Below the pieces are notes generated by a model that saw nothing but the letters and a program-made list of their open reading frames with translations, was not told the origin of the DNA and searched no databases. A DNA stretch of 38,738 nt from Anaerolineaceae bacterium (GTDB lineage Bacteria > Chloroflexota > Anaerolineae > Anaerolineales > Villigracilaceae). Below, in pieces: positions 1-38,738 of the stretch. Numbering within the stretch: position 1 is the first letter of the stretch; each line of letters starts with the position of its first letter. Made by a program: the position numbers and the translations under genes. The stretch spans positions 1-38,738 of the forward strand of contig VFJR01000174.1 in NCBI GenBank assembly GCA_009885945.1, read 5' to 3'.

Positions 1-73
1 GCGGCGAAGCAATCTCCGTCTCGTTGAGAGGGGGTTGCTTCGGGCAAGAACAAGAACGCCCTCGCAACGACAT
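1..73. repeat. Dispersed palindromic repeat, copy 1 (cut by window edge)
   Basis: This copy contains GCGAAGCAATCTC, then GGTTGCTTCG, then AAGAACAAGAACGCC and CTCGCAACGACAT. The same blocks in the same order form the palindrome at 19072-19169. The left arm is cut off by the window start. It lies beyond the terminator of the small acidic protein gene and holds no convincing ORF. It is probably a non-autonomous MITE/REP-like element, though that is inference from two copies only. Confidence 0.6.
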
Positions 74-101
74 AGCATTTTGCGTACGGTCAGTACTTAA
101 A

Positions 102-135
102 TTGAAAATCGGACAGCAAGCTGCCCGATTTTCAA
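102..135 (-). terminator. Hairpin terminator of the rel-moeA-VKOR cluster
   Basis: The arms 102-116 and 121-135 pair over 15 positions with one mismatch around the 4-nt loop CAAG. On the minus strand the stem is followed by an A/T-rich run. It lies 15 bp beyond the stop codon of the last minus-strand gene of the cluster, as expected for an intrinsic terminator. Confidence 0.6.
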
Positions 136-149
136 GGTTAAGTGTTTAT

Positions 150-371
150 TTATACTTCTTCTTCTTCGTCGTCTTCAGCCCATCCTTCTTCCTCAGACTC
201 ATCATCTTCCCATTCGTCTGCTTCTTCTCCATTCCAATCTTTCGCCACGGCGCCTTCACCGGGAGAGTAGGTAATGCAGCCTTCGTCGGGGTCGATTTCA
301 ACTGCCGCCGCGGTGCAAAACCCTTCGTCAACGAATACACAATCTGAGTAGTGACATTTTATACGAGCCAT
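150..371 (-). CDS. Small Cys-containing acidic protein (DUF1540-like)
   Basis: A 73-residue protein. The N-terminal part has cysteines at 6, 11, 19 and 32 in a C-x4-C-x7-C-x12-C layout, resembling the small DUF1540-type domain thought to bind metal. The last 25 or so residues are almost entirely Glu/Asp with a few Trp, a very acidic tail. The start is supported by a strong AGGAGG about 6 bp upstream. It lies 16 bp after the VKOR gene, so it is probably the last gene of the rel-moeA-VKOR transcript. Function is unknown. The domain assignment rests on Cys spacing alone and is tentative. Confidence 0.7.
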   Translation of the reverse strand: MARIKCHYSDCVFVDEGFCTAAAVEIDPDEGCITYSPGEGAVAKDWNGEEADEWEDDESEEEGWAEDDEEEEV

Positions 372-387
372 AGGAATCCTCCTAAAA

Positions 388-819
388 TTAAGGTTGTCGA
401 ATTAGTCGAACTATTGAAAGAAGAAAGATCAGCGTCATAGAAATTTGAGAAGTGACACAGAAAGGACAAAGCGCCTGAATAAGGACTATCTCTACATAAA
501 TAAGGTAAGCAGTAAAAAGAAAACCTGTCAGCGCAAAACCAAATATCAACAACGTGCCGTTCTTCTTAAAATAGCCAGATCTTGTTTCAAAGAAATGCAC
601 AACTAGTAAAGATAGGTATCCAAAGATTCCTATCACTGCTACAGGCACACCATTCACTTCTGAATATGGGCTTGCGTTCACTACATTACATCCACCTGAA
701 CCCAAACACATTTTATTGTCGGGGAACAATTTGTAGATGGTCATGTATATTGAAATCGCCAGACCTAGAACAACCAATCCAAAAGAGATGCGATATAACC
801 ATGTATCTGTGTTTTTCAT
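388..819 (-). CDS. Vitamin K epoxide reductase (VKOR) family membrane protein
   Basis: A 143-residue polytopic membrane protein with about four hydrophobic segments. Conserved VKOR elements are visible: a loop cysteine pair C38 and C44 (CLGSGGC), a Ser in VNASPYS, and the redox centre CPFC at 118-121 in the last helices. Bacterial VKOR homologues reoxidise DsbA-like thiol oxidases with quinone as electron acceptor, replacing DsbB. I chose the ATG at 819 because its first bases overlap the moeA stop codon (ATGA), implying translational coupling; a GTG nine bases further upstream is possible. A possible partner is the DsbA-like domain encoded at 20407-21666, although that domain lacks a normal CXXC. 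Confidence 0.88.
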   Translation of the reverse strand: MKNTDTWLYRISFGLVVLGLAISIYMTIYKLFPDNKMCLGSGGCNVVNASPYSEVNGVPVAVIGIFGYLSLLVVHFFETRSGYFKKNGTLLIFGFALTGFLFTAYLIYVEIVLIQALCPFCVTSQISMTLIFLLSIVRLIRQP

Positions 820-2045
820 AATAACCACGCTTCCATTTCCTGACCAACAGGCGCAGATTTTACACCAGCGGGGATAATTAGTAAAGCATTCGCCTGTACT
901 AACGAAAGCAAATTCCCAGAACCTTGGTGCCCTGTTAATGTAGCAAGATAACTTCCATTAACTTCACTTACCACCGCACGCAGATAACTCTCACGCCCAT
1001 CTGACTCGATAGCCTCTGCGCATCTTACGCGTACCTTGAGCCTGATTCCGTCCGAGGCGCCGCGCAGTTTGCTGATGGCTTCTCGCACAAAAACCTCAAA
1101 CCCAACAAACGCAGAAACGGGATTGCCGGGCAAACCAATAAAGGGAATTCCGCGATACGCGCCAAAAGCCAGCGGTTTGCCGGGACGCATGTTCACTTTC
1201 CAAAAATCCAACCTGCCATTGGATTCAATTACATCTTTCACAAAATCATATGCGCCTACACTAACACCCGCAGAAGAAAGAATCAGGTCTACTTTTTCAG
1301 CAACAGCCTTTTCCAACAATGCTTGCACCGCCTCGCGCTGATCCTTTGCAACCCCCAAGCGGATACATTCTGCCCCGGCGCTTTCGATCAACCCGCCCAG
1401 CATATACGAATTTGAATCGCGTATCTTTCCGCTGGTTAATGAATCAGAAACCTCTAGCAATTCATCGCCTGAAGAAAACAATGCAATCCGTGGTTTTTTA
1501 TAAACGCTTATCTGTGCTTGACCTAAGGTTGCCAATAAGCCCAAATCTTGCGGGGTAATGGTTTTGCCTGCACGTAAAACTATTTCACCAGCCTTAACGT
1601 CCATTCCACGCGGACGGATATTCTCGCCAGGTTTCACTGCTTTACTAAGGATCACCTCATTAGGAAGTAACGAGCCCGCCTCTTGATTTGTGAAGTTGGT
1701 TTCTTCCACTGGAATAACGGAATTTGCGCCTTGCGGAATTTGCGCCCCGGTCATAATGCGCGCGGCAGTATTGGGCATGATGACAATGCTTGGGCTTGAA
1801 CCGGCCGGGATATCACCGATCACGCTCAGGGTAATAAGCGCAGCGTTCGTTTGAGATGAGTCTTCCGCTCGCAGGGCGAAGCCATCCATAGATGAGTTGT
1901 CGAAAGGGGGCAGATCAGTCGTGGCAAAAATATCAACTGCCAGCACTCGTTGAGCGCAGGTAATCAGCGGAAGAGTTTCTGTTCCGTTGGGTTGAAAATG
2001 AGTGAGGATGCGCTGACGCGCCTCTTGCACGCTAAGCAATGCCAT
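816..2045 (-). CDS. moeA: Molybdopterin molybdenumtransferase MoeA
   Basis: A 409-residue protein of the usual MoeA length. MoeA inserts molybdenum into adenylylated molybdopterin in the last step of molybdenum cofactor synthesis, in the cytosol. Visible motifs: DNSSMDGFALRA at 49-60, the MoCF-binding SSAGVSVGAYDF near 257-268, MRPGKPLA near 286, GLPGNPVSA near 304 and GHQGSG near 372. No other Moco genes are in the window. It lies 24 bp downstream of rel and overlaps the VKOR start by 4 bp. A TGG-TATAAT extended -10 box at 2058-2063 suggests an additional promoter of its own with a very short leader. There is no clear Shine-Dalgarno sequence. Confidence 0.95.
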   Translation of the reverse strand: MALLSVQEARQRILTHFQPNGTETLPLITCAQRVLAVDIFATTDLPPFDNSSMDGFALRAEDSSQTNAALITLSVIGDIPAGSSPSIVIMPNTAARIMTGAQIPQGANSVIPVEETNFTNQEAGSLLPNEVILSKAVKPGENIRPRGMDVKAGEIVLRAGKTITPQDLGLLATLGQAQISVYKKPRIALFSSGDELLEVSDSLTSGKIRDSNSYMLGGLIESAGAECIRLGVAKDQREAVQALLEKAVAEKVDLILSSAGVSVGAYDFVKDVIESNGRLDFWKVNMRPGKPLAFGAYRGIPFIGLPGNPVSAFVGFEVFVREAISKLRGASDGIRLKVRVRCAEAIESDGRESYLRAVVSEVNGSYLATLTGHQGSGNLLSLVQANALLIIPAGVKSAPVGQEMEAWLL

Positions 2046-2057
2046 TAATAAGGCGGC

Positions 2058-2063
2058 ATTATA
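2058..2063 (-). promoter_or_regulatory. Candidate extended -10 box of moeA
   Basis: On the minus strand the rel-moeA gap reads TTTTGGTATAAT, a perfect TATAAT with an upstream TGG (extended -10). It ends 12 bp before the moeA ATG, predicting a leader of about 5-6 nt. No good -35 hexamer is seen. The gap is too short for a molybdenum cofactor riboswitch. Confidence 0.4.
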
Positions 2064-2069
2064 CCAAAA

Positions 2070-4271
2070 TTAGCCCGGTCTATGCCTTGAAGCTTCCAAT
2101 ACGTTTGGCACATTTTCAATTCGTGCCAGGATACGGCTAAGCTGGTTAAGATCTTTTACTTCGATAATGATATTTAAGTTGGCGTAACTGCGATGGGTAT
2201 TCACATTTACATCTGCAATATTAATTTCTTCGTCTGATAGCAAGCTGGAAATATCATTCATCAATCCCTGACGATCATATGCTTTGACCTTAATCGGCAC
2301 AGGGTACGTACGCTCAATATGTCCCCAATCTACTTGCAGAAAACGCTCGCGATCTGTTGCTTTTAAAACATTTGGACAATCCTGTCGGTGAATAGTGGCG
2401 CCGCGCCCGCGTGTGATATAGCCGACAATTTGATCGCCGGGCATGGGATTGCAACAGCGCCCCATACTGGAGAGCATTCCTTTTAATCCAACTACATCAA
2501 CAGCATTTGTAGAAAAATGGTCAGCCTTGGGCGCGCTGGCTGTCAGAATATCTTCATTTTCCGGCGATTCGGCAAACTGCCGAATTATTTTGCTCAGCGA
2601 AAGATCGCCGCAACCTAGCGCAATAAACATTTCATCAGTAGTTTTATACTCTAGGTCGCGCGCCATCGTTTCGAAGTTAATTTCATTGAGCCCAAGCCGT
2701 TGTAATTCTCGCTCAAGTGTTGTACGCCCTTGTGCAAGATTTTGCTCATCTTCTTGTTTTTTAAACCACAACTTGATCTTGGAACGGGCTCTTTGTGTTT
2801 GTACCAAGCCAAGATTGGAATTTAACCAATCACGGCTGGGTCCGCCATGTTTGGTAGTGAGAATTTCAACTCGGTCACTGGTTTGCAATATCTGGTGCAG
2901 TGGAACCAGTTTTCCGTTGATGCGCGCACCACGGCAATGATGACCCACATCTGTATGAACCGCGTAGGCGAAATCAATCGGCGTAGAACCCGCCGGCAGG
3001 TCGATCGCATCACCACGTGGAGTGAAGACATAGACGCGGTCTTGAAACACCTCACTCTTCATTGATTCTACAAACTCGCTTGCATCAGAAACATCCTTGC
3101 CCCAATCCATCATGTTTCTTAACCAGGTAACTCGGCTTTCAAAATTCTTATCTGTATTTTTTGAGCCTTCTTTATAGCGCCAATGAGCTGCTATACCATA
3201 CTCTGCACTGGTGTGCATATCCAAGGTGCGGATCTGCACCTCGAGCGGTTTTTTATCATCATAAATTACAGCAGTGTGCAAAGATTGATAAAAATTGTCT
3301 TTTGGCGCAGCAATATAATCATCAAACTCACCTGAGATAGGTCTCCACGTTGTATGAATTACCCCCAATGCAGAGTAACAAGCGGGAATATCTTGCACCA
3401 ACAAGCGCACTGCGCGCACATCCCGCACAAGATCAAAGGACTTATCCTTCTTGATCATTTTCTTGTAAATAGAATAGATATGTTTGGGTCTCCCGCTGAT
3501 TTCCACGTGAATATTATTATTCGTTAATACTTCAAGGAGATGCTTCTTGATATCTTCAATTTGCGCTTCACGGTCTGGGCGCTTTTCAGAAAGCTGTGAA
3601 GCGATTTCTTTGTATTTTTCTGGGTTTACATAGCGAAAGCCCAGATCTTCCAATTCCCACTTTACCTGCCAAATGCCAAGCCGGCTTGCGACTGGCGCAA
3701 AAATATCCAACGTTTCTTTCGCAATTCGCTTGCGTTTGTGCTCAGGCATATAACCCAAAGTACGCATATTATGCAAACGATCCGCGAGTTTGATCAACAT
3801 AACACGAATATCTTCCCCCATTGCTATGATCGTTTTTCTTAAAGTTTCTGAAACTACATCTTGCGAACGTCCTAATAAGGCAGGTGAAAATTCCTGGTCG
3901 CCAATAGAGGCTCGTTCATCATCGCGCGAGACACGCGGCATCTTATCCATTTTGGTCACGCCATCTACCAGGATGCTGACCGTGTCTCCAAACTGCTGAC
4001 GCAAATCACTTAATGTGATCGGTGTATCTTCCACTGTATCATGCAGCAATCCCGCCGCAATGGTTTCCATTGGGGCGCGCAGTTCTGCCAGAATACCAGC
4101 CACTGCAAGACAATGATTAATATACGGCTCGCCTGATTTTCTTTTTTGCTCGCGGTGCGCCTCTTCCGCCACTTTATAGGCACGCAAGACAACATCTTTA
4201 TCTGCCTGAGTGTAATACTCTGGCAGCTGCTCAAGTAAATTTTCAATAGAAAGAGATGTATCTGTTTTCAT
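2070..4271 (-). CDS. rel: Bifunctional (p)ppGpp synthetase/hydrolase (Rel/SpoT family)
   Basis: A 733-residue long RSH protein that makes and degrades (p)ppGpp in the stringent response. In order: an HD hydrolase domain with H53, H77-D78 (LLHDTVEDT) and the later LADRLHNMRTL; a synthetase domain with RPKHIYSIYKKM, FDDYIAAPKDN and YQSLHTAV; a TGS domain (RVYVFTPRGDAIDLPAGST); a Cys-Cys conserved region (MGRCCNPMPGDQ); and a C-terminal ACT domain. The hydrolase residues are intact, so it is probably bifunctional. An oddity is GEFDDYIA, an acidic ExDD form where bifunctional enzymes usually carry RxKD. It is the first gene of the minus-strand cluster. A TATACT box near 4309 on the minus strand could drive it. 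Confidence 0.95.
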   Translation of the reverse strand: MKTDTSLSIENLLEQLPEYYTQADKDVVLRAYKVAEEAHREQKRKSGEPYINHCLAVAGILAELRAPMETIAAGLLHDTVEDTPITLSDLRQQFGDTVSILVDGVTKMDKMPRVSRDDERASIGDQEFSPALLGRSQDVVSETLRKTIIAMGEDIRVMLIKLADRLHNMRTLGYMPEHKRKRIAKETLDIFAPVASRLGIWQVKWELEDLGFRYVNPEKYKEIASQLSEKRPDREAQIEDIKKHLLEVLTNNNIHVEISGRPKHIYSIYKKMIKKDKSFDLVRDVRAVRLLVQDIPACYSALGVIHTTWRPISGEFDDYIAAPKDNFYQSLHTAVIYDDKKPLEVQIRTLDMHTSAEYGIAAHWRYKEGSKNTDKNFESRVTWLRNMMDWGKDVSDASEFVESMKSEVFQDRVYVFTPRGDAIDLPAGSTPIDFAYAVHTDVGHHCRGARINGKLVPLHQILQTSDRVEILTTKHGGPSRDWLNSNLGLVQTQRARSKIKLWFKKQEDEQNLAQGRTTLERELQRLGLNEINFETMARDLEYKTTDEMFIALGCGDLSLSKIIRQFAESPENEDILTASAPKADHFSTNAVDVVGLKGMLSSMGRCCNPMPGDQIVGYITRGRGATIHRQDCPNVLKATDRERFLQVDWGHIERTYPVPIKVKAYDRQGLMNDISSLLSDEEINIADVNVNTHRSYANLNIIIEVKDLNQLSRILARIENVPNVLEASRHRPG

Positions 4272-4386
4272 TCTCGGTTACAATTTTGGCTCTCCCAATT
4301 TCTTACGGGAAAGTATATATTATAAAGTCAGACCTAAAATTTTAGAAAAGCGCAACAGTATTTTTGAAGTATAGCATGGATAGAAG

Positions 4387-4860
4387 ATGACCATTACCAA
4401 TAATGTCACTCGTTTTTTAGATTCGCGCAACGTAATTTATGAAACGCACGAATTCCCCGCCGAAAAATTAGGTGCGCTGGATGTTGCTCAATTATTGAAT
4501 ATTCCCGCCGAACAAGTCTTTAAGACGATCGTGACCACCCGCGAAAAAAAGAAGCCGATTCTTGCGCTTCTGCCCGGTCCCCGGTCTGTAGATTTAAAAC
4601 GACTAGCCGTTTTTTTGGCTGAAAAGAAAATCTCCCTGCCCACCGAGCGTGAAGCAGAACAATTGACCGGCTTGCAAGCTGGGGGCATCTCTCCATTGGC
4701 ATTGATCCACAAAGGGTTTCAAACTGTCATTGATTCCAGCGCGCAAACCTTTGACCAAATCTACATCTCCGGCGGTCAGCGTGGATTAAATATAAAATTG
4801 CCAGTCACTGAACTGGCAAAGTTGATAAACGCAAGATTTGGGGAAATCAGCAAAGAATAG
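4387..4860 (+). CDS. ybaK: Cys-tRNA(Pro)/Cys-tRNA(Cys) deacylase YbaK
   Basis: A 157-residue YbaK/ProX-family protein, which removes Cys mischarged onto tRNA(Pro) by prolyl-tRNA synthetase. Family features visible: the catalytic Lys at about position 46 in EQVFKTIV, the loop GGISPLAL and the C-terminal ISGGQRGLNIKL. Length matches the family. It is a single plus-strand gene, divergent from rel across a 115-bp AT-rich gap that holds promoters for both, and convergent with the small lipoprotein gene (stop codons 1 bp apart). The Shine-Dalgarno is weak (AGAAG directly at the start), so the start is moderately sure. Confidence 0.9.
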   Translation: MTITNNVTRFLDSRNVIYETHEFPAEKLGALDVAQLLNIPAEQVFKTIVTTREKKKPILALLPGPRSVDLKRLAVFLAEKKISLPTEREAEQLTGLQAGGISPLALIHKGFQTVIDSSAQTFDQIYISGGQRGLNIKLPVTELAKLINARFGEISKE

Positions 4861-4861
4861 C

Positions 4862-5320
4862 TTATCCGCTTATCTCAGCCACCTGTATTCCATTAACCCA
4901 AATAGTATATTGTTTGCCAGGGAAACTACCTAACGGAATATTCACCTCAAATTCCTGAATCACTTCCGCGCACAATTCATTTGAATCAAAAACAGAATAC
5001 ACATCTACAACGATCTTCTGTTCATCATCTTGCACCATAGTCGCTACACGCAGTTGATGACAAGGCGTAGGTAAGTTCCCTTTGAGCACAATCGTAAATT
5101 GCACAGGAAAACTTTCTAAAGAAAGAACATCCGTATTTAAGACAAATGCTTCTCCCCGAACAAGTACATCATCTTCTGGTCTGGCGGCAAATTCGCTGAC
5201 AGGCAAATCGGCAACAGGGTCATCTGACGAGACAGACGCATCCGCTGACGGCGTAGAACTCGTATTACAGCCTAATAATAAAAGCGCGAGTAGCGCTGAG
5301 AACAGAATATTTTTTTTCAT
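4862..5320 (-). CDS. Small lipoprotein with PTPCH motif (paralogue A)
   Basis: A 152-residue predicted lipoprotein: a signal peptide with lipobox LLLLGC (C18), an Asp/Ser-rich linker, then a compact beta-rich domain of about 95 residues. The domain contains GNLPTPCHQLR, VYSVFDSNELC and YTIWVNGIQV. It has two cysteines, C87 and C117, 30 residues apart, probably a disulfide. The domain is clearly paralogous to the next gene upstream (5370-5816). I chose the ATG at 5320 because it is preceded by AAGGAAA and gives a clean signal peptide; a longer ORF start at 5392 would bury it. Function is not recognised. It is presumably anchored outside the cytoplasmic membrane. Confidence 0.75.
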   Translation of the reverse strand: MKKNILFSALLALLLLGCNTSSTPSADASVSSDDPVADLPVSEFAARPEDDVLVRGEAFVLNTDVLSLESFPVQFTIVLKGNLPTPCHQLRVATMVQDDEQKIVVDVYSVFDSNELCAEVIQEFEVNIPLGSFPGKQYTIWVNGIQVAEISG

Positions 5321-5369
5321 TTTAATTTCCTTTTCTATTGAACGTAAAGAGACTCCATTTTGTTCCAAT

Positions 5370-5816
5370 TCAGTACGAAACAAAATCACCAATTTGCAGT
5401 CCGTTCACCCAAACAGAATAGACGCCCGCAGAATATACACCCAGTTTAATTTGGGCATCAAATTGCCGCAATACATTTTCGCAAACAAGGCTGGGCTTCA
5501 ACACGCTATATACTTTAATGAAAACTTCGCTATCAAAACTGGGGTAGCTCACTTCAATTCGCAACTCGTGACAAGGCGTTGGCATTGACCCATTAAATAG
5601 TACAAGCGCTCGTCCAGTAGACGGGTCTTCTGCAAGATTAACAGAATTGATTACCACCCCAGCTTTTTGCCAACCTGCATCTTCAGGCTTGGGCGCGTAA
5701 TTATTTTCTTCCTGCACAAGCAAAGCAGGTTCCAGAAGCGGGCTTGTTTCAGGCGTGGCAACAGGCGTACAAGCACTAATAAGATAAAAAACAATAATTG
5801 GTAAATATTTTTTCAT
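5370..5816 (-). CDS. Small lipoprotein with PTPCH motif (paralogue B)
   Basis: A 148-residue predicted lipoprotein with lipobox LISAC (C16) and a linker rich in Pro, Glu and Leu. The C-terminal domain carries GSMPTPCHELR, KVYSVLKPSLVC and YSVWVNGLQIGDF. Its cysteines C82 and C112 keep the same 30-residue spacing as in paralogue A, and the order of motifs is identical, so the two arose by tandem duplication. It lies 49 bp upstream of paralogue A on the same strand, likely one transcript. A GAGA-type Shine-Dalgarno precedes the ATG. Function unknown. Confidence 0.75.
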   Translation of the reverse strand: MKKYLPIIVFYLISACTPVATPETSPLLEPALLVQEENNYAPKPEDAGWQKAGVVINSVNLAEDPSTGRALVLFNGSMPTPCHELRIEVSYPSFDSEVFIKVYSVLKPSLVCENVLRQFDAQIKLGVYSAGVYSVWVNGLQIGDFVSY

Positions 5817-5865
5817 TAGATCTCTTGCAAAATATCTTTTTTACATTCAAATTATCTGAAAAACG

Positions 5866-5892
5866 GCAGGTCGGATTGGAAATCCGACCTGC
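5866..5892 (-). terminator. Intrinsic terminator of the PotD-like gene
   Basis: A perfect 12-bp stem (GCAGGTCGGATT with its complement) closes a 3-nt loop. On the minus strand it is followed by CGTTTTTC, a U-tract. It lies 40 bp beyond the stop of the solute-binding protein gene and separates it from the lipoprotein pair. A run of A on the other side means it could also act on the plus strand. Confidence 0.85.
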
Positions 5893-5931
5893 AAAAATAC
5901 TTATAGATTCTCTTACTCTATACATTCAGTC

Positions 5932-7065
5932 CTATTTACTTGCTCCTGCTTTAACTTCTAACCAAATCTCATCATATAAGGTCAACGCATCGCCTACATC
6001 TTCTATTGTGTGACTTGCTTGAAAAACAATAGGCGGGGTATTCGTAACCTCAGAAGCCATGTAGGCATTATAAACATCAGCGTGATTCTCTTTTGCAAAT
6101 TCAAGCGCGGCACGATTTGGGTTAGTATAAGGATAATCTTGCAAGGTTAACCAAAACACATCACCTTGCAGCATGTAGTTAAAGAACGCATACGCGGCAT
6201 CTTCATGCCCGGCGCCTTTCACCAAACCCAGCCCATCTACAAACGAAATCGAACCTTCAGATGGAAACACATATTTCATCTCTGGGTTTTCCTGTTGCGC
6301 AAGGAAAGCCTCCCCGTTCCACACAATGCCCAAATCGGCATCACCGGCAATCAACGCGCTCTTTGGGCTATCGCTGTCAAAAACCAAAACATTTGGCATA
6401 AGTTCATCCAATTTCTTTTTGGCTTCATCAAGCTGGTTTTTATCGGTTATATTTACATCATATCCAAGCGTCAACAACGCGGCGCCAATTAAGACTCGGC
6501 TGTCATCCACAGAAACAATACGATTCTCAAACTCAGGCTTCCACAAATCTGCCCATGAAGTTGGCGGAACCTGCACGGTAGCGCTGTTGTATACTATCGC
6601 TTGCGTGCCTAATTGATACGGCACAACATAATCCAATGCGCCGCCATACATCTTGGTATATCCCTCTTCAAGATTTTTCGCATTCTCAAGTTTTGACCAA
6701 TCAAGTTTTGCCAAAAGCTCATGACGAATTAACACGTTGATCATATAATCACTAGGATGCACAATGTCATATGGATTGCTGTCTTTAACAGAGCTTAACT
6801 TTGCATACAACTCTTCATTCGATGAAAAATATTCAACATTTACATCTACCCCGTACAAAAGCTCAAAGCAATCCACAATGTCCGATGGGATATATTCGGT
6901 CCATACAAACATATTCAATATTTTGCTGGAAACTTCCAAGCGCGGGCTCGGGGCTGGGCATTCAAATCCATTGGAAGTAACTGCCTGTTGCGCGGGCTTG
7001 CTTGTTGAGCAAGACGTAACCAACAAACAAAGCGCCAGCATGACAAACACAAATTTATTCTTCAT
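5932..7065 (-). CDS. potD: PotD-like spermidine/putrescine-binding lipoprotein
   Basis: A 377-residue extracytoplasmic solute-binding protein of the polyamine (PotD/PotF) type. It has a signal peptide with lipobox LLVTSC and family-typical stretches FVWTEYIPSDIVDCF, FSSNEELYAKL, YDIVHPSDYMINVL and later GIVWNGEAFLAQ. It would capture polyamines or a similar cation and hand them to an ABC permease. The ATG at 7065 is preceded by GGAGA and gives a normal signal peptide; a longer ORF from 7164 would add a non-signal N-terminus. No potA, potB or potC is adjacent. The gene is flanked by its own terminator and a divergent gene, so it is an orphan within this window. Confidence 0.88.
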   Translation of the reverse strand: MKNKFVFVMLALCLLVTSCSTSKPAQQAVTSNGFECPAPSPRLEVSSKILNMFVWTEYIPSDIVDCFELLYGVDVNVEYFSSNEELYAKLSSVKDSNPYDIVHPSDYMINVLIRHELLAKLDWSKLENAKNLEEGYTKMYGGALDYVVPYQLGTQAIVYNSATVQVPPTSWADLWKPEFENRIVSVDDSRVLIGAALLTLGYDVNITDKNQLDEAKKKLDELMPNVLVFDSDSPKSALIAGDADLGIVWNGEAFLAQQENPEMKYVFPSEGSISFVDGLGLVKGAGHEDAAYAFFNYMLQGDVFWLTLQDYPYTNPNRAALEFAKENHADVYNAYMASEVTNTPPIVFQASHTIEDVGDALTLYDEIWLEVKAGASK

Positions 7066-7132
7066 GATGTTCTCCAAAATTGTAGTTTTTTTCTTACGCA
7101 GGCTAGTATAGTCTATTTTAAAAATTGAAATA

Positions 7133-7161
7133 TTGACACCACATTTTTTTACCAGTATAAA
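7133..7161 (+). promoter_or_regulatory. Strong promoter of the transglycosylase gene, leaderless geometry
   Basis: TTGACA at 7133-7138, a 17-bp spacer, then TATAAA at 7156-7161: a near-consensus sigma-70-type promoter. The -10 box ends 6 bp before the ATG at 7168, so transcription would begin at or next to the start codon. No Shine-Dalgarno is present between the box and the ATG. Confidence 0.8.
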
Positions 7162-7167
7162 CAACAG

Positions 7168-9291
7168 ATGAAAACAAACCGCGTCATTCTTACGCTTTTG
7201 CTTGTTCCTGTTTTAATCAGCTGTTCCCTGCCTCAGGCATCCTCGCTGGTTGGCGAAGCGCCCATACCTACCTCTGGCTACACCTTAACGCCAGAAGTGA
7301 CACCCGTTCCACCTATTATACCTACAGCTATTCCCATCATCCGCATTGATAACGGCGATCGCGCCCTCGCAAATGGTGATTACGATACTGCGCTGGCTTT
7401 CTATCAATCTGCATTTAAAGATTCGCCAGAGCTGGCAGTACGCGCCGCCGCAAAATGGGGCGAAGCCAGAGTTTATTTTGAGGGAGAATATTATGATCAG
7501 ACACTTATTTCTTTACAAACACTAATCTCAGAATATCCAGACGCAACCTACTTACCTCGCGCCTATTTTCTACAAGGGCAATGTTTTTATCAACTTGGAC
7601 GATACACCGAATCCGCGGCGGCACTGCAGTTATATATCACTCTGCGCCCAAATATTGTAGATGCTTATGTGCAAGAAATGCGCGGAGATGCTCTTTTTGA
7701 AGCCGTGAATTATACAGATGCCCTTGCTGCTTACATTGCCGCCATCCAAGCGCCTCGGTTGGACGATGCTGTAGCTGTTGATTTAAAAGTCGGAGCAACA
7801 TACGTCAAACTGGGTGATTACGAAAAAGCATACGCACTGTACGATGGCATACAAGCACGCCCTGTTAATGACTATATCAAAGCTCAGGCGTTGTATCAGC
7901 ACGGGTTGGCGTATCAAGCCGAGGGGAAGAATGAAGCGGCTTTTGATAAATTCCAATTCAATGTGGATCATTACTGGAAGTCTATTTATTCCTATTCCGG
8001 CTTGATTCAGCTTGTTGATGGCGGACGCGAAGTGGACGAACTACAAAGAGGCTTGGTAGATTATTACGCGGGACAGTATGATGTTGCCATAGCGGCGTTT
8101 GACAGGTATCTTACAGCAAACCCAATCAATGACGGCACAGCGCATTATTACAAAGCATTATCCTTAAGTTCGTTAGGAAATTACGAGGGGGCAATTCAAG
8201 AATATACTATTTTTATTGATAATTACGCAGAGCATCCAAGCTGGCATGAAGCCTGGGGCGAAAAGGCTTTTCTGCAATGGGCACAGCTTGGGTTATATAC
8301 AGAAGCTGCAAATACTTTGGATGAGTACTCGAAACATGCATTAAGTTCAAATCTATCTGGTGATTACTTAATGTCTGCCGCGCGCACCATGGAACGCTCA
8401 GGCAATTTAGATCAAGCTGTGGAATATTGGAAACGTGTAGCAAATGATTTTCCCGCTGGCGCACAAGCTCCTTATGCTTTATTTTTAGCAGGCGTAACAA
8501 GATTCAGGCAAACTAGATTCGACGAGGCTTTATCGTTATTTCTGCAAAGCGAATCTATGTCGCTTGCACCAGAAGATAAAGCCCGCGCACAATTATGGAC
8601 TGGGAAAGTTTACGAAAAGCAAAATAAAGAAACAGAAAAACAGAATGTTTGGAGGCAGGCTCAAGCCATTGAGCCCGGCGGATACTATGGGGAGCGCGCG
8701 CGCGATCTTTTAATTGCAAGGCAACCCTTTGAAGCGCCCGCTGTTACGAATTTTAATATTGACCTATCGCGCGAACGCGCAGATGCCGACTCTTGGATTC
8801 GGCTAAAGTTTAACCTGCCAGCGGATGCTGACTTAAGCGGTTTAGGGAATCTTGCTCAAGATTTGCGCGTAAAACGGGGTATAGAGTTTTGGGGGCTTGG
8901 TTTATACGAAGAGGCGCACGCTGAGTTTGATAATCTTAGAAATGAACTAAAGATCAGCGGCGTGGATAGCTATCGCTTGGGTAATTACTTGCTTGAGATT
9001 GGACTATATCGCTTGGGGATTTTGGCACTGCGTGAGACATTGAATTTGGCTGGATTAACGGAACACACAGATTCCATGCTGGCACCCATTTACTTTAGCC
9101 ACGCCCGCTATGGTTTATATTATTCCGATTTGCTGATTCCAATTGCACAGGAAGAAGGTATTTCTGCTCTTTTATTGTTTAGTGTAATGAGACAAGAAAG
9201 TTTATTTGAAGGCTTCATCCATTCCAGCGCAGGCGCACGCGGATTAATGCAGATCATGCCCCTACAGGCGCGAGCGTTGCCAGCAACCTAG
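7168..9291 (+). CDS. TPR / soluble lytic transglycosylase lipoprotein (N-terminal part, frame broken)
   Basis: A lipoprotein (signal peptide, lipobox VLISC) with a Thr/Pro linker, then a long series of TPR-like helical repeats (for example NGDYDTALAFYQSAF, GQYDVAIAAFDRYL, NYEGAIQEYTIFI). A C-terminal SLT domain begins EEGISALLLFSVMRQESLF, with the catalytic Glu in RQES, followed by SSAGARGLMQIMP. SLT enzymes cleave peptidoglycan between MurNAc and GlcNAc to give anhydro ends. Right after QIMP the frame runs off into a false C-terminus and stops at 9291. The proper continuation (TGASVASNLGW and onward) is in the next frame from about 9261. One base restored in the C4 run at 9259-9262 would join them into a protein of about 800 residues. 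Sequencing error and genuine mutation cannot be told apart here. Confidence 0.88.
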   Translation: MKTNRVILTLLLVPVLISCSLPQASSLVGEAPIPTSGYTLTPEVTPVPPIIPTAIPIIRIDNGDRALANGDYDTALAFYQSAFKDSPELAVRAAAKWGEARVYFEGEYYDQTLISLQTLISEYPDATYLPRAYFLQGQCFYQLGRYTESAAALQLYITLRPNIVDAYVQEMRGDALFEAVNYTDALAAYIAAIQAPRLDDAVAVDLKVGATYVKLGDYEKAYALYDGIQARPVNDYIKAQALYQHGLAYQAEGKNEAAFDKFQFNVDHYWKSIYSYSGLIQLVDGGREVDELQRGLVDYYAGQYDVAIAAFDRYLTANPINDGTAHYYKALSLSSLGNYEGAIQEYTIFIDNYAEHPSWHEAWGEKAFLQWAQLGLYTEAANTLDEYSKHALSSNLSGDYLMSAARTMERSGNLDQAVEYWKRVANDFPAGAQAPYALFLAGVTRFRQTRFDEALSLFLQSESMSLAPEDKARAQLWTGKVYEKQNKETEKQNVWRQAQAIEPGGYYGERARDLLIARQPFEAPAVTNFNIDLSRERADADSWIRLKFNLPADADLSGLGNLAQDLRVKRGIEFWGLGLYEEAHAEFDNLRNELKISGVDSYRLGNYLLEIGLYRLGILALRETLNLAGLTEHTDSMLAPIYFSHARYGLYYSDLLIPIAQEEGISALLLFSVMRQESLFEGFIHSSAGARGLMQIMPLQARALPAT

Positions 9292-9578
9292 GCTGGCCTC
9301 TCAATTTTACAGAGGACGATCTCTATCGCCCATTGGTCAGTATTAAATTAGGCACAAGCTATTTAAGCACTAATTACAAGTATCTTGACAACAATATATA
9401 TGCAACTCTCGCAGCCTACAACGCCGGACCCGGCAACGCCGCCGCATGGAAAGAAATTGCAGGAGACGATCTCGACCTATATCTTGAGGTTGTGCGCCCC
9501 GAAGAAACGCGAAACTATATTCGCGCTATTTATGAATATTATATAATTTACAGAAGGTTGTACAGCCCTGCTCAATAA
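9264..9578 (+). pseudogene. C-terminal part of the frameshifted lytic transglycosylase
   Basis: In the frame shifted from the upstream ORF, 9264-9578 encodes TGASVASNLGWPLNFTEDD, then IYATLAAYNAGPGNAAAW and RPEETRNYIRAIYEYY. These are the classic second half of an SLT domain, including the AYNAGPG motif. It has no start of its own; the first in-frame alternative start codon, at 9333, falls inside the domain. It belongs with the ORF ending at 9291. See that entry for the single-base repair. Confidence 0.85.
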
Positions 9579-9609
9579 AAATATTGTAATGGTTTACGTA
9601 AATAATGTA

Positions 9610-9632
9610 AGAGCAAGACAGTATCTTGCTCT
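9610..9632. other. Hairpin between convergent genes
   Basis: A perfect 9-bp stem AGAGCAAGA / TCTTGCTCT with loop CAGTA, 31 bp past the transglycosylase stop. There is no T-tract, so it is a weak candidate terminator only. It lies in the 156-bp gap between convergent genes. Confidence 0.45.
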
Positions 9633-9671
9633 ACGGGCATCGTCGTTTTATTTCGACCCGTTACCGAAAAT

Positions 9672-9720
9672 AGTAGGCGTACGCAAAGCTGGCAAGCTAT
9701 TCGTTTTGCGTAACCCTACT
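9672..9720. other. Imperfect inverted repeat between convergent genes
   Basis: Arms 9672-9687 (starting AGTAGG) and 9705-9720 (ending CCTACT) pair with about two mismatches around a loop of 17 nt. On the minus strand it is just downstream of the yggU stop, so it may help terminate that cluster. No long T-run follows on either strand. Confidence 0.4.
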
Positions 9721-9734
9721 TCACTTCAAAAAAA

Positions 9735-10040
9735 TCAATCCACGCGCGCAAGAATACGTTGATGCGCCGTTTCAGTATCCATGCTGATCAAAGACACCAG
9801 CTTATCGCGCCCGCTTTCACCCGCCACAATAGTGATACGGTCTGACGGCATATCCAGCACATCAGCGAGGAAATTAACCAACAGCGCATTGGTTTCGTCG
9901 TCTGACGCTGCAGTAAGGTGAACTTTAATAGTGCCATCATTCAAAATGCCAACGATCTGATTGCGGCTGGCACGCGGAGTAATTCGTACTGCCAAAGCCG
10001 CGCCTGTTTGACCATTATTAAAGTGGAATTTTCTTGTCAT
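9735..10040 (-). CDS. yggU: YggU family protein (DUF167)
   Basis: A 101-residue DUF167/YggU protein. The family hallmarks are present: AVRITPRASRNQIVGILNDGTIKVHLTAASDD-like order, ALLVNFLADVL, and the C-terminal ITIVAGESGRDKLVSL. The biochemical role is unknown; the family is often encoded beside yggS and yggT, as here. The ATG at 10040 is preceded by GAGG at good spacing; a longer ORF start at 10082 would overlap yggT and is less likely. The yggT stop is 10 bp upstream, so the two are co-transcribed. Confidence 0.88.
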   Translation of the reverse strand: MTRKFHFNNGQTGAALAVRITPRASRNQIVGILNDGTIKVHLTAASDDETNALLVNFLADVLDMPSDRITIVAGESGRDKLVSLISMDTETAHQRILARVD

Positions 10041-10050
10041 ATTAACCTCA

Positions 10051-10314
10051 TCACAAAGACCTAAGTATGTTTGAAACAACATTGGATAGAACTTGAAGAA
10101 AAATAATTAATATCAATGGACTAAAATCCATCATGCCCGTCGGCGGTAAGTAACGCCGAATAGGAGCAAGCATAGGATTTACCAAACGATCAAGAGCCTC
10201 CTTTACCGGATGGTACGGTGACATAAAAAACGATAATAACGAATTAATGAAAACCAACAAAACCAGCAACTGAAAAAGCGTATCTACTAATTGCGCAAAC
10301 AAACGTAGTTCCAT
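10051..10314 (-). CDS. yggT: YggT family membrane protein
   Basis: An 87-residue protein with two hydrophobic segments (LFQLLVLLVFINSLLSFF and FSPLILIIFLQVLSNVV) separated by the family signature HPVKEALDRLVNPMLAPIRRYLPP. YggT proteins are small membrane proteins linked to cell division or osmotic tolerance in some bacteria; their molecular role is not settled. The ATG at 10314 has AGGAGA upstream. It sits between yggS (13 bp gap) and yggU, the conserved order of this cluster. Confidence 0.9.
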   Translation of the reverse strand: MELRLFAQLVDTLFQLLVLLVFINSLLSFFMSPYHPVKEALDRLVNPMLAPIRRYLPPTGMMDFSPLILIIFLQVLSNVVSNILRSL

Positions 10315-10327
10315 GTACTCTCCTGTG

Positions 10328-11068
10328 CTATTTGTTATATTGTCTTGCACCAACAATTTTTGTGCCAACGCGTACTAAAGTTGAACCTTCTTGAATCGCA
10401 ACTTCATAGTCTGCGCTTGTACCCATAGATAATTCGTCCCAGTTTGCAGTGTTTTTTTGCGAAAATCGTTTTGCGAAAACATCACGCAAACGCACCAGCT
10501 TTTGAAAATAAAATCTCGAAGCTTCTACGTCCACATCCAGAGGCGGCATACACATGAGTCCGCGCACCTGTAAATGCGGCAAATCTAAAACGGCATCTAT
10601 CTCTATAAACAAATCCTGCCACTGCTCTTCACGCGCAGCATCCCAGCCCGATTTGCTTAATTCTGCGCCTACATTAAACTCCAATAAAACAGGTAGACTG
10701 CGATTCAACTCCGTTGCAAAATGGTTTATTTTCTGCGCCAGTTTCAAGCTGTCTAATGAATGTAAAAAGTTAAAGTGCTCAGCGATCAATTTTGCCTTTC
10801 GGCTTTGCACATGACCGATTTGATGCCATTCTACTCCACTTTGAAAACCGAGAGATTGAATTTTCATAACACCTTCCTCGGGGTAATTTTCGCCTAAAAT
10901 TTTTGCGCCCGCTTGCACCACCGCCTGCACTATCTCCAACGGCTGAGTCTTGGTGACCACTACCAGCTTCACAGTATCGGAATCACGGCTTACAGAACGA
11001 GCCGCAGAGGCGATGCTGTCTAAAGTTTGTTGATATTTTTCCTTAATTGCTTTTGCCAAATCATCCAT
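10328..11068 (-). CDS. yggS: PLP homeostasis protein YggS (PLPBP)
   Basis: A 246-residue protein of the YggS/PROSC family: a PLP-binding TIM-barrel without known catalysis that buffers pyridoxal phosphate. PLP lysine K40 is in KLVVVTKTQP. Also visible are GENYPEEG, EWHQIGHVQSRKAK, RGLMCMPP and the phosphate-binding SMGTSADYEVAIQEGSTLVRVGT. Start ATG at 11068 has no Shine-Dalgarno with proper spacing. Instead a TAAAAT box ends 6 bp upstream (11075-11080), matching a leaderless start. It leads the yggS-yggT-yggU string; pgeF lies 29 bp upstream. Confidence 0.95.
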   Translation of the reverse strand: MDDLAKAIKEKYQQTLDSIASAARSVSRDSDTVKLVVVTKTQPLEIVQAVVQAGAKILGENYPEEGVMKIQSLGFQSGVEWHQIGHVQSRKAKLIAEHFNFLHSLDSLKLAQKINHFATELNRSLPVLLEFNVGAELSKSGWDAAREEQWQDLFIEIDAVLDLPHLQVRGLMCMPPLDVDVEASRFYFQKLVRLRDVFAKRFSQKNTANWDELSMGTSADYEVAIQEGSTLVRVGTKIVGARQYNK

Positions 11069-11074
11069 CCCCCA

Positions 11075-11080
11075 ATTTTA
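11075..11080 (-). promoter_or_regulatory. Candidate -10 box, leaderless start of yggS
   Basis: On the minus strand the pgeF-yggS gap reads TAAAATTGGGGGATG: a TANNNT box exactly 6 bp before the ATG. The G-run touches the start codon and is too close to act as a Shine-Dalgarno. No good -35 is visible. Confidence 0.4.
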
Positions 11081-11097
11081 CCCGCATCTTCTCACGC

Positions 11098-11880
11098 CTA
11101 AGCCTGCAACCCGATCAATGCGCCGAATCTACCCGTTTTGCCTTTTTCTGCGCGATGCGAGAACCAATCATCCAAATGACAGGCTGTGCAAACTCCAGCT
11201 ACTTCAACCTGTTCAACGCCTGCCCTTTGTAGTTGAATCAAATTCGACTTCCATAAATCTAAATAAGTTTTACCATCCCGTCCTTCAACCAGGCGATCTA
11301 TATCTTTTCCAAATACTGTTTGAAAGCGAGTAATCACATCCTTGCCCACTTCATAATGATCCTGCCCAATAGAGGGACCAATTGCCGCTTGAATATTTTC
11401 TGGCTTGCAAGCGTAACGTGATTTCATCGCCGCAATTGTTACACCTGCCAGGTTATCCACGGTTCCCTGCCAGCCCGCGTGAGAAATACCAACAACACCT
11501 TGCACAGGGTCATGAAACAACAATGGTACACAATCTGCAAAGCGCATATAGAGGGTCACATCTGGTTTATCTGTCAGTGTAATATCTGCTTTGTGCATTT
11601 CTGTTTTTAAGTCGCGGGGCGCGTCAGCGTAGATAACGCTTGTGCCGTGAACCAGCCACACGTCAAAAAGAGAAGCGACTGGTCGGTTAAGTGCATTAAA
11701 AGAACGGGCGCGGTTCTCAATCACATGAGAGGCGTCATCTCCTACTGCTCCGCCCACATTTAAAGAATTCCAAGGCGCAGGGCTTACACCGCCCTGACGG
11801 GTAAAAACCGCTTGCGTAATTGATTTGGAAAATTTTTCGAACGAAAAATAACGAATGCCATTTTTTGAATGAAAGAACAT
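11098..11880 (-). CDS. pgeF: Multicopper-laccase-fold protein PgeF/YfiH
   Basis: A 260-residue member of the PgeF/YfiH (DUF152) family. Family enzymes are described as purine nucleoside phosphorylase/adenosine deaminase, and in E. coli as peptidoglycan editing. Zinc-site motifs are present: HGTSVIYAD, ADCVPLLFHD and GISHAGWQGT, plus IGPSIGQDHYEVG. The ATG overlaps the stop codon of the upstream gene by one base (TAATG), implying coupling to the glutaredoxin-DUF2085 gene. pgeF is commonly a neighbour of yggS, as seen here. Confidence 0.93.
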   Translation of the reverse strand: MFFHSKNGIRYFSFEKFSKSITQAVFTRQGGVSPAPWNSLNVGGAVGDDASHVIENRARSFNALNRPVASLFDVWLVHGTSVIYADAPRDLKTEMHKADITLTDKPDVTLYMRFADCVPLLFHDPVQGVVGISHAGWQGTVDNLAGVTIAAMKSRYACKPENIQAAIGPSIGQDHYEVGKDVITRFQTVFGKDIDRLVEGRDGKTYLDLWKSNLIQLQRAGVEQVEVAGVCTACHLDDWFSHRAEKGKTGRFGALIGLQA

Positions 11881-12893
11881 TATTCTTCCAAAGCCTGTAT
11901 TGCGGCAAGTTTTTTCAAATAGAACTGACGCGTTTCATTCATAGATTCTTCGATGCTTGGATATGCAAACCAAGCTGTTAGACCGCCAAACAACGCGCCT
12001 GTTAGAACGCGCAAAAACGGAGTGCTTTCACGATAGGGCAATATTGCGTTTAACCAACCAAAATTAAACTGGCTAAAAAGTTGCGAGAAGCCATCTAAAC
12101 CAATAGGACCAATGCCAAGTACCAACCAAACCAGCCAATGTAACTTCGGGAGTTTTCTGCCCACAGCCCAAAAGATTAATCCAAACAAAAAAATAGCTGA
12201 ATAAATAGCAGTGTCTCTTTCGCATAACGCCACTTTAAAGCCAAGTTCATCATCACCAATATATTGACGAGCCTGAAACCTTGAGACTGCGTACGGATTG
12301 CCCAGGTCTTGAAATTGCGTAACTTCTTCAAAAGTTTTTACGCCGGCGATATTTGCTTCAGCCAAGGGATAGTAAGGCTGCGCTCCAAACAAGAAAAAGG
12401 AGCGAAATCCAAATTGATGACAAAGCGGGCTATAGACTTTATAAATAACAGCCGCGGGGGTTTTAAAGCCATAATGCATCAAAGTCGGCGCGAGCAGCGG
12501 CAAGCCAAAGTAAACCAACATTAGGATATTCAAGCCTGCCAGATAATGCCGAGCGATCCAAAAAGAAAAACGGTCGCCAAAGTCAAAAGTTTTTACGCGT
12601 TTTGCATTTTCCATATAACCTTTATTGTCAATTTGTTTTATCTGCATGTTTCGATCAAAAGCCGCACCCACCACCATTTGCAGGTTCTGTTTTGTAACAG
12701 GAAATTGAGTCTTAAATGGACCCGCCTCTACAAATGGAACTTGATTATCATATTTCTGTTTCAAGACCGAATCCGAATCAATATCCAATTCCAGCAGATG
12801 ATGCGGAAATTTCTCCTGCAGAGCCAGCAGATCTTCTTTGGTCTGTTGGCAAGCAGGGTCATTTTTTCGGAAGTACAAGGTTACATTTAGCAT
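11880..12893 (-). CDS. Glutaredoxin-like domain fused to DUF2085 membrane protein
   Basis: A 337-residue protein in two parts. Residues 1-80 or so look like a glutaredoxin-type thioredoxin fold (VTLYFRKNDPACQQTKEDL, then VPFVEAGPF as the cis-Pro region), with a single cysteine C15. Residues from about 110 onward are membrane-spanning with the DUF2085 signature VYSPLCHQFGFRSFFLFG and, later, CERDTAIYSAIFLFGLIFW. DUF2085 has no established function. The gene begins 12 bp after ccdA and is translationally coupled to pgeF. The position next to ccdA suggests thiol chemistry at the membrane; this is inference. Confidence 0.8.
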   Translation of the reverse strand: MLNVTLYFRKNDPACQQTKEDLLALQEKFPHHLLELDIDSDSVLKQKYDNQVPFVEAGPFKTQFPVTKQNLQMVVGAAFDRNMQIKQIDNKGYMENAKRVKTFDFGDRFSFWIARHYLAGLNILMLVYFGLPLLAPTLMHYGFKTPAAVIYKVYSPLCHQFGFRSFFLFGAQPYYPLAEANIAGVKTFEEVTQFQDLGNPYAVSRFQARQYIGDDELGFKVALCERDTAIYSAIFLFGLIFWAVGRKLPKLHWLVWLVLGIGPIGLDGFSQLFSQFNFGWLNAILPYRESTPFLRVLTGALFGGLTAWFAYPSIEESMNETRQFYLKKLAAIQALEE

Positions 12894-12905
12894 ATCTTCG
12901 CAAGG

Positions 12906-13631
12906 CTAGTAGCCAAAGTCCACCCAAAAGAATTGACCCGCCGCGGCAAGTTGAGCAAAAGTGCCATTGAATAGCAGGAAGCCAATCACAATTAATAGCA
13001 CACCCATGCCTATTTCAACATAATGTGTGACTTTTCCATACTTCTTCAAAATAGCAGATACCCAACCCAATCCCAGCGCGGCGATTAAAAATGGAATAGC
13101 CAAGCCAGCAGAATAAGCAGAAAGCAAAGCGAAACCATTTGAAATAGAGCCGCCATTTAATGAAAGAGTAAGAATTGAACCCAATACAGGACCCACACAC
13201 GGAGCCCAGCCTGCAGAGAAAAAGACACCCATCATCAACGATGATAAATATCCCCACTTACGGTCTGGCATTTGTTGCACGCGAGTATCGTATTCAAGAA
13301 ACGGGATACGATACAAGCCTGTCATGTGGACGCCAAAAATCATAACGACAATTCCGCCGACCTTGGTCAATATGAAGCGCGCATCATACAACAACTTACC
13401 AAATGCCGCACTTGCCAGCCCAAGGGTAATGAAGACAATACTAAAACCTAAAACAAAAGCCAAGCCATGTGAAAATGTGATCCAGCGATTCTTTTCTGTG
13501 GCTTCGCCCCCAACTGCGCGCCCGCCTAAATACCCAATATATGCGGGAACGAGTGCAAAAACACACGGCGAAAGAAAGGAAGCCAATCCTGCAATAAAGG
13601 CAAGTCCAATTGAGATATTTGTAAATTCCAT
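12906..13631 (-). CDS. ccdA: Cytochrome c biogenesis protein CcdA
   Basis: A 241-residue, six-helix membrane protein of the CcdA/DsbD-beta family, which carries reducing equivalents from cytosolic thioredoxin to extracytoplasmic thiol proteins. Both redox cysteines are in context: C23 in FLSPCVFALVPAYIGYLGG and C145 in SAGWAPCVGPVLGSIL. The start has a GAGG Shine-Dalgarno six bases before the ATG and a convincing promoter upstream (13650-13678). No cytochrome c assembly genes are nearby, so its client could be a thioredoxin-like lipoprotein or the fused protein encoded next to it. Confidence 0.93.
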   Translation of the reverse strand: MEFTNISIGLAFIAGLASFLSPCVFALVPAYIGYLGGRAVGGEATEKNRWITFSHGLAFVLGFSIVFITLGLASAAFGKLLYDARFILTKVGGIVVMIFGVHMTGLYRIPFLEYDTRVQQMPDRKWGYLSSLMMGVFFSAGWAPCVGPVLGSILTLSLNGGSISNGFALLSAYSAGLAIPFLIAALGLGWVSAILKKYGKVTHYVEIGMGVLLIVIGFLLFNGTFAQLAAAGQFFWVDFGY

Positions 13632-13649
13632 TTAAATCCTCACTTTCTC

Positions 13650-13678
13650 ATAATATTGCCTAGCCGTACAAAGTACAA
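13650..13678 (-). promoter_or_regulatory. Promoter of ccdA
   Basis: On the minus strand TTGTAC (13678-13673), a 17-bp spacer and TATTAT (13655-13650) form a good sigma-70-type promoter. The -10 ends 18 bp before the ccdA ATG, leaving room for the GAGG Shine-Dalgarno. It would start the ccdA-Grx/DUF2085-pgeF transcript. Confidence 0.65.
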
Positions 13679-13782
13679 CTCGCAATTCTATAACGATTAA
13701 ACTTTATTTGTCTAATCCGCAAAATACTCTGCGAGTACGATGTCTACGGATAAAGTTTTTTTGTAATTACTAAGAAAACCTA

Positions 13783-14937
13783 CTAACTATAAACTGTCTT
13801 CTCAGAAACAGCGACTATCGTGCCATGATCAGGCCAGGTCATACGCTGCTGGCTTTGATCTAATGAAATAGACGGCGTCGACCAGCGGAAGATCCATTTT
13901 GCGTTTTCAGGAGTAACGTTGATACAGCCATGCGAACGCTTCTCGCCAAAAGCGTTATGCCAAAACGCGCCGTGAATTGCAACGCCATCACCAGAAATAA
14001 AAGTACACCACGGCACAGCCGGCGTTGAATAGCCCGCCTGCGCGTCTCCGGCTGTCATATTTTTGGAAATGATCTTCCAATGGGTATATAACTCACCCGC
14101 AGGGGTTGCCAACTTATCTGAAAGCTGCCCGGTCACTTGATCATATCGTATGCCGCTAGAAATACGACAATAGAATACTTCTGTATTTCTTTCATAGCAG
14201 GATAATGATTGGTTATCTAAATTAACTGTGATAATTTTTTCAGCGGGGTCGATATTGGGGCTAATAGGAGTCACATTTTCATCCGTAAGCGGCTTAAAGC
14301 CCGCGCCGTCACCCCAAAAAAATTCGCCGTACGCGCCATATCCAAAGCCATGACCATTTGCATCTTCATTCCAACGATATTCAATAAAGCCGTTGATATT
14401 ACGGATCTGATCGATCCATACAACTTGACCATAATATAACTTTGGCTGAAAATCATAAAAAATATGATCCGTTAACCAAGGTGATGCAACAATACCTTCA
14501 TGATCTAATGGAACATAAGGAACAGTAACTTCCGCCCAAAAACCAGACTTGCCGGCAGGGATTTGCGCAACAGGCGTGTTTGGCAGATTACGCGTCGGCT
14601 GAACTGTGGATGAATAAACATATCCTTGCGGAATTTCAATAAACCTTTGATTAGACAATCCGCCCACAACACTGCCGATCACCTCGCGCCCCCATTCAAC
14701 AAGTGTATCTGCCTGCAATTCCTGAATTGCATTATTTAATATAGGATTATTTGACGGGCTACTGCGCAAAGAGACAGGATCAACAACACGGCCAATCATG
14801 GCACTGTTTGGAAATTGCGGTAATTGTTTTGGAATAGATAAATATTCAAAACCAATTGACTTGGGCCGAAACGCCATTGTGCCTACGCCTAGGCTTGCCA
14901 ATTTTAGAAAATCACGGCGGGAAATTTTTTTCTTCAT
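13783..14937 (-). CDS. Tat-exported L,D-transpeptidase (YkuD)
   Basis: A 384-residue secreted enzyme. The N-terminus has a twin-arginine signal (SRRDFLKLASLGVG, R7-R8). A bacterial SH3-like segment follows (RVVDPVSLRSSPS). The C-terminal YkuD domain has the catalytic motif HGAFWHN...SHGCINV, with H336 and C338. L,D-transpeptidases make 3-3 cross-links in peptidoglycan or attach proteins to it. The start is supported by AGGTGA five bases upstream. It is a single gene, with ccdA following from its own promoter. The Tat route is unusual among YkuD proteins in general and would require folding before export. Confidence 0.92.
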   Translation of the reverse strand: MKKKISRRDFLKLASLGVGTMAFRPKSIGFEYLSIPKQLPQFPNSAMIGRVVDPVSLRSSPSNNPILNNAIQELQADTLVEWGREVIGSVVGGLSNQRFIEIPQGYVYSSTVQPTRNLPNTPVAQIPAGKSGFWAEVTVPYVPLDHEGIVASPWLTDHIFYDFQPKLYYGQVVWIDQIRNINGFIEYRWNEDANGHGFGYGAYGEFFWGDGAGFKPLTDENVTPISPNIDPAEKIITVNLDNQSLSCYERNTEVFYCRISSGIRYDQVTGQLSDKLATPAGELYTHWKIISKNMTAGDAQAGYSTPAVPWCTFISGDGVAIHGAFWHNAFGEKRSHGCINVTPENAKWIFRWSTPSISLDQSQQRMTWPDHGTIVAVSEKTVYS

Positions 14938-14982
14938 TCTTCACCTTGCTACAATATTTTGGTAAGAGAGTGCTTCTTAAGT

Positions 14983-15134
14983 CTAATTAACCATGATAAA
15001 CGGGGATAAACAGAGATTTTTTGAGGTTCTTTCAAAACTCTGTTTAGTTCTAGCCCTTTTAAAGGTTTTCCTTTGTGTTCTTTGTATTCTTTGTGTTCTT
15101 TGTGTCCTTTGTGTTAAAAAAGCCTTTAAAAAAC
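14983..15134. repeat. Degenerate dispersed repeat, copy A
   Basis: Starts CTAATTAACCATGATAAAC (14983-15001) and ends AAAAAAGCCTTTAAAAAAC (15116-15134). Nearly the same end motifs occur in inverted orientation at 23033-23133 (one mismatch each), with a different interior. It fills most of the 253-bp gap between the L,D-transpeptidase and esterase genes, which has no credible gene. It includes the 9-bp tandem repeat listed separately. Confidence 0.55.
15072..15115. repeat. 9-bp tandem repeat, unit TTTGTGTTC
   Basis: Just under five copies of TTTGTGTTC with single-base variants (TTTGTATTC, TTTGTGTCC). The minus-strand reading encodes a run of Thr-Gln-Arg repeats in a spurious small ORF. CTTTGTG-type runs of this sort are familiar as dispersed noncoding repeats in several environmental phyla. 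Confidence 0.8.
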
Positions 15135-15190
15135 TATTTCTAAGGATACTTGTTAAATTAAAGAGCGTCAACACAAACATGAGATAACAC

Positions 15191-15853
15191 TTATGTTTTT
15201 AAGTAGGCATCCAACGCGCGCAGACCATTTGCGCCTAACTTATGTCCAACTTCATCTTCACAAAAAATAACAGAAGCACCAGCACGCTCCAACAATGCCG
15301 CAGATTGCCGCGCGCGCTCAATTGTGATTGTTTGGTCTTGCGTGCCGTGCGCCATTAGGACTTGCTTGCCCGCCAAGGGAAGACTCGCTGTCAGTTCTTC
15401 CACTTCTTCAGGAACGAAACCAGCCAAAATTCCAGCTCTATGAACACGCTGAGGATACATCAACATTAACAAACTGCTCATCGCCGCACCCTGACTAAAA
15501 CCCAGCACATCGAAAGTAGGCGCTTCCATCTTAACGAAAGCCTGATACTCGTCCACCAAGCGAATCAACCCATCAACCGACTCGCGGAACATTTGCATAG
15601 CAGGCTTGATCGTAAGGTCAGGCTGCGATGAGCGCCATGAATACCCACTAGGGTCGGCGGCAAACGGTGCACGCGGCGCAACAATCATATAATGAGAAGA
15701 TACTCCGCGCGTAAAGACCCACATGGAATTTTCGTCCCCAGTAAAACCATGAACCAGCAGTAACAAGCGGCGTGGTTTGCCGCTGTGGCGGACTCTTAAT
15801 GTCCAGCCGTTAAACTCAATTAATTCTGTGTCAGTCGCGATGCGCGCGTTCAT
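15191..15853 (-). CDS. Alpha/beta hydrolase, phospholipase/carboxylesterase family
   Basis: A 220-residue serine esterase similar to the YpfH/carboxylesterase family. Visible: oxyanion-hole LLLVHGFTGDENSM, nucleophile S120 in VLGFSQGAAMS, acid D173 in MAHGTQDQTI, and H204 in EVGHKLG. No signal peptide, so cytosolic. Substrate is unknown, probably a short-chain ester or lysophospholipid. Its start overlaps the end of the small membrane protein gene by 23 bp, so the two are co-transcribed with the patatin gene upstream. Confidence 0.88.
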   Translation of the reverse strand: MNARIATDTELIEFNGWTLRVRHSGKPRRLLLLVHGFTGDENSMWVFTRGVSSHYMIVAPRAPFAADPSGYSWRSSQPDLTIKPAMQMFRESVDGLIRLVDEYQAFVKMEAPTFDVLGFSQGAAMSSLLMLMYPQRVHRAGILAGFVPEEVEELTASLPLAGKQVLMAHGTQDQTITIERARQSAALLERAGASVIFCEDEVGHKLGANGLRALDAYLKT

Positions 15854-16058
15854 TGATCCAATCCAAACCTTTCAACGATAAAAATATTAATCCAGCAGGT
15901 ATTAGCGCACCTACTAAACAAAGCAAACCCATCATTGCCGCCCCAAAACCATACACCCACCAAATGAGTCCAGTGCCGACTACAAAAAAGAATAAAACAA
16001 TACTAATTCCAAGACGAACATTTGTCTGCTGGGCATATTTACGTAAATCTCGGGTCAT
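15831..16058 (-). CDS. Small two-helix membrane protein
   Basis: A 75-residue protein with two hydrophobic helices (ISIVLFFFVVGTGLIWWVYG and MMGLLCLVGALIPAGLIFL) and charged ends. The start has AAGGAGA nine bases upstream. It begins 3 bp after the patatin stop and overlaps the esterase start by 23 bp, so it is certainly within an operon. No family is recognised. Its place between two lipid-acting hydrolases suggests a membrane-related role, but nothing in the sequence proves it. Confidence 0.7.
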   Translation of the reverse strand: MTRDLRKYAQQTNVRLGISIVLFFFVVGTGLIWWVYGFGAAMMGLLCLVGALIPAGLIFLSLKGLDWINERAHRD

Positions 16059-16061
16059 AGC

Positions 16062-16970
16062 TCACTTCTCCTTCAGGACATTCACCAAACGGCGCTTAAC
16101 CATCGCACGCCATGAAACAGCGCGCCTCAATTGAGGCAACACAACTTCAACTGCTTCTTCACCCAATCGCGCCACAGCATGAACATCTACTTTATCAAAT
16201 AAATTTATTTCATGCGTCATCGGTCGAATGATGATATCAGGTTTATCTACTGCAAGACGATACTCAGCTACAGCACGATCAACGATGTCAAGAGAGCGTA
16301 AAAAAATATCGAAAGCCTGCGCGTAACTTATGCGCGCCAAACGCTCCATGATTTGGCGCGGAATATATTTAGATGCGGGTATCATCCACGGCTTTGCCAT
16401 GGTACCAAGGGGTTCCATCAAGGTTACGGCGACAATAGGCAAATTGGCCGCCAACTTGCGCGCATTAGAAACCGGCACAGGGTTTAAAACGCCTCCATCT
16501 ACAAGCTCAGAATCCCCAATACGCCGCGGCGGAAAAATTCCAGGAATGGCTATAGTTGCTAATAAGGCATCCACCAAAGAACCTTGAGACAAAGTGACTT
16601 CCTCACCGCGATTTAGATCAACCGCAGTAACCACGCATGGGATTTTCAAGTCATCAAAGGTTTGCTTGTTAAATATTTGGGTAAGCCAATCCGCTGCACC
16701 TGCCAAACCTAGCAATGAAGGCGATTCGTTTGCGCGATGACCGTACAGCCGCGATTGATCTAGATTGGCAAAAAGGCTCTCGATTTTTTGCGGGCTATAG
16801 CCCATTGCATAAAAAACTGCCACCACGCCGCCAATGCTTGTACCTGCAATTGCACGAATACGAAAACCTTCTTTTTCAAGGCGATGCAAAACGCCAATAT
16901 GCGCATTTCCTTTTGCGCCCCCGCCGCCCAACGCCAGTGTAATATCCATTATTTTCTTTGACCATTCCAT
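16062..16970 (-). CDS. Patatin-like phospholipase
   Basis: A patatin-family lipid acyl hydrolase (RssA/YlbK type). Numbering from the second ATG (16949): oxyanion loop GGGGAKG at 8-14, nucleophile S38 in AGTSIGG, and D151 in LVDGGVLNPVPV, a complete Ser-Asp dyad. No signal peptide. The second ATG gives the typical family N-terminus (MDITLALGGGGAKG); the ATG at 16970 adds seven residues. Neither has a clear Shine-Dalgarno, so the start is uncertain. It heads a three-gene run with the small membrane protein and the esterase. Confidence 0.9.
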   Translation of the reverse strand: MEWSKKIMDITLALGGGGAKGNAHIGVLHRLEKEGFRIRAIAGTSIGGVVAVFYAMGYSPQKIESLFANLDQSRLYGHRANESPSLLGLAGAADWLTQIFNKQTFDDLKIPCVVTAVDLNRGEEVTLSQGSLVDALLATIAIPGIFPPRRIGDSELVDGGVLNPVPVSNARKLAANLPIVAVTLMEPLGTMAKPWMIPASKYIPRQIMERLARISYAQAFDIFLRSLDIVDRAVAEYRLAVDKPDIIIRPMTHEINLFDKVDVHAVARLGEEAVEVVLPQLRRAVSWRAMVKRRLVNVLKEK

Positions 16971-16994
16971 ATATCTTTATCTTACAGTTCAGGT

Positions 16995-18149
16995 TTATAA
17001 CAATTTTTTCAAGGCATCCACAAGAACATCTGCGTCATTTTGAGTGTTATAGCCTTGAATTGAAATACGAACAAATTTATATCTGTTCCAATCAATGATA
17101 GGAACTTCTACTCGGAATTGATCGTACAATTTCGCTTTAATGTCAGGTACCTCAATATGATCTGGAAGGCGAGCAACGCCCATCTGGCTATAAAAGTGAG
17201 AATCAGCTGGGTAAACAGGGTCAAGCCCGGTGAAAGAATTGATGCGCTGAACTGTATCACGCAAAAGGGTTTGGCAGTCATGGCGCACAGTATCCCAATT
17301 ATGATCTTGCATAAATTTAATTGCGATCGGAACCGTTAACGCTGCGGTGGGATTGTTCGTTCCTGTCCATTGTAAATAATCTACATATTGAGAGCCAGTG
17401 GTTGTAATCTTTGTGGCACGATACCCCCAACTCACCACAAGAGGGTCTATGGTTTGCTGTAATTCACGGCGCACATATAAAAAACCTGCGCTTTTCGGAG
17501 CCATCATCCATTTATGACAATTTCCAAAAACAACATCTGCGTCAAGCATTTGCAAATCTACGGGGATTTGTCCGGGCGCATGGGCTGCATCAATGATCGT
17601 AAGGATGCCCGCTTGCTTAGCGCGCGCACATATTTTTTCAATCGGCAAACGCAAAGCAGTAGGCGAAGTGATCCAACTTAGATATATTACTTTTGTTCTT
17701 TTAGTAACACCAGACCAAAACTGCTCGACAATTTCATCATCTGAAAAAACAGGAATAGAAATTGGTTGATGAATATAAGTCGCACCTGCTTTACTACAAA
17801 CAAACTCCCAAGTGTAATCACATGCGCCGTATTCATGGTCACAAGCCAGAACTTCATCGCCTTGTTTTAGATTAAGGGAACGCGCAATGATATTCACGCC
17901 ATGTGTGGCGTTTGGAATATATACAATATCATTCGTATCTGCATGCAGATATTCGCTAAGTTGTTTGCGAGATTCTTGTAAAAGGGAATCAAATTCACGT
18001 CCCAAAAAAAGAACGGGCTGTTGCTCCAGCCGCATTTGCCATTGTTGATGCGCTTCAAAGACCACACGAGGCGTTGCTCCAAAAGAACCATGATTGAGAA
18101 AAATTACAGTAGGGTCGAGTAAAAACTCTTCTTTTAAATGATTCGTCAT
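16995..18149 (-). CDS. Class V aminotransferase (isopenicillin-N-epimerase-like)
   Basis: A 384-residue PLP enzyme of fold type I. Visible: N-terminal FLNHGSFGATP, typical of the isopenicillin N epimerase (CefD)/cysteine desulfurase-like branch; D187 in IIDAAHAPG; and the PLP lysine K213 in NCHKWMMAPK. Substrate unknown: relatives include epimerases, kynureninase-like and desulfurase-like enzymes. Its ATG overlaps the trmI stop by 4 bp (ATGA), so it is translationally coupled to trmI. There is no beta-lactam gene nearby, so the CefD label should not be read as an antibiotic pathway. Confidence 0.9.
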   Translation of the reverse strand: MTNHLKEEFLLDPTVIFLNHGSFGATPRVVFEAHQQWQMRLEQQPVLFLGREFDSLLQESRKQLSEYLHADTNDIVYIPNATHGVNIIARSLNLKQGDEVLACDHEYGACDYTWEFVCSKAGATYIHQPISIPVFSDDEIVEQFWSGVTKRTKVIYLSWITSPTALRLPIEKICARAKQAGILTIIDAAHAPGQIPVDLQMLDADVVFGNCHKWMMAPKSAGFLYVRRELQQTIDPLVVSWGYRATKITTTGSQYVDYLQWTGTNNPTAALTVPIAIKFMQDHNWDTVRHDCQTLLRDTVQRINSFTGLDPVYPADSHFYSQMGVARLPDHIEVPDIKAKLYDQFRVEVPIIDWNRYKFVRISIQGYNTQNDADVLVDALKKLL

Positions 18150-19000
18150 TCTGTTTCCTCAGTTGGTGAGGCAAGCCCAGCCGCGACTTCATCCAACAAT
18201 GCTTTGGCGCGTTCATCTGTGCTGGGTTCAATTCTTCTGCCAAAAATGAGAAAACCTGTGTGCGCTACCATGCGGTCGGTGGGACGGATGCGCGCGGGCT
18301 CTGGCTTGTAATAACGCAGCAGGATTTCGCACACTTCAACAAATGCAAAATTGTTTCGGCGCAGTGCATACAATAATTCTTCTACTTGATTAAACGTGGG
18401 AACTAGACATCCAAAATAACCGCCGGGCTTTAAGGCGGCGCGCACTTGTGGAATATAGTCGTAAGGGTTGGTTACATCCAAAAACAATGCGTCCACATTG
18501 GTTTCATCAAACCCTTCTTGGATGTTTCTCAATTTAAAGTCAACGCGAGAGGCAAGACCAATGCGGTCGAGATTTTTTCTAGCAAGTTTTTGCATTTCGG
18601 GGCGTTGTTCATAGGAAATTACTTGACCGTGTTCCGCGACAACAAATGCCAAGGCGGTGGTCATACTACCAGAACCAGTGCCCGCCTCCAGCACGCGTGA
18701 ACCGGGTCCAATTCCCATGGTGATCAGAATAAACCCAATATCCTTTGGGTAAATAATTTGAGTATTGCGCGGAATATCAATGAGCAAATCTGCCAGCGAA
18801 GGTTGTAATAAAAAAAACGGCGAACCCATATGGCTAAAAACCTGCGAACCCCAAGGCTTACCGATCAAGTCATTGTGTTGCAAGATGCCGCGATGCGTGT
18901 GAAACTCAAAACCTTCTTGTAATGTAACAATGAAATGTTTATGGCGCAAGCCAACGAGCTGGGCAAGGTCACCTGCCCGAGCAATTGGGGATGAAGTCAT
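18146..19000 (-). CDS. trmI: tRNA (adenine-N1)-methyltransferase TrmI
   Basis: A 284-residue SAM-dependent methyltransferase of the TrmI/Gcd14 family, which makes m1A58 in the T-loop of tRNA. Visible: N-terminal beta domain, YPKDIGFILITMGIGPGSRVLEAGTGSGS-type motif I (core near 105-112), YEQRPEMQKLARKNL, and ALFLDVTNPYDYI, a DVxxP-like motif. A Shine-Dalgarno AGGAT lies about 8 bases before the ATG. It is the first gene of a two-gene unit with the aminotransferase. Confidence 0.93.
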   Translation of the reverse strand: MTSSPIARAGDLAQLVGLRHKHFIVTLQEGFEFHTHRGILQHNDLIGKPWGSQVFSHMGSPFFLLQPSLADLLIDIPRNTQIIYPKDIGFILITMGIGPGSRVLEAGTGSGSMTTALAFVVAEHGQVISYEQRPEMQKLARKNLDRIGLASRVDFKLRNIQEGFDETNVDALFLDVTNPYDYIPQVRAALKPGGYFGCLVPTFNQVEELLYALRRNNFAFVEVCEILLRYYKPEPARIRPTDRMVAHTGFLIFGRRIEPSTDERAKALLDEVAAGLASPTEETE

Positions 19001-19036
19001 TTTGTTTATCCTATTCGAAATTATATTTGAATTTTA

Positions 19037-19185
19037 TTGCAACTACTCAACTATAAGCTACATACATGATCATGTCGCTGCGAGGCGTTCTTGTTCTTAG
19101 CCGAAGCAGTCTCTGTGTCACATGAGATTGCTTCGGCGGGAAGAGCAAGAACCCGCCTCGCAACGACATAGCTGAGTAGTTACAA
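19037..19185. repeat. Dispersed palindromic repeat, copy 2 (complete)
   Basis: The core 19072-19169 is a long imperfect palindrome. Its left arm begins ATGTCGCTGCGAGGCG and its right arm ends CGCCTCGCAACGACAT; the arms are about 42-46 nt each and meet at a 10-nt centre (19114-19123). Outside it, TTGCAACTACTCA (19037-19049) pairs with TGAGTAGTTACAA (19173-19185) at 12 of 13 positions. Blocks of the right half recur at 1-73. It fills nearly all of the 205-bp gap between trmI and the PrsW-like gene. A MITE/REP-like mobile or RNA-structured element is the likeliest reading. Confidence 0.8.
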
Positions 19186-19205
19186 TTTATTATCAATCGT
19201 CATTT

Positions 19206-20405
19206 TCAAACCGTCGGACGAGAAGCATCTCTGGCACGTTTATTACCAATTAACAAAACGCCAACCATTAATCCGATCAGCAAAATCATTGTAACAGTGG
19301 ATGCGCCAACGATAAAAGGCTGCCATGCTTCTATTTCTTTGAAAGTTAAAGCAGAGAATAGACCTATCGTGATCGCCGATGCATTCCATATTCCGTGCAT
19401 ACTGATAGAGAGCGCGTAAGCAAGGAATAATCGCAAATAACGCCTTTCGAGCCAAGCAGATGCAATCGCCCAGCCTGTAATGCCGGTTGTAACGATGTGT
19501 AAAAGCCCCGTTCCTGCGCGTGTTGAAACGACTACAGCCCATTCAGCACCAGTTTGATTGGAAACTCCTAGACTTTCAAACAAGGCATAAGCGGCGCCGC
19601 TTAACAAGCCCAAAGCAAAACCTTGCGCAGGAGAATTTATCCGCCGCGCAAACAACCACACCCCGATTGGCTTAAATATTTCTTCAATCACAGGAACACA
19701 TAGGGCAACATAAAAGTATATCAACCCCAAAAGAGCAGGGTTCAATAAATACGGTTCAACCAATTCCAAAATCAAGTTAGGGTCAGTTATATTTTCAATT
19801 TGAGCAATAAGGTTCTGCAGCTCAAACAGCAAATTGGGTTGAGTTGCAATATACAGAACTACTATTAAGAAAAAGAATGCTCCGATCACAAGTTCAAGAA
19901 CCAACATGATCGCAGGACCAACGGTCATACCCAAGCCAAAGATAGCCCAAGCGCGCCAGCGTTCTCCAAGCTCTATCTCAAACAAGCCCGCATTCATAAA
20001 TGCCCAAATGGGCAGAGAAATTCCAATCACTGTAAAAATAGGAATTAACAATACATTAAGCCATTGAACTTCCACGATCAGAGCGCCTATACCAATAAAC
20101 AGGGCTGCAATTAAAAGCATAAGAAAAGTATGCCAACGCGCACCTGCAAGGCGAGCAGGAGTATCTGCAATTGCGACATTCATCACTCTTTGCAAGCTAT
20201 AAAACCCGGCAACACCCAAAATTAATGCCTCACTCCCAAAACCTACACCCATAAACAAAACGCTCAGGGCTTCCGGTTTGTTTGAGAATAAAAACGAAAT
20301 GGATGTTCCCAACATTACAAATGACGCGCCGAAAAGACCTAACACAGCGAAGCCGAATATCGCAAATGTGATTACTGAAGGGAAATAAATATTTTGTTTT
20401 TGCAT
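19206..20405 (-). CDS. prsW: PrsW-like intramembrane metalloprotease
   Basis: A 399-residue protein with about nine or ten hydrophobic helices. PrsW/CPBP-like motifs are visible: EEIFKP (EExxK), AAYALFESLG (FxxxE), GLLHIVTTG and SMHGIWNAS (metal-binding His). PrsW in Bacillus cleaves an anti-sigma factor, but substrates differ widely and no anti-sigma gene is adjacent. The ATG at 20405 lies 1 bp after the stop of the upstream gene, with GAGGAAAA before it; a TTG at 20420 is possible but less likely. It is the last gene of the HExxH - DsbA/cyclophilin - PrsW unit. Confidence 0.82.
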   Translation of the reverse strand: MQKQNIYFPSVITFAIFGFAVLGLFGASFVMLGTSISFLFSNKPEALSVLFMGVGFGSEALILGVAGFYSLQRVMNVAIADTPARLAGARWHTFLMLLIAALFIGIGALIVEVQWLNVLLIPIFTVIGISLPIWAFMNAGLFEIELGERWRAWAIFGLGMTVGPAIMLVLELVIGAFFFLIVVLYIATQPNLLFELQNLIAQIENITDPNLILELVEPYLLNPALLGLIYFYVALCVPVIEEIFKPIGVWLFARRINSPAQGFALGLLSGAAYALFESLGVSNQTGAEWAVVVSTRAGTGLLHIVTTGITGWAIASAWLERRYLRLFLAYALSISMHGIWNASAITIGLFSALTFKEIEAWQPFIVGASTVTMILLIGLMVGVLLIGNKRARDASRPTV

Positions 20406-20406
20406 T

Positions 20407-21666
20407 CTACTTTTCCTCAATACTCACACTTATTAAAACATCGCCCATCGGAATATCATCAGTTTGCTGTGGGTCACGAGCAGTTAATTGCTCCAAAACA
20501 TCCATACCTTTAATGACTTGCCCAAAGACAGTATAAACCCCATCCAAAGTTGGCTGGGATGCATATGTAATAAAAAATTGACTGCCATTTGAATCAAGAC
20601 CCGAATTTGCCATACCCACTACGCCGGGTTTATCAAACTTAAGCCCGTTATCGGCTTCATCTTTATAAAAATACCCGGGGTTGCCAGCGCCTGTTCCGCT
20701 TGGGTCGCCTGTTTGCGCTATAAACCCGGGCAGTACGCGGTGAAACGTAACACCATCATACCAACCTTGGCGCGCCAAAAAGACAAATGAATTAACCGCT
20801 AGCGGGGCTTTCTCAGGAAAAAGCCGAATCACAATTTCCCCTTTTTGAGTTTTGAGTGTGGCTATATAACTATGTGTAATATCTATATCAAAAGCAGGAC
20901 ATGTACCAAATTGTTTTTGCCCCAACGCAATTACACCGATCATGCGATTCAAACTGCTGAAATCACTGACGTATGTTTGCTGTGGAATACCATTGATTAA
21001 CATTAACGGCACCGATGTAACTCCCAACTGAATCAGCGCTTCGTTCCAAGCCCTGACAGTTGATTCTGCTTCCGAGCTTTTTAAATCCAGCCTGAATTTT
21101 TCCGCATCAACGCCTAGCTCTGGCACTTCCTTCATTAACCAAGACTCAAAGCCAGCCGGAGGCAAGCCCGCCCATTGAGCATATTTTAGATGCAGCAACT
21201 CATACATCTGCCAAAATTTATCCTGCTGACCTGCCGCGTAAGCCGCCTGAGCCGCAAGCTGGGAATTTGGGTAAACAGTGGATTTTAGCAAAGGGATCGG
21301 GCGAAAAACAAAACGAACGTCTTCTGGTTGACGCTGCATTATTTTCTGCATCGTCAACGCCAAATCATGACAGGCTTGAGTCTGAAAATCACAATACTCA
21401 ATTACAGTAACCGCGGCATCTTGTGCGCCTAGAATATGATCGCTTTCATTTACAGCAGGAAAATCTGAGCTTTGGGCTACCGCAGGCGTCGCTTCCATTT
21501 GAATAGTTGAACAGCCCACCTCAACAGGGGTTGGTAAAGCAGTGCTCAAAACAGATGTTGTTGGTTGTGCAGTTGCCTGAGCTAGTTCAACCTGATCAGA
21601 TGATGAACAGGCGGCTGCAAAAAAACTGAGCACTATTGTTAAAAATATTTTTTTATCGATTGTCAT
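20407..21666 (-). CDS. Lipoprotein fusing a DsbA-like domain to a cyclophilin
   Basis: A 419-residue predicted lipoprotein (lipobox FFAAAC, C20) with a Thr/Pro linker. Residues of about 75-245 form a DsbA/Thioredoxin_4-like domain (HILGAQDAAVTVIEY, VRFVFRPIPLL, cis-Pro region GVTSVPLMLING). Residues of about 265-415 form a cyclophilin peptidyl-prolyl isomerase (VTFHRVLPGFIAQTGDP, GSQFFIT, VFGQVIKGMDVLE). The usual CPYC site reads T96-Q-A-C99; the first Cys is lost, while C92 lies just upstream. It probably acts as an extracytoplasmic folding factor. TAATG overlap couples it to the upstream metalloprotease-like gene, and PrsW follows 1 bp after. Confidence 0.88.
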   Translation of the reverse strand: MTIDKKIFLTIVLSFFAAACSSSDQVELAQATAQPTTSVLSTALPTPVEVGCSTIQMEATPAVAQSSDFPAVNESDHILGAQDAAVTVIEYCDFQTQACHDLALTMQKIMQRQPEDVRFVFRPIPLLKSTVYPNSQLAAQAAYAAGQQDKFWQMYELLHLKYAQWAGLPPAGFESWLMKEVPELGVDAEKFRLDLKSSEAESTVRAWNEALIQLGVTSVPLMLINGIPQQTYVSDFSSLNRMIGVIALGQKQFGTCPAFDIDITHSYIATLKTQKGEIVIRLFPEKAPLAVNSFVFLARQGWYDGVTFHRVLPGFIAQTGDPSGTGAGNPGYFYKDEADNGLKFDKPGVVGMANSGLDSNGSQFFITYASQPTLDGVYTVFGQVIKGMDVLEQLTARDPQQTDDIPMGDVLISVSIEEK

Positions 21667-22949
21667 TATCGATTGACCGCTTCTTGTAACTGTTCAAATG
21701 AAGTCATCCATGAAATAGTGGTTAGAAAATCCGCCAAGGATGCGCTTTGCTCCCGCAAGGCACGCACTGCTGGTCCTACTGGGTCTTCTCCTGCCGCGCC
21801 ACCGGGCACATCTGCATAAGCGCCGTGAAAAGCAAAATAGGCTTGATTTAATTTTCGGATCTGATAGCCGTTATCCCAAAAGACTTGGCGGCGAAACTCC
21901 ATGTATTTTTCTGCGGTTTCAATTTCACCGCGCGCCAGTAAATCATCAGCGCGGACACGGGTCTCGTGCATTTCGGCGCGGAAATCAAATTCAACGTTTA
22001 AGGGCGAGGCTGAGGGCAGGTAAAAGATCGGGAGGGCAATCAGGTTTGAGCTTGAAGATGAAGCGGCGTTCAATTCAGGATAATATTCTTTAAGGGCAAG
22101 CAAGCCAATTTCGTCGCCTACAATAGATGCAGTAGTTTCATTCATAGTGCGTAGTTCAGGTGTGGCTGTATATAAAGCGCCGAGGGGATGCAAGGTAAGA
22201 TAATTGTGAGTCCATTCATGCGCGATGGTATTAAGCAGCCAAGGCAAATTAGTTGTACGCATGACCATAGTGGGATACACGCCAATGCCGCCTGTGCCAA
22301 CAATAAGGGATGAAACATCCATACCGCCGTCTACTTGATTCTCAATATCAACTTTTTGGTCTACTGTTAGATCGGGGTCAAGTGAAACACTGGCGATCTG
22401 CTCAATATGATCACGCGCTGAAATAATTAACGCGTTGGGCGTAGATGCGGAGTGATATAAAACTGAGGGAATAGGCTGACCCCATGTAGTCAAATCTTGT
22501 TGAGCAAGTAACTGGGCAATTTGCTGTTGTAGTACTGCCTCTGCCAATGGGGCAAGTTGTGTATAGCGCGCTTGAGTCGTTTTTAATTTGTCACGCAAGT
22601 CTTGCGAATATATTTCCTTGTCTGCAATGGCTGGGTCAGAATATATTTGAGTAATCGTATTTTCAAGCTCGAAAATATTTTGCGTAGCAGAGAGATACAA
22701 AGAAGTAATTTGTTTTTGCTCTGCACGCCCCAATGATTGGGGAATATTAACAGACCCCTGCTGCAGCTTGGTGATAGCGGCATTGATCGTCCAGCTGACA
22801 TAATCAAATTCAGCTTGGCGGGTATACACCCTTACGCGTTGATAAGTGTCTAGTAAAGGAGGGTTGCTAAAATTTAACAGCGCGATAAACACAATTACAT
22901 AAATAGCTTTTTCTACTATTGCCAATATTCTGTTCAACATATCTGTCAT
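21666..22949 (-). CDS. Membrane-anchored protein with HExxH site, family not recognised
   Basis: A 427-residue protein. One N-terminal hydrophobic helix (about 12-27) looks like a signal anchor, then helical regions. A zinc-protease-like site is H244-E245-W-T-H248, followed 22 residues on by N270-E271-TTASIVGDEIG, which could supply the third ligand as in gluzincins. Another conserved-looking stretch is AYFAFHGAYADVPGG near 371-385. I do not recognise a family. A peptidase is likely but unproven. It is first in a coupled unit with the DsbA-cyclophilin and PrsW-like genes. A TATAAT overlaps the annotated ATG and ends 7 bp before the second ATG at 22940, which may be the true, leaderless start. 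Confidence 0.75.
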   Translation of the reverse strand: MTDMLNRILAIVEKAIYVIVFIALLNFSNPPLLDTYQRVRVYTRQAEFDYVSWTINAAITKLQQGSVNIPQSLGRAEQKQITSLYLSATQNIFELENTITQIYSDPAIADKEIYSQDLRDKLKTTQARYTQLAPLAEAVLQQQIAQLLAQQDLTTWGQPIPSVLYHSASTPNALIISARDHIEQIASVSLDPDLTVDQKVDIENQVDGGMDVSSLIVGTGGIGVYPTMVMRTTNLPWLLNTIAHEWTHNYLTLHPLGALYTATPELRTMNETTASIVGDEIGLLALKEYYPELNAASSSSSNLIALPIFYLPSASPLNVEFDFRAEMHETRVRADDLLARGEIETAEKYMEFRRQVFWDNGYQIRKLNQAYFAFHGAYADVPGGAAGEDPVGPAVRALREQSASLADFLTTISWMTSFEQLQEAVNR

Positions 22950-23032
22950 TATAACAAACGGGATGTGGGGTTAACTGCGGTTACGCGCAACAGTCTTTGG
23001 ATAAACTCCTAGCACTGCACTCATAAGAGACT

Positions 23033-23133
23033 GTTTCTTAAAGGCTTTTTTTACCACAAAGGCTTGCGTTGAGCCTATCGAGGTGACTCAAAGCAAAACT
23101 TTCAATAAACCCATGTTTATCAAGGTTAATTAG
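23033..23133. repeat. Degenerate dispersed repeat, copy B (inverted relative to copy A)
   Basis: GTTTCTTAAAGGCTTTTTT (23033-23051) and GTTTATCAAGGTTAATTAG (23115-23133) are the reverse complements, with one mismatch each, of the two ends of the repeat at 14983-15134. Its interior reads ACCACAAAGG, a piece of the same CTTTGTGGT family. It occupies part of the 331-bp gap 22950-23280; the rest of that gap is AT-rich and shows no gene, only the upstream region of the efflux operon. Confidence 0.5.
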
Positions 23134-23280
23134 AGTTAATAAACACTCTAAGGACTTTTTAAGCTTGTTTTACAAAATCCACATAATAACTTCATAAGAA
23201 ACCTAATAGCAATCGTGTTCATTCTTTGTATCTTGATGTAGAATTTATTCTTACATAAACCGGAGGAATAAATATATATC

Positions 23281-24552
23281 ATGAAGAAATTAGTAGAGTT
23301 TATTAAACAGCATAAAACCCTTTCCATTGGAATTGGGGTTGCCTTAATCGTAATTATTTTGGTAATTGGGTCTTCTTCTAGCGGGTCTAGTGCGGATTCG
23401 TTATTTCAGACCGAGGCGCTGCAACGCGGAAATTTAACCGCCACAGCCGGCGCAACTGGTTCGGTGCGTGCTCGTCAAAGCGCAATTTTGCCTTGGAGAA
23501 TTAGCGGGATAGTGCAAGACGTAAACGTAATTGTTGGCGATCGCGTTAAACGCGGAGAAGAGTTGGCTCGGCTAAATAAAACATCTCTGCCGCAAAACGT
23601 AATCGCCGCAGAAGCAGATATTGTCAGCGCGCAACGAGCCTTGGAAGATTTGCTTAACTCGGATACTGCTCAGGCGCAGGCGTTGATCAATTTGGAAAAA
23701 GCAAAAGACACTTACGAAAGAGCGTACGAATATCGCGAGTCGCTGAATAATAAAATTGACATTCAACGGATTAAATATAAAACAGTTGGCGGAAAACTAA
23801 TTCCAGAGATCGTTTACTCCAAAGGCTATGCTGATGAAGAAACAATTGCAGACGCGGACAACAAACTTGCCCTGACCCGCGGTCAACTAGAGGATGCCCA
23901 ACGTATCTTTGACCGTGTAAAAGACGGACCCAACCCAGAAGATGTTGCCGCGGCTGAAGCACGCGTAGCGGCTGCGCAAGCAACCTTAGATATGGCTTAT
24001 ATTATGGCGCCATTTGACGGTGTAATTACGCAAGCAGATTCAAACCCCGGAGATTTAATCAATGCGGGCAATGCTGCGTTTCGCGTGGATGATCTATCAC
24101 ATTTGCAGGTGGATGTATCAGTATCAGAAGTAGACATCAACAATATTGCTGTCAATCAGACCGCCACATTATTATTCGACGCCGTATTTAATAAGGAGTA
24201 TCACGGCAAGGTCATTGAGGTTGGACAAGCTGGAACCGTAAGCTCTGGAGTGGTGAATTTTACAGTCACTGTTGAAATAACAGACCCAGACGAACAAGTT
24301 AAACCCGGCATGACCGCGGCTGTAAATATTATTATCAACGAAGTGAAAGATGTACTGCTAATCCCCAATCGCGCAGTTCGTTTGATCAACGGCGATAGAG
24401 TAGTTTATGTGATGAAGGATGGTCAACCCACTCGCGTAAAAATTCAGATCGGGGCTTCTTCAGATATCTACAGTGTCTTGCTGGATGGCGATCTACAAGA
24501 AGATGACCTTGTTGTATTAAACCCACCCTCCGGCGGCGGCTTTGGAGAATAG
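23281..24552 (+). CDS. macA: MacA/HlyD-type periplasmic adaptor of an ABC exporter
   Basis: A 423-residue membrane fusion protein. One N-terminal helix (about 14-31, [15 protein letters not shown]), then a lipoyl-like half ([30 protein letters not shown]), a coiled-coil region (about 100-235, with [13 protein letters not shown]), and the second lipoyl and beta-barrel parts ([41 protein letters not shown]). It couples a MacB-like transporter to the outer side of the envelope. GGAGG lies upstream but 14 bases from the ATG, a long spacing. It is first of a three-gene operon; the ATPase gene begins 1 bp after its stop. Confidence 0.92.
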
Positions 24553-24553
24553 T

Positions 24554-25234
24554 ATGACCGATTGGGTAATTGAAGCAAAGGAATTGCGTAAAGTGTATCA
24601 AATGGGCGAAATGGAAGTGGAAGCCCTACGCGGTGTTTCTTTCAAGATCAAGCGCGGCGAAGTAGTTTCTATTATGGGACCCTCTGGTTCTGGAAAGTCC
24701 ACGTTAATGAACACGCTGGGTTGTCTGGATCGCCCATCGTCCGGTGAATATATTTTAGATGGCGAATCTGTCGGTCAAATGAACGATGATCAGCTGGCGA
24801 TTGTACGTAATCGCAAAGTCGGCTTTGTATTCCAAAGTTTTAATCTACTTCCACGCATTACCGCTCTCGCCAATGTGGAATTACCTTTACGGTATTCTGG
24901 CATTACAGAAGGCAGACGCGCACGCGCCGCAGAAGCCTTGGTAGCTGTGGGATTGGAAAATCGCATCAACCACAAACCCACCGAACTCTCGGGCGGACAG
25001 CAGCAACGTGTGGCGATTGCTCGCGCCATCGTCAACCAACCAGCGATGATCATGGCAGATGAACCGACAGGCAATCTCGATTCCAAAGTCGGTAAGGAAA
25101 TCATGACCCTGCTTTTGAATTTAAACAAAGACAAGGGTACAACATTGATCATCGTGACACATGACCCGATGATTGCAGAACAGACTGGACGCGTCATTCG
25201 TTTACGTGACGGCGAATTGGATAAAACCAAATGA
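24554..25234 (+). CDS. macB: MacB-type ABC transporter ATP-binding protein
   Basis: A 226-residue ATPase of the MacB/LolD type. Walker [10 protein letters not shown] at 42-50, Q-loop VFQSFNLLP, signature LSGGQQQR at 145-152, Walker B IMADEP near 166, H-loop VTHDP. The ATG at 24554 is preceded by GGAGA inside the end of the adaptor gene; an upstream TTG start at 24542 is less likely. Its stop overlaps the permease ATG by 4 bp (ATGA). It powers export of a peptide, lipid or drug-like substrate that cannot be named from sequence. Confidence 0.95.
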
Positions 25235-26493
25235 CATTTACACAAGCGCTTTTAGAAGCACTCGAAAGTTTAAGCGGCAACAAACTTCGCTCTGGATTAA
25301 CTTTATTAGGCATTGTGATTGGTGTTGCCGCTGTGATCGCGATGCTGGCAGTTGGTCAGGGCGCGCAAGATTCGATCACAGGCTCAATCAACGGAATAGG
25401 CACAAACTTGCTATTCGTATTTCGCGGCGGGCAAGATCAACAAGATGGTCCCGGTGGACCTCCTGGAAGATCATCTTCAGCGAACACACGCCCTCTTACA
25501 TTAGGTGATGCTGAAGCCATCGCAGACCCTCTCTCTGCCCCTTCAGTAGCCGCGGTAGCGGCGAGCATTCAAACCAATGCAGAAATTTCTTTCGGCGGCG
25601 AAAAATCTAACACACAAGTTACCGGTGCAACACAGGATTATTTCACAGTGCGGAATCTGGTTTTAGCTGAAGGTGAACCCATTTCAGACGCGCATGTATT
25701 AGGACGCGCATCAGTAGCTGTGATCGGACCAGATACCGCTGAGAAACTCTTTGGGCATAGCGACGGAGTAGTTGGCGAGACAATACGCATCGCTGGGCAG
25801 CCCTTTCGCATCATTGGCGTATTAGAAGCGAAAGGCGGCGGCGCGTTTGGCAGTGAAGATGATCAGGCGATTATTCCGCTGAGCACAGCCCAAGCCCGCT
25901 TAATGAAACGAGGCGCAGTCAATGAAGTAGATGTAATTTTTGCACAAGCAATTAGCGCCGAAGCCGTTCCGCAAGCGTCAGAAGAGATCGCTCAAATCCT
26001 GCGCCAGCGTCATCGTACCCCTGTAGGACAAGATGATTTCAGTGTGCTTTCGCAGCAGGATTTCCTCTCCACTGCATCCACCATCACCAATGTTCTCAAA
26101 ATATTTTTAGGAGGCATTGCCGCCATTTCATTATTAGTCGGCGGCATTGGCATCATGAACATTATGTTGGTTTCTGTTACAGAGCGCACACGTGAGATCG
26201 GCTTGCGCAAAGCGCTTGGTGCGCGCAAACGTGACATCTTGATACAATTTTTAACAGAGTCTTCCCTACTAAGTTTACTTGGCGGTGTGATCGGGATTAT
26301 TTTTGGTTGGTTGATCGCTTTTAGCGTTGGACAAATCGCCTCTGCCAACGATGTTGCATTTATCCCAGCAGTCAGCTTAAGCGCAATCGGCATGGCGGTT
26401 ACCTCTTCAACCTTGATTGGCCTATTCTTTGGTATTTATCCCGCCAACCGCGCGGCAAGCTTAGAGCCAGTAGAAGCATTGAGATACGATTAA
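25231..26493 (+). CDS. MacB-type ABC transporter permease (FtsX family)
   Basis: A 420-residue permease: one N-terminal helix with the family motif [26 protein letters not shown], a large extracytoplasmic MacB_PCD domain (about 45-280), and three C-terminal FtsX helices with [29 protein letters not shown]. An unusual Gly/Pro/Gln/Asp-rich loop ([14 protein letters not shown]) lies near residue 67-80. It is translationally coupled to the ATPase and followed by a strong terminator. With the adaptor it forms a tripartite-type exporter; no outer-membrane channel gene is nearby, which fits a Chloroflexota envelope lacking a typical outer membrane. Confidence 0.95.
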
Positions 26494-26500
26494 TCAGGTT

Positions 26501-26537
26501 ACAGGTCACGTAATCAGCGTGACCTGTATTTTTTATT
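26501..26537 (+). terminator. Intrinsic terminator of the efflux operon
   Basis: A perfect 10-bp stem ACAGGTCACG / CGTGACCTGT with a 7-nt loop TAATCAG, followed by ATTTTTTATT. It sits 8 bp after the permease stop and its T-tract runs directly into the ATG of the acetyltransferase gene. Confidence 0.92.
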
Positions 26538-27107
26538 ATGACTATTTACGAAATCAACATTGACGACCTCGAAGAATATGCGCAAATCCCAATTGCGTTT
26601 GAAGTTACATCTATTTATCAAGTCAAATTGGTAGATCAGGGCTTGGGTGGAATTCAACTGCTTGAAGCGCCGACTCAACCTTACGTCAAAGATTATGATG
26701 CGCTTGAAAATCCGCTAGAGTGGCAAAATCAGTTTGAGATTCATCACTGGGGATTTCTACTGGCACGTAATGGAGATCAGGCAGTTGGCGGCGCGGCAAT
26801 TGCTTGGAACACAAATGATGTAAGCATGCTGGAGGGGCGAATTGACCTAAGCGTGCTGTGGGATATTCGAGTACACCCAAAGTGGCGCAAACAAGGTATT
26901 GGCACCGCTTTATTTCGCCATGCCGCCGCATGGTCAACAAGACGCAGCTGCAGACAAATGAAAATTGAGACTCAAAATATCAACGTGCCTGCGTGTAAAT
27001 TTTATGCGCGCATGGGTTGTGAGTTGGGAGATATACGCAGGTTTGGGTATGTAGAAACGCCGCAAACCGCAGACGAAATTCAACTCAATTGGTATTTAAA
27101 CCTTTGA
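26538..27107 (+). CDS. GNAT acetyltransferase, streptothricin-acetyltransferase-like
   Basis: A 189-residue GNAT protein. The acetyl-CoA site is DIRVHPKWRKQGIGTALF (R/QxxGxG), followed by KIETQNINVPACKFYARMGCELG. That arrangement resembles streptothricin acetyltransferases and relatives. Substrate is unknown; resistance should not be assumed. The ATG lies immediately after the T-tract of the efflux terminator, with no Shine-Dalgarno. A TATTTT box ends 5 bp before the ATG, so transcription may begin inside the terminator tail and the mRNA may be leaderless. Confidence 0.88.
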   Translation: MTIYEINIDDLEEYAQIPIAFEVTSIYQVKLVDQGLGGIQLLEAPTQPYVKDYDALENPLEWQNQFEIHHWGFLLARNGDQAVGGAAIAWNTNDVSMLEGRIDLSVLWDIRVHPKWRKQGIGTALFRHAAAWSTRRSCRQMKIETQNINVPACKFYARMGCELGDIRRFGYVETPQTADEIQLNWYLNL

Positions 27108-27113
27108 TACAAT
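27108..27113 (+). promoter_or_regulatory. Candidate -10 box, leaderless start of the serA-like gene
   Basis: TACAAT directly follows the stop codon of the acetyltransferase gene and ends 6 bp before the next ATG (27120). No Shine-Dalgarno lies in the gap TATCCCT. No clear -35 box is seen. Confidence 0.45.
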
Positions 27114-27119
27114 ATCCCT

Positions 27120-28058
27120 ATGTCAAATAAAATTCTTATCACAGATGGATTAGATGAAAGCGGGCTTTCCCTATTAAAGAAAAATGCAGATGTGGAAAAT
27201 CGCGCCGATATTTCTGCAGATGATTTACTGAAAGCCATCCCAGAGTTTGATGCCCTAATCGTTCGCGGACGCACGAAGGTAACTGCTTCTGTCATCCAAG
27301 CCGCCTCCAAGCTGAAAGTGATTGGGCGCGCTGGCGTAGGCGTGGATAATATTGACCTAGACGCCGCAAAGCAAAACGGCGTTGCAGTTGTCAATGCGCC
27401 TGTTTCCACATCGCTGGCAGTTGCAGAATTAACTTTCGGTTTGATGCTCTCGTTAGCGCGCGAAATTCCGCGCGCTGATGCCACAATGAAACTCGGTCAA
27501 TGGGCAAAAAAAGAATTAGAGGGAATTGAGCTTTATGGCAAGACCCTCGGTATCGTCGGCGCAGGGCGAATCGGCATGGAAGTGGGCAAACGCGCCGAAG
27601 CATTTGGCATGAACATCATCGCCTATGATCCATTATTAGATGAAGCTGAAATTAAAAGGCGCGGCGCTGACCCAGTTGCCTTGGATGATCTATACGCTTG
27701 GTCTGATTTTATTTCTCTGCATTTACCACTTACCGTACAATCCCGTGATATGGTTGGCGCCCTAGCATTCTCACAAATGAAACAAGGCGTACGCATAGTT
27801 TGCGCCGCACGCGGCGGTATTATTAGTGAAGCAGCCTTACTAGATGCTTTAAATTCTGGTAAAGTTGCGGGCGCTGCGTTAGATGTCTTTACGCAGGAAC
27901 CGCCCGGCGGAACAGCGCTCATTCGTCACCCGCGCGTGATCGCCACGCCTCATATTGGTGCACAAACTGCCGAAGCACAATCGCGCGCATCCGAAGATAT
28001 AGCCAATGAAATTCTCGCCGCTTTAAGCGGTGAAAAACTAAGATGGAAAGTAGCATAA
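27120..28058 (+). CDS. serA: D-3-phosphoglycerate dehydrogenase-like 2-hydroxyacid dehydrogenase
   Basis: A 312-residue NAD-dependent D-2-hydroxyacid dehydrogenase, probably the first enzyme of serine synthesis. Visible: GRAGVGVDNIDLDAA, the NAD-binding GIVGAGRIG (144-152), catalytic R231 in AARGGI, E260 in FTQEPP and H278 in TPHIGAQT. It ends right after the catalytic domain, lacking the C-terminal ACT domain of long SerA, as in other short forms. Start as given: no Shine-Dalgarno, TACAAT 6 bp upstream. The carboxypeptidase gene follows after 19 bp. The exact substrate could differ within this family. Confidence 0.88.
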   Translation: MSNKILITDGLDESGLSLLKKNADVENRADISADDLLKAIPEFDALIVRGRTKVTASVIQAASKLKVIGRAGVGVDNIDLDAAKQNGVAVVNAPVSTSLAVAELTFGLMLSLAREIPRADATMKLGQWAKKELEGIELYGKTLGIVGAGRIGMEVGKRAEAFGMNIIAYDPLLDEAEIKRRGADPVALDDLYAWSDFISLHLPLTVQSRDMVGALAFSQMKQGVRIVCAARGGIISEAALLDALNSGKVAGAALDVFTQEPPGGTALIRHPRVIATPHIGAQTAEAQSRASEDIANEILAALSGEKLRWKVA

Positions 28059-28077
28059 TCTACATAGGAGTATTTGA

Positions 28078-29580
28078 ATGTCTGAAAAAATGAAGCAACT
28101 GAAGGGAATTCTCGGTGAGGTTTCCGACTTAAATCACGCCACATCGGTATTAGGCTGGGATCAACAAACCTACATGCCGCCCATGGGCGCAGAGGCGCGC
28201 GGTCAACAGCTTGCCACGCTTGGCAAGATCTCGCATGAAAAATTCACCGATGAAAAAGTGGGGCATTTAATTGCTAACCTAAAAGAAGAATTTGACGGCG
28301 CAGGTCCCGACTCGGACGACGCCGCATTATTGCGCGTCGTTGAACGCGATTATGAGAAAGCAGTCAAAGTACCTGCTTCGTTTGTCGCCGAACAAAGCCA
28401 AGTCACTAGCGCCGCTTTTGAAGCCTGGGTAGAAGCCAAAGGCAAGTCCGATTTTTCCATCTTCCAGCCGCACCTCGAAAAGATCGTTGACCTAACCCGC
28501 AAATATATTTCCTTCTTCCCGCCTGCCGACCACCCATACGATACTTTGCTAGACGACTACGAACCCGGCATGAAGACCGCCGATGTAAAGAAAATCTTCG
28601 GCGACCTGCGTCCGAAACAAGTGGAATTAATTCGCCGTATTAAAGAAGCCAAGCAAGTAAAAGATTCTTTCTTGCATAAAAAATATGATGAAAAGAAATT
28701 ATGGGACTTCAGCGAAGAAGTTGCCAAAAAATATGGCTACGACTTCTCGCGCGGCAGACAAGACAAAGTAGCTCATCCTTTTGAAACAGCCTTCAGCGCC
28801 AACGACGTACGCATCACCACCCGCTTTGAACCGCAAAACCCAATGGCGATGTTATTCAGCACTTTGCACGAGACCGGGCACGCGCTGTACGAACAAGGCA
28901 TAAGTCTTTCGTACGAACGCACACCCCTTGCTCACGGCGGCTCACTCGCCTTGCACGAATCACAATCGCGCATGTGGGAAAATCTCGTTGGACGCTCAAA
29001 ATCATTTTGGAAATATTTCCTGCCGCGCCTCAAGAAAATATTCCCAACCCAACTAAAAGATGTGGATTTAAAATCATTTTATAACGCTGTCAATAAAGTA
29101 GAACCTACCTTCATTCGCGTCAACGCAGACGAAGCCACTTACAACCTGCACATCATGCTGCGCCTTGAAATTGAAATTGCCCTGGTCGAAGGAAAAGTCA
29201 ACATCAAAGACTTGCCCGAATTATGGAATACAAAGATGAAAGACTACCTCGGCATTACACCTCCCAACGATGCTCAAGGTGTCTTGCAAGATGTACATTG
29301 GTCTTATGGCGCGATCGGTTACTTTTCAACGTACGCACTGGGCAATCTTGTTTCTGCACAGCTTTGGGAAAAAATCAACGGCGACATTCCCGACCTTAGT
29401 GAACAAATTAGCAAAGGAAATTTCGAAGCCTTGCTCAGTTGGCTGCGCACAAAAGTTCATATCTACGGCAAAAAATATGAACCGCAAGATTTGGTTCAAC
29501 GCATCACCGGCTCCAAAATTGACGCGACTCCTTACGTCAATTATTTAACCAATAAATATACAGATATTTACGGGTTGTAA
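28078..29580 (+). CDS. Metallocarboxypeptidase, family M32 (Taq carboxypeptidase)
   Basis: A 500-residue zinc carboxypeptidase of family M32, at the family's usual length. Zinc site H264-E265-T-G-H268 (STLHETGHALYEQG) with third ligand E294 in LHESQSRMWEN. Other family stretches: VLGWDQQTYMPPMGAEARGQQLATL near the N-terminus, RITTRFEPQNP, INVxxDE-like RVNADEATYNLHIMLRLEIE, and DVHWSYGAIGYFSTYALGNL. No signal peptide, so cytosolic peptide turnover. AGGAG lies 8 bases before the ATG. A strong hairpin follows its stop. Confidence 0.96.
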   Translation: MSEKMKQLKGILGEVSDLNHATSVLGWDQQTYMPPMGAEARGQQLATLGKISHEKFTDEKVGHLIANLKEEFDGAGPDSDDAALLRVVERDYEKAVKVPASFVAEQSQVTSAAFEAWVEAKGKSDFSIFQPHLEKIVDLTRKYISFFPPADHPYDTLLDDYEPGMKTADVKKIFGDLRPKQVELIRRIKEAKQVKDSFLHKKYDEKKLWDFSEEVAKKYGYDFSRGRQDKVAHPFETAFSANDVRITTRFEPQNPMAMLFSTLHETGHALYEQGISLSYERTPLAHGGSLALHESQSRMWENLVGRSKSFWKYFLPRLKKIFPTQLKDVDLKSFYNAVNKVEPTFIRVNADEATYNLHIMLRLEIEIALVEGKVNIKDLPELWNTKMKDYLGITPPNDAQGVLQDVHWSYGAIGYFSTYALGNLVSAQLWEKINGDIPDLSEQISKGNFEALLSWLRTKVHIYGKKYEPQDLVQRITGSKIDATPYVNYLTNKYTDIYGL

Positions 29581-29592
29581 AGTCATTCAATA

Positions 29593-29625
29593 GAAGACGC
29601 CCTCATACTACATGAGGGCGTCTTC
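29593..29625 (+). terminator. Strong hairpin after the M32 carboxypeptidase gene
   Basis: A perfect 14-bp stem (GAAGACGCCCTCAT and its complement) around a 5-nt loop, 12 bp past the stop codon. It is followed by GTATATACTT rather than a T-run, so it may terminate weakly or mainly protect the 3' end. TATACT at 29629-29634 just after it could be a -10 for the lipoprotein gene. Confidence 0.65.
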
Positions 29626-29643
29626 GTATATACTTCTGACATA

Positions 29644-30555
29644 ATGATAAAAAAAATCTTTCTAATCGCTTCTTTATTTGGACTTTTAGCTGGTTGCACG
29701 ACCCCAGCAATTCCCACGCCCACGCCTTTTCCTGCAGACTACGTGCCGACAGCTATCGCATTAACAGGACAAGCTATGACAAGCACCGCAATGGCGTTAA
29801 CTCCTACGCCAGCGCCCGCAACAGAAGCTCCAACAATTGCGATTACCCCTGCAACTGCTCTCCCTACTATTACCCCAACACCACAGCCCGGCTATTCATT
29901 TGCACGAATCCGCTTCTTAGAACCAGGACCCGCCTCTAAGATCGTTTCTCCGCTCAACTTGCAAATGATTGCCATCATTGGCAAGAGTGAAACCATTCAA
30001 ATAGACCTTTTCGGAGAAGATGGGCGCGTTTTATTTACTCAAATCACGCAGCTTAATTATTATCCAGAAGGTACCTATCAAAGTTTTAAAATCCCCTTCG
30101 AAATTCGCGCCGCCGCCGAAAAAGGAATCCTGCAAATTAGCACCAGAGATAAAAATGGGCAACTTGAAGCGCTTAATACACTTGATGTTTTCTTACTCTC
30201 GGCAGGAGTAGATCAAAATAACCCGCCCGGTAACATCATCTACGAGCGCGTTGCGTTGACATCCCCGCCTGTAAAAGATGCCAGCGCATCCGGCGGCATT
30301 GTAAATGTTTCAGGCACCATTTGGCCCTTTGACGAACCAGACCATACCCTCTTTCTAGAATTAAGCGCCCCCGACGGCAGAGTAATCGGCTCACGTATCG
30401 TAGCGCTCAACGGCACTGAGCCGCAAAGTTTTTCCACTACATTAATTTATAAAATCAAAGAGCCTACAACTGCATTGATCACCATCAAGCAAATGAGCGC
30501 GGTGCTAGATACGCCAGTCTATGTTTACACTCAGTCAATTCTTTTAATGCCGTAG
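29644..30555 (+). CDS. Lipoprotein with Thr/Pro linker and beta-rich domains
   Basis: A 303-residue predicted lipoprotein: signal peptide with lipobox LLAGC (C18), a Thr/Pro/Ala-rich linker to about residue 85, then two beta-rich segments (RIRFLEPGPASKIVSPLNLQMI and VNVSGTIWPFDEPDHTLFLELSAPDGRVIGSRIV) that look immunoglobulin-like. Function is not recognised. The ATG lacks a Shine-Dalgarno; TATACT ends 9 bp upstream, so the leader would be only 2-3 nt. It is followed 30 bp later by the insertion sequence. Confidence 0.8.
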   Translation: MIKKIFLIASLFGLLAGCTTPAIPTPTPFPADYVPTAIALTGQAMTSTAMALTPTPAPATEAPTIAITPATALPTITPTPQPGYSFARIRFLEPGPASKIVSPLNLQMIAIIGKSETIQIDLFGEDGRVLFTQITQLNYYPEGTYQSFKIPFEIRAAAEKGILQISTRDKNGQLEALNTLDVFLLSAGVDQNNPPGNIIYERVALTSPPVKDASASGGIVNVSGTIWPFDEPDHTLFLELSAPDGRVIGSRIVALNGTEPQSFSTTLIYKIKEPTTALITIKQMSAVLDTPVYVYTQSILLMP

Positions 30556-30623
30556 TATAATTTGCTCGTTGCAGGGATTCCGGAATGTGTCAATGATTTG
30601 AGACACGAAATTCAAGAATTTAG

Positions 30624-31739
30624 TCACTCCAACGGAGAGACTGTTTGTAGACAAAATTCAGGTAAAATTATCTCACCCCCAAACGAAACGGGAACGGCGC
30701 TGTTGCAGTGGCTGTTCTCGTTTTCATTTCTGGTGGGGCGCTCGATAAAAGCTGTGGTTCTGGATATGGGCGGATTAATCCAAACTGCTTTGGGCAATTG
30801 GGTAGGACGTGGGGCTCCTTTCACAAAACGTTCTGGCGTTTTTTCATATGCAACTTGCAACACGGCTTGACGTTTTTGTAGGACATCCTCTGCGCGGCGG
30901 AAGTGAACATCCGCAGGAGTAAGCAACGCCAGTCCCGTGTGATGATGTTCGCGGTTGTACCAATCGAAGAATGTAGCAGCCCAAGCACGTGCATCTTGCA
31001 GACATCCAAAACGAGTGGGATAGTCAGGGCGATATTTCATAGTTTTAAACTGCGCTTCTGAATATGGATTGTCATTGGATACATGCGGGCGGGAATGGGT
31101 CTTCGTCACACCGAGATCTGCCAACAGCAACGCCACTGGTTTGGAAGTCATCGCGCTCCCACGATCGGCATGGACGGTAAGTTGCCCGCGCTCGATTCCC
31201 TGCCGTGCGCAAGTTTGTGAGATCAATTCTTCCGCCAGTACAGCTGATTCACGCTCTGCGATCATCCAGCCCACAACATAACGGCTGTACACATCCAAGA
31301 TCACATACAGGTAGAAATAGGTCCACTTGGATGGTCCCAATAATTTGGTGATATCCCAACTCCACAGTTGATTGGGAGCTGTAGCTAGCAGTTCCGGCTT
31401 GGTATAGTTTGGATGGCGCAACTGGTCGCGACGCTCACGGATTTCATGATTCTCATCCAAAATCCGATACATACTGCGCCAGGAGCATAGATAGCGACCT
31501 TCGTCGATTAAAGTCGCATACACTTCGCGCGGCGACCTATCTTGAAACCGCTCGCTGTTGAGTTCTTCGCGAACTTTGATTTTCTCGACCTGGCTCAAAG
31601 CACGCGCAGAAATCTTGGGACTGCTGCGTGCAGCCTGTGGCGCTCGAGCGCGATAGAGACTGCTGCGCGGTACGATCAAGGCCGCGCATGCGGCTTGTAC
31701 TCCAACGCTCTTTCCAAATACTTCTGCAGATTGCATCAA
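30624..31739 (-). CDS. IS3-family transposase OrfB (DDE integrase domain)
   Basis: A 371-residue transposase with an N-terminal HTH_21-like region and an rve integrase core. Catalytic residues: D129 (WSWDITKL), D192 (VHADRGSAM) and E228 (SNDNPYSEAQFK). The last two are 35 residues apart, the DD(35)E spacing of IS3 elements. Its ATG overlaps the OrfA stop by 4 bp (ATGA), so expression would be by translational coupling or frameshifting. The ORF is intact, so the element may still be active. Confidence 0.95.
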   Translation of the reverse strand: MMQSAEVFGKSVGVQAACAALIVPRSSLYRARAPQAARSSPKISARALSQVEKIKVREELNSERFQDRSPREVYATLIDEGRYLCSWRSMYRILDENHEIRERRDQLRHPNYTKPELLATAPNQLWSWDITKLLGPSKWTYFYLYVILDVYSRYVVGWMIAERESAVLAEELISQTCARQGIERGQLTVHADRGSAMTSKPVALLLADLGVTKTHSRPHVSNDNPYSEAQFKTMKYRPDYPTRFGCLQDARAWAATFFDWYNREHHHTGLALLTPADVHFRRAEDVLQKRQAVLQVAYEKTPERFVKGAPRPTQLPKAVWINPPISRTTAFIERPTRNENENSHCNSAVPVSFGGEIILPEFCLQTVSPLE

Positions 31740-32149
31740 GAGTCCTTGCTCAGGTCGTTGTCTGCGAGTGTGACTCCAAGCAATCGCGCAACTTTTTTTT
31801 GGACATCGATGATTAATTCCGCGCGTTGTAATTGCTCTTGCAATCTTTTGTTCTCACGTTGCAGGCGTGCTAACTCAACTGCATTGGCGTCCACCTTGGG
31901 TCCGCGCCGATGTTCTGACAACCCTGTCTCTCCCCCGCGTTCACGCTGCTCCCGCCATTTGCTCACCAATGATGAATACAACCCTTCCTTCCGCAGCAAC
32001 GCACCTACTTCGCCTTTGCCCTTGCAATCATCTATTTCACGAAGGATGCGCAGTTTGTACTCCGCTGAATGTTGGCGACGCTTGGCTTTGACGACTACTT
32101 CGGTCTGCGTTTCTGCTTCTTCCGACTTGCCGTTCTGTTCTTGAGACAT
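31736..32149 (-). CDS. IS3-family transposase OrfA (helix-turn-helix)
   Basis: A 137-residue DNA-binding subunit. Residues of about 25-75 form a Transposase_8-type helix-turn-helix (HSAEYKLRILREIDDC, GLYSSLVSKWREQRERG). It is followed by a leucine-zipper-like coil (ELARLQRENKRLQEQLQRAEL) typical of IS3 OrfA. A GGAGAAAAGG lies just before the ATG at 32149. It overlaps OrfB by 4 bp. Confidence 0.93.
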   Translation of the reverse strand: MSQEQNGKSEEAETQTEVVVKAKRRQHSAEYKLRILREIDDCKGKGEVGALLRKEGLYSSLVSKWREQRERGGETGLSEHRRGPKVDANAVELARLQRENKRLQEQLQRAELIIDVQKKVARLLGVTLADNDLSKDS

Positions 32150-32221
32150 GCCTTTTCTCCTGCGCCCTACACACTAAATTATTGGGTACCAGTGTCTCAT
32201 CATTATAGTCACAGAGGGCTG

Positions 32222-32309
32222 TGCTTTCAAAACAATAAGGAACCTCTGTAAAGTGCAAACATATTACAGAAACATTAGATATGACTAGGGACGGCTTGCT
32301 TTCAAAACA
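32222..32309. repeat. Direct repeat TGCTTTCAAAACA upstream of the glycosyltransferase island
   Basis: The 13-mer TGCTTTCAAAACA occurs at 32222-32234 and 32297-32309, 75 bp apart, each preceded by a GGC-containing context (GGCTG and GGCT). Both lie in the 186-bp gap between the insertion sequence and the first glycosyltransferase gene, which is otherwise AT-rich and without an ORF. It may be an operator or the remnant of a duplication. The sequence does not decide this. Confidence 0.5.
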
Positions 32310-32399
32310 GGGAACTATTAACAACAATGGCAAAACTTGAAATATTAATTTCCAAGGGTAAAATAAACAAATAACCATACATCATCTTCACGAGGAATA

Positions 32400-33365
32400 A
32401 TGTCTGCAACAAACAACCCGTTTATCACTGTTGTCATTTTGACAGGGATTCAAAGAAAAAGAGCTGAAAAGACTCTGGCAAGCATTCTTAATCAAGAAGG
32501 GCTGGAAACGGCAGAGGTGCTCATTTTTGATACGGTACTGGGTAAGTATCCCCCTTTGAAGGGCAGCGAACACCCTGCAGTAAAAATCATAGCTAGCACA
32601 AGCGCAACATCCTATAGCGGCTTGCGCGCACAAGGCGCTGAGATTGCACGCGGACAAGTCATTTCTTATTTGGAAGATCATGCCGAAGCATTGCCCGGCT
32701 GGTTTAAGGCAATAACGAGGGGCATTGAGAACGGACATGCCGGAGTAGGCGGGGTGCCACAGGCGTCTAATGCGGGTGTGGGGTTTAGTGATATTAGCGG
32801 GATGATCAATTATAAATACGCACTTGATGCTTCCTCACCACAGGCTTATGTTGCACCCACTTTACCAAATCACAATTCAGCCTATCGCCGTGATGTGCTA
32901 TTATCTTTTGGAGATCAATTGCGCACCATGCTCACCAGTGATTCTATCTTAGGCATCAAAATCACTGAAAAAGGATATTCCTTATTAATAGACCCAGAAC
33001 TTCGGTTCTTGCATGCAAATCTGGTAAATTCATTGATGGTCGGCAGAAATTTCTTCTATTGGAATATCATTTTTGGCAGAGCACGCGCACAAATATTTAA
33101 ATGGTCATGGTTGCGGCGGGCATTGCAAATCTTTATTACGCCAATTTCTCCTTTCATACGTTACTTCAAGTATTTTTTGCATGTACAAAAATACAATCGA
33201 GAAAAACTGCCCCTATTTTTTCGCAACGCTGTTACAGCGCTTTATACCCAAACAGTAGCGGCAGTAGGCATAGCGATTGGGTGTTTATTTGATGTAAAAA
33301 ACGCAGAAATAAAATTCCTCAAGTACGAACTTGATTTAGAACATTACGGATTAAAGTCGTCTTAA
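32400..33365 (+). CDS. GT-A-like glycosyltransferase, paralogue 1 of 3
   Basis: A 321-residue protein with a GT2-like fold: TVVILTGIQRKRAEKTLASIL at the N-terminus, EVLIFDT, then SYLEDHAEALPGW (EDH at 92-94) in place of a normal DxD, and HNSAYRRD at 158-165. Further on come LLIDPELRFLHANL and a hydrophobic C-terminal helix (TVAAVGIAIGCLF). It shares this whole plan with 34218-35171 and with 36058-37041. GAGG lies 5 bases before the ATG. It probably transfers a sugar onto a membrane-linked glycan; donor and acceptor are unknown. Catalytic competence is not certain. Confidence 0.82.
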   Translation: MSATNNPFITVVILTGIQRKRAEKTLASILNQEGLETAEVLIFDTVLGKYPPLKGSEHPAVKIIASTSATSYSGLRAQGAEIARGQVISYLEDHAEALPGWFKAITRGIENGHAGVGGVPQASNAGVGFSDISGMINYKYALDASSPQAYVAPTLPNHNSAYRRDVLLSFGDQLRTMLTSDSILGIKITEKGYSLLIDPELRFLHANLVNSLMVGRNFFYWNIIFGRARAQIFKWSWLRRALQIFITPISPFIRYFKYFLHVQKYNREKLPLFFRNAVTALYTQTVAAVGIAIGCLFDVKNAEIKFLKYELDLEHYGLKSS

Positions 33366-33438
33366 TATTTGCGCCTGTTATGATGGCTGTGGATATTCTC
33401 AATATAATTTCATGATCACAGGAAAAAAGCACAGGCTT

Positions 33439-34221
33439 ATGACAACGCACAAAATTGACAACGATCTTTATAATCGCATTCCCGAAGAATGGTGGAGTGA
33501 AAGAGGATTATTGCACATCCTTAAATCAGCCACAAACCCATGGCGTGTTCCTTATTTCACGCGCAATCTTGCAGACTTAAAGATTGACCCAAAAGGAAGA
33601 ACGGCGCTCGAAGTAGGCTGTGGCGGCGGGTTGCTAACCGAGGAAATTGCACGTATGGGATTTAAGGTGACCGGCTTGGATATTTCAGAAAAATCTCTAG
33701 AGGTAGCCCGCATCCATGCCAGTGAAAGTAACTTGCTGATCGATTATCAATACGGCACTGGCGATGATTTGCCTTATCAAGACAGTACATTCAACGCTGT
33801 ATTTTGCTGTGACACATTAGAACATATCGAGAATTGGGATAAAGTCATCTCGGAAATATCACGCGTGCTCATGCCAGGCGGGGTCTTTTTCTACAATACT
33901 GTTAATCGCACGCCGGAGAGTCTCAAGAATGCCATCAAAATGATGCAGGAATGGTGGCTGACACGCTTCGCTCCTCCCAATTTACACGTCTGGGAAATGT
34001 TCATCACACCAGACGAATTGAATTTATCAATTGAAAAGCACGGACTGCTCAACCAGGGGCTGACCGGCACCAAGTTCGTTGGCAGCGCCTTTCAAGTTTT
34101 TTCTGCCATTCTGCTGTTTAAGTTTAGGATGATATCTTCTGTAGAGTTTGGCACACGCATACAAACAATAGAAGGCGACGACACATCCGTTAATTATATG
34201 GGCTACGCGGTGAAACCATGA
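33439..34221 (+). CDS. UbiG-like SAM-dependent methyltransferase
   Basis: About 260 residues with a class I methyltransferase fold resembling UbiG: NRIPEEWWSERGLLHIL, motif I ALEVGCGGGLLTEEIA, GLDISEKSLEVA, FCCDTLEHIENWDKVI and LMPGGVFFYNTVNRT. UbiG itself O-methylates ubiquinone precursors. Here, flanked by glycosyltransferase genes, an O-methyl transfer to a sugar or to a lipid head is more plausible (inference). A TATAAT box at 33403-33408 places transcription start inside the first possible ATG (33412), so I prefer the ATG at 33439, which has AGG upstream. Its stop overlaps the next gene by 4 bp. Confidence 0.85.
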   Translation: MTTHKIDNDLYNRIPEEWWSERGLLHILKSATNPWRVPYFTRNLADLKIDPKGRTALEVGCGGGLLTEEIARMGFKVTGLDISEKSLEVARIHASESNLLIDYQYGTGDDLPYQDSTFNAVFCCDTLEHIENWDKVISEISRVLMPGGVFFYNTVNRTPESLKNAIKMMQEWWLTRFAPPNLHVWEMFITPDELNLSIEKHGLLNQGLTGTKFVGSAFQVFSAILLFKFRMISSVEFGTRIQTIEGDDTSVNYMGYAVKP

Positions 34222-35171
34222 TGATCTCAAAACCCTACATTTCTATTATTTTCGTCATAGGAACCCAGCGCGAACGCTCACAACAAGCCCTGGTAAATAT
34301 TCTTGAACAAAAGGGAATTGAAAATGCCGAGGTGCTTATTTTCGATACGGCGTTTGATCAATACCCTGCCTTAGCAGGCAGTCATCATCCATCTGTACAT
34401 ATTCATGAGGTTAAAGGCTCTTTATCCCTCAGCAACCTTCGCCTAAAAGCTGTGGAAGCCGGGCGTGGGGAGATTATTGCTTTTACTGAAGACCATGCCT
34501 ATGTCATTCCCGGCTGGTTGGAATCCTTAACAAGAGGGTTTGAAGCAGGCCATGGCGGAGTAGGGTCCGTGCCTCAAGTTAAAAATCCCGGCATGGGCAT
34601 TAGCGATGCTGTTAATATAATCAACTTCGGCTTTTTCCCTCCTATTACTAAGCCATGTACCTATTACATGTTACCCGGACATAACTCTGCCTATCGCCGT
34701 GACATACTACTATCCTTTGGAGACTTGCTCCCTATTCTAATCACCACTGAAGTTCTATTAAATTCCAAAATGACCGAAAATGGTTTCACCCTCTTATTAG
34801 ACCCGCAGGCTGGGTACTTTCATCAGAATGAAGAATCAGTTGCAATGGTTACGAAGGCTTATTACTATTCAAATCTATGTTTTGGGGCAAGCCGTGCAGA
34901 ATTGTTTGGCTGGCGCTGGTGGCGCCGCGCATTACAACTACTATCTACGCCATTGGTTCCATTCGTGCGCTACCTAAAATACATGGTTTATTTCTGGCGG
35001 CATAACCGAAGCAACCTGCCCATCCTGTTCCGTTACACAGCAGTATTTTTTTATACACAGAGTATAGCCGCCATCGGATTGGCAATTGGCTGTGTTTTTG
35101 GAGCAGGCAATGGCGAAAAAAACTTCTTGCACTACGAACTTAACACCAGTAGAAGTATCCAACATTCCTAA
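34218..35171 (+). CDS. GT-A-like glycosyltransferase, paralogue 2 of 3
   Basis: A 317-residue paralogue of the protein at 32400-33365, with the same motif order: ISIIFVIGTQRERSQQAL, EVLIFDTAFDQYPALAG, IAFTEDHAYVIPGW, PGHNSAYRRDILLSFGDLL, LLLDPQAGYFHQNEE, and a C-terminal hydrophobic helix (SIAAIGLAIGCVFGAG). The ATG overlaps the methyltransferase stop (ATGA), and its stop overlaps the next ATG by one base (TAATG), so four genes form one coupled operon. Function presumably as for paralogue 1, acting on a different step or sugar. Confidence 0.82.
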   Translation: MMISKPYISIIFVIGTQRERSQQALVNILEQKGIENAEVLIFDTAFDQYPALAGSHHPSVHIHEVKGSLSLSNLRLKAVEAGRGEIIAFTEDHAYVIPGWLESLTRGFEAGHGGVGSVPQVKNPGMGISDAVNIINFGFFPPITKPCTYYMLPGHNSAYRRDILLSFGDLLPILITTEVLLNSKMTENGFTLLLDPQAGYFHQNEESVAMVTKAYYYSNLCFGASRAELFGWRWWRRALQLLSTPLVPFVRYLKYMVYFWRHNRSNLPILFRYTAVFFYTQSIAAIGLAIGCVFGAGNGEKNFLHYELNTSRSIQHS

Positions 35172-36061
35172 TGACCTTGCCTCCTGCCATTGCACTCATC
35201 ATCCCATCCTATAATTCCTTCCGCACCATTGAGCAATCTCTCAATTCTTTTTGCAAACAAGATTACGCCTTATATGAAATCATTGTTGTAGACAGCAGTC
35301 CCAACAACCTTGTAAAGCAGATTGTCACAAATCATTTCCCGCAAATCAAATTTATCCATTCAAAGGAACGTCTTCTGCCGCACGCCGCTCGAAATGTGGG
35401 AGTTAAAAATACATCATCAGAATTATTGATCTTCACAGATCCCGATATTTATGCCCCGCCAAATTGGATAAAATGTCTTGTAGAATCTTATCAACAACAT
35501 GGCGGAGTAAGCATTGGCTCGCTGATGAATCACACAAATTCCTGGCTAGACTGGGGAATTCATCTGGGGAAATTCGATTCTTTCTTGCCCGAACCTGCCA
35601 CCCGTCCAATTGGCTTTTGCGCCACTGCAAACATGCTCTGTTCCCGCGCCGACTTTGAGAAAGTAGGTGGCTTTGAAAATGATGAAATGCTCGGCGATCT
35701 TCTTATCAGCTGGAAGTTTACAGAAAATAACATCCCTATTTTTCTAGCGCCGCAAGCTGTCGCGGCACACCATCACACACAAACCTATTTCAATTTCCTA
35801 CATGAGCGGTATGTGCGCGGCGCAGATTTTGGCAGATTACGCCGCGCTGAATTTCACTGGACAAAGTTCAATACATTTAAACACATTCTAATGATCGTAG
35901 TAGGCATACGTTTTGCAAGCCTTATAATAAGAGAAACAATCCATGCATGGAAAGCAAAACTGCTCTTAAAATTTTTATATACTATGCCCATATCGCTCAG
36001 CGGACAAGTATCATGGCTATGGGGAGAAATGAACGCATATCTTCGTCAGCGTAATGATTAG
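35171..36061 (+). CDS. Glycosyltransferase family 2
   Basis: A 296-residue GT2 enzyme of classical type: IALIIPSYNSFRTIEQSLNSF, IIVVDSSPNN, then the metal-binding FTDPDIYAPPNWI (DPD), and a C-terminal AHHHTQTYFNFLHERYVRGADFG. It ends with a hydrophobic helical tail that may bind the membrane. It belongs to a branch distinct from its three-paralogue neighbours, which lack the DPD motif. Its last 4 bp overlap the convergent gene on the other strand. Confidence 0.9.
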   Translation: MTLPPAIALIIPSYNSFRTIEQSLNSFCKQDYALYEIIVVDSSPNNLVKQIVTNHFPQIKFIHSKERLLPHAARNVGVKNTSSELLIFTDPDIYAPPNWIKCLVESYQQHGGVSIGSLMNHTNSWLDWGIHLGKFDSFLPEPATRPIGFCATANMLCSRADFEKVGGFENDEMLGDLLISWKFTENNIPIFLAPQAVAAHHHTQTYFNFLHERYVRGADFGRLRRAEFHWTKFNTFKHILMIVVGIRFASLIIRETIHAWKAKLLLKFLYTMPISLSGQVSWLWGEMNAYLRQRND

Positions 36062-37041
36062 AACTGGATCAATTTTGTTTTCGGAATACGCTCGGTGTCG
36101 CGCTCCCGCTCAGAAAACAGACGAGGCGCTTGTCCTTCTCCAAAAAGCAAACCCATAGCTTGCCCCATGCTCTCACAATAATATAGCCACAATATCATCG
36201 GTGCATTAATCATGAAACGAGACAGTTGATCTCGGCGTTTCTTAAGAATATACAATAACGTTTTTGCACTATGCCACCAAGGCAACAAAGGCAAGATTAA
36301 GAGTCTCATCAATCGTTGTGATATTGACCAATGAAATATAACCGCGCGGGTATGGCCAAATATTCGATGCCAGTAATACAAACTTGAGGACGCTGAACGA
36401 AGCGAGGCTTCATTAACATGAATAAATTTGGCAGCCGGTTCCAATAACAACTTGTGTCCATCCTCCCGCATCTTAAGCAGGAGAACAGCCTCCGCACGCA
36501 GCATCATCTCCAATTGATCTCCGTAACCCAATAAAATATCACGTTTATAAGACGAGTTGTGCCCGTCAATCATGAAAACCTCGCCCTTCTCGGCAGGAGA
36601 TTGCCAGCGAATATTTCTGGCGGTCATAAATTCGGCGTTGCTAGTACCAAGTTCGGGGTTTCCATTGATCACTTCGCCGCAGACAGCTCCCCAGGGCTCC
36701 TTGTGGGCTTCGACCAACGCTTCAGCCCAGCCGGGCAGGACAATGCAATGTTCTTCAAGCAGAGCTACAACAGGCGCGCGAGCCGCCCGTATTCCTACCA
36801 CCATGGCTACTTCAAAATTGGTATCCGCCGGCATATTGATCAAACGCACGCACTCATGGTCGCTGCCCGGAAATGGCGGCGTGTCCGCTGAGACACAATC
36901 AACGACCAAAATTTCCATGCGGTCAATAATGTTTTGTCTCAGTAAAGCTTGCAAAACATGGCTGCTCAACTTGCGTAAAAATCCAGTCACTACAATTACA
37001 GATAAAACAGGGGTCGCTACCATAAATGATTCATTCTCCAT
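36058..37041 (-). CDS. GT-A-like glycosyltransferase, paralogue 3 of 3 (opposite strand)
   Basis: A 327-residue paralogue of the proteins at 32400 and 34218, inverted relative to them. Motifs: LSVIVVTGFLRKLSSHVLQALL, EILVVDCVSADTPPFPGSDHE, VVALLEEHCIVLPGW (EEH for EDH), IDGHNSSYKRDILLGYGDQL, LLLEPAAKFIHVNEAS. It is more diverged at the N-terminus (VSADTPPFPGS). The first ATG lacks a Shine-Dalgarno; a second ATG at 37023 has GGAGA 11 bases upstream, so the start is uncertain. The gene is convergent with the GT2 and divergent from the GT4. Confidence 0.82.
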   Translation of the reverse strand: MENESFMVATPVLSVIVVTGFLRKLSSHVLQALLRQNIIDRMEILVVDCVSADTPPFPGSDHECVRLINMPADTNFEVAMVVGIRAARAPVVALLEEHCIVLPGWAEALVEAHKEPWGAVCGEVINGNPELGTSNAEFMTARNIRWQSPAEKGEVFMIDGHNSSYKRDILLGYGDQLEMMLRAEAVLLLKMREDGHKLLLEPAAKFIHVNEASLRSASSSLYYWHRIFGHTRAVIFHWSISQRLMRLLILPLLPWWHSAKTLLYILKKRRDQLSRFMINAPMILWLYYCESMGQAMGLLFGEGQAPRLFSERERDTERIPKTKLIQF

Positions 37042-37062
37042 ATAAACTTAATTGCCTAACAC

Positions 37063-37070
37063 AGTATACT
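37063..37070. promoter_or_regulatory. Palindromic AGTATACT, shared divergent -10 box
   Basis: AGTATACT is self-complementary, so TATACT reads in both directions at the same place. It lies 16 bp before the plus-strand GT4 start and 21 bp before the minus-strand paralogue start, in a 45-bp intergenic gap. Neither side has a good -35 hexamer. It could promote both genes, exclusively of one another. Confidence 0.4.
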
Positions 37071-37086
37071 TAATTTTTAGTCTTTT

Positions 37087-38265
37087 ATGAAACCACGTAT
37101 TCTTATGCTTACCCATCAATGTGCTGGAACTGGCGGAAGCTATATGCGCGCAACCTCGCTGGCACGCCCCCTAGTTGAGCTGGGCTACGATATGACCTTG
37201 ATTGCCAGCCGCGCTGAACCCGGCTTTACAACCCGCAGATCAGAATGGCATGGCGTACATATCATTGAAATGCCAGATATATTACCTCGGCGCATTCGCA
37301 ACGCCGGACTGAGTCCAATAGATCTCGCGTCGCGCCTCGCTCATACTTGGCGAGGCAACTACGATCTTTTTCATATCTTCGACCACCGCCCTTCTGCATC
37401 TCTACCCGCCCTGTGGAGATTAAATAAAAATATTCCTGTGGTATCCGACTGGGCTGATCTATGGGGTGTGGACGGTTTTGCAGAACAGCGCCATGAGTTT
37501 ATGAATATATTTTTAAAGTGGCTAGACTATATTCTTGAACCCTACATACATAAAAAAGCACAGGCAGTAACAGCCATCAGCTTGGATCTAGTCAAACGCG
37601 CTATCCAGCTCAAGGTCCCGGGTGAACGAATTCTTCTGACTCAGGTTGGTTCCAACTCAGACATCATTCACCCTATGAACAAGAATGAGGCGCGCATCAA
37701 ATATGGAATTCCAAAAGATTGCCCAGTCGTGGCATATTGCGGATTTTCATTCCTTGATTTAAACCTGCTAATCGATTCCTTCCTCAAATTAATTGAACTT
37801 GTTCCAAACGTACATTTGGTGATGACGGGCGCGCAAATTCCCGCATTTGATCGCATAATGACACAGCATGGGGCGGCTCAAAGAGTTCATCATTTTGGAA
37901 CTGTTCCTTATGAACAACTGGGTGAAATTCTTTCATGCGGAGATGTGATGCTTTTGCCCTATTTGGATACAAAAGTAAATATAGCAAGATTCCCAAACCG
38001 TTTTGGAGAATATCTGGCAGTAGGCAGACCTATCGCCACCAACCGTGTGGGGGATCACGCTGTTATTGTTGAGCAGGAAAAAATTGGAATTACGACCATG
38101 CCCGATGCGCACTCGCTTGCAGAAGGAATTGCTTCCTTACTCCAATCTCCCATTCAAATTGATGAAATGGGACAACGTGCAAGGCGGCTGGCTGAAACCA
38201 GCTTTACATGGAAGGCAATTGCGATGCCTGTTGCAAAACTTTATGATGTGCTTTTAATGAAATAA
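37087..38265 (+). CDS. Glycosyltransferase family 4 (GT-B fold)
   Basis: A 392-residue GT4-type enzyme: N-terminal PRILMLTHQCAGTGGSYMRATSLARPLVELGYDMTLI-type acceptor domain start, DLFHIFDHRPSASL, and a C-terminal donor domain with VAYCGFSF, HHFGTVPYEQLGEILSCGDVMLLPYLD and the retaining-GT motif FPNRFGEYLAVGRPIA (E-x7-E-like region). It closes the glycosyltransferase island. No Shine-Dalgarno is seen; TATACT 16 bp upstream implies a leader of about 10 nt. Sugar and acceptor are unknown. Confidence 0.9.
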   Translation: MKPRILMLTHQCAGTGGSYMRATSLARPLVELGYDMTLIASRAEPGFTTRRSEWHGVHIIEMPDILPRRIRNAGLSPIDLASRLAHTWRGNYDLFHIFDHRPSASLPALWRLNKNIPVVSDWADLWGVDGFAEQRHEFMNIFLKWLDYILEPYIHKKAQAVTAISLDLVKRAIQLKVPGERILLTQVGSNSDIIHPMNKNEARIKYGIPKDCPVVAYCGFSFLDLNLLIDSFLKLIELVPNVHLVMTGAQIPAFDRIMTQHGAAQRVHHFGTVPYEQLGEILSCGDVMLLPYLDTKVNIARFPNRFGEYLAVGRPIATNRVGDHAVIVEQEKIGITTMPDAHSLAEGIASLLQSPIQIDEMGQRARRLAETSFTWKAIAMPVAKLYDVLLMK

Positions 38266-38280
38266 CGAGGAAATAAAATC

Positions 38281-38315
38281 GACCCCTATTCAGCGGCGAG
38301 GCAAAAATAGGGGTC
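38281..38315 (+). terminator. Hairpin after the GT4 gene
   Basis: GACCCCTATT (38281-38290) pairs perfectly with AATAGGGGTC (38306-38315) around a 15-nt loop, 15 bp past the GT4 stop. A second short stem, CAGCC / GGCTG, follows near 38326-38340. There is no T-tract, so termination is only a likely role. Confidence 0.5.
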
Positions 38316-38396
38316 TGACTTAAACAGCCGGCAAAGGCTGAGTAAGCTGTGCTTATTCTATCCTAGATTTATAGCTACAACCCAAACTATCTGATA

Positions 38397-38402
38397 TATA
38401 AT
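38397..38402 (+). promoter_or_regulatory. Candidate -10 box of the zinc-ribbon gene
   Basis: TATAAT within TGATATATAATC, ending 12 bp before the ATG at 38415. No Shine-Dalgarno lies between the two, so the leader would be about 5 nt. No clear -35 box. Confidence 0.4.
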
Positions 38403-38414
38403 CACATCATCATT

Positions 38415-38738
38415 ATGACCAAACCCACCTGCTCAAACTGTCAAACAAATAATCGCGCTGAAGCTAGATTCTGCAAAAATTGCGGATTGTGGCTTTTGGC
38501 GAATTGTCCATTTTGTGATGCGGGGTTGCCTCATGCGGCATTTTATTGCGATCATTGCGGGCGGCAACTTAATTCGCAGCTTGGGAATGTTGCGCAAGCG
38601 ACGCAGACTCAGCCGCCGCAAATGATTCAGAAAACAGAATCAGCTTCACGGGTTGCCCCGAGCGGTTCTTCATCTGAAAAAGAATTATCGAAATCAACAT
38701 CTGCGTTGCATCAATATATTCCAGAAACGTTGATGAAA
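38415..38738 (+). CDS. N-terminus of a double zinc-ribbon protein (cyclase-like), cut by window end
   Basis: The first 108 codons of an open frame that runs past the window. Two zinc ribbons are obvious: C6/C9/C20/C23 and C31/C34/C45/C48. A Gln/Ser/Thr-rich linker follows, then SALHQYIPETLMK. In Chloroflexota and relatives that last stretch usually leads into a class III adenylate/guanylate cyclase domain, often with an AAA ATPase and TPRs behind it. That continuation is inference, as the domain is outside the window. The ATG choice follows from the ribbon beginning at residue 6. Confidence 0.8.
   Translation, partial: MTKPTCSNCQTNNRAEARFCKNCGLWLLANCPFCDAGLPHAAFYCDHCGRQLNSQLGNVAQATQTQPPQMIQKTESASRVAPSGSSSEKELSKSTSALHQYIPETLMK

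Follow-up and report, generated by a model that had tools for sequence, protein, structure and literature searches.

Background

What do glycosyltransferases do with a Glu-x-His motif at the place where their family keeps a metal-binding DxD, and what do the genes around them make? The question is raised by the window analyzed here, a stretch of 38,738 nucleotides from an Anaerolineaceae bacterium (contig VFJR01000174.1), in which three paralogous proteins, p1, p2 and p3, carry E(D/E)H (ExH). To our knowledge, no ExH member has been biochemically characterized, and a literature search for 'EDH motif' combined with glycosyltransferase found no paper. Metal binding in GT-A enzymes involves the DxD motif and, in many of them, a C-terminal His (C-His) near the end of the fold, and families GT27 and GT60 have DxH in place of DxD (PMC7185993). 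In a solved GalNAc-transferase, the Mn2+ is held by Asp276, His278 and His414 (PMC11074326).

Layout of the island

All six ORFs that an earlier note on this DNA had described between 32400 and 38265 of the window were confirmed. The gene of p1 (32400..33365, plus strand, 321 aa; PF00535 34.6 bits against a cut-off of 23.3) is followed by genes for a UbiG-like class I SAM methyltransferase (33412..34221, plus strand, 269 aa; TIGR01983 149.7 bits against a cut-off of 102.95), p2 (34218..35171, plus strand, 317 aa; PF00535 32.5 bits, cut-off 23.3), a partner GT2 whose motif is the canonical D-P-D (35171..36061, plus strand, 296 aa; PF00535 87.9 bits), p3 (36058..37041, minus strand, 327 aa; PF00535 41.0 bits, cut-off 23.3) and a GT4 glycosyltransferase recognized by a family profile match (37087..38265, plus strand, 392 aa). 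The overlapping starts said to link the methyltransferase, p2 and the GT2 were found as ATGA (methyltransferase end and p2 start) and TAATG (p2 end and GT2 start). The minus-strand position of p3, which makes it convergent with the partner GT2, was absent from the note.

The upstream border of the island is a two-gene insertion sequence identified by profile matches (HTH_Tnp_1 plus rve; 30624..32149, minus strand), which lies about 250 bases 5' of the island and has a GC content of 0.508, above that of its surroundings. Beyond the island lies the start of a double-zinc-ribbon protein gene, truncated at the contig end (38415..38738, plus strand). Since this unrelated gene follows 150 bases past the GT4, we rejected the idea of the island as the tail of a larger exopolysaccharide locus broken off with the contig. 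Genes for a flippase, a polymerase or a sugar-phosphate transferase were not found within the island, from the insertion sequence to the zinc-ribbon gene. A foreign origin was likewise rejected on base composition, which gave no signal (GC 0.446 against 0.448 upstream), and promoter and terminator scans returned counts not above those in shuffles. Elsewhere in the window, two single ORFs were seen to join a DsbA/thioredoxin-like domain with a cyclophilin-type peptidyl-prolyl isomerase domain (20407-21666) and a glutaredoxin-like domain with a DUF2085 membrane domain (11880-12893).

Motif and predicted metal site

The motif is E92-D93-H94 in p1 (32673..32681, plus strand), where E92 and H94 are predicted metal ligands by alignment to the D-x-H of ppGalNAc-T; p2 reads E91-D92-H93 (34488..34496, plus strand) and p3 E96-E97-H98 (36748..36756, minus strand). 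It is followed by xxxxPGW in all three proteins, which also share HNS(A/S)Y(R/K)RD and a later His element, so these elements of the motif plan reported in the earlier note were recovered. Alignment to the window genome's full set of 25 PF00535 proteins places ExH exactly on the DxD column, as had been claimed; ExH occurs only in p1, p2, p3 and a fourth copy, most of the others carrying DAD, DGD, DSD and the like. p1, p2 and p3 all pass the curated PF00535 (Glycos_transf_2) threshold, and their assignment as glycosyltransferases forming a group of their own stands.

The later His element reads FLHAN in p1 (H205, 33012..33014, plus strand), FHQNE in p2 (H202, 34821..34823, plus strand) and IHVNE in p3 (H208, 36418..36420, minus strand; placed by sequence and structural alignment). 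By alignment, the His of this element, which the note had written as FxHxN, is the conserved GT-A C-His, and the two motifs can thus be taken together as a single predicted metal site, E-x-H plus H, with H205 of p1 as the predicted third protein ligand. Among 19 homologues from three phyla, the first Glu is found in 18 (Asp in the other), while the motif His, the C-His and R164 are invariant (19/19 each) and the middle motif residue varies (D, E, T). These homologues differ widely in the rest of their sequence (roughly 20-45% identity). The ExH enzymes lack the canonical xED Glu. At the xED column, the place of the catalytic base, 17 of the 19 have an acid, which in this alignment is absent from G101 and G1408; it is D181 in p1 (32940..32942, plus strand) and Glu in p2 and p3.

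Taken as a loss, the note's 'instead of DxD' is not supported by these data. The nearest solved relatives, by profile and by Foldseek rank, belong to GT27 and have a Mn2+-binding D-x-H plus His, which would make ExH a D-to-E variant of a known layout; Glu is one methylene longer than Asp. In the PF00535 alignment, D-A-H is present in ordinary GT2s of related genomes, so His at that position is not rare in itself and the motif varies inside the family. These D-A-H proteins (LDAHS) resemble the ExH enzymes in the His at the third motif position and differ in having Asp first, falling in a separate alignment group, keeping xED intact and having no His at the C-His column. The most fitting description of ExH is therefore a D-x-H layout whose Asp is replaced by Glu, with the predicted metal site retained. 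No solved structure with the exact Glu-x-His/His metal site was identified in this analysis.

Fold and family membership

A model of p3 was obtained with AlphaFold (pLDDT 82.8, pTM 0.83), and one of p1, built from a four-row alignment, was discarded (pLDDT 51). The top Foldseek matches of the p3 model were to GalNAc-T2 (E 6.7e-10), to which VIA-align gave Z 20.6 over 189 residues with an rmsd of 3.1, a score that ties with those of RmlT and WrtF; a Z of about 20 to solved GT-A enzymes assigns the model to the GT-A fold. The aligned range ends at residue 211 of p3 and residue 362 of GalNAc-T2, and, assuming no gap near this end, H208 of p3 would fall on H359 of GalNAc-T2, which we take to be a metal ligand. 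A profile of ten ExH sequences also found ppGalNAc-Ts as its best PDB matches (2.1e-10), with DCH, DAH or DSH aligned on EEH and the following Trp conserved. The hydrophobic C-terminal helix ascribed to all three paralogues was found in p1 and p2, which pass a 19-residue hydropathy threshold; p3 fails it, though its model shows long C-terminal helices.

The ExH enzymes share with GT27 the GT-A fold, an acid-x-His element in place of DxD with a conserved Trp after it, and a distant C-terminal His. They differ from it in the Glu that replaces Asp, a length of about 320 aa, long C-terminal helices, a retained acidic xED residue, a setting in bacterial glycan gene clusters and the lack of a ricin-type lectin domain (no Pfam match in p1-p3). 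By two tested GT27 features, D-x-H (here Asp to Glu in 18 of 19, with both His kept) and the lectin domain, they are not GT27 members. From the GT2/PF00535 enzymes (solved examples are SpsA, K4CP, RmlT and WrtF), with which they share a profile score above cut-off, Z values of about 19-21, the C-His and an acid at the xED position, they are set apart by an HN(S/T)(A/S)Y(R/K)R motif, by the loss of the first acid of xED and by ExH, which in all four copies of the window genome replaces a DxD that is usual in GT2, not strictly defining. The MftF-like GT2s (TIGR03965) are the best NCBIfam match of both the partner GT2 (76.6 bits) and p3 (34.7 bits), far under the 280-bit cut-off, and none of p1-p3 reached the cut-off of any NCBIfam curated equivalog. 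No curated family model assigns these enzymes a product. We file the ExH group as an unnamed variant inside the GT2-type GT-A enzymes, with GT27 as its nearest analogue in the metal site.

Copies, distribution and phylogeny

The fourth ExH copy of the window genome is located on contig C29 (5105-6067) and is 53% identical to p1. Identity is 45% between p1 and p2 and 30-32% between p3 and either of them; p1, p2 and the C29 copy form a recent clade with p3 outside, and p3 is nearer to G053_a (41%) than to p1 (30%). On this evidence p3 is a separate and older lineage, and the picture of p1-p3 as one recent trio has to be given up. The C29 locus repeats the ExH plus GT2 pair, its GT2 being 52% identical to that of the window, from which we infer that the two genes were probably duplicated together.

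Of 400 genomes in the order, 7 contained strong relatives (E < 1e-15). At E < 1e-20 the ten-sequence profile matched 10 of 400 genomes of the phylum Chloroflexota, 11 of 346 in Actinomycetota (the phylum of Desertimonas) and 2 of 349 in Pseudomonadota (the phylum of Paracoccus), counts that include matches without ExH. Checked carriers of ExH are G053 (three copies, one with D-E-H), G040, G089, G076, G953, G101, G145, G897, G1160, G1408, G1263 (two copies, ETH) and G1628. Three groups were resolved in the tree, namely the window's clade, a Gfo-linked clade (G953, G101, G1160, G1408 and G1263) and an array clade (G145, G897 and G1628).

The DNA pattern E[DE]HxxxxPGW gave four matches in the window genome, all in the four ExH genes. 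In 396 genomes of the class its other matches were scattered, several with in-frame stops (e.g. L065-L067), and included no clear additional ExH member; the reversed control gave about nine matches. We take the occurrence of the pattern in the four ExH genes to exceed chance. A profile search of genome contigs with the first alignment returned only two GT2s with DDD motifs, which were later used as alignment rows. Relatives were not found in viral contigs, and plasmids yielded two weak matches only.

Two kinds of gene arrangement were observed besides. Arrays of GT2-like genes in which the DxD position varies between neighbors (EDH, EDD, NAQ, DPY, SAH) are present in G145, G897, G974 and G1628 (L052:4878-10964, L120, L121 and L167), with Gfo/Idh/MocA-like and FAD-enzyme-like genes near some of them. 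On contig C3 of the window genome (G000; L134:16851-19998), two tandem genes that look sulfotransferase-like by eye precede a glycosyltransferase-like gene at the contig end.

Conserved gene partners

A DxD-type GT2 gene lies directly 3' of the ExH gene in 10 of 11 loci. Within the window's clade it is a D-P-D GT2 in all six (p2 of the window, C29, G053, G040, G089 and G076), the ends of the two genes often overlapping or nearly so, and the ExH and GT2 trees of this clade are concordant in their well-supported parts. Another DxD-type GT2 follows the ExH gene in G953, G1160, G1408 and G1263 of the Gfo-linked clade (45-74% mutual identity), and the exception is G101, where the next gene is GT4-like as read from its sequence. 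Close homologues of the window GT4 were found among the fetched loci only beside the ExH genes of G053 (42%) and G076 (40%). WecG/TagA-type and sugar-phosphate transferase genes adjoin the G040 and G053 loci. The conserved partners are thus a DxD-type GT2 and, in the window's own clade, a GT4, the same two that had been noted beside the paralogues.

At 6 of the 11 loci of the window's and Gfo-linked clades, the ExH gene has a Gfo/Idh/MocA sugar oxidoreductase either fused to it or nearby. PF01408 and PF00535 share a single ORF in G040 and G101; the gene is adjacent in G953 and G1263, and one GT4 gene intervenes in G1160 and G1408. The two fusion ORFs (L034:8178-10346 and L044:169-2238) come from genomes that belong to separate families within the order. 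Only 2-10 PF01408 genes occur per genome in these oxidoreductase-linked genomes, so a chance neighbor within two genes is expected, by our estimate, in roughly 1% of loci or fewer. No such gene was found beside the ExH copies of the window genome (four PF01408 genes, none beside ExH genes), G076 or G089, and the G053 locus is cut by a contig end. The linked oxidoreductases score far under the cut-offs of named oxidoreductase families.

The methyltransferase behaves otherwise. Apart from one weak partial match in G897, no homologue was found at other ExH loci, and its proposed link to the paralogues was not borne out. With regard to the outcomes that the note had offered as decisive, no characterized product was matched among the curated family models, and GT2 and GT4 proved to be conserved neighbors in other genomes while the methyltransferase did not.

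Proposed function and alternatives

We consider p1-p3 to be metal-dependent, GT2-type glycosyltransferases of the GT-A fold with a predicted E-x-H plus C-His metal site, whose joint product with the GT2 and GT4 would be a short, lineage-specific glycan or glycolipid of the cell surface, and we give this reading a probability of about two in three. Counting against it are the longer side chain of Glu, the missing canonical xED Glu, the two homologues with no acid aligned at that column, and the lack of flippase, polymerase and sugar-phosphate transferase genes in the island. In the mechanism proposed, a divalent metal holding the diphosphate of the nucleotide sugar would be bound by the first Glu and the His of E-x-H together with the C-His (E92, H94 and H205 in p1), a layout like the D-x-H...H of ppGalNAc-transferases with Glu replacing Asp. 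The transfer would be inverting, its base most likely the Asp or Glu at the xED position (D181 in p1, Glu in p2 and p3). The C-terminal helices may place the enzymes on the membrane, where they would pass the growing glycan to the D-P-D GT2 and the GT4 in sequential action, and in the window genome the methyltransferase may cap the product.

Membership of GT27 itself, or direct bacterial ancestry to it, with retaining transfer of a sugar onto protein or peptide, would account for the first rank of ppGalNAc-Ts in both profile and Foldseek searches and for the D-x-H type layout with its C-His. We regard it as highly improbable, since the profile match is confined to about 115 positions at the N-terminus, the structural Z is equalled by ordinary bacterial GT-A enzymes, the lectin domain is missing, the acidic xED residue retained in 17 of 19 homologues is the base of inverting enzymes, and genes of lipid-linked glycan assembly lie at the related G040 and G053 loci. 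Conservation also bears on whether p1-p3 include catalytically dead helpers of the DxD-type GT2, for which a member of the duplicated pair would be the likeliest candidate. Dead enzyme copies usually lose catalytic or ligand residues; here E, H, the C-His and the acidic base position persist over three phyla at roughly 20-45% identity, and such a role is unlikely despite the nearly constant GT2 pairing and repeated duplication that would suit it. GT-A pseudoenzymes do exist, COSMC being one (PMC7185993).

The remaining alternatives concern the product. A pathway dedicated to making a methylated surface glycan, as the earlier note had proposed, is compatible with the position of the methyltransferase between p1 and p2, with the overlap of its end and the p2 start, and with its UbiG-like character, to which sugar O-methylation would fit in this setting. 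The enzyme scores above the UbiG equivalog cut-off, and the glycosyltransferase surroundings argue against a role in ubiquinone synthesis. Its absence from other ExH loci leaves the methylated glycan to the window genome alone, at most as a local addition, and we hold the dedicated pathway doubtful. A sugar made by a Gfo/Idh/MocA enzyme (3-keto, epimerized or amino) as the substrate that sets the group apart would refine our main reading and is compatible with it. The fused, adjacent and near-adjacent genes speak for this idea, and the fusions are suggestive of an oxidized or epimerized sugar as the substrate of at least some members. With no oxidoreductase beside the ExH copies of three genomes, the window's included, and no named family matched near its cut-off, we rate it a real possibility at somewhat under even odds. 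More tentative still is a wider proposal, in which the ExH enzymes would be a GT-A family of their own, marked by a Glu-x-His/His metal site, and would transfer the oxidized or epimerized product of the Gfo/Idh/MocA enzyme to which they are fused in some species; the paired DxD-type GT2 would act next, forming a hitherto undescribed two- or three-enzyme rare-sugar module for bacterial surface glycans.

Conclusions

The ExH enzymes define a rare branch of bacterial glycosyltransferases, found in Chloroflexota, Actinomycetota and Pseudomonadota, in which 18 of 19 members have Glu for the first metal-binding Asp. The branch supplies testable ligands and gene partners, and its likeness to animal GT27 bears on the origin of DxH enzymes. 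An unusual donor sugar is indicated by the oxidoreductase fusions, which also provide a ready experimental handle.
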